A stretch of DNA of 64,000 nucleotides from Pyruvatibacter mobilis. GTDB taxonomy: Bacteria; Pseudomonadota; Alphaproteobacteria; CGMCC-115125. Below are positions 1 to 64,000 of the stretch, piece after piece. The number at the start of each line of letters is the position of its first letter. Position 1 is the first letter of the stretch. A model generated the notes under the pieces. It saw only the letters and a program-made list of their open reading frames with translations. It had not been told where the DNA came from and did no database searches. The stretch spans positions 2,769,501 through 2,833,500 of the forward strand of contig NZ_CP051630.1 in NCBI RefSeq assembly GCF_012848855.1, written 5' to 3'. The position numbers were made by a program, and so were the translations under genes.

Positions 1-229
1 GGGCGGCGGCGATGTCGATCAGCGTTTGAGCGTCATCGGCGGCAAGGCCGAAGCGCTCTGCCACAATGCGCTCCATGGCAGCGCGTTCGCTCTCGTCGAA
101 GTCACGGTCAAGGCGGGCACCTTCGACCATCAGTGCCGCGGCAGCGACCTGCTTGACGGAGAACGGATCAGCACTTTCGCCGTCCGGCGCCTTGCGCTGA
201 TCAAGAAAAGCAACAATTCGATCCAGCAT
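1..229 (-). CDS. TerB-like protein, N-terminal part (cut by window edge)
   Basis: The reverse strand encodes a protein beginning MLDRIVAFLDQRKAPDG at 229 and still open at position 1, so only 76 residues are visible. The rest (helical, with DFDESERAAMERIVAERFGL) resembles the TerB-family metal-binding/tellurite-resistance fold common as a lone housekeeping gene in alphaproteobacteria. Family knowledge: TerB domains are all-helical with acidic metal-binding positions; what the lone versions do is not established. It lies downstream of the RND exporter on the same strand, 106 bp away, and the gap holds a long hairpin, so cotranscription is uncertain. The assignment rests on a partial protein. 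Confidence 0.6.
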   Translation of the reverse strand, partial: MLDRIVAFLDQRKAPDGESADPFSVKQVAAAALMVEGARLDRDFDESERAAMERIVAERFGLAADDAQTLIDIAAA

Positions 230-280
230 GGTTTGTTTCCTCTAGCGAGCAATCCGGCTCTTGTATCGGTCCGGTAAGTC

Positions 281-318
281 CGGGAGTGCAGCAGCCTTGT
301 GTGACAGCTGCACTCCCG
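281..318. other. Long perfect hairpin between the exporter and the TerB-like gene
   Basis: Arms 281-292 and 307-318 are fully complementary (12 bp, core GGGAGTGCAG / CTGCACTCCC) around a 14-nt loop. No T-run follows the stem in either direction, so it is not a standard intrinsic terminator. It may act as an mRNA-stabilising 3' hairpin for the exporter transcript or as a processing site. Confidence 0.5.
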
Positions 319-335
319 TCTCGTGATTATTCCGC

Positions 336-2861
336 CTAATGGGCCAGGATGCCCGACGCGGCCTTCACCGGGGCACGGCGCGGGAACACCATGTCCAGCA
401 CCACGGCGATGGCCGGCAGCACGGTGATCGACATGATCATGTTGGTCATGAACATGAAGGTCAGCAGCAGGCCCATATCCGCCTGGAACTTGAGCGGCGA
501 GAACGTCCAGGTGCTGACGCCCACAGCCAGGGTGATGGCGGTGAACACAACGGCCATGCCCGTCTCGAACATCGACTGCTTGAAGCTATCGGTGATGTTG
601 AGGCCTTCGGACAGGTGGAACTGGAGGCGGTTGTAGATATAGAAGGCGTAGTCCACGCCGAGGCCAACGGCCAGCACCATCACCGGCAGGGTGGACACCT
701 TGAGGCCGATTTCCAGCTCCTTCATGAACCAGTAGCCCAGGAAGGTGGCCAGGGTCAGCGGCACACAGCAGCAGATCGTGGCGCGCCAGTCGCGGTAGGT
801 GAGATACACCAGCAGGATGATGGTCACATAGACATAGAGCATCATCGGCAGTTCGGCCGTTTCGATCTCTTCGTTGGTGGCCGCCTGCACGCCCACATTG
901 CCGGAGGCAAGGCGGACATTGACGATGTTGCGGAAGTAGTCGTCCGGATCAGCCTTGGCGGCGGACGCGTCACCATCTTCGGAAGCAGCAGCCTTCTCGG
1001 CATCAGCAGCAAGACGCTCACTGACGGCCGCGCGGGCTTCGTCTTCGGTCTGGTATCGGTTGCCCCACTGGTCGACAAAGACGTTGCCGTCCGGATCGAC
1101 ATAGGGATAGGCCGCACGCCACGTCTTCACGCCGGCAATCACGCTTTCAATCGTGGTGGCCTTGGCATCGTCGGTGAAGATCTGAAGCGGCAGGGTGGTG
1201 CAATCCACGTCAAGAAGACCTGACGAGGTGGGCACGGGACCAACAGCCTGCACGAGGGCAAACTTATTGCGCGGCAGGGTCTGATATTTGAGGTTGCCCT
1301 CGTTCCAACCGGCTGATGAGCCCTTGGCAGCAGTCGGCAGCGAGATCACCGCGGCGACGCCTTCCCGGTTCTGCATGTACCAGGAGAAGCGGGCGAGATA
1401 GTTCATGACATTGTGGTCGATACAGGCCTCAGACGGGGTCTCGTTGACGACCGTCAACAGGTTGAGGCCGAGGGCGAACTTGTCGACCACGAAGCGGCTG
1501 TCCTCATTGTAGCGCGCTTCGGTACGCAGTTCCGGGGCGCCTGCATGCAGGTCACCCACGTGGCGGCCAAGGCTCTGCCACACGGCGAGACCGAAGAGCA
1601 CAACACTGCCGGCGAAGATCATGATGGCAACGCGCGGTTCGGCCAGCTTGCCCACATGGGTCATCATTCGGATACGGAAGTCGCGCGCTGCGTTGGCCCG
1701 GTCCACGAACTTCTCGTCGAAGGAGAAGTAGGACGCCAGCAGCGGCAGCATCACCAGGTTGGTGACAATCTTGAGCGCCACACCGATGGAGGCGGTGACG
1801 GCCAGTTCCTGGATCATGCCGATCGGGATCAGGATCAGGGTACCGAAGCCGACGAGGTCGGTGATCAGCGCCATGGAGCCAGGTATGAACAGCAGGCGGA
1901 AGCTGGCGCGCGCCGCTTCCTCGCCGCTGGACCCTGCCGTGATTTCCTTGGTGATCAGGTTGATCTGCTGCACCCCGTGACTCACGCCGATGGCGAAGAC
2001 AAGGAACGGCACCAGGATGGCCAAAGGATCAAGGCCGTAGCCAAGGATATGCAGCACGCCGAACTGCCATATCAGCGAGGTGAAGGAGCAGAACAGCGCC
2101 AGGAAGGTCAGCGTCCAGGATTGGGCGTAGAGGAACACCGACAGGGCCGTGAGCACAAAGGCGATGGCGAAGAATATGACCACCGTCTGGGCGCCGTCGG
2201 CGATATCACCAATCAGCTTGGCAAAGCCGATGATGTGGATGGTGTACTGATCGTCCTCGTACTTGCCGCGGATCTTTTCTTCCAGCTGGTCGGCGAGGTC
2301 GAAATAGTCGAGGCGCTGCTGGGTCTGCGGGTCGATGTCGAGGAGTTCGGCAACCACCATGGCGGCGGTGGAATCTTCAGCGACGAGACGGCCGAGGAAG
2401 TTGCCCCGGATCACGTTGTTCTCGATCCGCGCCAGCGCCGCATCGTCCATGTTGTTGACGGTCACGGTGCCGGGGATCACGTCGTCGGCATTGATGCCTT
2501 CCTCGGTGATTTCCAGATAGCGCGTGTTGGGCGTCCACAGCGAGGTCACCGTGCGGCGGTCAACGCCGGGCAGGTAGAACAACTCGTCGGTGACTTCCTT
2601 GTAGCGGGTGAAGAAGTCCTTGTTCCAGATGGTGCCTTCACGCTGGGCGAGGACGATGATCACGCGGTTGGAGCCAAACAGCCGGTCCCGGTAATCCTGG
2701 AAGGTCTGGATGTATTCGTGGCCGGTGGGCAGCTGCTTCTCGAAGCCGGCGTCCATCCGCAGCTGGAAGGCATAATACGCACAGTAGATTGTGATGACCG
2801 CGAAGACGGCCAGGATGATGGCCTTCGCGCTGAACAGCACATTTTCCAGCAGCTTGATCAT
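336..2861 (-). CDS. RND superfamily exporter (MMPL-type)
   Basis: An 841-residue inner-membrane protein of the RND/MMPL superfamily (COG1033-like predicted exporters). One N-terminal membrane helix (about 10-30) is followed by a periplasmic domain, a bundle of about five helices (about 220-400), a second helix near 410-430, a second periplasmic domain, and a final helix bundle (about 680-830), the duplicated RND plan. Acidic and Gly-rich motifs in the helices (VGLGVDYAFYIYNRL) are typical of proton-driven members. The second periplasmic loop carries a hydrophilic Ala/Asp/Glu-rich stretch (about 625-655) that looks like an insertion. Substrate is unknown; relatives move lipids or hydrophobic compounds. 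No adaptor or outer-membrane gene lies beside it. It is divergent from the diiron gene across a 942-bp gap. Confidence 0.85.
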   Translation of the reverse strand: MIKLLENVLFSAKAIILAVFAVITIYCAYYAFQLRMDAGFEKQLPTGHEYIQTFQDYRDRLFGSNRVIIVLAQREGTIWNKDFFTRYKEVTDELFYLPGVDRRTVTSLWTPNTRYLEITEEGINADDVIPGTVTVNNMDDAALARIENNVIRGNFLGRLVAEDSTAAMVVAELLDIDPQTQQRLDYFDLADQLEEKIRGKYEDDQYTIHIIGFAKLIGDIADGAQTVVIFFAIAFVLTALSVFLYAQSWTLTFLALFCSFTSLIWQFGVLHILGYGLDPLAILVPFLVFAIGVSHGVQQINLITKEITAGSSGEEAARASFRLLFIPGSMALITDLVGFGTLILIPIGMIQELAVTASIGVALKIVTNLVMLPLLASYFSFDEKFVDRANAARDFRIRMMTHVGKLAEPRVAIMIFAGSVVLFGLAVWQSLGRHVGDLHAGAPELRTEARYNEDSRFVVDKFALGLNLLTVVNETPSEACIDHNVMNYLARFSWYMQNREGVAAVISLPTAAKGSSAGWNEGNLKYQTLPRNKFALVQAVGPVPTSSGLLDVDCTTLPLQIFTDDAKATTIESVIAGVKTWRAAYPYVDPDGNVFVDQWGNRYQTEDEARAAVSERLAADAEKAAASEDGDASAAKADPDDYFRNIVNVRLASGNVGVQAATNEEIETAELPMMLYVYVTIILLVYLTYRDWRATICCCVPLTLATFLGYWFMKELEIGLKVSTLPVMVLAVGLGVDYAFYIYNRLQFHLSEGLNITDSFKQSMFETGMAVVFTAITLAVGVSTWTFSPLKFQADMGLLLTFMFMTNMIMSITVLPAIAVVLDMVFPRRAPVKAASGILAH

Positions 2862-3561
2862 GTTTTTTCCGTTTCACTCCACGCCACATGAGGTTGCCGT
2901 GCTTGGTCGGGCGCGGCAGCCCCGTGAACTCAAAACCAATGTCCTTAGCCGGAAATTGCCTGCGCTCTCGACGCCTGACCATTCGTTGCGAATGATCCGC
3001 CTGCGCCCGGATCGGGCCGGCGAGAGTGCGATATCATCCCCGGCTGACGCAGCGCAGGCCCTGGGTGCAGCGCCCCGGCCACGTCAGATTTCCACCACAC
3101 CAATGTCAGAGGCTTTGATGCCGGTCCTAATGTTGCGACTGTTGCGCTTCAGCGCCCTGGCAATAAGCCGGGCGTCTTCTAGAGCGCGTCGCCCCCCGGT
3201 GACCGGCTGCACCAGGATCGCGAGATCCCCGGTGCACCCTCCCCAATGGTTTCTTCCTTATAACGACCAGTTTGTTACCGGCTTCTTTTGACCGGGCCGC
3301 CCGTCCCCAACGCTGCTGCGTTCAACCGGAAGGTTTACGCAAGCGGCGCAGGCCATACGTCCCGCAAGCGTCCCCGATAGCACGGGTACGTCGCGGGTGG
3401 TACAAAAACCTGACATGAATCTGAGCAAATTTGCCGGAACGTTGCCAGAAATATGCACAGGCGCGGCTTTTTCGTGCGGCAACATGGTTAACCGAACACC
3501 CCACCCCACACCCATAAGACAACCCATGGGGGAAGTCGGCGCCACTCGGTCCGAAGCCTGA

Positions 3562-3590
3562 TTGACGTTGCGGGTGTAGGGTTTTGATAA
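3562..3590 (+). promoter_or_regulatory. Predicted sigma70-type promoter for the diiron gene
   Basis: TTGACG (3562-3567), a 17-nt spacer, then TGATAA (3585-3590). The start would be near 3597, leaving a leader of about 205 nt before the diiron coding region. Confidence 0.45.
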
Positions 3591-3597
3591 GGAAAGA

Positions 3598-3611
3598 TGA
3601 CACTGGCGTCA
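3598..3611. promoter_or_regulatory. Dyad at the predicted transcription start (possible operator)
   Basis: The 14-mer TGACACTGGCGTCA has inverted TGAC/GTCA ends and matching inner C/G positions. It starts about 8 nt after the predicted -10, the position where a repressor would block initiation. No regulator gene adjoins, so the binding protein is unknown. Confidence 0.35.
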
Positions 3612-3803
3612 CTTTTCGCTTGCGGGACCGCTGACAGAGACCTACCTTTTTGTCAGTAAGAGCGGTGTCAGGGCGGCAAGCCCCGATGCCCCTTGCCTTG
3701 TCCAGCCCGCCTCCCTACGCGGATGGACTGACATAGAGCTGTTTGACCGCGCTGCCCGATTGGCCGGGCCGATATGCGGTTTCTTGGAGGAGACAACTCT
3801 GCC

Positions 3804-4925
3804 ATGACGCGCCAGATTACCTATGACGCTGCCTATGACGCATGCGCCCCGGACGATTTCGCGGCGATGATTGAAGTGGACCGCTACGGCGCCCGCTCCA
3901 CCGCGTTCGACAAGATCATTTCCGCGACCCACGACCATTTCTGGGATCCGCTGGACACCAAGTACATCGATTTCTCCGAGCCGTTTGACTACGAGAACGA
4001 GATGATCCTGCCGGAGGATATGGTTCCGGAACTGCAGCTGCCGAGCTTCCAGAACCTCTCCGAAAAGGATCGCGTGCGTTTCGTCAACGAAACCGCCCGC
4101 TGGATGCTGTCGGCCATTCTGCACGGTGAAGCCGGCGCGCTGGGCCTCTCCGCCTCGCTCTGCCACATTCTCCGTGACCCGGGCGCACAGGAATACGCTG
4201 CCAACCAGACCCGCGAAGAAGCCCGCCACGTGACGGCGTTCGCCGCCTATGTGAAGGCCCGCTGGGGCACACCGCTGCCGTGCGGTGAGACGCTGAAGAA
4301 CCTGCTCGTCGACATCGTCAACGCGCCGGAAGTCTACAAGAAGGTCGTCGGCATGCAGATGCTGGTGGAAGGCCTGGCCATGGGTGCGTTCGCCGCGCTT
4401 TACACCAACGCCAAGGACCCGCTTCTTGTCCGCCTGACGCAGCTGGTGATGACCGACGAGGCGTTCCACCACAAGTTCGGCAAGATCTGGGCGGACCGCA
4501 CGGTGCCGAACCTCTCTGAAGAAGAGCAGCACATCATCGAGGACTGGGCTGCTGAGTGCTTCCAGACCCTGCTGTTCAACCTGGTGAACCCGGAACAGAA
4601 GAAGGTGATCTACGCCGACTTCGGTCTCGACTGGCAGCAGGTTCAGGCCGAGATGCTGGAAGCCTTCACCGACGATGACCGCCGCGAACGCATGAAGAAC
4701 GGCACCGACATTTTCCGTGTGCTGATCAAGACGCTGCTCAAGGCCGGCATCATTACCGACCGCACCAAGCCGTTCTACTCCACCTATGTGGACATGGACG
4801 AGTTGAAGTCGGAAGGCGACCACATGGTGGGTGATGACATCGCTGAAGAAGGCATCAAGTACCTTCAGACGATCAATTTCGGCACCAACAAGGACGCCCT
4901 CAAGCAGGTTTCCGCTGCCGAGTAA
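3804..4925 (+). CDS. AurF-like ferritin-fold diiron protein
   Basis: A 373-residue soluble protein. The start was set at 3804 because GGAGGAG lies at 3786-3792; an in-frame ATG 30 bp upstream lacks a site. Two repeats of the carboxylate-bridged diiron signature are visible: E109 followed 28 residues later by EEARH (E139, H142), and E189 followed 28 residues later by DEAFHH (E219, H222). That E-x28-(D/E)ExxH pattern, twice, is the arrangement of the AurF/p-aminobenzoate N-oxygenase-like four-helix diiron family. Such enzymes activate O2; the substrate here is unknown and none of its neighbours is a clear pathway partner. No signal peptide. It ends at a strong intrinsic terminator, so it appears to be monocistronic. 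A non-catalytic ferritin-like role is possible. Confidence 0.75.
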   Translation: MTRQITYDAAYDACAPDDFAAMIEVDRYGARSTAFDKIISATHDHFWDPLDTKYIDFSEPFDYENEMILPEDMVPELQLPSFQNLSEKDRVRFVNETARWMLSAILHGEAGALGLSASLCHILRDPGAQEYAANQTREEARHVTAFAAYVKARWGTPLPCGETLKNLLVDIVNAPEVYKKVVGMQMLVEGLAMGAFAALYTNAKDPLLVRLTQLVMTDEAFHHKFGKIWADRTVPNLSEEEQHIIEDWAAECFQTLLFNLVNPEQKKVIYADFGLDWQQVQAEMLEAFTDDDRRERMKNGTDIFRVLIKTLLKAGIITDRTKPFYSTYVDMDELKSEGDHMVGDDIAEEGIKYLQTINFGTNKDALKQVSAAE

Positions 4926-4952
4926 GGCCGCGGGCACTGCCCACTGATCTGA

Positions 4953-4989
4953 CGGCCCGCCGGGGAAACCCGGCGGGCCGTTTTCATTT
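4953..4989 (+). terminator. Intrinsic terminator after the diiron gene
   Basis: A perfect 12-bp stem CGGCCCGCCGGG (4953-4964) with a GAAA tetraloop and its complement at 4969-4980, followed by TTTTCATTT. The same stem sequence recurs at 5981-6011. Confidence 0.9.
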
Positions 4990-5050
4990 GGTGTCGCAGA
5001 CCAGGATGCGGTGCTGGCATTCTTCCCCTGACCGCGCCTAGGCTTCTTCC

Positions 5051-6055
5051 ATGGTGACCGAGACAGCGATACATGCGGGCCTGCCGAATGCCCGGCTGCC
5101 TGCCCCACCCTGGCGGCGGATCGGTCACGGTGTTTGGGGAGACGTCTTTGATCTCGGCGATGGCAGCGTCCTCAAGCTGGTGCGTCATCACGGCGGTATC
5201 GGGTCCGGGCGTGACATCCTGTTCGGCGAGGTGAGAGCGCTCGACCTCCTGCGCGGATTGACGAGCCCGGTGACCACCGCAGCGCTGCATGGTTTTGGCG
5301 AGATCGATGCGGACGCTCCGGCGCTTGAGGATTTCTGCGGGTGGATACGGATGGGCCGCCTGCCGGGGGTGACCGCCTCTGCCCTGCTTGCGGACACGCG
5401 GAGCCGCGATGACCGGATTACGATCATGCGGCGTATCGGGGAGGCTGCAGGGCAATTTCATCAGCAAAGCGGCGGCCTCGTGCCCGAAGGTGCCGGTCTG
5501 CCGGACCTGACCGCACGGCGGCTGTCGGAAATCACCGATATCGTCCCGGACATGAGGGTTTACTGTGAGCGTGTTGATGCGGTGCTGCATGGGGCAGACC
5601 CGCATCCCTTTCTGCACGGGGACATCAATGGCGGGAACGTGCTTTTTGCCGACCCGGCGGCCCCGGCCACCAGTGCCATCGGGCTGATTGATCTGGGCGA
5701 AGCGCAATGCGGGGTCACAGAGATCGAGTTGCGCCACCTTCATGACATCGCCAGTTCCGATGCTCGGAGCGACGGCATGGCCGACGCAATGATCGAAGGA
5801 TATGCCGCTACTACGGGGCACACACCGCGGCCGGAACTGCTTACGGCAGCCTATTGCCTCAATACACTCGGGACATTCGCGATTGCCCGCCTCGGCACCG
5901 TACCGGGGCTTGATGAAAGTGGAGCCAGGCAGGCTGCGATGGCAGCGCTTCAAAGCTTGGGTGACGTTCCAGACGAAAAACGGCCCGCCGGGGGAGGATC
6001 CCGGCGGGCCGTCTGTCTTTCGCACCATCAGAACACCCTGAGGGATGCGTCCTGA
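5051..6055 (+). CDS. APH/choline-kinase-like phosphotransferase
   Basis: A 334-residue kinase-fold protein. The N-lobe has a VLKLV lysine strand (about 41-45). The catalytic loop is FLHGDINGGNVLF (about 189-201, HGDxxxxN) and the metal-binding segment is IGLIDLGEAQCG (about 213-224; Glu where Asp is commoner). These are the marks of the aminoglycoside/small-molecule phosphotransferase family; the substrate is not predictable. The ATG at 5051 has only a weak ribosome site. The last 25 or so residues (from DEKRPAGGG) are encoded by the terminator hairpin at 5981-6011 and the sequence after it, so the C-terminus is probably non-functional extension. It stands alone between two terminators. Confidence 0.75.
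   Translation: MVTETAIHAGLPNARLPAPPWRRIGHGVWGDVFDLGDGSVLKLVRHHGGIGSGRDILFGEVRALDLLRGLTSPVTTAALHGFGEIDADAPALEDFCGWIRMGRLPGVTASALLADTRSRDDRITIMRRIGEAAGQFHQQSGGLVPEGAGLPDLTARRLSEITDIVPDMRVYCERVDAVLHGADPHPFLHGDINGGNVLFADPAAPATSAIGLIDLGEAQCGVTEIELRHLHDIASSDARSDGMADAMIEGYAATTGHTPRPELLTAAYCLNTLGTFAIARLGTVPGLDESGARQAAMAALQSLGDVPDEKRPAGGGSRRAVCLSHHQNTLRDAS
5981..6020 (+). terminator. Bidirectional terminator inside the 3' end of the kinase frame
   Basis: Stem CGGCCCGCCGGG (5981-5992) and its complement (6000-6011) with a 7-nt GGAGGAT loop. AAAAA precedes the stem and TCTGTCTTT follows it, so it can serve both this gene and the convergent lipoprotein gene. The stem is identical to that at 4953-4980. 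Confidence 0.8.
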
Positions 6056-6068
6056 CTGCGAGGTCTAA

Positions 6069-6302
6069 TTAGCAGTTCGGGTCTTCCTTGCAGCCCTTGT
6101 AGGCACCGGCGCCGGCACCGACCGCGCCGCCGATCACGGCACCTTCGGCGGCAGACCCGCCCGTGGCGGCACCAATCGCGGCACCGGCAGCAGCGCCGAT
6201 ACCTGCGCCACCCAGAGCATTCTTCTCGGTATGGCTCATATTGCTGCACGCGGCGGTCATGCCCAGTACGCCAGCAAGGATTACGGCTTTCGCATAACGC
6301 AT
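6069..6302 (-). CDS. Small glycine-zipper lipoprotein
   Basis: A 77-residue protein starting MRYAKAVILAGVLGMTAAC; the cysteine at residue 19 follows a lipobox-like segment, so it is expected to be a lipoprotein. AGGAGA sits just upstream of the ATG at 6302, which decides this start over one 60 bp upstream. The mature part is a run of Gly/Ala zipper motifs (GGAGIGAAAGAAIGAATGG and similar), typical of small outer-membrane or periplasmic glycine-zipper proteins of unknown role. It ends with a short Cys-containing tail (GCKEDPNC). It is convergent with the phosphotransferase gene. Confidence 0.75.
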   Translation of the reverse strand: MRYAKAVILAGVLGMTAACSNMSHTEKNALGGAGIGAAAGAAIGAATGGSAAEGAVIGGAVGAGAGAYKGCKEDPNC

Positions 6303-6426
6303 TGTTCGTCTCCTGCTGTGGTCGATGCGGGGAAAACACAATCGCCCCGCCGGTGGTTCCAAACCGATTTCGGCTGCGCGGCATCAGCGGCTGACACCGG
6401 CATACGGGCTGGCCTATCCTGCCTCC

Positions 6427-6909
6427 ATGCCGCACCCGCTTTCCTGGACCGAGCTTGATCTTCCCCCCGACGGACGCCAGTCGGAGCGCGCCCTCAATGT
6501 GCAGCGCGGGGTTTGCCGCCACCTGATGGGACTGTCACTCGCGCCTCTGACCGAGTTCACACTCGCCAGCGGCAGGCGCGCGGATGTGATCGCCCTTGCC
6601 AGCAATGGCGACATCACCATCATTGAGATCAAGACCAGCCTTGCGGACCTCAGGGCTGACACCAAGTGGCCGGAATATCGCGACTTCTGCGACCGCCTGT
6701 TCTTTGCGGTGCCCGAAGACTTCCCGATGCAGCACCTGCCACCGGATGCAGGCCTTATGGTGGCCGACCGGTATGGCGCTGAACCCCTGCGCGATGCGCC
6801 GGTTCACAAACTGTCCGCCGCCCGTCGTAAGGCCGTGACCGTGCGTCTTGCCCGTGCGAGCGCATTGCGCCTGTCGCGCCTGGCGGATCCGGAGGCCGGG
6901 CTTGTCTGA
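6427..6909 (+). CDS. mmcB: MmcB family DNA repair-associated protein
   Basis: A 160-residue protein matching the MmcB family, first described in Caulobacter as an SOS-associated gene whose loss increases mitomycin C sensitivity. Visible marks are an N-terminal ERALNVQRGVCRHL segment and a PD-(D/E)xK-like core: GRRADVIAL, then ITIIEIKTSLADLRAD, where Asp and Glu-x-Lys could bind metal. The start at 6427 fits the family's usual length; an open frame extends further upstream without family-like sequence. No SOS box was searched for exhaustively. It precedes the heptose genes by 141 bp and is probably transcribed separately. Confidence 0.8.
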   Translation: MPHPLSWTELDLPPDGRQSERALNVQRGVCRHLMGLSLAPLTEFTLASGRRADVIALASNGDITIIEIKTSLADLRADTKWPEYRDFCDRLFFAVPEDFPMQHLPPDAGLMVADRYGAEPLRDAPVHKLSAARRKAVTVRLARASALRLSRLADPEAGLV

Positions 6910-6986
6910 GAGCCTGCGGCCTGGGGCGGCCCGGGATAGACACTCCCGGATGCGCAGCCTATTAACCGGACTAACGATCCCGGCCT

Positions 6987-7014
6987 TTGAGCGCCGCCAT
7001 CGGCGCCCTATGAT
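6987..7014 (+). promoter_or_regulatory. Predicted promoter for hldE
   Basis: TTGAGC (6987-6992), a 16-nt spacer, TATGAT (7009-7014), 37 bp before the hldE ATG. Confidence 0.45.
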
Positions 7015-7050
7015 CCCGGACTTCCGACCGATGCGACCCGAAGGCCCTAA

Positions 7051-8565
7051 ATGAGTGCTTCCAGTTCCGCCTCTGGCGTTCCGTCCACCGACATGAGCGA
7101 CGAGCTCGACATCCTTGCGCGTTTTCCGCAGGGTCGGGTGGTGTGTCTGGGCGACATCATGCTCGACCGCTATGTCTATGGTCGCGTGGATCGCATTTCG
7201 CCGGAAGCGCCGATCCCGGTCATCGCGGTCGAGCGCGAGGCGGCGATGCTTGGTGGTGTGGGGAATGTGGCACGCAATGTAGCCTCCCTGGGCGGCACCG
7301 CGGGCCTGCTGGCGACCATCGGCGACGATGAGGCCGGGCGCGAGGTGCTGCGGCTCATCTCGGAAGAAGAGCGCATCGAGCCCGACCTGATTACTGATAT
7401 CGGCCGCGCGACGACGGTGAAGACGCGGTTCGTGGCAGGCGCGCAGCAATTGCTCCGGGCAGACCAGGAAGTCGCGCTGCCCCTGTCCGGGGAAAGCGTC
7501 GACGCGATCGTTGAGGCCGCCCGCGAGGATATGGCCAATGCGGGTGTAATTGTCCTGTCCGACTATGCCAAGGGTTGCCTCTCGGACAATGTGCTGCAGG
7601 CCATCATCGGCACGGCCCGCGACATGGGATTGCCGGTGATCGTTGATCCGAAGTCGGCGGATTTCTCGCGCTACAGCGGCGCGACCATGATCAAGCCGAA
7701 CCTCAAGGAACTGGCATTGGCGACCGGCATGCCCTGTGGCACGGACGCGGAAGTGCTTGATGCGGCAACCGAGGCGCTGGCCCATGCCAATGCGGATGCC
7801 ATTCTCGTAACCCGGTCGCAGGCAGGCATGACCTTGGTGATGCGCGCGCCTTCCGGTGAGGGGATCGAGGCGCATCATTTCCCGGCCCGCGCGCTTGAAG
7901 TGTTCGATGTCTCCGGTGCCGGCGACACGGTTCTTGCAACTCTGGGCCTTGCCATCGCGGCCGGCGCGGACCTGCCCCAGGCCGCCGCCATAGCCAATGC
8001 GGCTGCGGGGCTGGTGGTGGCCAAAATCGGGACGGCTGTTGTCTATCCCGGAGAGCTGACCCACGCGCTTCACGAGGCAGATGTCAACAAGGCGGATCAG
8101 AAGATCTGTACGCTGACGGAAGCCCTGGACCGGGTGGAACGCTGGCGGGCCCAGGGACAGAGCGTCGGCTTCACCAATGGCTGCTTTGACCTCATTCACC
8201 CCGGGCATCTGTCGCTGCTGCGCCAGTCGCGCGCGGAGTGCGACCGGCTTGTCGTCGGGCTCAACTCCGACAGCTCAGTGAAACAATTGAAGGGAGAGAG
8301 CCGCCCGCTGCAAGGCGAACTGGCGCGTGCTCTTGTTCTTGCTTCGCTCGAGGACGTGGACATGGTGGTGATCTTTTCGGACGAAACGCCGCTGACGCTG
8401 ATCTCCACACTCAAACCCGACGTGCTTGTGAAAGGTGCCGACTATACGGTGGAGACCGTTGTGGGGGCCGACATCGTGCAGGCGAATGGCGGCCGAGTGG
8501 TTCTGGCCGAACTGGTGGCCGGCCAAAGCACCACAAACACCATCGCGCGCATGACGGGTTCGTGA
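7051..8565 (+). CDS. hldE: Bifunctional D-glycero-beta-D-manno-heptose-7-phosphate kinase / heptose-1-phosphate adenylyltransferase
   Basis: A 504-residue fusion enzyme that makes ADP-heptose for the LPS inner core. The PfkB-type kinase domain (about 28-340) shows GDIMLDRYVYG, GGVGNVARNVASLG and the catalytic VSGAGDTVLATL. The adenylyltransferase domain (about 365-500) shows GFTNGCFDLIHPGHLSLL and the motif near GLNSDSSVKQLKG. Length is as expected plus a short N-terminal extension. GAAGG lies 7 nt before the ATG at 7051, supporting it over an internal ATG at 7093. The epimerase hldD follows 61 bp downstream, so the pair likely forms an operon. Confidence 0.95.
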   Translation: MSASSSASGVPSTDMSDELDILARFPQGRVVCLGDIMLDRYVYGRVDRISPEAPIPVIAVEREAAMLGGVGNVARNVASLGGTAGLLATIGDDEAGREVLRLISEEERIEPDLITDIGRATTVKTRFVAGAQQLLRADQEVALPLSGESVDAIVEAAREDMANAGVIVLSDYAKGCLSDNVLQAIIGTARDMGLPVIVDPKSADFSRYSGATMIKPNLKELALATGMPCGTDAEVLDAATEALAHANADAILVTRSQAGMTLVMRAPSGEGIEAHHFPARALEVFDVSGAGDTVLATLGLAIAAGADLPQAAAIANAAAGLVVAKIGTAVVYPGELTHALHEADVNKADQKICTLTEALDRVERWRAQGQSVGFTNGCFDLIHPGHLSLLRQSRAECDRLVVGLNSDSSVKQLKGESRPLQGELARALVLASLEDVDMVVIFSDETPLTLISTLKPDVLVKGADYTVETVVGADIVQANGGRVVLAELVAGQSTTNTIARMTGS

Positions 8566-8626
8566 TCCCGAAGAATTCCAGGGCCTCAAGCCCCCCGCCC
8601 TCCCGTGAGAGATATACAAGGCTTCC

Positions 8627-9613
8627 ATGATTGTTGTTACCGGCGGCGCCGGCTTCATCGGCTCCAATATTCTAGCTCAACTGTCCGAGGATGGACATAC
8701 GGGGCTTGTGGTCTGCGACTGGCTGGAGACCGGTGACAAGTGGCGCAATATCGCCAAATGCGAGCTGGAAGATGTGATCGCGCCGGAGGCATTGATGGAT
8801 TTTTTGGCCCGAAATGCGGGGCAGATCAATGCCGTGATCCACATGGGAGCCATCTCCTCGACCACGGAGACTGACGCGGACCTGATCGTGCGCTCGAACA
8901 TCCGGCTCACCAACGATTTATGGGACTGGTGCTGCCAGACGGGAACACGCCTGATCTACGCCTCTTCCGCTGCGACCTATGGCGGTGGTGAGGTCGGCTT
9001 TGATGACGAAATGAATGCCGAGGCCCTGGCGAAGCTACGCCCGCTCAATGCCTATGGCTGGTCAAAGCACATGGTGGACAGGCGCATTGCGCGCCGGCTT
9101 GCCATGGGTGCCACCACGCCGCCGCAATGGGTGGGCCTGAAGTTCTTCAACGTCTATGGGCCGAACGAGTACCACAAGGGTGGCCAGAAAAGCGTTGTCG
9201 CGCACATCCATCCGTCGGCACGCGACGGCGGGCCGGTCAGGCTCTTCAGGTCGCACAATCCCGATTACGAGGATGGCGGGCAGCTGCGCGACTTCGTATA
9301 TGTGAAGGATTGCGCACGGGTGGTCTCATGGCTCCTGGAGACACCGTCCGTGAGCGGATTGTTTAATATTGGAACCGGTGAAGCGCGCAGCTTCAAGGAC
9401 CTGGCGCATGCAGTGTTTGCCGCGCTGGGCAAGGAGCCATCCATCACTTATGTGGATACGCCCGAGCAGATCCGCGACAAATATCAGTACTTCACCGAAG
9501 CCCGCATGGACCGGCTGCGGCAAGCGGGGTATCGCGCGCCTTTCACCTCGCTTGAAGAGGGTGTCGCAGACTACGTTCGCACCTATCTGGAAGCTGAGGA
9601 CCCATACCGCTAG
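8627..9613 (+). CDS. hldD: ADP-L-glycero-D-manno-heptose 6-epimerase
   Basis: A 328-residue extended short-chain dehydrogenase/reductase that converts ADP-D-glycero- to ADP-L-glycero-manno-heptose, the last step of the ADP-heptose pathway. It shows the NAD(P)-binding TGGAGFIGSN (5-14), the serine/tyrosine/lysine active site (YASSAATYGGG; NAYGWSKHM with Tyr-x3-Lys), and family motifs FFNVYGPNEYHKGGQKS and LFNIGTGEARSFKDL. An AAGG site precedes the ATG. It closes the hldE-hldD pair and is convergent with regA, 19 bp away, with no obvious terminator. Confidence 0.95.
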   Translation: MIVVTGGAGFIGSNILAQLSEDGHTGLVVCDWLETGDKWRNIAKCELEDVIAPEALMDFLARNAGQINAVIHMGAISSTTETDADLIVRSNIRLTNDLWDWCCQTGTRLIYASSAATYGGGEVGFDDEMNAEALAKLRPLNAYGWSKHMVDRRIARRLAMGATTPPQWVGLKFFNVYGPNEYHKGGQKSVVAHIHPSARDGGPVRLFRSHNPDYEDGGQLRDFVYVKDCARVVSWLLETPSVSGLFNIGTGEARSFKDLAHAVFAALGKEPSITYVDTPEQIRDKYQYFTEARMDRLRQAGYRAPFTSLEEGVADYVRTYLEAEDPYR

Positions 9614-9632
9614 AGGCTGTTGCGCCGACTGA

Positions 9633-10214
9633 TCAGCGCGGTGACCGCTTGGCGAGGATGCGCTGCAGGGTACGGCGGTGCATGTTGAGGCGGCGGGCGG
9701 TCTCGGACACGTTGCGGCCACACAGCTCGTAGACCCGCTGAATATGCTCCCAGCGCACCCGGTCAGCAGACATCGGGTTTTCAGGCGGCTCGGGCAGTGT
9801 GTCCGGCTTGGCAAGCAGGGCGGATTCCACATCATCCGCATCTGCGGGCTTGGCGAGATAGTCAACGGCACCAAGCTTTACGGCGGCAACAGCCGTCGTG
9901 ATATTGCCGTAGCCCGTCAGCATGACAGCACGGGCGTCCTCGCGGGCACCGTGCAGCGCCTGGACCACGTCGAGACCATTGCCATCTTCAAGGCGCAGAT
10001 CCACCACCGCATAGGCTGGCGCGGCGCGGCGCACTTCAGCGAGCCCCTCACCGACGCTGGAGGCAAGACGCACGTCAAACCCCCGGCGCTCCATGGCGCG
10101 GCCAAGGCGGGTCAGGAAGGGCTGGTCATCGTCCACGATCAGCAGCGACTTGTCCGCCAGGGCGTCCACGGCGGAGGTATCGCGGGGCAGATCCGGAGTG
10201 TCTGTGGGGGTCAT
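9633..10214 (-). CDS. regA: Redox-responsive response regulator RegA/ActR/PrrA
   Basis: A 193-residue two-component regulator. The receiver domain has the acidic pocket (VDDDQ, 28-31), phospho-acceptor D72 (VVDLRLEDG), T100 and K122 (AKPA). The C-terminal Fis-like helix-turn-helix (about 160-193) reads VYELCGRNVSETARRLNMHR onwards, almost invariant in this family. C165 is at the position of the conserved RegA cysteine. Known role: global control of respiration, photosynthesis, nitrogen and carbon fixation in response to redox state. It lies downstream of regB on the same strand, but 192 bp separate them and its own promoter is visible. Confidence 0.95.
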   Translation of the reverse strand: MTPTDTPDLPRDTSAVDALADKSLLIVDDDQPFLTRLGRAMERRGFDVRLASSVGEGLAEVRRAAPAYAVVDLRLEDGNGLDVVQALHGAREDARAVMLTGYGNITTAVAAVKLGAVDYLAKPADADDVESALLAKPDTLPEPPENPMSADRVRWEHIQRVYELCGRNVSETARRLNMHRRTLQRILAKRSPR

Positions 10215-10285
10215 GGGCTGATGCCTTCTTGCTCGTCCTGACGGGCCCGGTGTCGGACGCCGAAACGGCTGCCGACCGGTGCCCG

Positions 10286-10315
10286 TTTATAGGACCGCTA
10301 TTATGCACCAATCAA
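10286..10315 (-). promoter_or_regulatory. Predicted regA promoter
   Basis: On the minus strand TTGATT (10315-10310), an 18-nt spacer, TATAAA (10291-10286), about 70 bp before the regA start. Confidence 0.5.
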
Positions 10316-10359
10316 TGTAGTTTGCGCATCCCAGACGCCCATTTCCGTCTGACTTCAAA

Positions 10360-10369
10360 GGGTTAACCC
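10360..10369. promoter_or_regulatory. Perfect palindrome GGGTTAACCC between regB and regA
   Basis: A 10-bp perfect palindrome about 45 bp upstream of the predicted regA -35. It could be an operator; nothing identifies the binding protein. Confidence 0.3.
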
Positions 10370-10406
10370 AATTCAGGGCGGATTGTCGCAAGCACGCCCG
10401 CAGAGC

Positions 10407-11798
10407 CTATCCGTGATCCGGCTCAACCCGGTCACGCGGCCAGATGAGACGGATGATGGCCCCGGCCTCCCCGCGTGCCGCGTTGGCCGCAATGAGGCGG
10501 CCGCCGGTACGTTCAATCAGGGTCTTGGCAATGAAGAAGCCAAGGCCCATGCCTCCGCCGTCTCCGTCTTCAGACTTGGCTTTTCCGGGCAACGTGCGGC
10601 GGGTGGAGACGTAAGGCTCACCGAGTTGATCAATCACATCCGCCGAGAAGCCAGGCCCGTCGTCACTGATAGAAATTTCCACACTGTCCTCTGACCAACG
10701 GGCCCCGACGGTGACTTTCTCGCGGGAAAAGGCGACGGCATTCTCGATCAGGTTGCGCAGGGCATACATGATCTCGGTCCGGCGGATGAAATCCGGCGGC
10801 TCGCCCGCGCCCGCACCGCTTTCCGGCGACAACTCGATGGCGATATCGCGGCCGCGGCCGCGGAACGGGTCAGCGGCCTCGTCCAGCATGACAGGCAGGG
10901 GAATGCGTGCGTGGTGGGCATCGCCTTCCTCACCCCGGGCCGACAATTTGGCGAGGATGTCGCGGCACCGCTCGGCCTGGCTGTGCAGCAAGTCCAAATC
11001 ATCAACGAGGTCCGGCGACAGATTGCCGGCTTCCTGCTTCAGCTCCTTGGAGACAAGCGAGATCGTGGCCAGCGGCGTGCCCAGTTCGTGGGCTGCAGCT
11101 GCAGCCAGACCGTCAAGCGCCGACAGGCGCTGCTCCCGTGCCAGAATGAGCTGGGTAGCGGATAGGGCGGCGGACATGCGCCGTCCCTCCCGCGCAACCC
11201 GGAAGGCGTAAGCCGTCATGAAGGCCAGCCCGAGGACCAACGCGACCCACATGCCGAGGATCCACATGGGCTCGAATTGCACATGCTCGCCGGAGAACCA
11301 TGGCAGCGGCAAGTGATAGGGACCAAGGATGGTGACCAGCACAAGCGCCAGCGCTGCCAGTGCGATGGTGGCGCGCAGAGACAGGGTGGTTGCCGAAATG
11401 GTGACCGGCACCAGAAACAGGAAGGCGAAAGGGTTCTCGAGGCCGCCAGTAAGGTAGAGCAGAACGGCCAGCTGAAGAATGTCGTAGCCCAGATAGGCCG
11501 CAGCCTCCATCTCGCCCAGGCGGCGCGGTGCGGGATAGCGCAGGGTCAGGATGATGTTTAGCCATGCGGATGCGGCCACCGCAGTAAGGCATAGCTCCAG
11601 GGGCAGCTCGAAGCCCAGCACCAGCGCCGTGAAGAGAACGGCTGCTGCCTGTCCGCCCACCGCCAGCCAGCGGAGCAGGATGAGTGTCTGCAGCCGGATG
11701 CGGCCCGCTTCGAAGATGTCGGACACATCACGGTTGAGCGCCCCGCCATCATCATCGAGCGATGCCGGGGACATGGGGCGGGCTGGGACTTCGGTCAT
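10407..11798 (-). CDS. regB: Redox sensor histidine kinase RegB/ActS/PrrB
   Basis: A 463-residue membrane kinase. GGAAGG lies 5 nt before the ATG at 11798, preferred over an ATG 63 bp upstream that has no site. Six membrane helices span about 35-205. GGLENPF (118-124) matches the GGxxNPF ubiquinone-binding motif of RegB. The H-box is AAAHELGTPLATI with H237; C278 in QAERCRDIL lies where RegB carries its redox-active cysteine. The ATP-binding domain shows N (LIENAVAF), DDGPGFS and GGGMGLGFFIAKTL. It senses quinone/redox state and phosphorylates RegA, encoded immediately downstream. Confidence 0.95.
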   Translation of the reverse strand: MTEVPARPMSPASLDDDGGALNRDVSDIFEAGRIRLQTLILLRWLAVGGQAAAVLFTALVLGFELPLELCLTAVAASAWLNIILTLRYPAPRRLGEMEAAAYLGYDILQLAVLLYLTGGLENPFAFLFLVPVTISATTLSLRATIALAALALVLVTILGPYHLPLPWFSGEHVQFEPMWILGMWVALVLGLAFMTAYAFRVAREGRRMSAALSATQLILAREQRLSALDGLAAAAAHELGTPLATISLVSKELKQEAGNLSPDLVDDLDLLHSQAERCRDILAKLSARGEEGDAHHARIPLPVMLDEAADPFRGRGRDIAIELSPESGAGAGEPPDFIRRTEIMYALRNLIENAVAFSREKVTVGARWSEDSVEISISDDGPGFSADVIDQLGEPYVSTRRTLPGKAKSEDGDGGGMGLGFFIAKTLIERTGGRLIAANAARGEAGAIIRLIWPRDRVEPDHG

Positions 11799-11981
11799 GG
11801 GCCTTCCGGTAGTCGCACTATCGAACCTCGGGCCTTTGCGCCACGCGCCCTGACCCTTCATGATGCCGGGCTTGTTTCGGTCCGGCTCGGTTCCAAACTA
11901 TGCCACAGCCGTTCGGAACAGCCCATGCGGCATCACGCTGGGTAGCGGTTTTCAGCGACGCAATGAGACAGGGTGGAAGAC

Positions 11982-12779
11982 ATGACAGGCGCGGACACAC
12001 CGGCGCTGGAAATCAGCGGGCTGAGGAAATGCTACGGCCCAGTAACCGCCGTGGACGACATCAGCTTTACGGTGCCGCGTGGCTCTACTACTGCCTTGCT
12101 GGGCGGCAACGGCGCAGGCAAGACCACGACCATTGCGATGGTTCTTGGGCTTGTCACGCCGACTGCCGGAAGCCTGCATGCGCTGGGGTATGACCTTGAG
12201 ACGGAGCGGCGGCAGGCAAATGCCCTGATGAATTTCGAAAGCCCCTATGTAGACATGCCCATGCGGCTGACGGTGCGAGAGAACCTGACCGTCTATGCGC
12301 GGCTTTATGGCCTGTCACATGTGCGCGAACGGGTTAGGGCGATTGCCGATGACCTGGCGCTGACCGAGTTCCTGGACCGGCCTTCCGGCAAACTGTCCGC
12401 CGGACAGAAGACGCGCGTGGGGCTGGCCAAGGCGCTGATCAACGAGCCGGAATTACTGCTGCTCGATGAACCCACAGCCTCGCTTGATCCGGACACCGCG
12501 GATTGGGTGCGCAGCTATTTCGAGGCCTACAAGGCACGTACCGGCGCGACCATTCTGCTTGCGTCCCACAACATGGGAGAAGTTGAGCGGCTGGCGGATA
12601 GCGTGCTGATGATGACACGCGGCCGTATTGTCGACCGGGGCAGCCCGGCTGATCTTCTTGCACGATATGGCCGCACCAATATGGAAGAAGTATTTCTTGA
12701 TGTGGCGCGTGGCACCGGTATCCGCGCCGCCGATCTGGCAACCGCATCGCAGCAGGACACGGAAGGGGCCGCGTCATGA
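11982..12779 (+). CDS. ABC transporter ATP-binding protein
   Basis: A 265-residue ATPase with Walker A GGNGAGKTTT, signature LSAGQKTRV (Ala for the usual Gly), Walker B LLLLDEPTASLD and H-loop SHNMGE. The ATG at 11982 is preceded by AGGGTGGAAG; a GTG three codons upstream is possible. It belongs to the ABC-2 exporter type (NodI/CcmA/drug-exporter-like). The next gene, its permease, starts inside this gene's stop region (ATGA overlap), so the two are translationally coupled. Substrate unknown. It is divergent from regB across about 180 bp. Confidence 0.9.
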   Translation: MTGADTPALEISGLRKCYGPVTAVDDISFTVPRGSTTALLGGNGAGKTTTIAMVLGLVTPTAGSLHALGYDLETERRQANALMNFESPYVDMPMRLTVRENLTVYARLYGLSHVRERVRAIADDLALTEFLDRPSGKLSAGQKTRVGLAKALINEPELLLLDEPTASLDPDTADWVRSYFEAYKARTGATILLASHNMGEVERLADSVLMMTRGRIVDRGSPADLLARYGRTNMEEVFLDVARGTGIRAADLATASQQDTEGAAS

Positions 12780-13618
12780 GCATGCACATGCAGGATCTGC
12801 CGCCGATTGTCCGGCACAATCCGCCCTTCTCTGCTGCGCGTGTCGGCGCCATGGTGCTGCGGTACTGGTATCTGCTCAAGGGCTCATGGCCGCGCATGCT
12901 GGAGTTGGCCTATTGGCCGGCGATGAACCTCGTCATGTGGGGTTTCCTCCAGACATTCCTGGCGCAGACGACAGATGTGTTCGCCCAGGCGGGCGGTGTG
13001 CTGGTGGGGTCGGTGCTGCTGTGGGAGCTGATGTTCCGGGGCCAGCTCGGCTTCACGATCTCCTTCTTCGAGGAAATGTGGAGCCGCAATTTCGGTCACC
13101 TGATGGTGACACCGCTGCGGCCGCCCGAGTTTGTAACCGCGCTGGTGAGCATGAGCCTGATCCGCATGGTGGTGGGCATGACACCGGCCCTTGCCATCGC
13201 GATCTGGTTCTTCGGGTTCAACCTGTTCGACCTGGGGATTGCGCTTGTTGCCTTCTTCGCCAATCTCGTCTTCTTCGGCTGGGCCGTGGCGCTCGTGGTC
13301 ACCGGCATCATCCTGCGTAACGGGCTGGGGGCGGAGAGCCTGGCATGGGCAGTACCGTTCATCTTCGTGCCGCTATGCGGCATCTATTACCCCGTCAGCG
13401 TGATGCCTGACTGGCTCGAGGCAATCGCCCTATGCCTGCCGCCTACCTACGTTTTCGAAGGCATGCGGAGCATTCTATTCGATCAGGTGATCGACTGGAG
13501 CCGGCTGGCCTTCGCAGCCGGTCTCAACATCGTCTATTTCGGAGCAGGCTATGCCATCTTCATGGCATTCCTCCGGGCCGCCAAGGAGCGCGGCATGCTG
13601 CTGACGATCGGCGAATAG
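12776..13618 (+). CDS. ABC-2 type permease
   Basis: A 280-residue membrane protein with about six helices (about 45-65, 75-100, 122-150, 155-185, 190-215, 245-265) and the ABC-2 family's conserved proline-containing segment near PLCGIYYPVSVMPDWLEAIA before a helical PPTYVFEGMR. It overlaps the ATPase by 4 bp and completes a half-pair exporter that would act as a 2+2 complex in the inner membrane. The substrate is not evident from neighbours. It is convergent with the MBL-fold gene, 12 bp away. Confidence 0.9.
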   Translation: MSMHMQDLPPIVRHNPPFSAARVGAMVLRYWYLLKGSWPRMLELAYWPAMNLVMWGFLQTFLAQTTDVFAQAGGVLVGSVLLWELMFRGQLGFTISFFEEMWSRNFGHLMVTPLRPPEFVTALVSMSLIRMVVGMTPALAIAIWFFGFNLFDLGIALVAFFANLVFFGWAVALVVTGIILRNGLGAESLAWAVPFIFVPLCGIYYPVSVMPDWLEAIALCLPPTYVFEGMRSILFDQVIDWSRLAFAAGLNIVYFGAGYAIFMAFLRAAKERGMLLTIGE

Positions 13619-13630
13619 AGAGGGAGAGGC

Positions 13631-14716
13631 TCAGTCGTTCTCGGCCGTGCCACCGTGCTTGCGGGGCAGAAAGCGTGTTTCGCCGATGCGCATGATCCAG
13701 ACATCATCATCGGCAAAACCGCGCTCACGACCGGCGCGCAGGAAGCGCTCGGGCGGCTCGAAAGGCGGTTCCTCCGTGAGCACAACCGTACCCCAATGCA
13801 TGCCCACCAAGGTGCGGGCACCGATATCGATGCCGATCTGCACGGCCTCTTCCGGGTTGGCGTGGCTTGCCTTCATGATGGCGCGAGGCTCATAGGCACC
13901 GATGCCGATGAGGGCGAGATCGAATGGGCCTTCCCGGGAGCCGATCTCCTCAAAGACTGGGCCATATGCCGTATCCCCGCCAAAGAACACACGGCCTTCA
14001 GGCCCTTCGAAGGAGAACGCCGCCCACAGGGATCTGTTGGTATCCAGGCCGGACCGGCGTGACCAGTGGATGCAGGGCAGCGCCTTGACGGTGAGGTCGT
14101 TGACCGTCAGCGACTGGTACCAATCCATGTCCACCACATAGCGGAAACCACGCTCGCGGAAAAAATCACCCAGGCCCAAGGGCGCGACCACCGTCATGGT
14201 CTCCTTGCCGGGCAGGCGATGGATCGCCGTCTCGTCCAGATGGTCATAGTGGTTGTGGCTGATGGCGAGAATGTCGATCTCCGGCAGGTCGCGGATGGCG
14301 ATGCCGGAGGGGACATAGCGCTTGGGGCCAAAACCGACAGGCCCTGCGTAGCTTGTGAGATAGGGGTCGGTGAGGATCGTCTTGCCACCGATACGCAGCA
14401 AGAAAGACGCATGGCCCAGCCATGTGACGACGCCGCGGTCCTCATGCTCGCGGGACCGCGCACGATCAAGCGACGCCAGTGCCTGGGGGCGCGGCAGCAC
14501 ATGGTGATCGGGGACGTCTATGTCGCGAAAGCTCTGGCGAAACATGCGCTCCATGAAGGGCAGCATGTCCTTGAGACCGGCAGTGCGGTTGGGGCTGCCC
14601 GGCGGATTGCGAAAGCGGCCGTCCGGCAGGTGGTGCCAGGGGGCATCACCCTCGGGTGTCCGGTGTTTTTCGCGTTTGGAGCCGGGTCGCGGCAATTTGG
14701 TGGCCATGCCTGCCAT
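13631..14716 (-). CDS. MBL-fold metallohydrolase, NAPE-PLD/UlaG-like
   Basis: A 361-residue metallo-beta-lactamase-fold protein. Metal ligands are visible in SHNHYDHLD (HxHxDH), in CIHW, in FGGDTAYG and in GMHWGTVVL. Conserved WLGHASFLLRIGGKTILTDPYL near the start of the fold and the 100-residue N-terminal extension with PxxHHVLPRPQAL match the bacterial N-acyl-phosphatidylethanolamine phospholipase D-like group. It is expected to be a soluble di-zinc hydrolase of a phosphodiester; the natural substrate is unknown. An alternative start exists three codons in. An ankyrin protein is encoded on the same strand downstream coordinates-wise upstream in transcription, 33 bp away, so they may be cotranscribed. 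Confidence 0.85.
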   Translation of the reverse strand: MAGMATKLPRPGSKREKHRTPEGDAPWHHLPDGRFRNPPGSPNRTAGLKDMLPFMERMFRQSFRDIDVPDHHVLPRPQALASLDRARSREHEDRGVVTWLGHASFLLRIGGKTILTDPYLTSYAGPVGFGPKRYVPSGIAIRDLPEIDILAISHNHYDHLDETAIHRLPGKETMTVVAPLGLGDFFRERGFRYVVDMDWYQSLTVNDLTVKALPCIHWSRRSGLDTNRSLWAAFSFEGPEGRVFFGGDTAYGPVFEEIGSREGPFDLALIGIGAYEPRAIMKASHANPEEAVQIGIDIGARTLVGMHWGTVVLTEEPPFEPPERFLRAGRERGFADDDVWIMRIGETRFLPRKHGGTAEND

Positions 14717-14749
14717 ATACGCACTTCAGGCGCGTTGACAAGCAGGGGC

Positions 14750-15364
14750 CTATTCGGCGCCGGCGGCCTCGAGCATGCGGACAACGGCTGTGTGGCGGCG
14801 CTCCCGGGCCAAAGTGAGCGGCGTGCGGCCCGTATTGTCCGTATCATTGAGATAGGCATCGGCTTCAATGAGCGCCTCGACCACATTGGCATGGCCCAGC
14901 TTGGCGGCGATCAGGACGGGCGTTTCACCGTCAGTGCCTGCCTTGTCCACATCCGCTCCGGCAGTGATCAGGATGCGTGTGAGGTCGGGGCGATTGATGC
15001 GCACGGACTCTTCGAGTGCTGTCAGGCGCGAGCGGCGGGCGGCGACGTTGATGCGTGCGCCGCGGTCGATAAAGAGCTCCACAAGAGCCCGGCTGCCAGT
15101 CCGCACGGCTTCGATCAGGGCCGTCTCACCTTTCAGGCTCCGCTCATTGGCCGACAGGCCTGCGAGGAAAGCCTCCTCTACCGCGGATACTTCACCAGTG
15201 CGGATGGCGACGACCATGTCGTTTTCGGGAACGAGCTGGGCTTGCGCCGCCGGCAGCTGAAGCACCAACGCGCCGGCCATCGCAGAGAAGGCAACAAGTG
15301 CGACCGCAAGGGCACGGGCTGCCATGGATCGATACCCTGCGGATGTGCGACGCTTGGTCTGCAT
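14750..15364 (-). CDS. Exported ankyrin-repeat protein
   Basis: A 204-residue protein. It starts MQTKRRTSAGYR, followed by a hydrophobic segment (about 17-38) ending in AAQAQ, a probable Sec signal peptide with cleavage after AQA. The mature part contains four to five ankyrin units, recognisable by SLKGETALIEAVRTG, GTDGETPVLIAAKLGHANVV and DNTGRTPLTLARERRHTAVVRMLEAAGA. A GAGGA element lies about 10 nt before the ATG. The role is presumably periplasmic protein-protein contact; the partner is unknown. It lies between the MBL-fold gene and the divergent SCO gene. Confidence 0.85.
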   Translation of the reverse strand: MQTKRRTSAGYRSMAARALAVALVAFSAMAGALVLQLPAAQAQLVPENDMVVAIRTGEVSAVEEAFLAGLSANERSLKGETALIEAVRTGSRALVELFIDRGARINVAARRSRLTALEESVRINRPDLTRILITAGADVDKAGTDGETPVLIAAKLGHANVVEALIEADAYLNDTDNTGRTPLTLARERRHTAVVRMLEAAGAE

Positions 15365-15547
15365 GATCGAGGTCCTCACTCGTACTAGACTTCCCAGCCA
15401 TGGAGGCTGGCAGCGCCCTGTTCTGACGTGACCCAGGGTGCTGACGGACTTCATAAAGACATCTGCGGGCATGGCGTCAAGCCTTCTGCATGGCCCGGTA
15501 AAGCCAACCGCATCACGACTATCTGAGGGAAAGGGACTGAACAGCCC

Positions 15548-16171
15548 ATGAACCGCTTGCTGCTGATCGCCACTGCCGTCACCGCCGTCATTGCCCTGAC
15601 GGGGCTTGGCCTCATTCTCACCGGCGGGCTGTCGAGCCCACAGGTGGCCGAGCTGTCGCAGACAACGCCGGTGCGTTCCACCGGCGTGCCGAATATCGGC
15701 GGGCCATTCACCCTGATCGACCATACGGGCCGGGAGGTGACGGAAGCTGACTTCGCCGGCAAGAAGACGCTGATCTATTTCGGCTTCACCTATTGCCCCG
15801 ATGTCTGCCCGACGGCGCTGCAGGTGATGTCCGTTGCCCTTGGCGACCTCGGCGAAGATGCTGAAAAGGTGACCCCCGTTTTCATCACGGTCGATCCGGA
15901 GCGGGACGATGTGGAGACGATGGCCGCCTATGTGCAGCATTTCGGCGATGATTTTGTGGGACTGACCGGCACGCCGGAGCAAGTGGCCGCCGCAGCCAAG
16001 GCCTACAAGGTCTACTACCGCAAGGTAGAGGATGCCTCATCGTCTGCGGGCTACACGATGGACCATTCTTCGGTGGTCTATCTGATGAGCGAGGACAATG
16101 AGTATCTTGCCAACTTCACCCACGAGACGCAGCCGGAGCGCATGGCGGCAAGGTTGAGGCAGTTTCTCTGA
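15548..16171 (+). CDS. SCO1/SenC/PrrC family copper protein
   Basis: A 207-residue thioredoxin-fold protein anchored by one N-terminal helix (about 4-27). The copper ligands are visible: YCPDVCP (CxxxC) in the GFTYCPDVCPTAL motif and the distal histidine in YTMDHSSVVYLM. SCO proteins deliver copper to, or maintain thiols of, the CuA site of cytochrome c oxidase. In Rhodobacter the homologue (prrC/senC) sits within the regulator cluster itself; here it is about 3.7 kb from regB with the ABC, MBL and ankyrin genes between, which suggests an expanded form of that arrangement. It ends 3 bp from the convergent VOC gene. Confidence 0.9.
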   Translation: MNRLLLIATAVTAVIALTGLGLILTGGLSSPQVAELSQTTPVRSTGVPNIGGPFTLIDHTGREVTEADFAGKKTLIYFGFTYCPDVCPTALQVMSVALGDLGEDAEKVTPVFITVDPERDDVETMAAYVQHFGDDFVGLTGTPEQVAAAAKAYKVYYRKVEDASSSAGYTMDHSSVVYLMSEDNEYLANFTHETQPERMAARLRQFL

Positions 16172-16174
16172 GGC

Positions 16175-16609
16175 CTATTTGGCGAAAATGTCCGCCTCGT
16201 CGCGGAATGCCTTGAACTCAAGCGCATTGCCGGCGGGATCGAGCAGGAACATCGTGGCCTGCTCGCCCGGCTGCCCAGCGAAACGCACATAGGGTTCGAT
16301 CACGAAGGTGGTGCTGGCCTGTGTGAGGCGGGCGGCGAGATCCTCCCAGGCCGTCCAATCCAGGATAAGACCGAAATGGCGGACGGGCACGTCGTGGCCA
16401 TCCACATCGTTGCGCGCGGCCGCAGCGCATTCCTCGGGTGCCAGATGGGCGACGATCTGATGGCCGAGGAAATCGAAATCAACCCAGGTATCTGACGAAC
16501 GCCCCTCGGCACATCCCAGGAGGTCGCCGTAGAAGGCGCGCGCCCGTGCCAGATCATCAACGGGGAAAGCAAGGTGGAAGCGTGGTTGGCGCGTCTGGGC
16601 GATGCTCAC
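16175..16609 (-). CDS. VOC (glyoxalase/bleomycin-resistance) family protein
   Basis: A 144-residue vicinal-oxygen-chelate protein. It shows the paired beta-alpha-beta modules: [23 protein letters not shown] at the N-terminus and the C-terminal [15 protein letters not shown], whose Glu and the earlier His are the usual metal ligands. GTG at 16609 is the start. The function is unspecific (isomerase, dioxygenase or binding protein), and neighbours give no hint. It is convergent with the SCO gene and divergent from the YgjP-like gene. Confidence 0.8.
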
Positions 16610-16684
16610 GGCGCAAGCTCCTGATCTGCTATTATGCTGCTTCGTGTTCTATAGGCCAGTCCCGCCCGCAGCCGCCACCACCTG

Positions 16685-17446
16685 ATGACCCAAACACTCA
16701 CCCGACGCGACCGCCTGCAGCGCGCCACGCTTTCCATCAAGGGACGCGAGGTGCCTGTCGTCCTGCGTGCCAACAAGCGCGCGCGGCGGATGATCCTCAA
16801 GGTGGACCCGGTGTCGCGCGAGGTTGTCATCACCAGTCCAACCATCAAGGGGTTCTCTCAGGCGCTGGCCTTCGCCGCCAAGCATGAAGCCTGGATCGCC
16901 CGGCGGCTGGCTGCCGTGCCGGAGCCCGTGCCCTTCGCGCCTGGTGCTCATATTCCCCTGCGCGGGGTGGTGCACGAAATTGTGCATGATGCGACCGGCA
17001 GCGCGCGGACGCCAGTACGCATCGAGATGGGAGACGACGCCCCGCCCCGGCTTGTGGTGTCGGGCCAGGCGCCGCATCTGTCGCGCCGGGTAACGGATTG
17101 GCTGAAGAAGGAAGCGCGGCGCGATCTGACCGACGCAACCATGGGCCATGCGGCAGCCTTCGGCATGAGCCCCTCGAAGATCAGTCTTCGGGATACGGCA
17201 AGCCGCTGGGGATCGTGCTCCACCTCGCGGGTGATCAGCTTCTCCTGGCGGCTCATCTTCGCGCCGCCCTTCGCGCTGAACTACGTGGCGGCACATGAAG
17301 CCGCGCATCTCGTCGAGCACAATCATGGCCCCCGTTTCTGGGCGCTGGTGCGCACGCGCATCGATGACATTGAGCAGGCAAAAAACTGGCTCAATGCCAA
17401 TGGGAGTGCCTTGCATCGCTACGGGGCGGGGCCTATATCCAATTAA
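16685..17446 (+). CDS. YgjP/SprT-like zinc metallopeptidase (DUF45)
   Basis: A 253-residue protein of the M48/DUF45 YgjP-like group. The zinc site is HEAAHLVEHNHGPRFW (HExxH plus a third His), preceded by the family-typical ASRWGSCSTSRVISFSWRLIFAPP. The N-terminal part with RANKRARRMILKV is the usual beta-rich domain. Peptidase activity of this family is predicted rather than well established. The promoter of the next gene overlaps this gene's 3' end. Confidence 0.9.
   Translation: MTQTLTRRDRLQRATLSIKGREVPVVLRANKRARRMILKVDPVSREVVITSPTIKGFSQALAFAAKHEAWIARRLAAVPEPVPFAPGAHIPLRGVVHEIVHDATGSARTPVRIEMGDDAPPRLVVSGQAPHLSRRVTDWLKKEARRDLTDATMGHAAAFGMSPSKISLRDTASRWGSCSTSRVISFSWRLIFAPPFALNYVAAHEAAHLVEHNHGPRFWALVRTRIDDIEQAKNWLNANGSALHRYGAGPISN
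17411..17439 (+). promoter_or_regulatory. Predicted promoter for the aldo/keto reductase
   Basis: TTGCAT (17411-17416), 17-nt spacer, TATATC (17434-17439), inside the last codons of the YgjP-like gene. The expected start is about 17446. Confidence 0.6.
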
Positions 17447-17447
17447 C

Positions 17448-17460
17448 TGACCATTGGTCA
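17448..17460. promoter_or_regulatory. Perfect operator-like palindrome TGACCATTGGTCA
   Basis: A 13-bp perfect palindrome (TGACCA-T-TGGTCA) immediately after the predicted start site and 29 bp before the reductase ATG. Position and form fit a TetR-family or similar repressor operator. No regulator gene adjoins. Confidence 0.6.
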
Positions 17461-17489
17461 TTATTGGACTGGGTCGAGGAGGGCATCCC

Positions 17490-18473
17490 ATGAATCGGCG
17501 CGTACTTGGCAATAATTTCGACGTGTCCGCCCAGGGGCTGGGCTGCATGGGCATGTCGCAATCCTATGGCGAGGCCGACCAGGCAGAGGCGGAAGCGACC
17601 CTGCTGCGGGCGCTGGACCTGGGCATCACCTTCTTCGATACCGCCGACGTCTATGGCGCCGGGCACAATGAAGAACTTGTGGGGCGGGTGCTGAAGCCGC
17701 ACCGGGACCGCATTGAGCTTGCGACCAAGTTTGCGATCCGCCCCGGCGAAGGCGGCAAGCTGATGGGGGTGCGCGGTGATGCTGCGTATGTAAAGGAAGC
17801 CTGCGACGCGAGCCTGAAGCGCCTGGGCACCGATGTGATCGACCTCTATTACATGCACCGGCTCGACCCAAATGTGCCCATCGAGGAAACGGTCGGCGCA
17901 ATGGCGGAGCTGGTGACAGAAGGCAAGGTACGGCATCTGGGCCTATGCGAAGTCTCCTCCAAGACCATCCGCCGGGCACACGAGGTGCACCCCATCACCG
18001 CCATCCAATCAGAATACTCCCTATGGACCCGCGAGGTGGAAGACCATGTGCTGCCGGCTTGCCGGGAGCTGGGCATTGGTTTCGTTCCCTTCTCGCCCCT
18101 GGGACGCGGCTTCCTAACCGGCGCCGTGAAGAAAGACGATCTGGGCAAGGGCGACCTGCGGAAGATGCTGCCGCGTTTCAGCGACGACAATTTCGATGCG
18201 AACCGGGCGCTGGTGACTGCCGTGGAAGAGATGGCCTCAGCGCGTGGCGTGACAGCCGGACAGATAGCACTGGCCTGGGTGATGGCCCGCGGTGACCACA
18301 TCGTGCCCATTCCCGGCACCAAGCGGCGGACTTATCTCGAAGAGAATGCGGCAGCCGACACCATCGTTCTGTCTGCGGAGGATCTGGGTGAACTCGATGC
18401 GATCTTCGCCCGCGATGCAGTGACGGGCGAGCGCTATCCCCAAGCGATCATGGATACGGTTGAGACCGACTGA
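17490..18473 (+). CDS. Aldo/keto reductase
   Basis: A 327-residue NADPH-dependent oxidoreductase of the AKR superfamily (AKR13/YakC-like). GAGGAGGG directly precedes the ATG at 17490, which decides the start. Catalytic tetrad: Asp and Tyr in FFDTADVYG, Lys in IELATKF, His in DLYYMHRLD. The cofactor-binding C-terminal part contains [19 protein letters not shown]. Substrates of this group are usually reactive aldehydes and ketones. A promoter with a perfect dyad at its start site suggests inducible expression, consistent with a detoxification role (inference). Confidence 0.9.
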
Positions 18474-18503
18474 AGCCGCGTGCCCCGTTCCGGCTGCCCG
18501 GCT

Positions 18504-20993
18504 TCAGTCTGCCCAGTTGCGGCTGCCAAACAGACGGGAGAAGAAACCCGGTTCTTCGTCTTCCTTCGGCGCGCGGCGCTGATAACCGTCCGGCGTGTAA
18601 CCGGGCGGGCCGAAGCGCGGGTCATAGGCCGGCGCAGTTGCATTGACCTCGACGGGCTGGGGAGCGGCCGCGACGGCCACCGGCGGTTCCCAGTCGCCCG
18701 GCAGCGGACGTGCGGGCAGGCCGGTATGGGCTGCGGTCATGAACCCGGCCCAGATCTCTGCGGGTAAGCGACCGCCGGTTATCTCAACCATTGGCGAGCT
18801 GTCGTCATTACCGACCCAGACGCCGGCGACCAGATCAGCCGTATAGCCGAGGAACCAGGCATCGCGGTTTTCCTGGCTGGTGCCGGTCTTACCGGCGGCA
18901 GGCCTGTCGATCTGCGCGCGGCGGCCGGTGCCGTTCGTCACCGTATAGGCCAGCATGGCATTCATCCGCGCGACATTGGTGCGGGTGAGAACGCGGCCAA
19001 GGCCACCTCCCTCACGCTCATAAACCACTTCATCGGCAAGCGGCAGGTCGCCGTCCCGGCCGGACGGCTTTGACCCTTCCGTGGGCTGAGGGTCGAGCTC
19101 GAGGCCCAATGTCACCTTGGTGATGATGTGCGGAATGACGCCCCGCCCGCCATTGGCCAGCGGCGCATAGGCCGATGTGAGCTCCATCAAAGTAACTTCA
19201 GAAGTGCCGAGCGCCAGGGACAGGTTGGGGGCAAGTTCGGACGTGATGCCCATGCGGCGGGCGGTACGCGCGACGGAGCCCGGCGTCGCCTCATGGGTGA
19301 GGCGGACGGCAACAGTGTTGATGCTCCGGGCGAGTGCGTGCATGAGGGAGACATCGCCCTCATAGCTGTCCCTGAAGTTGGACGGTGCATAACCACCGAT
19401 GCGTACCGGGGCATCGCGGCGGATGGTAAGCGGTGTCATGCCGCGCTCGAGCGCGGTCAGATAGACGAAGGTCTTGAAGGCAGAGCCGGGCTGACGGAGT
19501 GCTGTGGTGGCGCGATTGAACTGGCTTTCGCGGTAATTGCGGCCGCCGACAAGGGCGCGCACCGCACCGTCCGGCGTCATTGCGACGAGCGCGCCCTGGC
19601 TGACATTGGACACTTCGCCCGACAGCGCGAGACGGCTCTTGATGGCACCAACAGCGGCCATCTGCATGGCGGGATCAAGGGTCGTGTGGACGGTCATGTC
19701 GCGGCCGGATGCGCTGACGAAATCAGCCAGCTGCTCTTCGATCCAGTCAACGGCATAACCGGTCTCGGTGCTGGCGCGGGCGGCAAGCTCGGCGGGGAAG
19801 GCAGCGGCCGTATCCGCGTCAGGCCCTGCGAGGAAACCGTAGCGGTGCATGGCGTCGATCACCACATTGGCGCGGGCCTGAGCCCCTTCAGGGTTGTTCG
19901 TGGGTGCCAGGCGGGAGGGCGCCTTGACGAGACCGGCCAGCATGGCGGCTTCCGGCACGGTCAGGTCTGTGGCTGGCTTGTCGAAGAAGCGCTGGGACGC
20001 GGCCTCGAGGCCATAGGCACCGGCACCGAAATAGACGCGGTTGAGATAGAGCGTCAGCAGCTCATCCTTGTCGTACTCGCTCTCCAGCCACAGGGCGAGC
20101 ATGGTTTCCTGCACCTTGCGCTTCAAGGAGCGCTCCGGCGTGAGGAACAGGTTCTTAGCCAGCTGCTGGGTGATGGTGGAGCCGCCCTGCACCACGTCCA
20201 TGGCCTTGAGATTGGCCACCATGGCACGGGCAATGCCGAGGGGGTCGATGCCAACATGGTCATAGAACCGGCGGTCTTCGATCGCGATGAAGGCGTGGGC
20301 AACATAGGGCGGCAAGGCGTCGATATCGACCGCACCGGCAAAGCCCGAGCCACGCCGGGCCAGGACGGTGCCGTCATGCGCCAGGATCGTGACCGTCGGC
20401 GCGCGGGCGGGCACGGCGAGATCGCGCGTGTCCGGAAGCTCAAGCGCCCATGAAAAGGCCAGCAGAGTGGTACCGAGACCACCCCACAGGGCGATAACCG
20501 CCGCCCAGTAGCCGACGCGGCGCGGGGTGATCCGGGCACGGAGGGATTGAAGCCAGGGCCCGAAGGGCGATCCGCTGGAACTGCCGCCGCCTCTACGGCC
20601 ACCGCCGCCGCCGGCGCCCCCACCACTGCCAGATCCGGTACCCGGGCGGCGTGACCGGGGTTTTGCGCCCTGCGTCTTGTGCGTGGCCTTGGGGGCCCTT
20701 GCAGTGGCCTGCTTTTTTTTGTCTGACGGCGTTGAGGTAGCTTCAGCTGCCGCCGCGGCTGCAGCCGCCTCCCGGCGGCGGGCAACGTCGTCCAGCATGG
20801 CACGCGGTGTGGTGGTGCGGGGGCGAACAATGCGGGGGCCTGAGCTGTTGCGCGAGGTCACGGCCCGGGCAATGCGGGCAGGCGGCACGGCGGACGCGTC
20901 GGCGCCGGGCGCCTGCGGGCTTTTTCCATTACCGTTGCGGCGGCGCCCGCCGCCGCGGGAACCGCTGTTTTCTGCCGATTTTCGCGTCGTCAT
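18504..20993 (-). CDS. Penicillin-binding protein 1A (class A, bifunctional)
   Basis: An 829-residue peptidoglycan synthase with one membrane anchor (about 160-183). The GT51 glycosyltransferase domain shows EDRRFYDHVGID and GGSTITQQLAKNLFLTPERS. The transpeptidase domain shows the SxxK motif in RQPGSAFKTFVY, SIN (SxN) and GKTGTSQ (KTG). The cytoplasmic N-terminus of about 155 residues is unusual: basic and of low complexity, with an Ala run, repeated KAxK-type segments and a Gly/Ser/Arg tract just before the membrane. It is divergent from the nuclease-like gene. Class A PBPs are typically monocistronic, as here. Confidence 0.95.
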   Translation of the reverse strand: MTTRKSAENSGSRGGGRRRNGNGKSPQAPGADASAVPPARIARAVTSRNSSGPRIVRPRTTTPRAMLDDVARRREAAAAAAAAEATSTPSDKKKQATARAPKATHKTQGAKPRSRRPGTGSGSGGGAGGGGGRRGGGSSSGSPFGPWLQSLRARITPRRVGYWAAVIALWGGLGTTLLAFSWALELPDTRDLAVPARAPTVTILAHDGTVLARRGSGFAGAVDIDALPPYVAHAFIAIEDRRFYDHVGIDPLGIARAMVANLKAMDVVQGGSTITQQLAKNLFLTPERSLKRKVQETMLALWLESEYDKDELLTLYLNRVYFGAGAYGLEAASQRFFDKPATDLTVPEAAMLAGLVKAPSRLAPTNNPEGAQARANVVIDAMHRYGFLAGPDADTAAAFPAELAARASTETGYAVDWIEEQLADFVSASGRDMTVHTTLDPAMQMAAVGAIKSRLALSGEVSNVSQGALVAMTPDGAVRALVGGRNYRESQFNRATTALRQPGSAFKTFVYLTALERGMTPLTIRRDAPVRIGGYAPSNFRDSYEGDVSLMHALARSINTVAVRLTHEATPGSVARTARRMGITSELAPNLSLALGTSEVTLMELTSAYAPLANGGRGVIPHIITKVTLGLELDPQPTEGSKPSGRDGDLPLADEVVYEREGGGLGRVLTRTNVARMNAMLAYTVTNGTGRRAQIDRPAAGKTGTSQENRDAWFLGYTADLVAGVWVGNDDSSPMVEITGGRLPAEIWAGFMTAAHTGLPARPLPGDWEPPVAVAAAPQPVEVNATAPAYDPRFGPPGYTPDGYQRRAPKEDEEPGFFSRLFGSRNWAD

Positions 20994-21116
20994 GGCACCG
21001 CCGGGCCCGAAGGCCCTTCGCCCTTGGTTAACAAGACCTTATTGTCTGACCGTATCTCTTAACGGGAGGTGAAGGCGTCGGTGCGGCGCCAAAGGGGCAA
21101 TTTGGGGGCGACCGGA

Positions 21117-24798
<3,682 letters not shown>

Positions 24799-24872
24799 CG
24801 GTGTCTCCGGTAGAAGTCGGGCGGTATGTGTCGGTGTCGGTTCGATGGACCGTCAGGCCTGGCTCAAAGGCC

Positions 24873-26123
24873 CTAGGCCTGGGGCGTGATTTCTCCATGG
24901 GCGACGTTAAAAAGCTGTGCGCGGTCACCCAGATTTTCAAACAGGCTGGCGTCGGTTCCGGTCATCCAGGCCTGGGCCCCGAGACGCTCGAGCTCGTCGA
25001 ACAGGGCGGTACGACGGCGGGCGTCCAGATGGGCAGCCACTTCGTCCAGCAGAAGCAAGGGCGGGGCGCCGAAGCTGGCACAGTGAAGCCGTGCATTGGC
25101 CAGAACGAGGCCGATCAGCAGCGCCTTTTGTTCGCCGGTCGAGCAGGCCTGGGCGTCCATGTTCTTGGGCGCGTGGCGCACCAGCATGTCGGCCCGGTGC
25201 GGGCCTTCCAGCGCGCGCCCCGCAGCAGCATCCCGGCCGCGCGCGGATTTGAGCCGCGCCGCATAGGCGTCTTCCACATCGACAGACGCCGCGCTGCCGA
25301 GACGCGCATCGACCTCATCGGAGAAGCCGGATGCAAGCGCCACCTGCGCCTTGGGAAAGGCCGTGTCCGACGGGCCCTCATGCTCCGCAATGGCGGCCTT
25401 GAGCTGCCCTATCAGATGGGTACGGGCGAGCGCGATGGCAACGCCGTGTTCGGCCATCTGGCCTTCGAGTGCCGACAGCCAGGAGGCGTTCCAGTTGTCC
25501 TCGGCCAAAAGCCGCGTGCGCTCGCGCATGGCTTTTTCATAGGACGACACGCGCGAGGAATGACCCGCATCGAAGCCCAGCACCATGCGGTCGAGGAAGC
25601 GGCGGCGTCCGCCCGCGCCCTCAATGAACAGGCGGTCCATCTGCGGGGTGAGCCACAGGCCGCGCACGAACTGCCCAAGCACGCCGGAGCCTGACTTCGC
25701 AGCCCCATCCACCTTGACGACGCGCTTGTCACCATCGCTGGTGCGGCCAATGCCCGTGCCAAGATCGACGGTGCCATCTGGCGTCATCACGGTGGCAGCG
25801 ACGCCCCAGGGCTGGGTTGTTTGCCCGGCTTCGTCACGCGACATGTCGCGCGTGGACACATCCGACAGGCGCACGCCGCGCAGGCCACGTCCCGGGGTGA
25901 GGAAGGACAGGGCCTCGAGGATATTGGTCTTGCCGGCACCGTTCTCGCCCACAAGAACCACCGGGCGGGCATCCAGCGCCATCGCGGCACGGCCGTAATT
26001 CCGAAAGCCCGTCACTACCAGCCGCAACACTGCAAGCCGCGCAGCCGCATGCGCCCCCTCAGACATGGAAACCATGTCCGGGGTCAGAGCATCGGTCTTG
26101 TGCGTGGTGTCGGCAAAGGTCAA
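24873..26123 (-). CDS. recF: DNA replication/repair protein RecF
   Basis: A 416-residue ABC-type ATPase of recombinational repair that loads RecA at gaps with RecO and RecR. Walker A GENGAGKTNILEAL, signature STGEQKALLIGLVLA, Walker B PLLLLDEVAAHLD. Family motifs TPQMDRLFIEGAGGRRRFLDR and EGPHRADM are present. The first 20 or so residues before RLAVLRLVVTGFRNY look like extension; in-frame ATGs at codons 17 and 20 are alternative starts. It follows dnaN by 75 bp. Confidence 0.93.
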   Translation of the reverse strand: MTFADTTHKTDALTPDMVSMSEGAHAAARLAVLRLVVTGFRNYGRAAMALDARPVVLVGENGAGKTNILEALSFLTPGRGLRGVRLSDVSTRDMSRDEAGQTTQPWGVAATVMTPDGTVDLGTGIGRTSDGDKRVVKVDGAAKSGSGVLGQFVRGLWLTPQMDRLFIEGAGGRRRFLDRMVLGFDAGHSSRVSSYEKAMRERTRLLAEDNWNASWLSALEGQMAEHGVAIALARTHLIGQLKAAIAEHEGPSDTAFPKAQVALASGFSDEVDARLGSAASVDVEDAYAARLKSARGRDAAAGRALEGPHRADMLVRHAPKNMDAQACSTGEQKALLIGLVLANARLHCASFGAPPLLLLDEVAAHLDARRRTALFDELERLGAQAWMTGTDASLFENLGDRAQLFNVAHGEITPQA

Positions 26124-26198
26124 TCAAGCGATGTCCGGATTGGCGCGCCGGGGACACGGGATCGCCCCCCTGCCCCTGACGCGATTTCAGGTGGTGCG

Positions 26199-27305
26199 TC
26201 AGACGCGCATGGGCATCAGCACGTAGAGCGCCTCGGGATCGTCCCCGTCCCGCACGACGGTGGGCGAGCCTGAATCCGACAATTCGAAATGGGCGGTCGG
26301 GCCATCGAGCTGCTGGGTGATGTCGAGCAGGTACCGGGCGTTGAAGCCGATCTCCAGGGCATCGCCCTTGTAGTCGATGCCGAGCTCTTCGGTGGCGGAT
26401 CCGGAATCCGGATTGTTGACAGCCAGCGTCACCTTGCCTTCGTCGAGATCAAGCTTCACAGCGCGGCTGCGCTCGGTGGAGATGGTGGAGACGCGATCCA
26501 CGGCGGAGGCGAAGAGCTTGCCGTCCACTTCCATGGACTTGTTGTTCTCGGACGGGATCACCCGGCCGTAATCGGGGAACGTGCCGTCGATGAGCTTGGA
26601 GGTCAGCGTGACATTGCCGAGATCGAAGCGGATCTTGGTGTCTGAGACAGCGATCTTGACGCTCTCCTCGCCGGCCTCGAGGAGCTTCAGCAACTCGGTC
26701 ACGGTCTTGCGCGGCACGATGATGCCGGGCATGCCGTCGGCGCCGGAAGGCAGCGGCATGTCCACCCGCGCCAGGCGATGGCCGTCAGTGGCCACGGCGC
26801 GCAGTTTGCCGTCCACCGTGTGGAGGTAGATGCCGTTCAGGTAATAGCGCGTCTCCTCGGTGGAGATGGCGAAGCGGGTCTTTTCGACCAGGCGGAACAG
26901 GTCCTTGGCGGACACCTCGAAACTGTAGGGCAGATCGCCGGCGGCTGCTGCCGGGAAGTCCTCACGCGGCAGGCTTTGCAGGGCGAAGCGGGACCGACCG
27001 GCCACAACGGTGACCTTGCCGGTCTCGGTATCGTGGTTCACTTCCACCTGGGCGCCGTCCGGCAGCTTACGGACAATGTCGTACATGGTGTGGGCGGGCG
27101 CCGTGGTGCCGCCGCCGACTGCTACATCGGCAGGCACGCCTTCGACGATCTCGATGTCCAGGTCAGTAGCGGTAAGGCTCAACTGGCCGTCTTCCGCCGT
27201 CAGCAGCACATTGGCGAGAATGGGAATGGTATTCCGCCGCTCCACCACGCTCTGCACGTGATTGAGGGCCTTGAGGAGCGCGCCGCGTTCGATCGTGATC
27301 TTCAT
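26199..27305 (-). CDS. dnaN: DNA polymerase III sliding clamp (beta subunit)
   Basis: A 368-residue beta clamp made of three repeated domains; MKITIERGALLKALNHVQSVVERRNTIPILANVLL is the characteristic start (given here only as residues 1-35 of the protein). The C-terminus ALYVLMPMRV is the conserved end. The ring tethers polymerases to DNA. It starts the dnaN-recF-clpP-gyrB run. A candidate promoter lies about 195 bp upstream. Confidence 0.97.
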   Translation of the reverse strand: MKITIERGALLKALNHVQSVVERRNTIPILANVLLTAEDGQLSLTATDLDIEIVEGVPADVAVGGGTTAPAHTMYDIVRKLPDGAQVEVNHDTETGKVTVVAGRSRFALQSLPREDFPAAAAGDLPYSFEVSAKDLFRLVEKTRFAISTEETRYYLNGIYLHTVDGKLRAVATDGHRLARVDMPLPSGADGMPGIIVPRKTVTELLKLLEAGEESVKIAVSDTKIRFDLGNVTLTSKLIDGTFPDYGRVIPSENNKSMEVDGKLFASAVDRVSTISTERSRAVKLDLDEGKVTLAVNNPDSGSATEELGIDYKGDALEIGFNARYLLDITQQLDGPTAHFELSDSGSPTVVRDGDDPEALYVLMPMRV

Positions 27306-27897
27306 GGGGTCGGATTATCCATTCTTGCGGAGCCGGAAACGGCTTGTCGGGCGGGGTCTCTTCCGGCGGAAAGGGATGCGGACAGGCCGGGATTCTCCCG
27401 TTTGCGGCACGGGACCCGTCCGGGCCCCGGTGATGCCTGCAACAGCCTGCTTGACTTCCCCCGCAGCCTTTCACCAGAAGGGCAGAATCAGCCCCAAACT
27501 TATAGCAGTTTCAATACGCGAATGTACAAAAACCGCTGTTGGTTACTGGGTTTTCCGGGGAAGCGGGCTGCCGGGCGCAAGGGCCATTAACCCCACCTTG
27601 CGGCAGCCGCACCGGGAGCCCGTCACAGCCCTGCCATGCCGGGATGCGCTTGCCAATCCACCACCGGAGGCGTAGGACCTGTGGCAAGGGACAAGGCCCC
27701 TGCCGCCCGCGGGCAGACAGCCCATGGTGAAGCCTTGAGGATTATTGCGAAAACGCACCGGAAAAGTGCGTCTTCTCCCCATGCAGCTCATGTCACGTCA
27801 TGCTGCCTGGTGGCAATGCGGGCCCCATCAGACCTTGCCAGCCGCGCACCGGCCACGCCCGGATGCAGCATGACCCAGGATATGTGAGGCATTTCGC
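27306..27897. other. 592-bp gap between dnaN and the divergent glyoxalase-like gene
   Basis: No gene is seen. It holds the candidate dnaN promoter (27499-27529) and a small inverted repeat ACGCAC/GTGCGT (27753-27771). TTATCCATT at 27315 is only a partial match to a DnaA box. The central part (about 27490-27540) is locally AT-richer. Confidence 0.5.
27499..27529 (-). promoter_or_regulatory. Possible dnaN promoter
   Basis: Minus strand TTGTAC (27529-27524) and TATAAG (27504-27499) with a 19-nt spacer, slightly longer than ideal. Confidence 0.3.
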
Positions 27898-28416
27898 ATG
27901 GTCGATACGACACCAATTCCCCCTCAGCCCGCCGCCGGCGCGACACCCCTCGCTGCGGCTGATCTCCCATCGCCCGACGCGCTCAAGCACCAGGCCCGGC
28001 GCCTGCGCCAGGAGCTGGACAAGTCAGGCACCAAGATCAGTCACGCCAAGGCGCTGGAACTTGTTGCTCACCAGCTCGGCTACCGGGACTGGAACACGTT
28101 AAGTGCGGCCTCCGCCGCTTCAGCAGCGGAAGCCGTCCGGCGGCATAATCAAATGCAGCTGCAGATTGGCGACCGGGTTGCCGGAACCTATCTGGGCCAG
28201 GCCTTTAATGGCGAAGTGCTTGCTGTCCAGCGGATGGGTGGTGGCCATGTACGGGTCACCCTGCATTTTGACAGCCCTGTTGACGTCGTCAGGTTCGACA
28301 GTTTTTCGGCCTTCCGTCAGCGTGTCTCTTGCACGCTGGACGAAGAGCTGACAGCTCCTGCCCGGACCTCGGACGGCAGGCCGCACATGCGCATCGAAAG
28401 GCGGCTGCCATCCTGA
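27898..28416 (+). CDS. Glyoxalase-superfamily-like small protein
   Basis: A 172-residue soluble protein. After a Pro/Ala-rich lead, residues about 25-65 contain ALKHQARRLRQELDKSG then ISHAKALELVAHQLGYRDWN, a conserved module that I associate with proteins annotated as glyoxalase superfamily in alphaproteobacteria. The second half (about 85-160) is beta-rich, with GDRVAGTYLGQAFNGEVLAV. No catalytic site can be named. It lies on the plus strand between dnaA and dnaN, interrupting the usual neighbourhood, and shares a bidirectional terminator with dnaA. Confidence 0.65.
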   Translation: MVDTTPIPPQPAAGATPLAAADLPSPDALKHQARRLRQELDKSGTKISHAKALELVAHQLGYRDWNTLSAASAASAAEAVRRHNQMQLQIGDRVAGTYLGQAFNGEVLAVQRMGGGHVRVTLHFDSPVDVVRFDSFSAFRQRVSCTLDEELTAPARTSDGRPHMRIERRLPS

Positions 28417-28453
28417 CCACCAAGGTGCGGCCTAGCCGCCAGCACAAAACAAG

Positions 28454-28490
28454 AAGGCCGGGGCTGCCTTGCGGCCCCGGCCTTTTCGTT
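28454..28490. terminator. Bidirectional intrinsic terminator between the glyoxalase-like gene and dnaA
   Basis: An 11-bp perfect stem AAGGCCGGGGC (28454-28464) with its complement (28474-28484) and a 9-nt loop; TTCGTTT follows and AAAACAAG precedes, so it can stop both convergent transcripts. Confidence 0.85.
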
Positions 28491-28515
28491 TGATCGGGAC
28501 TGAAAGCGGCTGTGC

Positions 28516-30168
28516 TTACTGCTCCTCGATGGCGCGGCGGATGAGACCGATATCCTCATCCAGCGCCTTGTCCTCAGCGCGGAGCTGTTCGATCTTGTTG
28601 ACCCCGTGCAGCACGGTGGTGTGATCGCGGCCGCCGAACTTGCGGCCGATTTCAGGCAGCGAACGGGTGGTGAGGTGCTTGCAGAGATACATCGCTACCT
28701 GGCGCGGACGTGCTACCGACCGCGACCGGCGCGGCGATGACATGTCGACCAGACGCAGATTGTAGTAGTCCGCGACCTTGCGCTGGATGTCGTCGATGGT
28801 GATGCGCTTTTCGTTGGCGCGCACCAGATGGCGCAGAATGTCCTGGGCGTGCTCGACGGTCATCGGGCGACCGATCAATTCAGCATGGGCGATGAGCGTC
28901 GTCAGCGCACCTTCGAGTTCGCGAATGGACGACGAGATCGAGCTGGCCAGGAAGTTGATCACGTCATCGCTGAGTTGCACGCCGGGGTGGTTCGGCAGCA
29001 TGGTTTCGGCCTTGGCGTGCAGGATGCCAAGACGCAATTCATAGTCGGTCGGCAGGATATCGCAGGCCAGGCCGTGACCAAGGCGGGACCGGATGCGTTC
29101 CTCGATCCCTTCAAGATCCGACGGCGAACGGTCGGCGGAAATGATGATCTGGCGGTTGTGGTCCACCAGCGCATTGAAGGTGTGGAAGAACTCTTCCTGA
29201 GTGGAATCCTTGCCGCCGATGAACTGGACATCATCCACCATCAGCACATCCACCGACCGGTAAGCGTGCTTGAAGGCCACCGTGTCCTTGTGCCGGAGCG
29301 CATTGACGAAGTGGTACATGAAACGCTCGGCGGACAGGTAGACAACCCGCTTGCCAGGATCGCGGCGGAGAATTTCCGCGCCGATCGCATGCATCAGGTG
29401 GGTCTTGCCGAGACCGACCGGCCCGTAGAGATAGAGCGGGTTGAAGGGCACAGCCCCATCGGCCTCGGCCACACGGCGGGCGGCGGCATAAGCGAGCTGG
29501 TTGGACTTACCGACAACAAAATTGTCGAAGGTCAAGTGCGGCAGCAGCGGCGTGCCAAGCGGCACATCCCCGCCGGTTGCGGATCCCGCATCCATGGTCT
29601 GGAACGGGTTGCTGGCAGCGGCGCGCGGTGCCCCCGGCTGGGCGGATACGGCGTCGAGGCCCGCGGCAGGCCCATTAAGACCGTCATTGCGCGATGCACC
29701 GTTGACCGCCGACCCGGCAGACGGTGTGGCGGCAGCATCGGCCGCCAGGGCGCGGGCCGCCTCAGCCGCAGTCGCCGTGCCTTCGGCAATCAGGGTGATG
29801 CGGCGAACAGAAGGATCCTCCTGCCGCCACAGGGCGAGAAGATGGTCGCCGAACTCGCGCTGGATGTAATCGCGCGCGAATGACGTCGGGACCGCGTAGC
29901 TGACCGCGCCATCGCCGACGCCGATAAGCTGCACCTGGCCGAACCAACTCTTGAAGCGGGCCTCACCAAGATTGCCGCGCAGCTTCGCCTGCACAGCAGC
30001 CCACTGGGCAGCCACGCCGGATTGACCATCCGACTGGCCGTCGGCCGCGTCGAATCCGGGCATCATCTGCTGGGAGCGGACATCGCCCGCCTCGACTGCG
30101 TGCGCCTCTGCGTGGGAGTCCGCATGCTCCTGCGCGTGGCCCTGGCTGCCTGCCTTGCTGTTGATCAT
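28516..30168 (-). CDS. dnaA: Chromosomal replication initiator protein DnaA
   Basis: A 550-residue AAA+ initiator. Walker A GPVGLGKTHLMHAIG, Walker B VLMVDDVQFIGGKDSTQEEFF, and the DNA-binding signature GGRDHTTVLHGVNKIEQL near the C-terminus. It is longer than the usual 450-500 residues because of an acidic/His-rich N-terminal lead (about 1-50) and an Ala/Gly-rich linker (about 130-205). AGGGG precedes the ATG at 30168. A rhodanese gene lies 117 bp upstream on the same strand. Confidence 0.97.
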   Translation of the reverse strand: MINSKAGSQGHAQEHADSHAEAHAVEAGDVRSQQMMPGFDAADGQSDGQSGVAAQWAAVQAKLRGNLGEARFKSWFGQVQLIGVGDGAVSYAVPTSFARDYIQREFGDHLLALWRQEDPSVRRITLIAEGTATAAEAARALAADAAATPSAGSAVNGASRNDGLNGPAAGLDAVSAQPGAPRAAASNPFQTMDAGSATGGDVPLGTPLLPHLTFDNFVVGKSNQLAYAAARRVAEADGAVPFNPLYLYGPVGLGKTHLMHAIGAEILRRDPGKRVVYLSAERFMYHFVNALRHKDTVAFKHAYRSVDVLMVDDVQFIGGKDSTQEEFFHTFNALVDHNRQIIISADRSPSDLEGIEERIRSRLGHGLACDILPTDYELRLGILHAKAETMLPNHPGVQLSDDVINFLASSISSSIRELEGALTTLIAHAELIGRPMTVEHAQDILRHLVRANEKRITIDDIQRKVADYYNLRLVDMSSPRRSRSVARPRQVAMYLCKHLTTRSLPEIGRKFGGRDHTTVLHGVNKIEQLRAEDKALDEDIGLIRRAIEEQ

Positions 30169-30285
30169 CTGTTTCCCCTGCTCCCCGTGCCGCCCGGGGA
30201 GGCCAATTCGTCAATAACCAATTCCGTGTCCGGCGCCTGCAGCAGGCTTCATGCCCAGCAAGCGCTCAAGCTGCCGCCGGTGCGA

Positions 30286-30720
30286 CTAGCTTTGCCGCCA
30301 GGGAAGACCTGCCGCCTTCCATCCGCCGGCTTGGCCGCGATGCCCGTCCGCATCGAGCGGCCCTTCGAACCCGCCAGCCACATTGAAGCAGGCGGTGTAG
30401 CCCAGGGCCGTAAGTGCCGTCGCCGCACCGATGCTGCGCTGGCCGGACCGGCACAGGCACAGAATAGGCGCATCCTTTGCCACGCCCGCCGCATCGAGCC
30501 TGGCCGCCACAGCGTCCGCGAAACGCGGATTGGGCGTGCCGCCGGGATAGCCCCGCCACTCCTCCGTCAGGAGCGGCCGCCCGGTGGCGCTGATATCCGG
30601 CAGACCCACAAAGGCCCACTCGGCCTCGGTCCGCACATCGATGAGTACACTCTGGCTGTTCTCGTTGAGGAGGCGCCAGGCCTCCTGCACGTCAACATCC
30701 CCTGCATAACCGCCGCTCAT
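30286..30720 (-). CDS. Single-domain rhodanese-like protein
   Basis: A 144-residue sulfurtransferase-fold protein starting MSGGYAGDVDVQEAWRLL. The active-site loop is LCLCRSGQRSIGAATAL, with the second Cys as the likely persulfide carrier (CRxGxRS). VLIDVRTEAEWAFVGLPDI and the C-terminal NVAGGFEGPLD are family marks. The frame opens farther upstream, but that extension (to 30801) is not family-like. It lies directly upstream of dnaA and could be cotranscribed with it. Sulfur acceptor unknown. Confidence 0.88.
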   Translation of the reverse strand: MSGGYAGDVDVQEAWRLLNENSQSVLIDVRTEAEWAFVGLPDISATGRPLLTEEWRGYPGGTPNPRFADAVAARLDAAGVAKDAPILCLCRSGQRSIGAATALTALGYTACFNVAGGFEGPLDADGHRGQAGGWKAAGLPWRQS

Positions 30721-31365
30721 GGACAGCCTAATCCCCTCACTCACGCCCGGACCGCGGCCCGGCTCCGCCGTCCGGCAGAGACAAAACCTCTCTTCGCCCA
30801 CGAGACCGAAGACCGGCCAAGCGATGCTGGTTGCGACACCAAATTTTGAGAGGTGTGAGCGCTAAACACTCACCACGGTACTTTTAAAAGCAGGGTGAAA
30901 ACTTGACTTAAAACCGGTCAACCAAACCTTGGCCTTTACACAACCGGAAAGTACAGAGCGATATCTGTTCTTGATCACCAAGTACTTATCACCACCACAA
31001 GAGACGCCTAGATTAACCCCCCTGCGCTCCAAACATCAACCGGACCATTTGGTGAACGTCGCGAATCTTTAATCCGACTGTCACCACCCGCCCTGCCGGC
31101 GCGCCTCGGGGCACACATTGCCTGACCGCAGAAAACCCAGTGTAAGCAAGGCGTTTGGGGCGGTGCAAGACTGATTCGTCCACAGGCAGGAAAAATTAAC
31201 CATCGTGGCCAAATACGCACAGAGAGCGCCTTTGCCGCGCGCCGGCAGAGACCGCCACAGAAGGGCGGAACGACGAGCCGCCTTTAAGTCAAGTGCAAAT
31301 AAAACCGTTCCCCAGTGGAAACGACCCGCTCTTTGCGGCGTATGTCCTGAAGGCCTGCCGCAACG
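30721..31365. other. AT-richer intergenic region upstream of rhodanese-dnaA
   Basis: About 645 bp without a gene, with AT-rich segments (about 30840-31020 and 31180-31310). It contains inexact DnaA-box-like 9-mers (TTATCACCA at 30986, TCGTCCACA at 31177; two mismatches each), GANTC sites (near 31062 and 31173) and a TTGAC/GTCAA inverted pair (30903-30921). It must include the promoter of the rhodanese-dnaA unit. Gene polarity flips in the following 4 kb (minus to the left, plus to the right), so a replication origin here is possible but not shown. Confidence 0.35.
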
Positions 31366-31400
31366 AAAAAGCGCCTCCCCGCGTTCGGGAAGGCGCCTTT
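31366..31400 (-). terminator. Intrinsic terminator of rpsT
   Basis: Hairpin 31371-31396 (GCGCCT/AGGCGC and CCCG/CGGG arms, one internal mismatch, CGTT loop); on the minus strand it is followed by TTTTTCG. Confidence 0.8.
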
Positions 31401-31449
31401 GAAATCGGTGCTTGGTGTCGGCCGCGCAGAAGCGCCGGGCCGATCAGCC

Positions 31450-31719
31450 TCAGGCCTGGCCCAGGGCCTTCACGCGGCTGGCAAGGCGGGAGACCTTACG
31501 GGACGCGGTGTTCTTGTGCAGGATGCCCTTGGACGCGGCACGCATGATTTCCGGCTGAGCAGCCTTGAGCGCGGCTTGGGAGGCAGCCTGATCACCGCTG
31601 GCGATGGCTTCCTCAACCTTGCGGATGAAGGTGCGCATGCGGCTGCGACGGTTGCGGTTGACCTCGGTGCGGGCTGCGATCTTGCGCACCATCTTCTTGG
31701 CGGACGACGTGTTAGCCAT
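31450..31719 (-). CDS. rpsT: 30S ribosomal protein S20
   Basis: An 89-residue basic protein, [17 protein letters not shown] onwards, with [17 protein letters not shown] and a C-terminal [19 protein letters not shown]; length and composition are those of bacterial S20, which binds 16S rRNA early in 30S assembly. rpsT next to dnaA is a common alphaproteobacterial arrangement; here the rhodanese gene lies between. Own promoter and terminator are visible, so it is monocistronic. Confidence 0.97.
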
Positions 31720-32056
31720 AGGGCTTCAAACCATTTCTTGCCAGCGGCCTGGTCGGGCGGCCCGGATTACCGGAATAGGCCGCGCCAACAGCGCTTGGAC
31801 GTTGGGAATTAAAGAGGCGGCGTTATAGCCGCGTGCCCCTGCCCGGTCAAGCGTGGTTTCAGGCGGTGTTTGAGGCGCGGACCCCGGACTCCTGACACAG
31901 AGTTTATCCCACTCAATCAGCGGCAATGGGAACCTATGGCCAGCGAGGGGTTCCCCCTACGGGCCTGCACACACGCGGCCCCTGATTTTGCGCCCCTGAC
32001 CTGCCTGATGTCTGCCGGCGCCACGCTCCCATCACGCCAGGAAAAGGGCCAGACCC
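31720..32056. other. 337-bp divergent region rpsT / flavodoxin-like gene
   Basis: Contains the rpsT promoter (31822-31850) and an rpsT leader of about 95 nt. AGGAAAAGGG before 32057 is the ribosome site of the flavodoxin-like gene. No other gene is seen. Confidence 0.5.
31822..31850 (-). promoter_or_regulatory. rpsT promoter
   Basis: Minus strand TTGACC (31850-31845), 17-nt spacer, TATAAC (31827-31822); a near-consensus site. Confidence 0.65.
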
Positions 32057-32800
32057 ATGCTGAACGACCTTCAATCCAAGCAGTGCGATGAGAACGAGAC
32101 GGATTTTTCGGATCTGTCCGCCCTGTTTCTCAACTGCACCCTGAAGAAAAGCCCTGAGAAATCGCACACCTGCGGGCTTATCGACATGTCGCGCACGATC
32201 ATGGAACGCAATGGGGTGTCGGTTGAGGTCCTGCGGCCGGTGGACCACGCCATTGCCTTTGGTGTGAGCCCGGACATGACCGAGCACGGCTGGAGCAAGG
32301 ATGCCTGGCCGGGCATCCTGGAAAAAGTGCTGGCTTCCGACATCCTGGTGCTGACGACGCCCATCTGGCTCGGCGACAAGTCGTCCGTCTGTACGCAGGT
32401 GATCGAGCGGCTCTATTCAGCGTCCGGCCAGCGCAATGACCAGGGGCAGTCCATCTATTATGGCCGTGTCGGCGGCTGCTTGATCACGGGCAATGAGGAC
32501 GGCGCCAAGCATTGCGCTATGAACATGCTCTATTCGCTCGGCCATCTGGGATATGCGATCCCGCCGCAGGCAGACGCTGCCTGGCTCGGCGAGATCGGCC
32601 CCGGGCCGAGCTATCTGGATGAGGAGTCAGGCGGGCCGGAGAACGACTTCACCAACCGCAACACCACTTTCATGACGTGGAACCTGATGCACATGGCCCG
32701 GATGCTGAAGGATGCAGGCGGCATCCCCGCACACGGCAATCAACGCGACAAATGGGAAGATGGCTGCCGGTTCGACGCCCCCAACCCGGAATATCGATAG
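32057..32800 (+). CDS. Flavodoxin-fold NAD(P)H-dependent oxidoreductase
   Basis: A 247-residue protein of the flavodoxin/NADPH-dependent FMN reductase group. ALFLNCTLKKSPEKSHT forms the first strand and phosphate loop, DILVLTTPIWLGDKSSV the FMN-contacting loop, and GRVGGCLITGNEDGAKHC a later core strand. Likely binds FMN and reduces a quinone, azo or metal substrate; the exact substrate cannot be read. The C-terminal about 60 residues are polar. It is convergent with echA, 14 bp away. Confidence 0.8.
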   Translation: MLNDLQSKQCDENETDFSDLSALFLNCTLKKSPEKSHTCGLIDMSRTIMERNGVSVEVLRPVDHAIAFGVSPDMTEHGWSKDAWPGILEKVLASDILVLTTPIWLGDKSSVCTQVIERLYSASGQRNDQGQSIYYGRVGGCLITGNEDGAKHCAMNMLYSLGHLGYAIPPQADAAWLGEIGPGPSYLDEESGGPENDFTNRNTTFMTWNLMHMARMLKDAGGIPAHGNQRDKWEDGCRFDAPNPEYR

Positions 32801-32814
32801 CCGGTTGTAGCTGT

Positions 32815-33588
32815 CTATTTGTGCTTGAAGGTGGGCTTGCGCTTGTCGATGAAGGCGGCCATGCCCTCTTTCTGGTCTTCCATCGCAAACAGGGAATGGA
32901 AGACACGGCGCTCGAAGCGCAGGCCCTCGGACAGGGTGGTTTCGTAGGACCGATTGACCGCTTCCTTGGTGAGGGCTGCGACGGGCCGTGACATGCCGGC
33001 GATCTTTTCAGCCGTCTTCACGGCTTCTTCCACTAGGTCGGCTGCGGGGATGATGCGGCTGACGAGGCCTGAACGCTCAGCCTCCTCGGCATCCATCATG
33101 CGGCCGGTCAGGCACATTTCCATGGATTTCGATTTGCCGACGAAGCGGGTGAGCCGCTGAGATCCACCGATACCGGGCATGACGCCCAGGGAGATTTCCG
33201 GCTGACCGAATTTCGCGGTATCTGCTGCCAAAATGAAATCGCAGATCATGGCCAGCTCGCAGCCACCACCAAGGGCATAGCCACCCACCGCAGCGATGAT
33301 CGGCTTGCGGGCCTCGGCGATGCGGTTGGCCTTTTCGAACAGGTCTTCCTTATAGGCATCCATATAGGTCTTGGGCTGCATCTCCTTGATGTCAGCACCT
33401 GCGGCGAATGCCTTTTCGGAGCCCGTCAGCACCATGCAGCCGATGGCGTCATCCGCGTCGAAGGCCTGCACCGCATCAATCAGCTCATCCACCAGCTGAG
33501 AATTGAGGGCATTGAGCGCGTCGGGCCGGTTGAGGGTGATGAGCGCAACATTGCCGCGTTTTTCGGTCTTGATGGTGTCGTAAGCCAT
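32815..33588 (-). CDS. Enoyl-CoA hydratase
   Basis: A 257-residue crotonase-fold enzyme. The oxyanion-hole segments [11 protein letters not shown] and [15 protein letters not shown] are visible, with Glu in GGGCELAM and a second Glu in FGQPEISLG at the two catalytic positions of hydratases. It hydrates trans-2-enoyl-CoA in beta-oxidation or related routes. It is adjacent to mutM, a common but functionally unlinked alphaproteobacterial pairing; 56 bp separate them and both are on the minus strand, so cotranscription is likely. Confidence 0.93.
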
Positions 33589-33644
33589 GTGCTGGACGTC
33601 TCCTGGTCACGCCGCCCGTCAAGGCCGGCGGAAATTCCGTGCCG

Positions 33645-34544
33645 CTACCTTTGGCATTTCCCGCAATAGAATGTCGAGCGTCCTGATTGGGTGATGCGGC
33701 GAATATCAGTGTCGCAGCCCAGCGTCGTGCAAGGCATGCCTTCGCGGTCATAAACCCGGAAGGTGTGCTGGAAATAGCCGAGTGACCCGTCTGCCTGAGC
33801 GTGGTCGCGCAGGGAACTGCCACCGGCCTCAATAGCTTCAGCCAGGACTTCGCGGATGGCCTTGTGCAGCTTCTTGAGCCGGTCGGTCGGTTCGCCTGAC
33901 TGTTTGACGAGCGTGGCCGCAACGCGCTTGGGCGATATGCCCGACCGGAAAAGCGCCTCGCACACATAGATATTGCCGAGACCCGCCACCACGGCCTGAT
34001 CCAGCAGAGCAGTCTTGATGGGGGATTTGCGCTTGTGCAGACCTGCTGCGAGCACCGACGGCTTGAAGGTCTTCTCTAGCGGCTCGGGGCCAAGCACGCG
34101 CAGGAACTGGTTTTGCCTTTCGTCGCCAGTTTCCTCGATGGTCATAAAGCCGAAGCGGCGCGGGTCCGAATAGCGGACGACGCCCCCGCCTTCCATGCGG
34201 AAGATGATGTGCTCGTGCAGGGCGTGGGCGTTGGCGCCGGTATCGAGATGAAAGGCACCGGGGCGCGTTGCATCGCGGTCAGGGGTGTCAGGCATCTCAA
34301 CCACAAAGCGGCCGGACATGCCCAGATGCATGATGAGCAATGCCCCGTCTGTCAGCCGCCCTACCAGATATTTGCCGCGCCGCGCGAGGCTCTCGAGTGC
34401 CTGTCCCTCAAGCCGGCCGGTAAAGCCCTCCGGCAGCGGGAACCGCAAGTCCGGGCGCTTGGCCTCCACATGCAGGAAGCGGCGGCCTTCCATTGCGGGC
34501 GCAATGCCGCGGCGGACGGTTTCAACCTCGGGCAGTTCGGGCAT
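33645..34544 (-). CDS. mutM: Formamidopyrimidine-DNA glycosylase
   Basis: A 299-residue base-excision repair enzyme that removes 8-oxoguanine and formamidopyrimidines. The catalytic N-terminus is [13 protein letters not shown] (Pro1-Glu2 after Met removal), the conserved lysine is in [10 protein letters not shown], and the zinc finger at the C-terminus is CTTLGC...FYCGKCQ. The full family length is present. It is divergent from ubiE with 91 bp between. Confidence 0.96.
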
Positions 34545-34635
34545 GGGCGGGTGTGGCTTCCTGCAGCGACATTTTTACCGGTCGGACCCGCGTCTCATAG
34601 CGCAAAGCGGGCGGGATGCGCTATTGTCCGCCGCA

Positions 34636-35442
34636 ATGACAGACATGAAGACAGATGCGGCCGCAGGCGGAACCGGCCCGACCACCCCGCCCAGCAACGC
34701 CACCCATTTCGGTTTCCGTGACGTGGCCCCTGACGAAAAGCAGGGGCTGGTCAATGGCGTGTTCCGGAATGTGGCGGGCAATTACGACCTGATGAACGAC
34801 TTCATGTCGGTGGGGGTTCACCGGCTGTGGAAGGACGCCATGGTTTCGTGGCTGGCGCCGCGAAAATCGGGCGCGCCGTTCACCTCCCTCGACATGGCGG
34901 GCGGCACCGGCGACATCGCGCTCAGGATCGCTCATCGCTCGGGCGGCCATGCGCGGGTGATGGTGGCCGACATCAATGATGCCATGCTGGGCGAAGGTAA
35001 GAAGCGCGCTGCGACCGACCCGATGGGCGACCGGCTGTCCTTTGCCTGCATGAACGCGGAGAAGCTGCCGCTGGAGCCGCGCCAGTTCGACGCCTACACG
35101 ATTGCCTTCGGCATCCGCAACGTACCGGATCTTGATGCCGCGCTCAGCGAGGCCCATCGCGTGCTGAAGCCGGGCGGGCGCTTCATGTGCCTGGAGTTCA
35201 GCCAGGTGGTGGTGCCTATCCTGGACGATATCTATGAGCGCTGGTCGTTCGACGTCATTCCCTGGCTCGGGCAGATGGTGGCGGGCGACCGCGACAGCTA
35301 CCAGTATCTCGTGGAGAGCATCCGCAAATTTCCGGACCAGAAAGCGTTTGAGGGGCGCATTCGTGATGCAGGCTTCTCGCGCGTGACCCACCGCAATTTC
35401 ACCGGCGGCATCGCGGCCATCCATTCCGGCTACAAGATCTAA
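34636..35442 (+). CDS. ubiE: Demethylmenaquinone/2-polyprenyl-benzoquinol methyltransferase
   Basis: A 268-residue SAM-dependent C-methyltransferase of ubiquinone biosynthesis. Motifs: [24 protein letters not shown]-binding [27 protein letters not shown] and the C-terminal [15 protein letters not shown]. The start at 34636 gives a family-like N-terminus with a short Thr/Gly/Pro-rich lead. ubiB follows by 22 bp, so the two form an operon. Confidence 0.96.
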
Positions 35443-35464
35443 CGGCGCAGAGGCAGCTGAGACG

Positions 35465-37081
35465 ATGATCCGCCACATGCGCAATCTTGGACGGCTGATG
35501 CGCGCAGCCTGGGTGCTGTCGCGCTATGACGCGTTGTTCGCCATTGATGCGGGCGAGCCGCCAGCACCGGTGCGCGCTGCGCGTGCGGTTGCCAGGCTGA
35601 GGCAGACCTTCGGCCGGACCCATGGTGCCGACAGCTCTGAAGGTGACCGGCTGGCAGCAGCGATGACGGAGCTTGGGCCCAGCTACATCAAGCTTGGCCA
35701 ATTCCTCGCCACCCGGCCGGATGTCATCGACCCGGCGCTGGCCAAGGACCTGACCCAGCTGCAGGACCGGCTGCCGCCATTTGATACGGCGACCGCCAAA
35801 GCGATCATCGAGGATGATCTCGGCAAGCCGGCGGACAGTCTCTTCGCCGGGATGGGGGACGCCATTGCGGCAGCTTCGATCGCGCAGGTCCACAAGGGCA
35901 CCGTGCCCGCCCCCGACGGGTCCACCCGTGATGTGGCGATCAAGGTGCTGCGGCCGGACGTAGAGCGCCGCTTCGCCAACGACCTCGACGCTTTCTTCTG
36001 GGTGGCCCGGCTGGTTGATCGCACGCTGCCCTCGGCCCGCCGTCTGAAGCTGGTGGATACGGTTCAGACCCTTGCTGACTCCGTCAAGCTCGAGATGGAC
36101 CTGCGGCTCGAGGCGGCCGCCATGTCTGAAATGGCGGAGCGGACGCGGGGCGACGCGGGTTTCCGCACCCCCGCAATCGACTGGGAGCGCACCTCCAAGC
36201 GGGTGATGACGCTTGAATGGATCAACGGCATTCCCATTGGCGACAAGGCACAGCTTGCGGCAGCCGGCCTCGACCTCAAGGCGGTGGCTGCCAATGTGAT
36301 CAACACCTTCCTCACCCACGCGGTGCGCGAAGGCTATTTTCACGCCGACATGCATCCGGGCAATCTGTTCGTTGAGGCGGACGGCTCACCCGCTGGCACG
36401 CTTGTGGCTGTGGATTACGGGATCATGGGACGCCTGTCGCCGAAGGAAAGCCGGTTCCTCGCCGAGATCCTGTTCGGCTTTGTGATGCGCGACTACCGCC
36501 GGGTGGCGGAGGTGCATTTTGAGGCGGGCTATGTGCCGGAGACCAAGTCGGTTGATGCCTTCGCGCAGGCCTTACGCGCCATCGGTGAACCAATTCTGGG
36601 CCGCGAGGCGAACGAGATCTCGATGGCGCGGCTCCTTGGTCAGCTCTTTGAGGTGACGGACCAGTTCGACATGGCGACGCGGCCTGAACTGATCATGCTG
36701 CAGAAGACCATGGTGGTGGTGGAAGGGGTCGCGCGCGATCTCGACCCGGACTTCAACATGTGGACCACCGCAGAACCGATCCTCCGCCAGTGGCTTGAGA
36801 GCCGCATCGGGCCGGAAGGCCGCTTGCAGGATGCGGTGCGTGGCGCGGAGCGCATGGGGCGGCTGATGGGCGACCTGCCGGAATTGCTGGAAACCGCCGA
36901 GCGGGCCGCCCGCAGCCTCGCCGGACCGGACGGCAACAGCATGGGCGAAGGATTGCGCCTGCATCCGGATACGGCGCGGGCCATTGCCGAGGCGCAGGCC
37001 CGCCAAGAGCGCCCCGGGCGGATCGCCCTATGGATCGGGGCCATCGCGCTTACGGTAATTGCCGTTTCAGCGGTGATTTAA
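35465..37081 (+). CDS. ubiB: UbiB family ubiquinone-biosynthesis atypical kinase
   Basis: A 538-residue ABC1/ADCK-family protein-kinase-like ATPase. The KxGQ motif is in GPSYIKLGQFLATRPD, the Ala-rich loop is AAASIAQVHKG, the lysine is in VAIKVLRPD, and the catalytic/metal motifs are HADMHPGNLF and AVDYGIMG. A hydrophobic C-terminal helix (about 518-538) anchors it in the membrane. Supports ubiquinone biosynthesis; it likely acts as an ATPase that helps deliver intermediates. Encoded directly after ubiE. Confidence 0.96.
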   Translation: MIRHMRNLGRLMRAAWVLSRYDALFAIDAGEPPAPVRAARAVARLRQTFGRTHGADSSEGDRLAAAMTELGPSYIKLGQFLATRPDVIDPALAKDLTQLQDRLPPFDTATAKAIIEDDLGKPADSLFAGMGDAIAAASIAQVHKGTVPAPDGSTRDVAIKVLRPDVERRFANDLDAFFWVARLVDRTLPSARRLKLVDTVQTLADSVKLEMDLRLEAAAMSEMAERTRGDAGFRTPAIDWERTSKRVMTLEWINGIPIGDKAQLAAAGLDLKAVAANVINTFLTHAVREGYFHADMHPGNLFVEADGSPAGTLVAVDYGIMGRLSPKESRFLAEILFGFVMRDYRRVAEVHFEAGYVPETKSVDAFAQALRAIGEPILGREANEISMARLLGQLFEVTDQFDMATRPELIMLQKTMVVVEGVARDLDPDFNMWTTAEPILRQWLESRIGPEGRLQDAVRGAERMGRLMGDLPELLETAERAARSLAGPDGNSMGEGLRLHPDTARAIAEAQARQERPGRIALWIGAIALTVIAVSAVI

Positions 37082-37183
37082 CAAGCTATCTACACATCCG
37101 GTCCGTAAATACCTATATTCGCCGACATGGATGCGGGGAATATGCAGTTTTCCGCGGAATTCCAACGTGGAAGGCGGTGTTGG

Positions 37184-38392
37184 GTGCTGACCGGCAAGCG
37201 TATTCTTTTGATTATCGGCGGCGGCATTGCCGCCTACAAGTCGCTGGAGCTGTCGCGCCTGCTGCGGCGGCGCGGGGCGTCTGTCCGGGCCATCCTGACC
37301 AAGGCCGGCCAGGAATTCGTGACGCCGCTCTCGGTCGGCGGGCTGACGCATGACAAGGTCTATACAGATCTGTTCGACCTCACCGCCGAAGCCGACATGG
37401 GCCATATCCAGCTATCGCGAGATGCGGACCTTCTCGTGGTGTGTCCGGCGACCGCCGACCTGATGGCCAAGATGGCGCAGGGCCGGGCGGACGACCTTGC
37501 CTCGACCGCGCTTCTGGCGACCGACAAGCCGGTGATGATTGTGCCGGCCATGAATGTGCGCATGTGGCTGCACCCGGCGACCCAGCGGAATCTCAAGCAG
37601 CTTCAGGCAGACGGCGTCACAGTTGTCGGCCCGCGCGAAGGCGACATGGCCTGCGGCGAGTTCGGGCCCGGGCGGCTGGTGGAGCCGGACGAGATCGTCG
37701 ACGCCATCGAGGCGCAGTTTTCCGGCCACGCTCTTTTGGCCGGGCGCAAGGCGGTTGTCACTGCCGGGCCGACCCATGAGCCGATCGACCCGGTGCGCTA
37801 TATCGCCAACCGCTCTTCCGGCAAGCAGGGCTATGCCATTGCCGAGGCGCTGGCACGGCTGGGAGCCGAGACGCATCTTGTTTCCGGGCCAACCGCCCTG
37901 CCCGATCCGGCGGGCGTACAGGTGACCCGCATTGAGACCGCGCGCGAAATGCTGGCAGCCACCGAGGCGGCACTGCCGGCCGACATTGCCATCTGCTGTG
38001 CGGCAGTTGCCGACTGGCGGGCGGACACCTCCACCAATTCCAAGCTCAAAAAGGACGGGTCCGGACAGATTCCGCCGCTGGGACTTGTCGAGAACCCGGA
38101 CATTCTCGCAACCATCTCCGTTGCCGGACCGAAGCGCCCACGCCTTGTTGTGGGGTTTGCGGCGGAGACGGACGACGTTATTGGCTATGCGACGGCAAAG
38201 CGGCAGCGCAAGGGCTGCGACTGGATCGTGGCCAATGACGTATCGCCCGGCACCGGCATCATGGGTGGTGACGACAATACGGTGCATCTCATCACCGCAG
38301 GCGACCCTGAACACTGGGACCCGATGCCGAAGGCGCAGGTGGCCATGAAGCTGGCCGAGCGCGTGGCGGACGCCCTGACCGACAAGCAATAA
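37184..38392 (+). CDS. coaBC: Bifunctional phosphopantothenoylcysteine decarboxylase / phosphopantothenate-cysteine ligase
   Basis: A 402-residue coenzyme A enzyme if translated from GTG at 37184, which has GGAAGG about 9 nt upstream and gives the usual [18 protein letters not shown] start; an ATG at 37127 would add 19 atypical residues. The decarboxylase half shows [27 protein letters not shown] and [12 protein letters not shown]; the ligase half shows [20 protein letters not shown] and KLKK. It follows ubiB by about 100 bp and precedes dut, a conserved order. Confidence 0.95.
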
Positions 38393-38438
38393 CAGCAGCC
38401 CCGGGACCGAACCCGGACGGCGCAGTGAAGGAAAACGC

Positions 38439-38927
38439 GTGACGACTTCTATCGACGTGAAAGTGATGCAGCTGCCGCATGGCAAGGGCCTGGACCTGCC
38501 GGCCTATGAAAGCCAGCACGCAGCCGGCATGGATCTGCGGGCCGCCATCGACGAAGGCGATGACATTGTGCTGGCACCGGGCGAGCGCGCCATGGTGCCG
38601 ACGGGTCTTGCCATCGCGTTGCCGGTTGGGTTCGAGGCGCAGGTGCGGCCGCGCTCGGGCCTGGCGGCCAAGCAAGGCGTCACGGTGCTCAACAGTCCAG
38701 GTACGGTGGATGCTGATTATCGCGGCGAAGTGAAAGTCATCCTGATCAATCACGGGGCCGAGCCTGTCACCGTCACCCGCGGCATGCGCATTGCGCAGAT
38801 GCTGTTTGCGCCGGTGACGCGGGGCGTCTTTGCCGTGGTGGACGCGCTTGATGAAACAGCGCGCGGCAGCGGCGGCTTCGGCTCTACCGGAACAGATACG
38901 ACAGCAGAACCAAGAAAGGCCGGGTAA
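38439..38927 (+). CDS. dut: dUTP diphosphatase
   Basis: A 162-residue trimeric dUTPase with all five motifs: [42 protein letters not shown] and [10 protein letters not shown]. Hydrolyses dUTP to dUMP and so keeps uracil out of DNA. GTG at 38439 is the start, with AAGGA upstream. The Rrf2 regulator follows after 4 bp, implying cotranscription. Confidence 0.96.
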
Positions 38928-38931
38928 CGGC

Positions 38932-39513
38932 ATGTTACGTCTTTCCAAGAAAACGCTCCTGGCGCTCGAGGCCGTGGTGGATGTTGCTTACAACGCCCGC
39001 CCTGACCCTGTGCAATCCAAGGAGATCACCAAGCGGCAGGGTATTCCCCAGCGCTATCTGGAACAGGTGATGCAGCAGCTTGTGCGCGAAGGCGTGCTGA
39101 AAGGTGTGCGCGGGCCGCGCGGCGGCTATCGCCTCGCGCGCGAACGGCGGCGCATCACGGTCGGTGAGATCGTGCGGATCGTCGGCGCCATGGAAGCGGC
39201 AGACGATGCCCGCGATGAGGCAAAGCAGGCGGCCCGAGAGGCGCGCTCCGCCGGCATGTCAGCCAATGGCGCATCAAATGGCGCCGCCAGCGGGACCGGC
39301 CATAATTCCGGCGACGTGCCCGCTTCCAATGGCGGCAACGGCAGCGCCGGCGGCTCGCCGCTTGGCGAGCAGGTGGTGCGTCCCATGTGGGATGCGTTTC
39401 AGGCGGAGATGATGGAGAAGCTTGAGGCGATCACCATCGAAGATCTCTGCCGGGAAGCCGAGACAAAGAACATCAGGCCGGCCCAGCAGGTGGGCATGGA
39501 CTTTACAATCTAG
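38932..39513 (+). CDS. Rrf2 family transcriptional regulator, lacking the Fe-S cysteines
   Basis: A 193-residue winged-helix regulator. The Rrf2 core is [40 protein letters not shown] and [25 protein letters not shown]. The three closely spaced cysteines that ligate a cluster in IscR/RirA/NsrR are absent; the only Cys is near the C-terminus (EDLCREAE). A linker rich in Asn, Gly and Ser (about 105-145) separates core and tail. cysK lies 65 bp downstream, so it is plausibly a CymR/CysB-like control of cysteine synthesis (inference), expressed with dut. Confidence 0.88.
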
Positions 39514-39578
39514 AACCAGCACCCCACGTCGAGGACAGCATGACGATGGGCAAGGCTGACAGCAGGAGGGAGGCTTTC

Positions 39579-40526
<948 letters not shown>

Positions 40527-40538
40527 AGGGTTTCCGCC

Positions 40539-41297
40539 ATGGCGCTGTCCGGCGACCAGCTCGAGCGCTATGCGCGGCATATCCTCCTGAAGGAAATCGG
40601 CGGGCCGGGGCAGCAGGCGCTGCTCGCGGCCCGCGTCCTCATCATCGGCGCCGGCGGGCTCGGCTCGCCGGCAGCTCTCTATCTGGCAGCTTCCGGCGTG
40701 GGGACCATCGGGCTTGTGGATGATGACCATGTGTCGCTGTCCAACCTGCAGCGGCAGATAGCGCATACGACCGCTGCGGTGGGCGAACCAAAGACTGAAA
40801 GCGCAGCCCGCACGCTGACCGCCCTCAACCCGGACACCAGAATCAATCAGCATACGGAACGCCTGACGTCAGGCAATGTGGACGCGCTTGTCTCGGGCTA
40901 TGACATGGTGCTGGACGGCTGCGACAATTTCGAAACGCGGTTTCTGGTGAGTGATGCCTGCGAGCGCGCGCAGATACCGCTGGTGTCCGGCGCCGTCGGC
41001 CGGTTCGATGGGCAGCTCGCGGTCTTCCATCCGTGGGAGACCGACGCGGATGGCACACCGGGACCGGGCTATCGCGACCTGGTGCCGGAGATGCCGCCGC
41101 CGGGCAGCGTGCCCACCTGTGAGGAAGCCGGTGTGGTGGGCGCGCTTACCGGCGTCATCGGATCGATGATGGCAATGGAAGCGATCAAGGAAATCACCGG
41201 CGCCGGCACCAGCATGGCGGGCAGCCTGCTGCTTTACGATGCGCTGGATACCCGTATTCGGCGGGTGAAGCTGCGTCGCGACCCGCATCGCGGGTAA
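40539..41297 (+). CDS. moeB: MoeB/ThiF/HesA family adenylyltransferase without the zinc site
   Basis: A 252-residue E1-like enzyme. ATP-binding GAGGLGSPAALYLAASGVG, DDDHVSLSNLQRQIAH, DGCDNFETRFLV and EEAGVVGALTGVIGSM are standard. MoeB normally binds zinc with two CxxC pairs; here the first reads GYRDL where CYRCL is expected, and the C-terminus ends at RDPHRG where the second pair would follow. Both pairs are thus missing together. It adenylates the C-terminal glycine of a sulfur carrier (MoaD, ThiS or CysO-like). It is 12 bp from cysK. Confidence 0.85.
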   Translation: MALSGDQLERYARHILLKEIGGPGQQALLAARVLIIGAGGLGSPAALYLAASGVGTIGLVDDDHVSLSNLQRQIAHTTAAVGEPKTESAARTLTALNPDTRINQHTERLTSGNVDALVSGYDMVLDGCDNFETRFLVSDACERAQIPLVSGAVGRFDGQLAVFHPWETDADGTPGPGYRDLVPEMPPPGSVPTCEEAGVVGALTGVIGSMMAMEAIKEITGAGTSMAGSLLLYDALDTRIRRVKLRRDPHRG

Positions 41298-41326
41298 TCG
41301 CGGGGACAACCTCCCTTTATACGCGC

Positions 41327-41340
41327 TTGATACACGTCAA
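41327..41340. promoter_or_regulatory. FNR/FixK-type binding site
   Basis: TTGAT-ACAC-GTCAA differs by one base from the FNR/FixK consensus TTGAT-N4-ATCAA. Its centre is about 114 bp before the PAS-protein ATG; no good -10 was seen at the expected spacing. Confidence 0.45.
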
Positions 41341-41447
41341 AGTTTTGATTGAGGGCCTTTCAGCAAGGTCCTGTTTACGGATCAGGCGCAGACTTCTCCC
41401 CTGACGCGCATTCATTCACAAGCACCAACGATCGTTAGGGGGTCGCC

Positions 41448-42062
41448 ATGCTTGAGACGCCAACGCGCCTGTGCCCGCTTGAAAGCGGCGCCAATCTGCC
41501 GTCGAAAGCCTTTTCGGCCTTCTACGCGCAGTGGAACGCCGCCCGCGGCAGCCAGGACATGCCGGATGTGAGCCGCCTCGTTCCGACCGCTTTGCCACCG
41601 CATCTTCTGCCCTCCACGGCAATCATCGGCGTGGACCATGAACCCGACCGGCTGGTGGTCCGGCTCGCGGGATCACGGGTGCTGGACGCAACCGGGGTCG
41701 AGTTCACCAATTGGGAAATCGGCTCGCTGTCCGCCCTGCCGCGCCATTTCAGGGCAAATGAGATCGGCACCAGCCGGTTCGACACAGCGGTTGCCAAGCT
41801 CAACTGGGTGGTGGAACGGGGGCAGCCGGCCTGCGGCGGCGGCAGCATCCCCTGGGCCCGCAAGGCGCATATGCAGCAGCGCACGCTGATGTTGCCCTAC
41901 AAGGATGCCTCCGGCCGGGTGGCCCGGTTGCTGACACTGTCGGATTTCATGGTGACGGATCCGTGCGACGGCTGTGGCCGGAACTGCCCGGAGCAGAAGG
42001 ACGCGCGGTTTGCGACGCGGGCGCTCAGGACCGCGGCCACGGCCCTCAGCCTGCCGGTCTAG
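41448..42062 (+). CDS. PAS_5-type PAS protein with C-terminal cysteine motif
   Basis: A 204-residue protein resembling the alphaproteobacterial single-PAS family (PAS_5). The PAS-like part (about 50-170) includes DRLVVRLAGSRVLDATGVEFTNW and RTLMLPYKDASGRVARLLTL. After it comes DPCDGCGRNCPEQKD with C173, C176 and C180 (CxxCxxxC), plus C129 in the PAS region, which could bind metal or react to redox. An FNR-like site upstream fits oxygen-linked expression. No output domain is present; most members are uncharacterised. It is convergent with the dehydrogenase gene, 4 bp away. Confidence 0.75.
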   Translation: MLETPTRLCPLESGANLPSKAFSAFYAQWNAARGSQDMPDVSRLVPTALPPHLLPSTAIIGVDHEPDRLVVRLAGSRVLDATGVEFTNWEIGSLSALPRHFRANEIGTSRFDTAVAKLNWVVERGQPACGGGSIPWARKAHMQQRTLMLPYKDASGRVARLLTLSDFMVTDPCDGCGRNCPEQKDARFATRALRTAATALSLPV

Positions 42063-42066
42063 CGGC

Positions 42067-43056
42067 TCAGACGTCGCCGGGCAGGACACGGTCCGGCGGC
42101 GGATTGCCGTCGATGAAGCTGCGGATATTGATCACCACCTTCTCGCCCATCTCGGTGCGGCTTTCGATGGTGGCCGAGCCCATATGCGGCAGCAGCACGA
42201 CGTTGGGGCGGTTGAGCAGCTTGGGGTTTACCGCGGGTTCGTTCTCGAACACGTCGAGCCCTGCTCCGGCAATGCCGCCCTCCTCGATCACCTTGGCCAG
42301 TGCTGCCTCATCAATGATCTCACCGCGCGCGGTATTCACGATATAGGCCTCAGGCTTCATCAGGTTGAGGCGGCGGGCGTTGAGCAGGTGGAAGGTGGCG
42401 GGCGTGTGCGGGCAGTTGACCGACACGATGTCCATGCGTGCAAGCATCTGGTCGAGGCTGTCCCAATAGGTAGCCTCAAGCTCTTCCTCGATGCCCGGAT
42501 TGACCGGCTTGCGGTTGTGATAGTGGATCGACAAGCCAAATGCCTTGGCGCGGTGTGCAACCGCCTGGCCGATGCGGCCCATGCCGATGATGCCAAGACG
42601 CTTGCCGTGGATGCGGCGCCCCATCATCCAGGTGGGGGCCCAGCCCTGCCACTGATTGTCTTCACTGATGATTGTGGCGCCCTCTGTGAGACGCCGGGGC
42701 ACCGCGAGGATCAGTGCCATGGCCAGATCCGCCGTGTCCTCGGTGAGCACATTGGGCGTATTTGTGACCATGATGCCGCGCTGGTGAGCCGCATCCACAT
42801 CGATATTGTCGACACCGGCACCGAAATTGGCGATCAGCTTCAGCTTTGGCCCGGCCTTGCCGATGAGGTCCGCATCGATCCGATCGGTCACGGTGGGGAC
42901 CAGCACATCGCTTTCCGCCACCGCCTTTTCCAGCTGCTCCCGGCTCAGGGGCGCGTCCTCGATGTTGAGACGCGCATTGAAGAGCTCGCGCATGCGCGTC
43001 TCGACGATGTCGGGCAGTTTGCGGGTTACGGTGACAAGCGGCTTGGCGTGGGGCAC
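42067..43056 (-). CDS. D-2-hydroxyacid dehydrogenase (glyoxylate/hydroxypyruvate reductase-like)
   Basis: A 329-residue NAD(P)H enzyme. I place the start at GTG 43056 (VPHAKPLVTVTRKLP), since the upstream frame is unlike the family. NAD-binding GIIGMGRIGQAVAHRAKAFG; catalytic Arg in NTARGEIIDEAAL, Glu in GLDVFENEP and His in LLPHMGSAT. Related to GyaR/GhrA-type glycerate or glyoxylate reductases. Substrate choice among glyoxylate, hydroxypyruvate and other 2-keto acids cannot be read. Confidence 0.9.
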   Translation of the reverse strand: MPHAKPLVTVTRKLPDIVETRMRELFNARLNIEDAPLSREQLEKAVAESDVLVPTVTDRIDADLIGKAGPKLKLIANFGAGVDNIDVDAAHQRGIMVTNTPNVLTEDTADLAMALILAVPRRLTEGATIISEDNQWQGWAPTWMMGRRIHGKRLGIIGMGRIGQAVAHRAKAFGLSIHYHNRKPVNPGIEEELEATYWDSLDQMLARMDIVSVNCPHTPATFHLLNARRLNLMKPEAYIVNTARGEIIDEAALAKVIEEGGIAGAGLDVFENEPAVNPKLLNRPNVVLLPHMGSATIESRTEMGEKVVINIRSFIDGNPPPDRVLPGDV

Positions 43057-43463
43057 GAAGGAAGACCCTGTCTGATGGTCCCGGCGGACGGCCCGACGGA
43101 CATATTCTGCGGACAATTCTGCATGCGGTGTCTCATTCCTAGCACCCCTGCGGGCGCGCGTCCAAGCGCCTGATGCGGGCTGAAAACGGCGCTCTCCTGC
43201 CGCCTCGCACCACAGACCCATGTACCGCAGCGCGGCTTGACCGGGCTTTGACCGCCTTGCCATAAGGGTGGATCAAATCATGCTTAACGTGCCCCCGCAG
43301 CGGAGCTCTTCCGCCCTGGGCTGCAAAGAACAAGAAACCCGGTTTGCCCAGTCTCCCTGCCCGCCTGTTCAAGTTCATCGCCGCCTCCCTGACCATCTGC
43401 CGGACGGCTATTGCCGTGACCGCCGGCCGGACATGGTCAGCACGCGGGGCCGGCATTTACGCG
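43057..43463. other. 407-bp divergent region before the SH3 gene
   Basis: No gene with a good start is seen. The SH3 gene's frame is open from a TTG at 43344, but that start has no ribosome site. A possible plus-strand promoter is TTGACC (43237-43242), 17 nt, CCATAA (43260-43265). Confidence 0.35.
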
Positions 43464-44018
43464 ATGGGCATTCGCGCGACAGGCATTGTGCTTGCGGTGG
43501 CCCTGACAGCGACAGCCGGGCCCTCCAGCCTTGCGCAGTCGGCACGCAGCGTGCTGGGCGGGGCGCAGCTTGGCCCGGTCACAGGCCTGCCGATGCCCCG
43601 TTTTGTCTCGATCAAGTCGAGCCCTGTGAATGTGCGCGGCGGGCCCTCGACCAATCACCAGGTGGCCTGGGTGTTCGTGCGCCGGGGCGTGCCGGTGGAA
43701 GTGACGGCCGAGTTCGAGAACTGGCGGCGCATCCGCGACGTGGATGGCGATCAGGGCTGGGTGTTTCACACCCTGATCGACGGTGAGCGGATGGTTATGG
43801 TGGTGGGGCCGGACAAGGCGGCACCGCGCGAGGGAGACCTTGCCAAGCTGCACTTTGCTCCCGACGGCGCCAGCGATGTGGTGGCGCTGGTTGAGCCGGG
43901 GGTGATCGGCACTCTGGTCAATTGCGGGCAAGGCTGGTGCGCCGTACGCATGGGCCCGCATGAAGGTTTCATGCGGGCCACATCGCTATACGGCATCTAT
44001 GAGCGGGAAGCAGGCTGA
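43464..44018 (+). CDS. Exported bacterial SH3-domain protein
   Basis: A 184-residue protein from ATG 43464. MGIRATGIVLAVALTATAG is a hydrophobic Sec-type signal, ending near SSLAQS. The mature part contains an SH3b domain: SIKSSPVNVRGGPSTNHQVAWVF and LVNCGQGWCAVRMGPHEGFM, with two domain halves. The frame extends 40 residues further upstream (TTG 43344), which would give a longer N-terminus. Such proteins are often envelope-associated and bind peptidoglycan or proteins; the ligand is unknown. Confidence 0.8.
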   Translation: MGIRATGIVLAVALTATAGPSSLAQSARSVLGGAQLGPVTGLPMPRFVSIKSSPVNVRGGPSTNHQVAWVFVRRGVPVEVTAEFENWRRIRDVDGDQGWVFHTLIDGERMVMVVGPDKAAPREGDLAKLHFAPDGASDVVALVEPGVIGTLVNCGQGWCAVRMGPHEGFMRATSLYGIYEREAG

Positions 44019-44066
44019 GGCGCGGATTCAGGCACGCGCTTTCTCAGCGCTTCCAGTCTGTATCCA

Positions 44067-44666
44067 TCAGGCGAAGTCACCAGCAAGACGCTGCGCCATG
44101 GCGTCCGACATCACGGCCAGGTGCTGATAGTTTTCGTGAGCAAAGCCCACCATGATCTTCGCGCCCGGCTTCTTGAACTTCGCCACCTGATCCTCCGTGA
44201 ACGGAAAATGCAGGAAGTGGACGGAGGATGACTTGCCGTCTTCCGACGTCCGGTCCACATCGTGTTCGGGATTGGACATGACGCGCTCACCATCGATCTC
44301 GATGAAGGCCGTCTCCTCAATGCCCGCAAGCTTGTAGAGCACGTTCTTGCGGCGGACCTCGTCGTCGATCTCGAACATGATAGTCGCCACCAGCTCACGC
44401 CCCTTGGGGATCAACGGGTTGTAGGCCGACAGTTCATCCTCGATCTGCTCTTCACCACCCTTTTCGATGTAGAGCATCTCGTGGATCTGGTGCCACATGG
44501 TATCGAAGGACTCGAAATAGAACGTGGCGTGCGGGCCCACTTCAATGCGGCGCTCTCGCTTGACCGGCATCATGTCCTTGCGGCGCTGGGCACGTATCTT
44601 GACGTACTCATCCAGCGGCATGATGTCGGCGCGGGTAATCTCGGTCGGGTTCGGCATTGCTGTCAT
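44067..44666 (-). CDS. DUF3501 family protein
   Basis: A 199-residue cytoplasmic protein starting MTAMPNPTEITRADIMPLDEYVKIR; conserved-looking features are RRIEVGPHATFYFESFDTMWHQIHEML and a beta-rich C-terminal half (FLHFPFTEDQVAKFKKPGAKIMVGFAHENY). The His and Glu residues could bind metal, but no function is established for DUF3501. It is the last gene of an apparent operon behind the Fe-S protein (53 bp gap), and this pairing is repeated in other bacteria, so it probably works with that protein. Confidence 0.85.
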   Translation of the reverse strand: MTAMPNPTEITRADIMPLDEYVKIRAQRRKDMMPVKRERRIEVGPHATFYFESFDTMWHQIHEMLYIEKGGEEQIEDELSAYNPLIPKGRELVATIMFEIDDEVRRKNVLYKLAGIEETAFIEIDGERVMSNPEHDVDRTSEDGKSSSVHFLHFPFTEDQVAKFKKPGAKIMVGFAHENYQHLAVMSDAMAQRLAGDFA

Positions 44667-44719
44667 TTCCGTTCTCAACTCAACTGGGCCGCCCGGCCCG
44701 GAGTGCCGGTCGCGACCGG

Positions 44720-46075
44720 CTAGAGACCATAGGCCTGGGCGATCAACTCGATGGGATGGGCCGAGGCTGGGGGCTGCTTGCCTTCTTCGACTAGGCCCAG
44801 TTCCTCGATTTCCTGCATCAGGTGCTTGAGAGCCAGCGGGCATTCACTGACCACATGCTCCGGCTTTGCCTTTGAGATATTGCGCGCGGCCGTCTTGCCA
44901 ACCTTCATGGCCACATCGTGCGTGCTCTTGAGCACACCGAAGGTGCCGCCATGGCCGGCGCAGCGCTCGACCGGGGTGACCTTGGCCTCCGGGATGAGAC
45001 GCAGAAGCTCCACCGCCTTGGCCCCCATATTCTGGGCGCGGGCGTGGCAGGCCAGGTGCACGGCCACGTCGCCGGAGAGCGGCTTCATGCCCTCGGCCAG
45101 GCCTTCGTTCCTGGCGATATCGACGATGTATTCATCGATGTCCTTCACCGCCTTCGACAGGGCCTGCACGTTTTCGTCGTCCGGCAGGATCAGCGGCCAT
45201 TCGAATTTCATCATCAGGCCGCAGGAGGCGATGAGGGTGACGATGTCCCAGCCCTCATCCACCAGCGGGCGAAGGTCTTTTGACACCTTGCGAGCCTGCT
45301 CGGCAACGCGCTCAAGATCAGCCTGCTCAAGGAAGGGCATCCCGCAACAGCCGGGATAGACGGGCTTGGCCGTCACGCCCTGGCGGGCCAGTACCTTGAG
45401 GGCGGCTTCGCCCATTTGCGGATTGTTGTAATTGCCGTTGCAGGTGGCAAAGAGTGCCGCCTTGCGGCCGGTGGCCTTGCCATCAGCGGCGGGCGTCAGG
45501 GTCCCCTGCTTTTCGGCCTGCTTTGCCCGCATCATCAGCGTCTTACCGGCGAATGTCGGCAGCTCCGCCGTCGCATCGATGCCGGCGACCTTTTCCATCA
45601 CCGGGCGGGTGACCTTGTTGTCCTTCCTGGAGGCCCAGTTGGCGAGCCCGGCGACCGGCCGGATCATCTTGCCGTTGCGATCCATCTCGGCGAGCTGGCC
45701 GGCTGTGAAGTCGCTGTGGCCGTTCTTCTTGCGGACCATGCGGTAGCGCAGCATGAGATGAGGGAAGTCGAGATTGAATTCGTGCGGCGGCACATAGGGG
45801 CACTTCGTCATGAAGCACATGTCGCAGAGGGTGCAGGCCTCTTCCACCGGCGGGAACTGATCAGACGAGACGCTATCGAGCTCTCCCGTATCGCTTTCGT
45901 CGATCATGTCGAACAGGCGCGGGAAGGAGTCGCACAGATTGAAGCAGCGGCGGCAGCCGTGGCAGATGTCGAAGACGCGCCTCAGCTCTTCATCGAGCTT
46001 TGCCTCGTCATAGAAATCGTCGCTGTGCCAGTCGAGCGGGTGACGGATGGGCGCTTCAAGGCTGCCTTCTGCCAT
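44720..46075 (-). CDS. HdrD/GlpC-like iron-sulfur protein with two CCG domains
   Basis: A 451-residue protein. Two [4Fe-4S] ferredoxin motifs sit near the N-terminus: C38-x2-C41-x2-C44-x3-C48 and C81-x2-C84-x2-C87-x4-C92-P. Two CCG-type (heterodisulfide reductase subunit) modules follow: C212...C243-C244-G...C285, and a weaker second, C343...C372-A-G...C412, which lacks one Cys of the CCG pair. The layout resembles GlpC and HdrD, electron carriers between flavoproteins and quinone or thiol acceptors. No flavoprotein dehydrogenase is adjacent. Downstream of rubrerythrin and upstream of DUF3501, it is a plausible electron donor to rubrerythrin (inference). Confidence 0.88.
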   Translation of the reverse strand: MAEGSLEAPIRHPLDWHSDDFYDEAKLDEELRRVFDICHGCRRCFNLCDSFPRLFDMIDESDTGELDSVSSDQFPPVEEACTLCDMCFMTKCPYVPPHEFNLDFPHLMLRYRMVRKKNGHSDFTAGQLAEMDRNGKMIRPVAGLANWASRKDNKVTRPVMEKVAGIDATAELPTFAGKTLMMRAKQAEKQGTLTPAADGKATGRKAALFATCNGNYNNPQMGEAALKVLARQGVTAKPVYPGCCGMPFLEQADLERVAEQARKVSKDLRPLVDEGWDIVTLIASCGLMMKFEWPLILPDDENVQALSKAVKDIDEYIVDIARNEGLAEGMKPLSGDVAVHLACHARAQNMGAKAVELLRLIPEAKVTPVERCAGHGGTFGVLKSTHDVAMKVGKTAARNISKAKPEHVVSECPLALKHLMQEIEELGLVEEGKQPPASAHPIELIAQAYGL

Positions 46076-46140
46076 GGGGATGCCTGCCTCTTTCGGGGTC
46101 TCGTTGACGAAAGGCGCCGGATGTCCGGCGGCGGACGGCA

Positions 46141-46171
46141 GAAGGGCCGGGACATTGCAGCCCGGCCCTTC
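46141..46171. other. Intercistronic hairpin between rubrerythrin and the Fe-S gene
   Basis: A perfect 11-bp stem (GAAGGGCCGGG 46141-46151 / CCCGGCCCTTC 46161-46171) with a 9-nt loop and no T-run. A second short hairpin (CGCCGGA/TCCGGCG, 46115-46130) follows on the minus strand. It would stabilise or attenuate the transcript, favouring rubrerythrin over the downstream genes. Confidence 0.6.
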
Positions 46172-46184
46172 GCGTCAGCAGTCG

Positions 46185-46604
46185 TTAGGCGTCGAGATTG
46201 TCGAGCGCCTTCTGGAAACGGCCGGCGTGGCTCTTTTCAGCCTTCGCCAGAGTCTCGAACCAGTCGGCGATTTCGTCGAAGCCTTCTTCGCGCGCCGTGC
46301 GGGCCATGCCCGGATACATGTCGGTGTATTCGTGGGTTTCACCGGCGATGGCGGCCTTCAGGTTCTCGGAAGTGGAACCGATGGGCTCACCGGTGGCCGG
46401 GTCGCCGACCTCTTCCATGAATTCCAGATGGCCATGGGCGTGGCCGGTTTCGCCTTCCGCGGTGGAGCGGAACACGGCAGCCACATCATTGTAGCCTTCC
46501 ACGTCGGCCTTCTGGGCGAAATAGAGGTAACGGCGGTTGGCCTGGCTTTCACCGGAGAAAGCGGCCTTCAGATTTTCGAGTGTCTTGGATTCGGCGAGAG
46601 ACAT
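46185..46604 (-). CDS. Rubrerythrin without rubredoxin domain
   Basis: A 139-residue four-helix diiron protein. Ligand positions visible: E19, E52 with H55, E89, E92, and E123 with H126, in the segments [41 protein letters not shown] and AEKSHAGRF. The C-terminal rubredoxin-like Cys4 domain of classical rubrerythrin is absent, so an external electron donor is needed. Family role: hydrogen peroxide reduction. It heads a three-gene minus-strand unit and is preceded by a 333-bp regulatory region next to irr. Confidence 0.92.
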
Positions 46605-46748
46605 TTAGGGGATCCTCCTGAAACGACGTGACTGGATACGCATCTGGGGGGATCGCTGGACAGCGCCTTCCCCTCCGCTAATCCGTCGGTGCCCATCCGG
46701 AAAATGCGGACGCACACCACGCGATTAACGTAATGAGGGGGCAAGGGC

Positions 46749-46779
46749 TGTCAAGACTGGAACGCATCTAAAGTGATGC
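46749..46779 (-). promoter_or_regulatory. Candidate promoter element and dyad for the rubrerythrin unit
   Basis: TTGACA on the minus strand (46754-46749) is a consensus -35, though the -10 about 17 nt downstream is poor (ACGTTA). The inverted repeat GCATC/GATGC at 46764-46779 lies just upstream. Confidence 0.4.
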
Positions 46780-46805
46780 AAAAGTCTTTGTTTTTGCAGG
46801 ACTTT

Positions 46806-46822
46806 TTGAGACTGGTTCTCAA
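46806..46822. promoter_or_regulatory. Fur/Irr-type dyad TTGAGACTGGTTCTCAA
   Basis: TTGAGA and TCTCAA arms (6 bp, perfect) flank CTGGT. Read on the other strand as TGAGAAC-C-AGTCTCA it fits the 7-1-7 form of Fur-family sites. It lies about 50 bp upstream of the candidate -35 for rubrerythrin and beside the irr gene. Confidence 0.5.
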
Positions 46823-46937
46823 TCACGACTGGCCGGATGCCGTGCCCCTGGGCGTGGTTTCCGGCAAGTGGCTGATCGCAAACGCTTTCTCTCAGCCAAC
46901 TCAGCGCATGTGCAGGCCCGGAGACCGGAACCTGCCG

Positions 46938-47399
46938 TCAGGCCTTGTCGACCCGGACGATGACCTCGACACGTTCCAGCGCCGTGCCTTCCGGCACGTC
47001 CGGCAGGCCGGTCACGGAGATGCCGTGGCCGGGGATGTCCTCAAGGCGCGCATCCCCCACGTGGTAGAAGTGGTGATGGTCCTCGAGGTTGGTATCGAAA
47101 TAGGTGCAGCCGCCATCGACCACGACCTGCCGCAGCAGGCCAGCATCGGTGAACTGATGCAGGGTGTTGTAGACCGTTGCGAGGGATACCTTGACGCCGG
47201 CACGGGCCGCTTCGCCGTGCAGGGCTTCGGCCGTCACATGGCGATCGCCGCCGTCAAACAGCAGCCGGCCAAGCGCCAGGCGCTGACGCGTCGGGCGCAG
47301 GCCTTTGTCGCGCAGGGCCTGAAGCGTTTGCGCATAGGGGCGGTCCGAGGGGCTGGCCGAACCACGTTCGGCGGCAGCTGAATTGCTCGTGTCGGTCAT
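46938..47399 (-). CDS. irr: Iron response regulator Irr (Fur family)
   Basis: A 153-residue Fur-superfamily regulator with N-terminal winged helix (RPTRQRLALGRLLF, ATVYNTLHQFTDAGLL) and a dimerisation domain containing FDTNLEDHHHFYHV; H108-H110 are the HHH motif used for heme or metal sensing in Irr. Position before fabA-fabB-fabI matches the irr-fab linkage in rhizobia and relatives. Irr controls heme and iron genes, and is degraded or inactivated when heme is plentiful. Its promoter appears to start inside the end of the upstream Nudix gene (TTGACA, minus strand, 47494-47489). Confidence 0.92.
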   Translation of the reverse strand: MTDTSNSAAAERGSASPSDRPYAQTLQALRDKGLRPTRQRLALGRLLFDGGDRHVTAEALHGEAARAGVKVSLATVYNTLHQFTDAGLLRQVVVDGGCTYFDTNLEDHHHFYHVGDARLEDIPGHGISVTGLPDVPEGTALERVEVIVRVDKA

Positions 47400-47490
47400 G
47401 GCGTTTCCAAGGCTTGCGCCCGAAAAGCGCTGGCCATCTCTTTGGAACTGTTACAACAACACCTAAAATGTGGTGTGTGACAAGGACTTG

Positions 47491-47958
47491 TCAAGAAGTC
47501 AGCCGTCGAACCACGCGCGCGAGATCAGGCGGATAAACTGAATCTGCGGTTTTTTCGAGCGCCGGCACCGTCCACCAGCGCATTTCCTGCAGGGCCGCAC
47601 GCTCTTCGGGCTCTGTTCCGCCGATGAATCTCGGTGCGTCCGATGCGCAGGAGGCTGAAAAGAACACGTCCTGACCAAACCAATGGCGGCCATCTACCTC
47701 GAAGGTGCTTTCGAAGTAGTGGACGGGGCCCGTCAGGGGCACGGCGAGCCCAAGTTCCTCGTCGAGCTCGCGGAGGGCTGCGTCCTGGTCGCCTTCGCCC
47801 GGCTCGACGCCGCCGCCCGGGGTTGCCCAGAATTCGAACGGCCTGCCGCCCCGGGTGAGGCGGAAGCGCAGCAGCAGGACCCGGCCCGCAGGGTCGAGCA
47901 GGATGACCCGCGCCGAGCGGCGGGGGACCGGTCCGTCTGCTGCGCCGCCGTCCTGCAT
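47491..47958 (-). CDS. Nudix hydrolase
   Basis: A 155-residue protein with the Nudix box GGGVEPGEGDQDAALRELDEELGL region (Gx5Ex7REUxEExGU; Glu residues in RELDEEL bind Mg). It hydrolyses a nucleoside diphosphate linked to another moiety; specificity is not readable. Its ATG shares a base with the stop of the GST gene (TGATG), so the pair is translationally coupled. Confidence 0.88.
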   Translation of the reverse strand: MQDGGAADGPVPRRSARVILLDPAGRVLLLRFRLTRGGRPFEFWATPGGGVEPGEGDQDAALRELDEELGLAVPLTGPVHYFESTFEVDGRHWFGQDVFFSASCASDAPRFIGGTEPEERAALQEMRWWTVPALEKTADSVYPPDLARVVRRLTS

Positions 47959-48593
47959 CAGTCCTTGCGGGTGCGGATCAGTTCGTACGGGCCGCCCTTC
48001 TCAAGACCGCGCTGATAGGCGGGGCGGTCGTGCATGCGCGCGGCGTATGCCTCGAGCTTGGGGTAGTTCTTGAGGCCGATGCGGCTTTCAGCGGCTTCTA
48101 CGATGAAGGTCAGCATGATGTCGGCACCGGTAAGGTCGTCGCCGACGAAGAACAGATTGTCGCCGAGCTGGCTTTCCATGTAGCCCAAATGCAGGTCGAT
48201 CTCGGCGTCGATGATGGGCTGGATGGGCTCGCCGCCCTCGCCCAGCAGCGAGGTGAAAAGCTTCATGAGCAGCGGCACCATGGCGGAGCCTTCCGCATAG
48301 TGCATCCACTCATTGTAGCGCTCATAGCTGTCGGTCCCGATGGCAGGCATAAACTTGCCGCCGCCATAGGTCCGGATCAGGTAGTCAACAGCCGCGCCGG
48401 ATTCGGCGATCTTGAAGTTGCCGTCCTCGATGATCGGCGACTTGCCGAGCGGATGGGCTTGCTTCAGCTCAGGCGGGGCGCGGTTGATCTCGTTGCGCTG
48501 ATAGAACTTGATCTCGTAGTCGGCGCCGAGCTCCTCCAGCAGCCAGAGAATGCGCTGGGAGCGCGAATTGTTGAGATGGTGGATGATGATCAC
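47958..48593 (-). CDS. Glutathione S-transferase
   Basis: A 211-residue GST. The thioredoxin-like N-domain has HHLNNSRSQRILWLLEELGADYEI, with the Ser/Asn at the glutathione-activating position, then the cis-proline KSPIIEDG and ESGAAVDYLI. The all-helical C-domain follows, with TGADIMLTFIVEAA. Typical detoxification or glutathione-dependent transfer. Coupled to the Nudix gene; divergent from fabA. Confidence 0.9.
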   Translation of the reverse strand: MIIIHHLNNSRSQRILWLLEELGADYEIKFYQRNEINRAPPELKQAHPLGKSPIIEDGNFKIAESGAAVDYLIRTYGGGKFMPAIGTDSYERYNEWMHYAEGSAMVPLLMKLFTSLLGEGGEPIQPIIDAEIDLHLGYMESQLGDNLFFVGDDLTGADIMLTFIVEAAESRIGLKNYPKLEAYAARMHDRPAYQRGLEKGGPYELIRTRKD

Positions 48594-48676
48594 TGGATGT
48601 GCCTCCCGATTGCGGCGTCAAAACCGGTCTGCCGCCGCCTCTGGTTGATGTGTCTGTCGGCCCCAATATGGCCATG

Positions 48677-48706
48677 TTCACGCTGATTTTGCTCGCTTTT
48701 GATAAT
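48677..48706 (+). promoter_or_regulatory. Possible fabA promoter
   Basis: TTCACG (48677-48682), 18-nt spacer, GATAAT (48701-48706), about 52 bp before the fabA ATG. Confidence 0.4.
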
Positions 48707-48758
48707 GGGCGGCGTGTGCTACCAACGCGGGCTAAAGATCGAGGTAAGCGTCAGGACC

Positions 48759-49271
48759 ATGGAAACAAACGAAAAGAAGTCGAGCTTCAGCTACGAAGAC
48801 CTTATTGAGTGCGGTCACTCCCGCCTCTTTGGCCCCGGCAATGCGCAGCTGCCGCTGCCGCCGATGCTGATGTTCGACCGCGTCACGCGCATCAACGAGG
48901 ATGGCGGCGACCACGGCAAGGGCGAAATGGTGGCCGAGCAGGACATCAAGCCGGACATGTGGTTCTTCAAATGCCATTTCGAAGGCAACCCGGTGATGCC
49001 CGGCTGCCTGGGCCTTGATGCCCTGTGGCAGATGGTCGGCTTCTATCTGGGCTGGACCGGCGCCAAGGGCGCGGGGTTCGCGCTGGGGGTCGGCGAAGTG
49101 AAATTCCGCGGCAAGATCATCCCCACCACCAAGCTCGTCGAGTATCACGTGAAGTTCAAGCGCGTGGTCAACCGCCGGCTGGTGCTCGGCATCGCGGACG
49201 GTATCGTCAAGGCGGACGGGGAAGAGATCTTCTCGGCCAAGGACCTGCGGGTGGGCCTGTCCACCGCCTAG
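48759..49271 (+). CDS. fabA: 3-hydroxydecanoyl-ACP dehydratase/isomerase
   Basis: A 170-residue hotdog-fold enzyme. [31 protein letters not shown] carries the catalytic His and Asp (positions about 70 and 84). It dehydrates 3-hydroxydecanoyl-ACP and isomerises trans-2 to cis-3-decenoyl-ACP, the branch point to unsaturated fatty acids. The start at 48759 ([16 protein letters not shown]) has AGGA upstream. First gene of fabA-fabB-fabI. Confidence 0.95.
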
Positions 49272-49322
49272 TCACGCCGCCGCACGGCTTCAGGCAATTC
49301 GAACAGACGACGAGGTAAGTGA

Positions 49323-50540
49323 ATGAGGCGAGTGGTCGTAACCGGCATGGGTATCGTGTCCTCGATCGGCAACAATGTCGAAGAGGTGACCGCCTCCCTG
49401 CGCGCGGGCAAGTCCGGCATCGTGGCGGAGCCCACCTATGCCGAGATGGGCTTCCGCAGCCAGGTGGCCGGCACGCTGAAGATCGACCTCGAGGAAGCGC
49501 TCGACCGCAAGACCCGCCGCTTCATGGGCGACGGGGCGGCCTATGCCTATCTCGCCATGCAGCAGGCGATTGCCGATGCGGGGCTGGAAGACGCCGAGAT
49601 TTCCAATGAGCGCACCGGCGCCATCCTGGGGTCCGGCGGGCCGACGACGCAGGCCATCGTGGCAGCCGCTGACGTGACTCGCGAGAAGGGTCCGCGCAAG
49701 ATCGGCCCGACGAGCGTGCCCAAGGCGATGTCGTCGACGATCTCCGCCAATCTCTCGACCCTGTTCAAGATCAAGGGCCCGAGCTACTCGATCGCATCCG
49801 CCTGCACGACCTCAACGCATTGCATCGGCAACGCTGCCGAGCAGATCCAGTGGGGCAAGCAGGACCGGATGTTCGCCGGCGGCGGCGAGGAGCTGGCATG
49901 GTCGCTGTCGAACCTGTTCGACGCCATGGGTGCCATGTCGTCCAAGTACAATGACACACCCGCCAAGGCCTCGCGCGCCTATGACGCCAATCGCGACGGC
50001 TTCGTGATCACCGGCGGCGGCGGTGTTGTCGTGCTGGAAGAACTCGAAGTGGCCAAGGCCCGTGGCGCAAAGATCTATGCGGAAGTCGCAGGCTATGGCG
50101 CGACCTCCGATGGTGCCGACATGGTGGCACCGTCCGGTGAAGGCGGCGAGCGTGCCATGCGGCTGGCGCTGGAAACCGTGGGCGAGAAGATCGACTACAT
50201 CAATCCGCACGCGACCTCGACGCCGGTGGGCGACATTCCGGAAGTGAAAGCGATCCAGAATGTGTTCGGCGCGGACATGCCGCCGATCTCAGCCACAAAG
50301 TCGATGACCGGCCATGCGCAGGGCGCAGCGGGCGTCCATGAAGCGATCTATTCCCTGATCATGATGGACCAGGGTTTCATCTGCGAAAGCATCAATATCG
50401 ACGAAATCGACCCGGAACTGGCGGACGCGAATATCGTGCGCCAGCGGATCGATGACGTGGAACTTAACTGTGTCCTCTCAAACAGCTTTGGTTTTGGCGG
50501 CACAAATGGTTCGCTTGTTTTCAAGCGGTATAACGGTTAA
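49323..50540 (+). CDS. fabB: 3-oxoacyl-ACP synthase I (KAS I)
   Basis: A 405-residue condensing enzyme. The active-site Cys is in [14 protein letters not shown], with the two His in [12 protein letters not shown] and [10 protein letters not shown] and the preceding Lys in TKSMTG. FabB elongates the cis-unsaturated intermediate made by FabA, so the pair defines anaerobic-type unsaturated fatty acid synthesis. 51 bp from fabA and 42 bp before fabI: one operon. Confidence 0.95.
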
Positions 50541-50582
50541 CGGGCCAATGGCCCGCCTATTGGGGATGGGGGACACCCGCTG

Positions 50583-51506
50583 ATGTCGGCAACCGGTACT
50601 CTAATGCAAGGCAAGCGCGGCCTCGTGATGGGCGTCGCCAATGATCACTCGATCGCCTGGGGCATTGCCAAGGCCTGCGCCGCACAGGGCGCGGATCTGG
50701 CCTTTACCTATCAGGGCGAGGCGTTCGGCCGGCGGGTGACCCCGCTGGCGGAGAGCGTCGGCTCGAAGCTGGTGCTGCCGGCGGATGTGGAAGACGAGGC
50801 ATCGCTGGATGCCGTCTTCAAGTCGCTGGAAGACGCCTGGGGCAGCTTCGATTTCCTCGTGCATGCCATCGCCTATTCGGACAAGAGCGAGCTCAAGGGC
50901 CGCTACCTGGATACGACGCGCGCCAATTTTGCGCGCACGATGGATATTTCCTGCTTCTCCTTCGTGGACATTGCGCGCCGTGCGGCACCGCTGATGCGGC
51001 CGGGCGGCTCCATGGTGACGCTGACCTATGCGGGCGCGGAACGGGTGATGCCCAACTACAATGTGATGGGCGTGGCCAAGGCGGCGCTTGAAGCCTCGGT
51101 GCGCTACATGGCGGTTGATCTCGGCCGTGACGGCATTCGCGTCAACGCGATTTCCGCAGGTCCCATGCGCACGCTGGCGGGCTCTGCCATTGCCGACGCC
51201 AAGACCGTGTTCAACTGGAACCTGACCCATGCCCCGCTGAAGCAGGCGATTGAGCTTGATGATGTGGGCGGCGCCGGGCTTTACCTGCTTTCCGATCTGT
51301 CGCGCAGCGTGACGGGCGAAGTGCATCACGTGGACGCCGGCTACAACGTAATCGGCATGCCGCAGGCCCGTGACCTGGACAAGGACCTGGTCGGCAAGGG
51401 CTATGCGAAGGTCGCCAAGTCCCGCAACGGCAAGGGGAAACCCGCCGCGGACAACGACACCCGCGCCGCTGCCGCGCCGGCCAGCGCTTCGGATGCTGCC
51501 GAGTAG
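50583..51506 (+). CDS. fabI: Enoyl-ACP reductase (NADH)
   Basis: A 307-residue FabI-type short-chain reductase that reduces trans-2-enoyl-ACP. Marks: VMGVANDHSIAWGIAKA (cofactor binding), AIAYSD, and the Tyr-x6-Lys pair in NYNVMGVAK (with an upstream Tyr in LTYAGAERV). It is about 40 residues longer than E. coli FabI, with an Ala/Lys/Asp-rich tail of unknown use after GYNVIGMPQ. The tail ends DAAE, within a hairpin shared with the convergent gene's end. Confidence 0.95.
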   Translation: MSATGTLMQGKRGLVMGVANDHSIAWGIAKACAAQGADLAFTYQGEAFGRRVTPLAESVGSKLVLPADVEDEASLDAVFKSLEDAWGSFDFLVHAIAYSDKSELKGRYLDTTRANFARTMDISCFSFVDIARRAAPLMRPGGSMVTLTYAGAERVMPNYNVMGVAKAALEASVRYMAVDLGRDGIRVNAISAGPMRTLAGSAIADAKTVFNWNLTHAPLKQAIELDDVGGAGLYLLSDLSRSVTGEVHHVDAGYNVIGMPQARDLDKDLVGKGYAKVAKSRNGKGKPAADNDTRAAAAPASASDAAE

Positions 51507-51525
51507 GATTGCCTACTCGGCGGCA
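51494..51525. terminator. Hairpin spanning both convergent stop codons
   Basis: Arms GCCGAGTAGG (51498-51507) and CCTACTCGGC (51512-51521) pair perfectly around ATTG, and three more outward pairs plus a T-G wobble extend the stem to 14 bp. No T-run follows on either strand, so it is likely a processing or weak bidirectional termination element. Confidence 0.55.
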
Positions 51526-52913
51526 ACCGCCGCTTCAGCACGCACCACTTCCGGCACGTAATGCCCGTAACGCGGGAAGCATTTGATCAGCCTGCGGAGG
51601 GTTTGTGCGTCCGCTGACGCGGATACCCGCCCATCGCCAAGGGCTGCCTCCAGATCGAAGTCCTGACGGAACATGGCCATGAAGTCGGCCTGGGAACAGG
51701 TAACGGTCATGTCCGCTTCCGGAGCGTGCCAGAACAGGGCTTCGAAACGCCCGTCGGCAATGCGGAGGCTCGCTTCCATGGGGGCCGTGTCGCTGTCCGC
51801 GCCGGCCATCACCAGATTGACGGTCACGTTCATGCCCTTGGCCTGGCGGCGCTGGAAGGTGAGCGTGAGGTTGACCAGGAAGCTGAAGATGTCACGCGGG
51901 TTGAGCGCCCAGCCGACACGGATCGCCGTCTTTGACGGGTACCGCTTGGGCACCGAGTCTTCGGCATCCGACCCCGGCAGCACATAGACCCGTTCGCGGA
52001 TGTCCTTGTAGGGGGCGACATATTCCTTGTTGAAGGCAATGCGGTCGTCGAGGAACTCGCCCATGACATCTTCGCCCGCCGGGCAGACGGAGACGCAATA
52101 GGCCGCCTTGTAGTTGGGTTTATAGGACAGGCTCTGCCAGACGGAGGCTGTTTCCGATTCATGCACGCGGCTACGGAAATCATCGCGGTCCTTGGCTTCG
52201 ACGATCTGATCCACCCAATCGACGAAGCCGCCCATGAAGTCGCGGTAATTGTGGGTGTAGCAGGCGGAAAAATTGAAGGTCCCATCCATGCCGATGGCCT
52301 CGACCGGGCAAACGGAGACACACAGCTTGCAATCCAGGCAGGGGCTGTAATCCAGAGCCTGGCTCTGCTCCGTCACCTCATGGGCAATGAGAACGCTGTC
52401 GAGCAGGACAAAATTGCCGAACTTCGGATGGATCACGTTGCGGTGCAGCCCCATCTTGCCAAGCCCTGCCGCCTCGGCGATGGGCTTGTGATGGATGGGG
52501 ATCGTGTCGCCGGGGAAATTCTGCATTTCCATGGGGAAGGCCGCGACGGCGTTCATGGCGCTGTAGCCCGCGTCACTCAGCTTGCGGACAAGCCTGCGGG
52601 CCACGTGGTTCACCTCGTCATAGGTCTCATGGAACTCGTGATTGACGACGGAGCGCGTGGTGCTCTGCACGGCGGACCGGTTCATGCGGCAGACAAGGCT
52701 TATGACCGTCTGCACCTTGGGCATCAGCTTGGTGAGCTTGAGGATCTGCGGCTGCAGCTCCTCCCGGGTGATGGCGACGAAGCCCACATCATCGGCGCCG
52801 CATTCAAGCGCCAGCTCGCGCAGCCATGCGGAGTCGACCGGGCCTGTCCGGGCGGGGCGCTGCGCCTGCTTTTCACGGAAGCGGATGACCGCCTGCTGAT
52901 CCTCAAGAGCCAT
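51513..52913 (-). CDS. QueG/reductive-dehalogenase-like [4Fe-4S] protein with C-terminal SCP2-like domain
   Basis: A 466-residue protein of unusual make-up. Residues about 85-180 (EAAGLGKMGLHRNVIHPKFG) resemble the region before the ferredoxin part of epoxyqueuosine reductases and reductive dehalogenases. The cluster motif is C192-x2-C195-x2-C198-x3-C202-P; C218, C273 and C277 (YCVSVCPAGED) could supply a second cluster. The last 110 residues (NVTVNLVMAGADSDTAP, DMTVTCSQADFMAMFRQDFD, GDGRVSASADAQTLRRLIK) look like an SCP2 sterol-carrier domain, which binds lipids. No TAT signal. An electron-transfer or reductase acting on a hydrophobic compound is a reasonable guess. AGAGGT precedes the ATG; transcribed after marR. 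Confidence 0.75.
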   Translation of the reverse strand: MALEDQQAVIRFREKQAQRPARTGPVDSAWLRELALECGADDVGFVAITREELQPQILKLTKLMPKVQTVISLVCRMNRSAVQSTTRSVVNHEFHETYDEVNHVARRLVRKLSDAGYSAMNAVAAFPMEMQNFPGDTIPIHHKPIAEAAGLGKMGLHRNVIHPKFGNFVLLDSVLIAHEVTEQSQALDYSPCLDCKLCVSVCPVEAIGMDGTFNFSACYTHNYRDFMGGFVDWVDQIVEAKDRDDFRSRVHESETASVWQSLSYKPNYKAAYCVSVCPAGEDVMGEFLDDRIAFNKEYVAPYKDIRERVYVLPGSDAEDSVPKRYPSKTAIRVGWALNPRDIFSFLVNLTLTFQRRQAKGMNVTVNLVMAGADSDTAPMEASLRIADGRFEALFWHAPEADMTVTCSQADFMAMFRQDFDLEAALGDGRVSASADAQTLRRLIKCFPRYGHYVPEVVRAEAAVAAE

Positions 52914-52935
52914 GGTCGCACCTCTTTTGTATCTA

Positions 52936-52944
52936 CATATTTGA
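52936..52944. promoter_or_regulatory. Possible MarR half-site before the Fe-S/SCP2 gene
   Basis: CATATTTGA matches 8 of 9 bases of the half-site CATATTTAA in the marR operator. It lies in the 41-bp gap between marR and the Fe-S/SCP2 gene. Confidence 0.35.
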
Positions 52945-52954
52945 TTGCAAAAAA

Positions 52955-53407
52955 TCAGGCCGGCAGAGCCGACAGATCGGTCAGGAGGCTGCGCGCCTCC
53001 TGCCAGCGGGCCTTGCCGAGATGGGCCGTCACGCGGGCCTGGGCGTCGCGCCAGATGGGAATGGCACTGGCCAGGATGTCCTCGCCCCTGTCTGTCAGTA
53101 CCGGCACCTTGGTGCGCGGCTCCTTGCCCTTCTTCATCTCGATGAGCCCCATTTCAGCCAGCAGCTTGAGATTACGCGTCAGCGTCGAGCGCTCCATGGC
53201 CAGAAAATCCGCCATGTCGCCAATCGACCGGCTGCCGTCATATTTGGCGGAGACCAGAAGGGTGAACTGGGTGATCTTGATGCCCAGCGGGCGCAGGGCG
53301 TTGTCATAGGCCCGCGTCACGCCGCGCGCGGCCATACGCGTCCGCAAGGCAGCGCAGTTGCTGCCGATGTCGATCAGATCTTTGCGCGTCGCTGTTTTCT
53401 GCGTCAT
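52955..53407 (-). CDS. MarR family transcriptional regulator
   Basis: A 150-residue winged-helix regulator (ALRPLGIKITQFTLLVSAKYDG, DMADFLAMERSTLTRNLKLLAEMGLI, KVPVLTDRGEDILASAIPIW). GGCAGGAGGC precedes the ATG. Its own promoter contains a 9-bp-arm palindrome, indicating autorepression. The Fe-S/SCP2 gene follows by 41 bp, so both are likely controlled by the same ligand, unknown but probably aromatic or lipophilic as for many MarR proteins (inference). Confidence 0.9.
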   Translation of the reverse strand: MTQKTATRKDLIDIGSNCAALRTRMAARGVTRAYDNALRPLGIKITQFTLLVSAKYDGSRSIGDMADFLAMERSTLTRNLKLLAEMGLIEMKKGKEPRTKVPVLTDRGEDILASAIPIWRDAQARVTAHLGKARWQEARSLLTDLSALPA

Positions 53408-53425
53408 GAACGCCTCCTGCCTTCA

Positions 53426-53455
53426 TTAAATATGTATATGCATATTTAAAGTCAA
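53426..53455 (-). promoter_or_regulatory. marR promoter overlaid by a palindromic operator
   Basis: Operator arms TTAAATATG (53426-53434) and CATATTTAA (53441-53449) are perfect inverted repeats around TATATG. On the minus strand TTGACT (53455-53450), then a 17-nt spacer, then TATTTA (53432-53427) form a promoter; the operator covers its spacer and -10, the layout of an autorepressor. Confidence 0.75.
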
Positions 53456-53484
53456 GGCGCGCCCTGCAGGCTTCGATCAGCCGG

Positions 53485-54117
53485 TTACCTGTCGCGCCGG
53501 AACTCGATGATGTCGTAGGTGCTTTCGCGGGCCGGCCAGGGGAAGGTGAAGCGCAGCCAGTCGGGGCCCAGCATCTCGGCGACGGCCACCTTGTCGCGGT
53601 TGTCCGGCGACATGCCGTCGGCGCTGTCCGGTGCCTGGTAGGGGCGCGGCTTTTCGTAGCCATGGAAGCCCCCTGCAAGAAGGATGCGGCGGTTGGGGCC
53701 ATCCGTATACAGACGGCCCTTGAAGTTCTGTGATCCCGTCAGTTTCTCGACCACCAGTCCGCCGCTGTCACGGGTGATGCGGCATTTGAACCAGTCATAG
53801 ACCACAAGCCGCGCCAGGCTGCCGCCGACCTTGATGGTGCGGCATTGCCAGGCCCCGATGGCGGCTTGATCATCGAAAGTCCCGACCGGGGCATTGATGA
53901 ACTGGATGGCGACCGCCTGCTCGTAGCCCGACCCATGGCCTTCCGCCTCGTCATTGCCCTGAGCAATGGCAGCGCCGAGTGTTTCAATCCGTTCCACGTC
54001 ATAGGCATGGGCTGTCTCCCGCCATTCGGCCGCCATTGCCATGGTGGCCGCTGGTATCGCCATGGCGAATGCGAGACAGGTGGCAAGAGCGCGGGCGGCA
54101 AGAGGGCGGGCGGGCAT
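53485..54117 (-). CDS. Exported protein, possibly DUF4893-like
   Basis: A 210-residue protein. The start at 54117 gives a signal peptide: MPARPLAARALATCLAFAMA through MAMAAEW, with cleavage after AMA expected. The mature part contains WQCRTIKVGGSLARLVVYDWFKCRI (two Cys, possible disulfide) and GSQNFKGRLYTDGPNRRILLAGG. The pattern recalls DUF4893 proteins of alphaproteobacteria, but I am not certain. Function unknown. It follows a small gene by 34 bp on the same strand. Confidence 0.65.
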   Translation of the reverse strand: MPARPLAARALATCLAFAMAIPAATMAMAAEWRETAHAYDVERIETLGAAIAQGNDEAEGHGSGYEQAVAIQFINAPVGTFDDQAAIGAWQCRTIKVGGSLARLVVYDWFKCRITRDSGGLVVEKLTGSQNFKGRLYTDGPNRRILLAGGFHGYEKPRPYQAPDSADGMSPDNRDKVAVAEMLGPDWLRFTFPWPARESTYDIIEFRRDR

Positions 54118-54151
54118 GGCGCGGCTTTCCGTTGGGGACGCTGGAGACGCG

Positions 54152-54406
54152 TCACTCAAACACAGCACGCACCCATTTCAAAGCACCGGGCTCCATGCCC
54201 TTGAATTTGGGCGCGTCCGCCAGCGGGGCCATCAGGAGCCCGGCATCCGGGGCGAGGTGGCGCTTGATACGGTGATAGATCTTCGAGCGGGTCTCATCGG
54301 TCTGTACCAGGTAAAGCCCGTCGCGGAGGCGGCATGTAGGTGCGGCTGTTTCGACGCCTTCAATGTCAGCGCCGGCACAGTCGAAATAGGCCAGAAAGAT
54401 AGTCAT
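54152..54406 (-). CDS. Small Cas2/SinR-like ferredoxin-fold protein
   Basis: An 84-residue protein with a strong site (GGAAGGAGG) before the ATG at 54406, so it is probably real. It starts MTIFLAYFDCAG and continues LRDGLYLVQTDETRSKIYHR, then RHLAPDAGLLMAPLAD and a final PGALKWVRAVFE. The beta-alpha-beta plan with TDxTxxxIxxxI and a later LLM-P strand recalls standalone Cas2/SinR-like small proteins that occur outside CRISPR loci. No CRISPR array or cas gene is in the window. Function unknown. Confidence 0.6.
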   Translation of the reverse strand: MTIFLAYFDCAGADIEGVETAAPTCRLRDGLYLVQTDETRSKIYHRIKRHLAPDAGLLMAPLADAPKFKGMEPGALKWVRAVFE

Positions 54407-54459
54407 GGGGCCTCCTTCCCGACCGTAAAACCGGCAAGGGGCGTGAGAGTTCCGCCATG

Positions 54460-54487
54460 AAAAAGGGCGCCCCCATGGGGGCGCCCT
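54460..54487 (-). terminator. Intrinsic terminator of pnp
   Basis: A palindromic 10-bp stem (AGGGCGCCCC / GGGGCGCCCT) with CATG loop at 54464-54487; TTTTT follows on the minus strand (54464-54460). Confidence 0.85.
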
Positions 54488-54521
54488 CGTTTCGTCGTTG
54501 TGTGGTGAGGCTGACAGACGC

Positions 54522-56654
54522 TTAGGCGTCGTCGGCCTTGTCTTTGGCTTCCAGGTCTTCGCCGGTTTCCTGGTCGACGACCTTCATGGACAGGCGAACT
54601 TTGCCGCGGTCATCGAAGCCCAGAAGCTTCACCTTCACGGTGTCGCCCTCATTCACCACATCGGTGACCTTCTCGACGCGGTTGGCGGCGAGCTGGGAGA
54701 TGTGGACGAGACCGTCCTTCGGACCGAAGAAGTTCACGAAGGCACCGAAGTCCATGACCTTCACGACCTTGCCTTCGTAGATCTCACCCACTTCCGGCTC
54801 GGCGGTGATGCCGCGGATCCAGTCCAGCGCCGCCTTGATGGAGGCCGCATCGCTGGAGGCGACGGAGATGGTGCCGTCGTCCTCGATGTTCACCTTGGCG
54901 CCCGTCTCTTCGACGATCTGGCGCACGACCTTGCCGCCGGTGCCGATCACGTCGCGGATCTTGTCCTTGGGCACGGTAATGACTTCGATGCGCGGGGCGA
55001 ATTCACCCACTTCCTCGCGGCCGGAGGTCAGCGCCTTGGCCATTTCACCGAGGATGTGCATGCGGCCGCCCTTGGCCTGCTCCAGCGCGGTCTTCATGAT
55101 CTCTTCGGTGATACCGGTGATCTTGATGTCCATCTGGAGGGAGGTGATGCCGGCTTCGGAGCCCGCCACCTTGAAGTCCATGTCGCCGAGGTGATCTTCA
55201 TCACCCAGGATGTCGGACAGGACGGCGAAGCGGTCGCCTTCCTTGATGAGGCCCATGGCGATGCCCGAGCACGGACGCTTGAGCGGCACGCCCGCATCCA
55301 TCATAGCGAGCGACGAGCCGCAGACCGTGGCCATGGAGGAGGAGCCATTGGACTCGGTGATCTCCGACACGATGCGGATCGTGTAGGGGAACTCTTCCTT
55401 GGCCGGCAGCAGCGCGCGCAGGGCACGCCAGGCGAGCTTGCCGTGGCCGATTTCACGGCGGCCGGTAAAGCCAACACGCCCCGTCTCACCCACCGAGAAC
55501 GGCGGGAAGTTGTAGTGGAGCATGAAGCCTTCCTTGTAGGTGCCCGACAGCGCGTCGATCATCTGCTCGTCGTCGCCGGTGCCCAGCGTGGTAACCACGA
55601 GAGCCTGCGTCTCACCACGGGTGAAGAGCGAGGAACCGTGGGTGCGGGGCAGCACGGAGACTTCCGACACGATCGGACGCACATCGGAGAGGCCGCGGCC
55701 GTCGATGCGCTTGCCGGTGTCGAGGATCGAGTTGCGGACAATGTCGGCTTCGATGTTCTTGAACACACCGCCGACCGCATTTGCTTCAGGCGCACCCTCT
55801 TCGCCGGTGCACAGGGCCTCGATGGCCTTGTCCTTGGCAGTGGCAACGGCTTCCTGACGCTCGGCCTTGTTGGCGATCGCGTAAGCGGCGCGGAGGTCAT
55901 CCTCAACGAGGCCGCGCACCTTGCCTTCCAGGTCGGAGGTGTCCGGCGGGGTGAAGTCGCGCGGCTCCTTGGCGGCCTTTTCGGCCAGCTTGATGATCAT
56001 GTCGAGAACCGGCTGCATTTCCTTGTGGCCATGCATGACGGCGCCGAGCATGACCTCTTCGGAGAGCTCGCTGGCTTCGGATTCCACCATCAGGACGGCA
56101 TCAGCCGTGCCGGCGACAACGAGATCGAGCTCGCTGTCTTCCATCTCTTCAACGGTGGGGTTGAGGGTGTAGGCGCCGTCCTTGTAGCCGACGCGGGCGC
56201 CGCCAATGGGGCCGAGGAACGGCACGCCGGAGATGGTGAGCGCGGCAGACACGGCGACCATGGCCACGATGTCCGGATCGTTTTCGAGGTCATGGCTCAG
56301 GACATTGGCGATGACCTGGGTCTCGTTCTTGAAGCCCTTGACGAAGAGCGGGCGGATCGGACGGTCGATCAGGCGCGAGGTCAGCGTCTCTTTTTCGGTC
56401 GGGCGGCCTTCGCGCTTGAAGAAGCCGCCGGGGATCTTGCCGGCAGCGTAGTATTTTTCCTGGTAGTTCACCGTCAGCGGGAAGAAGTCCAGGCCCGGCT
56501 TGGGCTGGCGGTCCGCCACGACGGTGGCGAGAACCGTGGTCTCACCATAGGTCGCCAGCACGGCGCCGTCGGCCTGACGGGCCATGCGGCCGGTTTCGAG
56601 GGTGAGCGTGCGCCCGCCCCATTCAATCTCTTCTTTGTGGATATCGAACATCAT
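54522..56654 (-). CDS. pnp: Polyribonucleotide nucleotidyltransferase (PNPase)
   Basis: A 710-residue phosphorolytic 3'-5' exoribonuclease. Two RNase PH-like cores: the first with [11 protein letters not shown], the second with GTFKEGF-type regions ([31 protein letters not shown]-like [17 protein letters not shown]). Then a KH domain ([20 protein letters not shown]) and an S1 domain ([20 protein letters not shown]). It degrades mRNA and joins the degradosome. Last gene of the nusA operon, after rpsO. Confidence 0.96.
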
Positions 56655-56668
56655 CTTTTCCTATTCGA

Positions 56669-56687
56669 CTGCCGCCGTATGCGGCAG
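56669..56687. other. Hairpin in the pnp leader
   Basis: CTGCCGC (56669-56675) and GCGGCAG (56681-56687) pair perfectly around CGTAT, 15 nt before the pnp ATG. In E. coli the pnp leader holds an RNase III-processed stem used for autocontrol; this could be the counterpart (inference). Confidence 0.4.
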
Positions 56688-56807
56688 GGCGGTGGCATTC
56701 GTTTGCCTGGGACCGCCGGTATGCCGGACGATGCGGGCCCTCCCGTCCGTCCGGACCATGCACGGCTTCCCGGGCCTTCCCGGATTTCCGTACACGGATT
56801 AGCAAGA

Positions 56808-56837
56808 ACGCCCGCCCGAGTTGTCCGGGGCGGGCGT
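56808..56837 (-). terminator. Hairpin between rpsO and pnp (attenuator-like)
   Basis: ACGCCCGCCC (56808-56817) and GGGCGGGCGT (56828-56837) form a 10-bp perfect stem; TTCTTGC follows on the minus strand, a weak T-run. It likely ends or attenuates part of the transcription before pnp. Confidence 0.65.
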
Positions 56838-56849
56838 CCTGTTGTCTCG

Positions 56850-57119
56850 TTAGCGGCGGATGCCGAGGCGCTGGATCAAATCCTTGTAGCGCGGCTCGTC
56901 CTTTGCCTTCACATAGTCCAGAAGCCGGCGGCGCTGGCTCACCAGCTTCAGAAGGCCGCGGCGGGAGTGATTGTCCTTCGCGTGACCCTTGAAGTGGTCG
57001 GTCAGGTTGGAAATCCGCTCGGTGAGGATGGCCACCTGAACTTCGGGTGACCCTGTGTCACCGTCCTTGGTGGCAAAATCCTTGATCAGCTCGGCTTTGC
57101 GCTCGGGCGTAATCGACAT
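56850..57119 (-). CDS. rpsO: 30S ribosomal protein S15
   Basis: An 89-residue protein, [20 protein letters not shown], with [20 protein letters not shown] and [20 protein letters not shown], the classic S15 sequence. S15 binds the central domain of 16S rRNA and represses its own translation in E. coli. It lies 28 bp after truB and before pnp, the conserved order. Confidence 0.97.
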
Positions 57120-57147
57120 CGGGTATCCTTTCGATAAAACGTCCCAG

Positions 57148-58119
57148 TCAGTGCGGGAGGTTGAAAACACGCGTGGGCCGAAGCTCCCCCTGCGCTGCTT
57201 CACACAGGGCGATGGGTTGCCCGTGCAGCATGGCGCAAACCGTGCCTTTGACGATGGGGGCATCCCGTCCACGCGACAGGATCGCCTGACCTTGCTTCAA
57301 TCGCGCCGCATCATTTCCGCTCACGGCCAGCGCCGGGATGTCGTCCAGCGCGGTCTCAAGCGGCAACAAAAAAGGCGCCTTGGGGTCTGGCGCGGGCGGA
57401 CTATTGTCCAATTTTTCCACTTTGTCCAATTTTTCCAGCGGTTTATCGCCGCCTGGCGCGGTAAGCATTTCCAGCGCCACGGCGTCAGCTTCGCTGAAGG
57501 GGCCAACGCGCAGGCGGCGCAGCATGGCCACATGGCCGACCGTGCCCAGATCAAGGGCCAGGTCGCGGGCCAGGGAGCGCACATAGGTGCCCTTGCCACA
57601 GGTCATTTCGAAAGTGGCTTCGTCGTCCGACGGCATGTCGATGAGGCGGATATCGTGGATTTCCACGGTCCGTGCCTTGAGTTCCACCGTCTCGCCGTCC
57701 CGGGCAAGGTCATAGGCGCGCTCTCCATTGACCTTGATGGCCGAAAAGCGCGGGGGAACCTGTTCGATATGGCCGATATAGGCAGGAATGGCGTTGAGAA
57801 TGGCCTCGCGGGCGGGGCGGACATCGCTGGTGGCGGTCACCTCCCCTTCCCTGTCGTCGGTATCGCGCGCCTCGCCCCAGCGCACGGTAAACCGGTATTC
57901 CTTGGTGGCATCCACCAGATAGGGAACGGTCTTGGTCGCTTCGCCCAGGGCCACGGGCAGAATGCCGGAGCCCAGAGGGTCGAGCGTGCCGGCGTGGCCC
58001 GCCTTCTGCGCATTGAAGGCGCGCCGGACCTTGGAGACCACATGGGTCGAGGTCGGGCCAATGGGCTTGTCGACCACCACCCATCCGGAGACGGGCAGGC
58101 CCTTCTTGCGGCGTCCCAT
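57148..58119 (-). CDS. truB: tRNA pseudouridine(55) synthase
   Basis: A 323-residue enzyme that makes pseudouridine 55 in the T-loop of tRNAs. The start at 58119 gives [19 protein letters not shown]; the catalytic Asp is in [40 protein letters not shown] and [12 protein letters not shown] are further family blocks. It starts 4 bp after the rbfA stop. Confidence 0.96.
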
Positions 58120-58123
58120 GGGC

Positions 58124-58564
58124 TCAGTCCTCGTCGGCGGGGTCTTGGGTGTCAGCGGTTTCGACACCGGTGTCGCGGGCGACTGTGGGCGAGCGCAGGA
58201 TCGCGTCGATGCGCGACCCTTCCGCAAAGCTCTCATCGATCTCGAAGGCGAGATCGGGGGTGTATTTGGACGTCATGCGCTTGCCCAGCTCACCGCGCAG
58301 ATATTTGCGGTTGCGGTTGAGCGCTGCCAGCACCTCTTTTTCATTCTGGCCGCCAAGGGGCTCGATCGCCACGCGGGCATGACGCAGATCGGGCGAGGTG
58401 CGGACTTCCGTGACGGTGACGATGGTGGTCTCAAGAACCGGGTCGTGCACATCACCGCGGGCCAGCAGCTCGCTCAGCACATGGCGCACGAGTTCGCCCA
58501 CCCGCAACTGACGCTGGGATGGCCCGCGCGAGCCCGCGCCGGACGCATGACTGGACCTGACCAT
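58124..58564 (-). CDS. rbfA: Ribosome-binding factor A
   Basis: A 146-residue KH-type 30S maturation factor. [23 protein letters not shown] and [22 protein letters not shown] are diagnostic; the C-terminal tail after AILRSP is acidic. ATG at 58564 has AGAGGT about 10 nt upstream. Lies between infB and truB. Confidence 0.95.
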
Positions 58565-58607
58565 GAGCAACTGACCTCTTGGCGGATGGTGCCCTGCCGG
58601 CTGGCGG

Positions 58608-61295
58608 CTAGAGCACGCGCTCCACTTCCGTCACGTCGAAGCATTCGATGACGTCGCCGGGGCGGATGTCCTGGTAATTCTCGAAGGACATGCCGCATTC
58701 CTGGCCCGACTGAACCTCCTTCACTTCGTCCTTGAAGCGCTTGAGGGTCGAGAGCGTGCCTTCGTGGATCACCACGTCGTCGCGCAGCAGACGCACCTTG
58801 GCGCCGCGCTTGACGGTGCCTTCGGAGATACGGCAACCGGCCACCTTGCCGACCTTCGACACGTTGAAGACCTCGAGGATCTCCGCATTGCCGAGGAAGG
58901 TTTCGCGCAGCTCCGGACCAAGGACACCGGCCATGGCGGCCTTCACGTCGTCCACCAGGTCGTAGATGACCGAGTAGTAGCGAATGTCCACGCCCTGCTG
59001 ACGGGCCGCATCGCGGGCCGGGGCATTGGCGCGCACATTGAAGCCGAGGATGGCCGCGTTGGAGGCGGCCGCCAGCGTCACGTCGCTTTCGGTGATGCCG
59101 CCGACGCCTGCATGCAGCACGCGGGCGATGATGTCGTCGGTGCCGGCCTTGTCGAGCGCACCGATGATGGCTTCGACGGAACCCTGCACGTCGCCCTTGA
59201 CCAGCAGCGGAAGCTCCTTCTTGTCGCTTTCCTTCAGCTGGCTGAACATCTGCTCCAGCGAGCCGCGCGCGGCACCGGCAGCGCGCTTGTCGCGCAGCAC
59301 ACGCTGGCGGTAATCGGTGATCTCGCGGGCACGGGCTTCGTCCTCGACGACCGAGAACACATCACCGGCTTCCGGCGTGCCGTTGAGGCCAAGGACCTCG
59401 ACCGGCTCGGAGGGACCAGCCTCCTTGACCTGTTCGCCACGGTCATTGACCAAGGCACGCACCTTGCCCCACTCGGTACCGGCAACCAGCACGTCGCCGA
59501 CGCGCAGGGTGCCGCGCTGCACGAGCACGGTGGCCACGGGGCCGCGACCCTTGTCGAGCTGGGCTTCGATGACGATACCGTCGGCGCTGCGGTCCGGGTT
59601 GGCCTTCAGCTCCAGAAGCTCCGACTGCAGAAGAATGGCTTCTTCCAGCTTGTCGAGATTCATCTTCTGGGTGGCGGACACTTCCACGTCCTGCACGTCA
59701 CCGGACATGCTTTCGACGATTACCTCGTGCTGCAGCAGCTCGGTGCGGACACGGTTGGGATCCACATCGGGCTTATCCATCTTGTTGATGGCCACGATGA
59801 TCGGCACTTCCGCCGCCTTGGCGTGGTTGATGGCTTCGATGGTCTGCGGCATGACGCCGTCATCACCGGCCACCACGAGGATGACGATATCCGTCGCCTT
59901 GGCACCGCGGGCGCGCATGGTGGTGAAAGCCTCATGGCCCGGCGTATCAAGGAAGGTGATGCGCTCACCGCCCGCCATGCGCACCTGATAGGCGCCGATA
60001 TGCTGGGTGATGCCGCCGGCTTCACCCGCGACCACGTCGGTCTGGCGCAGAGCGTCGAGCAGCGACGTCTTGCCGTGGTCAACGTGACCCATGACGGTAA
60101 CAACCGGGGCACGGGGCTTGAGATCGGCGGCATTGTCCGCCTCGCCTTCAAGGCCCACTTCCACGTCGGACTCAGACACACGCTTGACCGTGTGGCCCAT
60201 ATCCTCGGCGACGAGCTGGGCGGTATCGGCGTCCAGCACGTCGTTGATCTTCATCATCTGGCCCTGCTGCATCAGCAGACGGATCACGTCCACCGCGCGC
60301 TCGGACATACGGTTGGCCAGTTCCTGCACAGTGATTGTGTCGGGAATGGTCACCTCGCGATGCACCTTCACCTGCTCGGCAGGGCCGGAGCGGGCGCGCT
60401 TCTCGCGCTGCTGGCGGCGGCGCATGGCAGCAAGCGAACGCTGGCGCGGCTCGTCGTCCAAGGCGTTTGAAATGGTCAGGCGGCCGCGGCGGCGCTCATT
60501 GCCTGCGCCCGGCGTGCGCTTGGGCGGTGTTTTGGCGGCCTCGTCTTCGCGCTTGCGCACGATCGGCGTCGGCGCGGCCTTGGTCTTGGCAGCGGCCTTC
60601 TTGTCGGCAGGCTCATCGGCCCCGGCGTCGGCTTCCGCCTCTTCCTTGGCGCGCAGAGCGGCTTCCTTGTCAGCCTTGGCCTTGGCTTCAGCCTCACGGC
60701 GGGCGCGCTCTTCTTCCTGAGCGGCGCGTTCGGCTTCCTCGGCGGCGGCGACACGCGCGGCTTCCTCGGCGATCTTGCGGCGCTCGGCGTCTTCCTTCGC
60801 CTTCTGACGCTCGATCTTCTCGCGCTCACGGGCCTCCACGAGGGCGCGGTCGCGAGCTTCCTTTTCCTCGGCCGTCAGGGTGCGCAGCACCATGTTCCCG
60901 CGTTCACGTGCTTCACGCTCGGGGCGCGCGGCGCGGGCGGGTGCCTTCTTGGCCTCGCTGCCTGCGTCGGCGGGCGCCTTGGATGCGGTCTTGGCGGCTG
61001 TTTTTGCAGCGGTCTTCGGCGCGGCCTTGGCAGCGGTTTTTGCCGCCGTCTTGGGCGCAGCCTTCTTCTCAACGGCAGGGCCTTCGGCCTTGTCCTTGCC
61101 AGGCGCCACGCGGCGGCGCTTCTTCTCGACCAGCACTGCCTTGGAGCGGCCATGGGAGAAGTTCTGCCGGACATGGCCGGACTCGACCGTGCGGCCAAGC
61201 GTCAGCTTGCCGCCGCCTGCGCGTGGCTGGCGGGTGTTGCCGCCGGATGCGCCGGTGTCGCCGTCCTGAGTGTCCGTATCTTTTGTCTCGCTCAT
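58608..61295 (-). CDS. infB: Translation initiation factor IF-2
   Basis: An 895-residue GTPase that places initiator tRNA on the 30S subunit. The first about 300 residues are Lys/Ala/Arg/Glu-rich: an Ala-Lys tract ([20 protein letters not shown]-like, about 70-95) and a charged helical stretch (about 140-235), then the IF2_N motif. The G domain has [25 protein letters not shown] and NKMDKPD. Domains C1-C2 end in [16 protein letters not shown]. It follows the ylxR-L7Ae gene and precedes rbfA. Confidence 0.97.
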
Positions 61296-61416
61296 GAGAC
61301 CCCTTCAAACTCACTGAAACCGCAGGCGGGTGATCAAACCGCCCGACGGCTCCTAAAACCTTCTCGTCCGGTCGGCAGCAGATCATGCGCCAACCCTTAC
61401 GGGGACAACTCCCCCT

Positions 61417-62136
61417 TCAAGCTCCGCCCAGGAACCCCTGCAGACGTCCCACCTCATCCAGAATGAGACGGGAGAGCTTGTCACGTACCGGCGCGCCGGA
61501 GGCCAAACCGCCCTCGGCGTTGCCGCGCTCTTGCGCGCCTGGCTGCGACATCTGCCGCGCCGGCCCCTTTCGGGCGGCGCCGCCTGCAGTCAGGGCAGCA
61601 TGTACCACATTTGGCCGTCCCAATGCCAAACCCAATTGTTCCGCCGAAAAAGCGGTTACAACCGGGGCATTGGTGCGCGCCGACAGGGCACCTGCATTCC
61701 GCTGGCCTTCAGCCCCTGCGTCTGACGCGAGAAACAGCGCCACCACATGGGCCTTAGCGGCCGTGTCTTCAACCTTCGCAAGACCCGCCATCAACTGGCC
61801 TGCCTTGCGCGCCAGACCCAGCAAAGCCAGCACCCGGCGCCTCAACCCGGCCTCCACCTGGTCTGCCAGGTCGGCCGGGGCCTTCACGCTGCGGCGGGCG
61901 GCACGGGCAAAGAGCCCCTTCGCCACCGCCTTTTCTATCGCCTCGCGCCGCGCGGAGACCCAAATGCCCCGCCCCGGCAGCTTGCCTTCCAGATCCGCCA
62001 CCACCTCGCCCTCGGGGCCGATGGCAAAACGGATGAGGCTGGCCGGTGTACCCGTCTCCCCGGTCGCGATGCAGGTGCGTTCGGGGGATTTCTTCCCGGA
62101 CGCCCGGCTGTCGGACCGTGTGTGCTCCGGTGTCAC
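61417..62136 (-). CDS. ylxR: YlxR (DUF448) / L7Ae-fold RNA-binding fusion
   Basis: A 239-residue protein. Residues about 18-85 form the YlxR domain (RTCIATGETGTPASLIRFAI, KLPGRGIWVSARREAIEKA); residues about 100-190 form an L7Ae/L30e-like domain (RVLALLGLARKAGQLMAGLAK, ALFLASDAGAEGQRNAGALS). The fusion is standard in alphaproteobacteria between nusA and infB. It likely binds structured RNA; role unsettled. It overlaps nusA by 4 bp (ATGA). Confidence 0.93.
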   Translation of the reverse strand: MTPEHTRSDSRASGKKSPERTCIATGETGTPASLIRFAIGPEGEVVADLEGKLPGRGIWVSARREAIEKAVAKGLFARAARRSVKAPADLADQVEAGLRRRVLALLGLARKAGQLMAGLAKVEDTAAKAHVVALFLASDAGAEGQRNAGALSARTNAPVVTAFSAEQLGLALGRPNVVHAALTAGGAARKGPARQMSQPGAQERGNAEGGLASGAPVRDKLSRLILDEVGRLQGFLGGA

Positions 62137-63800
62137 TCGGCCGGCGTCTCCTCTGCCTCGGCGGTGGCTTCGCCTTCTTCGGCGCCCTCACCATCGAACT
62201 CGCCGTCTTCGTCCGCCTCGGCTTCCGCACGCATGGCGGCCAGATCCTCTTCGGTGATCCAGCCGGCCTTCACACGGGCAGCCATGATGATGTCTTCGGC
62301 TTCCTGCGGGGAGACGTCATGGCCGTCGAGGAACCCGGGCTCGCGGCGGCGCTCGCCGTCCACATTCTCGTAATAGCCGGTGAGGTCATCGGTGGCGCAG
62401 CCGGCCAGATCCTCAACGGACTTCACGTCGTTCTCGCCGAAGGCGACCAGCATGGCGTTGGTGACGCCGGGCACATCGGCCACGTCGTCTTCCACACCAA
62501 GTTCCTTGCGCTTGGCGTCGCGCTCCTGGTCCAGCTTTTCGAGATACTCGACCGCGCGGGCCTGGATCTCGGCGGCGGTGTCCTCGTCAAAGCCTTCGAT
62601 CTCGGAGACTTCTTCCGGCTCCACATAGGCGATTTCCTCGACCGTGGCGAAGCCTTCGGATGCCAGCAGCTGGGCGATCACCTCGTCCACGTCGAGGGCT
62701 TCCTCGAACAGCTTGGAGCGCTCGGTGAACTCGGCCTGACGGCGTTCGCTTTCCTCGGCCTCGGTCAGGATGTCGATGGTCCAGCCCGACAGCTGGGAGG
62801 CAAGGCGCACATTCTGGCCGCGGCGACCGATGGCCAGCGACAGCTGATCATCCGGCACCACCACTTCAATGCGCTCTGCATCTTCGTCGAGCACGACCTT
62901 GACCACTTCCGCCGGGGCGAGGCCATTGACGATGAAGGTGGCCGGATCGGGCGACCACTGGATGATGTCGATCTTTTCGCCCTGAAGTTCGTTGACCACG
63001 GCCTGAACGCGGCTGCCGCGCATACCGACGCAGGCACCGACGGGATCAATGGAGCCGTCATTGGAGAGCACGGCGATCTTGGCGCGGGAGCCGGGATCGC
63101 GGGCCACGGAGCGGATTTCGATGATGCCGTCGTAGATTTCCGGCACTTCCTGCTCGAACAGCTTGGCCATGAACTGCGGATGCGTGCGCGACAGGAAGAT
63201 CTGCGGCCCGCGCGGCTCGCGGCGCACGTCGAACACATAGGCGCGGATGCGATCGCCGGTGCGGAAGGCCTCGCGCGGGATCTGCTCGTCGCGGCGGACG
63301 ATGGCCTCGGCGCGGCCCAGATCAACGATCACGTGGCCATATTCCACGCGCTTGACGAGGCCATGCACGATCTCGCCGACGCGGTCCTTGAACTCGTCAT
63401 ACTGACGGTCACGCTCGGCATCGCGCACCTTCTGCACGATGACCTGCTTGGCGGTCTGGGCGGCGATGCGGCCAAAATCGATCGGCGGCAGCGGCTCGGT
63501 CAGGAAATCGCCGACGACGGCGGCCGGGTTACGGACGCGGGCGTCTTCCAGGGAAATCTCGGTAGCGTCGTTCTCGACGGTCTCGACCACCTCCTGCAGG
63601 CGGTTGAGCTGGATCTCGCCGGTCTTCGGATCGATCCGCGCACGGATTTCGTTTTCCGCGCCGTAGCGGGAGCGGGCAGCCTTCTGAATGGCGTCTTCCA
63701 GCGCTTCGATGACGATTGCCTTGTCGATGGACTTCTCGCGGGCGACCGCGTCGGCAATCTGCAGAAGCTCGAGCCGGTTGGCGCTAACAGCCTGTGCCAT
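62133..63800 (-). CDS. nusA: Transcription termination/antitermination protein NusA
   Basis: A 555-residue RNA-polymerase-binding factor. N-domain MAQAVSANRLELLQIADAVA, S1 domain (about 135-200), then two KH domains (RDPGSRAKIAVLSNDGSIDPVGACVGMRG; LAIGRRGQNVRLASQLSG). C-terminal helix-hairpin-helix repeats (SEGFATVEEIAYVEPEEVSEIEGF; GVTNAMLVAFGENDVKSVEDLAG) and a very acidic tail. It heads the visible operon after rimP. Confidence 0.97.
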   Translation of the reverse strand: MAQAVSANRLELLQIADAVAREKSIDKAIVIEALEDAIQKAARSRYGAENEIRARIDPKTGEIQLNRLQEVVETVENDATEISLEDARVRNPAAVVGDFLTEPLPPIDFGRIAAQTAKQVIVQKVRDAERDRQYDEFKDRVGEIVHGLVKRVEYGHVIVDLGRAEAIVRRDEQIPREAFRTGDRIRAYVFDVRREPRGPQIFLSRTHPQFMAKLFEQEVPEIYDGIIEIRSVARDPGSRAKIAVLSNDGSIDPVGACVGMRGSRVQAVVNELQGEKIDIIQWSPDPATFIVNGLAPAEVVKVVLDEDAERIEVVVPDDQLSLAIGRRGQNVRLASQLSGWTIDILTEAEESERRQAEFTERSKLFEEALDVDEVIAQLLASEGFATVEEIAYVEPEEVSEIEGFDEDTAAEIQARAVEYLEKLDQERDAKRKELGVEDDVADVPGVTNAMLVAFGENDVKSVEDLAGCATDDLTGYYENVDGERRREPGFLDGHDVSPQEAEDIIMAARVKAGWITEEDLAAMRAEAEADEDGEFDGEGAEEGEATAEAEETPAE

Positions 63801-63807
63801 GGGTTCC

Positions 63808-64000
63808 TTACTCCGTGGTCTCTTCTTCCAGAGGGTCTTTTTTCGTTACCAGCTCGGTGGGCGTGTTCGTGTTCGCCGCAGCCGGGCCGGCACCATTGGC
63901 CGCAGAAATCTTCTCGGCCTGCTTGATCAATTCGTCGGTGAGCACGAGCTTGGCGTCGTGCAGGTCTGCGAAGGGCAGGCCGACGACCTGCAATTCGGAA
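63808..64000 (-). CDS. rimP: Ribosome maturation factor RimP, C-terminal part (cut by window edge)
   Basis: Only the last 63 or so residues are inside the window. SELQVVGLPFADLHDAKLVL is the conserved end of RimP, followed by TDELIKQAEK and a lineage-specific Ala/Asn/Thr tail ending EETTE. RimP acts in 30S assembly. It stops 7 bp before the nusA ATG, the standard rimP-nusA order. Confidence 0.85.
   Translation of the reverse strand, partial: SELQVVGLPFADLHDAKLVLTDELIKQAEKISAANGAGPAAANTNTPTELVTKKDPLEEETTE

Follow-up and report, generated by a model that had tools for sequence, protein, structure and literature searches.

The window, a 64,000-nucleotide stretch of the Pyruvatibacter mobilis genome, carries irr, rbr, the gene of the CCG protein RFO and a DUF3501 gene, in this order, on the minus strand. 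The last three, rbr-rfo-DUF3501, are an already known peroxide-defence trio, and three observations on it go beyond the literature examined. An irr gene upstream and a matching promoter palindrome are usual for the trio in alphaproteobacteria, and rubrerythrins (RBRs) that lack both partners alter residues that are otherwise constant. The third concerns RFO, whose CCG modules are short of Cys throughout the family and whose model resembles EtfD.

Gene organization of the irr-linked trio

The original prediction described a rubrerythrin lacking its rubredoxin domain, a carrier with two clusters and two CCG modules, and DUF3501, all next to irr; Pfam and curated-model scores bear out this gene set, which is arranged as follows.

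46938..47399, minus strand: irr, Fur-superfamily iron/haem-responsive regulator of the IrrA type (153 aa)
46185..46604, minus strand: rbr, one-domain aerobic-type rubrerythrin of the sulerythrin/ferriperoxin type (139 aa)
44720..46075, minus strand: RFO, GlpC/HdrD-like CCG Fe-S protein (451 aa, PF02754 in two stretches)
44067..44657, minus strand: DUF3501 protein (196 aa, PF12007 2e-61)

The start of the DUF3501 gene was set at 44657, where a genus-mate has an equivalent start; the longer ORF begins too early. Irr scores 215 bits against NF045678 (IrrA), for which the cut-off is 150, and both residues of its HxH motif (H108/H110) are present in 34 of 34 aligned Irr sequences.

Cardenas 2016 named RFO and proposed that it serves as an electron donor replacing the rubredoxin domain (PMC5114695). 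PMC5114695 and PMC7050145 also describe the trio in archaea, in protist mitochondria and in further bacteria, and Thermoproteales have RBR and DUF3501 without RFO (PMC5114695). The genes of the window share with this aerobic-type rubrerythrin system the three co-located families, the one-domain rubrerythrin and the proposed electron route (PMC5114695, PMC7050145). However, irr adjoins the trio here, whereas Irr is unmentioned in the main text of PMC5114695 (0 occurrences of "irr"). Our limited literature search found no published Irr control of the trio, and a report may exist.

Structural features of the rubrerythrin, RFO and DUF3501

In Pfam, the window rubrerythrin matches PF02915 (7e-32) and an overlapping ferritin model, and nothing else; since it contains no cysteine at all, it has no rubredoxin domain. 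Its nearest solved chains are one-domain rubrerythrins and sulerythrin, with E 2e-69 for PDB 4di0 and E 4e-52 for sulerythrin 1j30. Its di-iron ligands, transferred by alignment, are presumably E19, E52, H55, E89, E92, E123 and H126. The sulerythrin of Sulfolobus and the ferriperoxin of Hydrogenobacter thermophilus are one-domain rubrerythrins of the same lineage. According to PMC3317640, ferriperoxin is a demonstrated peroxidase; its in vitro assay supplied electrons with NADPH and FNR and contained neither RFO nor DUF3501, so RFO was not obligatory there.

RFO contains two four-Cys ferredoxin-type motifs (C38/41/44/48 and C81/84/87/92) and two CCG modules, the latter matched by PF02754 (E 1e-12) in two stretches. 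Module 2 retains only C343, C372 and C412, and two of the five Cys found in HdrB and E. coli GlpC are gone, at 373 (Ser or Ala) and 415 (Ala, with Gly in two gamma-type copies). Module 1 has the single C285 instead of the CxxC pair of HdrB, as does E. coli GlpC. Cys is absent from positions 282, 288, 373 and 415 in all 65 alignment rows, and from 288, 373 and 415 in the 41 rows of the first set and five gamma-type copies. In the profile alignment, A415 (Ala in 65 of the 65 rows) corresponds to Cys234 of HdrB, which bridges the second noncubane cluster, and C285 corresponds to the second Cys of the HdrB pair (Cys81, bridging in the first cluster), although the motif can also be read with C285 as the first; residue 288, considered as the counterpart of Cys81, was dropped because this alignment sets C285 against it. 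Across the family, module 1 is one Cys short of five and module 2 is two short, with an invariant His beside the altered sites, and both ferredoxin-type motifs and the four-Cys first CCG site are kept in all full-length RFO rows aligned. The original prediction, that the second module lacks a Cys, was true but incomplete, because two are gone there and module 1 is also one short. Its suggestion that module 2 may not bind a noncubane cluster appears reasonable from the residues present, but module 1 also deviates from HdrB.

Comparisons with related proteins place RFO apart from GlpC and HdrD proper, an identity ruled out by score and ligand pattern: RFO reached 180 of the 278 bits required by the GlpC model NF008369 and 110 of 280 for TIGR03379. 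Like RFO, GlpC is an Fe-S protein with two CCG modules, and the four Cys of the first module are common to RFO and E. coli GlpC; the second module of E. coli GlpC is complete (C, CC, CxxC), whereas that of RFO has three Cys and a His. No GlpA or GlpB gene lies beside RFO in the window region scanned. The AlphaFold2 model of RFO (pLDDT 89.5) matches LutA (Z 24.4), HdrB (Z ~20) and Mycobacterium smegmatis EtfD (9ojn; Z 23.4, rmsd 3.8 Å, 370 residues aligned, model range 1-451). The soluble fold of EtfD, with two [4Fe-4S] clusters and two CCG domains, matches the whole 451-residue model, which aligns to EtfD 249-747 only; the N-terminal membrane and b haem part of EtfD has no counterpart in RFO. 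Both proteins have altered CCG ligands, including one site with a His, but the altered ligands differ, and the EtfD structure shows that unusual clusters can still occupy altered CCG sites (PMC13083937).

The DUF3501 protein has no cysteine. Its AlphaFold2 model (pLDDT 93) resembles the solved relative 3fjv, of unassigned function, at Z 25.5, and the next matches, at Z 6.8 or less, are a Listeria protein of unassigned function, H. pylori CrdA, Kir channels and Ig domains. These lie within the range of common arrangements, so no function was drawn from them; placement in a known fold family was rejected, as only its own relative 3fjv stands out.

Distribution of the trio and of irr in alphaproteobacteria

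Among 240 alphaproteobacterial genomes, DUF3501 occurs in 120, RFO in 116 and aerobic-type RBR in 121, the last counted at 57% identity or more, with 20 more genomes with matches of 56% or less excluded. Neither DUF3501 nor RFO was found in the 20 genomes whose only rubrerythrin is a more distant one. The complete trio is present in 114 of the 240, so the co-occurrence whose absence beyond the source genome was to have refuted the original prediction is widespread. The genes are contiguous in the order rbr-rfo-DUF3501 in 104 of these 114. RFO without DUF3501 was seen in none of the 116 RFO genomes, and 115 of the 120 DUF3501 genomes also have RBR. The pairings within the trio are far above chance (Fisher p 2e-64, 2e-53 and 6e-57 over the 240 genomes, uncorrected and with shared ancestry ignored; related genomes are not independent in these counts and p values).

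In 99 of the 114 trio genomes, irr precedes rbr on the same strand at a distance of at most 1.5 kb; by family, this holds for 62 of the 73 that have the trio. The Irr link of the original prediction is genuine and extends well beyond the source genome. In the count of irr-rbr places, placeholders stand for some match places in three genomes without the trio. We also observed that fab, SH3 and dehydrogenase genes are often syntenic at these loci.

A palindrome adjoining the rbr promoter

An AT-rich palindrome that resembles the ICE (Irr box) precedes rbr. It stands with a TTGAC 9-15 nt from its centre in 93 of 117 rbr upstream regions. The loci comprise a first 40 hand-picked from the 120 and a further 80 named loci, the best 80 of 570; four genomes stand in both sets (L051/L130, L056/L146, L058/L131 and L061/L083), so the 117 includes repeats. 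The combination occurred in 1 of 2340 shuffled sequences and in none of 563 other upstream regions (0/118 for rfo, 0/120 for DUF3501 and 0/325 for fabA/fabB/fabI/DH/SH3/moeB), and the upstream regions of irr itself have it in 5 of 93 cases. Where irr is not close by, a palindrome of at least 11 letters still precedes rbr at 14 of 21 loci. The corresponding elements of the window are the following.

46806..46822, minus strand: second imperfect palindrome TTGAGAACCAGTCTCAA, with 3 mismatches, which may be chance
46756..46772, minus strand: putative Irr-box/ICE-like site TTTAGATGCGTTCCAGT, weak (10 of 14 letters, counted by hand), just upstream of the rbr -35
46749..46754, minus strand: putative -35 TTGACA of the rbr promoter, its TTGAC spacing common to 93/117 rbr upstream regions
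46727..46732, minus strand: putative -10 TACGTT of the rbr promoter (spacer 16), read from the sequence

The window site occupies the position of the stronger palindrome of relatives and of TTTAGACCTGTTCCAGT in two genus-mates. The promoter arrangement TTGACA-16-TACGTT is identical in the genus-mates L031 and L032, and the TTGAGAACCAGTCTCAA palindrome is absent from the 230 nt compared from these two. A genome-wide Irr-box search was rejected as proof of a regulon: at up to 3 mismatches a reversed control gave 25 matches and the real pattern 11. The control thus outnumbers the real pattern, and the few individual sites count as leads only, one of them at a Dps-like gene of the same genome.

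Similar arrangements are known for other target enzymes than the rubrerythrin trio. In Rhodobacter sphaeroides ccpA (PMC3413700) and S. meliloti mbfA (PMC7540006), genes that handle peroxide or iron, an Irr box lies close to the promoter, as proposed for rbr. The ccpA box lies ~40 nt upstream of the start site, near the spacing predicted for rbr (PMC3413700).

Gamma-class matches numbered 48, and the 30 with loci were analysed (genome G254 accounts for two of them, L153 and L187). Half of these loci (15/30) score at least 12 of 14 for the alpha palindrome consensus, and L204 and L210 are perfect, yet none of the 30 has irr within the 1.5-kb flanks; these genomes therefore did not hold up as a negative control for the operator, and the notion of a palindrome confined to Irr was ruled out. 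None has the palindrome-TTGAC arrangement, counted at 9 letters or more. The sequence TTTAGACTnAGTCTAAA is present at 12 of 16 letters or better in 19 of the 30 (shuffles 1.6%). A phmmer search with a positive control detected no Fur-family ORF of at least 100 aa in the 1.5-kb flanks; a PerR-type regulator may act at the gamma-class palindrome. DUF3501 occurs with no RFO within 1.5 kb at 2 of the 30 loci.

Rubrerythrins that have lost their partners

In the 117 trio RBRs, 78 positions are invariant, and 5-31 of these are altered in six RBRs without RFO and DUF3501. G18 and Y93 are altered in all six and G88 in five, but 41 comparison rows, taken from trio-type loci, retain all three residues (G118 is both a comparison row and a member of the 117). 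Two partnerless RBRs, with 5 and 7 changes, lie at or just above the range of divergent trio RBRs (0-6), and sulerythrin alters 16 of the 78 positions. Five of the six partnerless genomes lack a good box, yet five of the six have irr within 1.5 kb upstream. The best reading of these data is that the partners matter to the rubrerythrin: without both, the surroundings of the di-iron site are altered and the good box is usually missing. In one genome, G112 (81% complete), RBR adjoins DUF3501 with no RFO between them.

Proposed mechanism and alternative explanations

We consider it fairly probable that the trio is a three-component peroxidase with RFO as electron relay, DUF3501 as coupling component and Irr tying expression to iron and haem. 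By analogy with ferriperoxin, the di-iron site of the rubrerythrin would reduce H2O2 or organic peroxides. RFO would act as a wire of the EtfD/GlpC type, made up of two cubane [4Fe-4S] clusters plus two CCG sites with altered ligands, through which electrons from a flavoprotein or ferredoxin may reach the rubrerythrin. The weakest step is DUF3501, which may be a cofactor-free adaptor or assembly factor coupling RFO to rubrerythrin. Comparison among loci suggests that Irr binds the putative operator just upstream of the rbr -35, weak as it is in the window, and would thereby link the expression of the iron-costly rbr-rfo-DUF3501 genes to iron/haem status.

It is rather unlikely that RFO and DUF3501 are instead maintenance factors (cluster or di-iron assembly, post-peroxide repair) and that the true donor is a general ferredoxin or FNR. 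The activity of ferriperoxin on FNR and NADPH alone (PMC3317640) fits such a role, as do the family-wide loss of two of five Cys from the second CCG module and the existence of RBR with DUF3501 but without RFO (PMC5114695; G112); on the other hand, RFO keeps its ferredoxin-type motifs and four-Cys first CCG site, and its modelled fold appears to be that of electron-transfer proteins. We think it improbable that irr does not regulate the trio and has merely stayed beside it by descent, in an old fab-irr-rbr neighbourhood, while the palindrome serves another Fur-family regulator. The synteny of fab, SH3 and dehydrogenase genes, the persistence of irr near partnerless loci without a good box and the similar palindrome at gamma-class loci without irr agree with it, but the palindrome-TTGAC unit precedes rbr and not the other syntenic genes (0/325), is absent from the gamma-class loci (0/30), and has irr as the regulator gene beside it in 62/73 trio families. 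Equally doubtful is a trio that handles iron (ferroxidase, iron buffering) and not peroxide, under irr control as for the iron storage genes bfr and mbfA, which Irr represses in Bradyrhizobium (PMC4902296): the ferritin-like match and the site at the Dps-like gene point that way, but storing iron requires no Fe-S redox partner of its own, and PMC3317640 describes Fpx as a peroxidase and an fpx disruptant without aerobic growth.

A stronger version of the three-component peroxidase is possible, although we hold it with less than even confidence. The peroxidase would be obligately three-component, and RFO and DUF3501 would engage a di-iron-site patch (G18, S20, G88-D95; most clearly marked at G18, G88 and Y93) that is constrained only while the partners exist. 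The alpha module would be a member of the Irr regulon, with an operator derived from a Fur-superfamily site of greater age that became fixed next to the -35 and was taken over by Irr; the older origin is suggested by the gamma-class genomes, which contain both TTTAGACTnAGTCTAAA and the alpha form and where half of the loci have the similar palindrome without the TTGAC spacing, so that the palindrome is not Irr-specific. The residues altered on partner loss and the putative Irr operator offer a short list of targets for point mutation, a promoter reporter and in vitro reconstitution. If Irr did take over the operator, peroxide reduction would be gated by haem and iron supply.

Gene organization and co-inheritance of the trio

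The window carries a minus-strand run of four genes, irr, rbr (rubrerythrin, RBR), the gene of a CCG Fe-S protein (rfo, RFO) and that of DUF3501, which bears out the gene set of the original prediction. The rubrerythrin (139 residues, no cysteine) lacks a rubredoxin domain, and its closest solved structures are one-domain rubrerythrins and sulerythrin; in RFO, two four-Cys motifs of the ferredoxin type precede two CCG modules, and DUF3501 is also devoid of cysteine. The flank upstream of the irr-rbr unit has NUDIX and GST genes and, in divergent orientation, genes that we take, from their sequences, to be fabA, fabB and fabI; the downstream flank has genes for an SH3-domain protein and a D-2-hydroxyacid dehydrogenase. 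The order moeB-like gene, dehydrogenase, SH3, DUF3501-rfo-rbr-irr and fab genes (window positions 40539-51506; the genome is one contig of 3.33 Mb) is partly kept in many alphaproteobacterial loci.

The trio of RBR, RFO and DUF3501 is already described as a system, and the window copy is ordinary. Cardenas 2016 (PMC5114695) defined the aerobic-type rubrerythrin lineage, named RFO, listed 185 genomes with all three genes in a set of 4461 and suggested that RFO makes up for the loss of the rubredoxin domain. The association is repeated in PMC7852563, PMC7760498 and PMC7465337, and a paper on Andalucia godoyi describes all three in the mitochondria of protists and traces RFO and DUF3501 to an alphaproteobacterial origin (PMC7050145). 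The system of PMC5114695 is the same trio as the window unit, but its main text makes no mention of Irr.

We searched 240 alphaproteobacterial genomes alike for DUF3501, RFO (E<=1e-40) and rubrerythrin (E<=1e-10), which were found in 120, 116 and 141 genomes, respectively; RBR counts below refer to the 121 genomes with at least 57% identity. The co-occurrence extends well beyond P. mobilis, with all three genes in 114 of the 240 genomes. The order rbr-rfo-DUF3501 on one strand is seen in 105 of these 114 (104 contiguous, one with a 52-kb gap), and the trio is split over contigs in the other nine. RFO never occurs without DUF3501 (0/116), and DUF3501 lacks RFO in 4/120 genomes: two partial matches, one at a contig end, and G112, in which RBR adjoins DUF3501 with no RFO between. 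RBR lacks DUF3501 in 6/121 genomes, and neither DUF3501 nor RFO was found in the 20 genomes having only a more distant rubrerythrin. Among 200 genomes drawn from the phylum, DUF3501 occurs in 11, eight in the class and three outside.

In genome G027 (G027:C1:96036-97573), an RFO fragment with an internal stop and DUF3501 in pieces, with no RBR match genome-wide, look like a trio unit in decay. In two other alphaproteobacteria (L152 and L155), DUF3501 and RFO are only 38-43% identical to those of the window, as distant as non-alpha copies, and an Irr-box-like palindrome precedes rbr; horizontal transfer is possible.

Linkage to irr and the putative operator

Irr (NF045678, E<=1e-15) is present in 149/240 genomes, 128 of them above the curated cut-off. 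The irr gene lies within 1.5 kb upstream of rbr on the same strand in 104/121 RBR genomes (median gap 181 nt), in 99/114 trio genomes and in 62 of the 73 families with the trio; ten of the 15 trio genomes without linked irr have no Irr genome-wide at the same threshold. In a second locus set, the best 80 of 570 loci, the trio is present in 78, and irr lies within 1.2 kb upstream in 57 of the 73 with enough upstream DNA.

The irr-rbr gap usually contains a palindrome resembling TTTAGAATnATTCTAAA followed by TTGAC, a putative -35 element, so that the candidate box is directly upstream of it. We scored 117 rbr upstreams (the window, 38 from the first set and 78 from the second set, with four genomes repeated) for letters of 14 against the alphaproteobacterial Irr-box-like palindrome; at least 9 letters combined with a TTGAC whose distance from the centre is 9-15 nt occur in 93/117, and in 1/2340 shuffles. 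A recount alongside other genes gave this arrangement in 92/116 RBR upstreams and in 5/93 upstreams of irr itself; it is absent before RFO (0/118), DUF3501 (0/120), fabA (0/54), fabB (0/53), fabI (0/51), dehydrogenase (0/64), SH3 (0/67) and moeB (0/36). With TTGAC not required, at least 12 letters are reached by RBR in 74/116, irr in 2/93, DUF3501 in 1/120, fabA in 1/54 and the remaining genes in none. Of the 21 loci having no irr within 1.2 kb, 14 keep at least 11 letters before rbr; many are Methylocystis, two (L056 and L146) are one genome and one (L118) has irr 2 kb away. The window box is weak (TTTAGATGCGTTCCAGT, 10/14), and two genus-mates have TTTAGACCTGTTCCAGT at this place. According to a review, the box position decides whether Irr represses or activates; the ccpA box of R. 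sphaeroides lies ~40 nt upstream of the start site (PMC3413700), and the S. meliloti mbfA box overlaps -35/-10 and represses (PMC7540006).

Irr-box-like sites also occur elsewhere in the P. mobilis genome: TTTAGAATTATTCCAAT, which precedes a Dps-like gene of the ferritin family by 65 bp (G000:C1:629010-629026), a site with three mismatches upstream of an AhpC/TSA peroxiredoxin gene (G000:C1:636130-636146), and ATTAGAATTATTCGAAA, with TTGAC behind it as in the rbr upstreams (G000:C1:1275249-1275265), and with an alpha/beta-hydrolase-like ORF ~450 bp downstream and a short-chain dehydrogenase gene on the other side. Both genus-mates (L170 and L175) have a closer-to-consensus site before the same AhpC/TSA gene, as matched by sequence likeness.

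In the gamma-class (the class of G254), RBR was found at E<=1e-40 in 47/114 genomes, and 30 loci of 48 matches were analysed (L187-L216). Their 1.5-kb flanks contain RFO (28) or DUF3501 (2) near rbr, no irr (0/30) and no Fur-family ORF of at least 100 aa. The palindrome-TTGAC arrangement is absent (0/30), but 15/30 reach at least 12/14 against the alpha consensus, two perfectly, so the palindrome as such is also found beyond Irr; at least 12/16 letters of TTTAGACTnAGTCTAAA precede rbr in 19/30. Among the phylum-search loci, the three that are not alphaproteobacterial score 8-9 (one of them, G254, also among the 30) and the three alphaproteobacteria without irr nearby score 12-13. The most economical interpretation has the rbr unit carrying a Fur-superfamily operator before it came under Irr control, with the fixed position next to TTGAC as the alphaproteobacterial form of this operator.

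Partnerless rubrerythrins

RBR without RFO or DUF3501 occurs in six genomes of five families (L217-L222), a small sample with two of one genus; in two of these families another sampled genome retains the trio, and therefore at least some losses are separate. Across 117 trio RBRs, 78 positions are identical, with at most one changed per RBR in leave-one-out, and the six partnerless RBRs change 7, 15, 31, 15, 5 and 12 of them. G18 and Y93 are changed in 6/6, G88 in 5/6, and E92, which we take from aligned ligand positions to be a di-iron ligand, in 4/6. The controls change 0-6 positions (five divergent trio RBRs, 71-85% identity), 0-5 (six other RBRs, 76-86%) and 1-4 (30 gamma-class RBRs), and all 41 keep G18, G88 and Y93. 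Sulerythrin (62% identity) changes 16/78, retaining G18 and G88 but with W instead of Y93. Since two partnerless RBRs have only 5 and 7 changes against the 16 of sulerythrin, the count alone is not decisive, and the G18/G88/Y93 pattern is what distinguishes partnerless RBRs.

A good box is absent from 5/6 partnerless loci (6-8 of 14; L217 scores 12), and irr is still within 1.5 kb upstream in 5/6 genomes (1.4 kb in G016). SH3 and dehydrogenase genes remain beside rbr in 4/6.

Architecture of RFO and DUF3501

The cubane-type motifs of RFO (C38/41/44/48 and C81/84/87/92), together with C212, C243, C244, C285, C343, C372, C412, H344 and H375, are conserved in 40-41 of the 41 rows of the first set, which include one fragment, in 65/65 rows of a further alignment (A3) and in 5/5 gamma-type copies. 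Position 288 is M, with a single I in A3; 373 is occupied by S or A, and 415 by A, or by G in two gamma-type copies. Compared with HdrB, the second module of RFO has no counterpart of the bridging Cys234 or of one of the two CC-pair cysteines, and the first has a single C285 in place of a Cys pair; which one C285 replaces reads either way. In E. coli GlpC, by contrast, the second module is complete. The predicted loss of a Cys from the second module is thus seen but was understated, with two equivalents missing and the first module differing as well.

The RFO model (pLDDT 89.5) matches LutA (Z 24.4, residues 204-448), EtfD (Z 23.4, rmsd 3.8, with 370 residues aligned over 1-451) and HdrB (Z ~20). 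The CCG sites of EtfD hold a linear [3Fe-4S] cluster and a His-ligated noncubane [4Fe-4S] cluster, and both are solvent-shielded, a possible adaptation to air (PMC13083937). EtfD and RFO, the latter known from sequence and model, share the same sort of change at these sites but in other residues. In two loci (L065 and L066), RFO is longer than the usual ~451 residues (486 and 529) and its match is broken into two parts, suggestive of an insertion between the halves.

The DUF3501 model (pLDDT 93) has one solved relative, 3fjv, whose function is not known. Its conserved charged residues, including R19, K30, R33, R34, E46, E57, E62 and R100 (numbered from 44648), and the lack of Cys suggest a docking or assembly factor rather than an electron carrier.

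Proposed mechanism and significance

Ferriperoxin is an FNR/NADPH-dependent peroxidase whose disruptant does not grow aerobically (PMC3317640), and by analogy the rubrerythrin would reduce peroxide. RFO may relay electrons to it, DUF3501 may couple the two, and Irr would control the trio. The alpha-type palindrome is present, with no irr, in half of the gamma-class loci, which makes us marginally less sure of our best explanation than before; we regard it as somewhat probable. What deserves attention is the linkage to Irr, with a putative operator, together with the partner-dependent residues; these residues and the operator make an old question, the role of RFO and DUF3501, directly testable.
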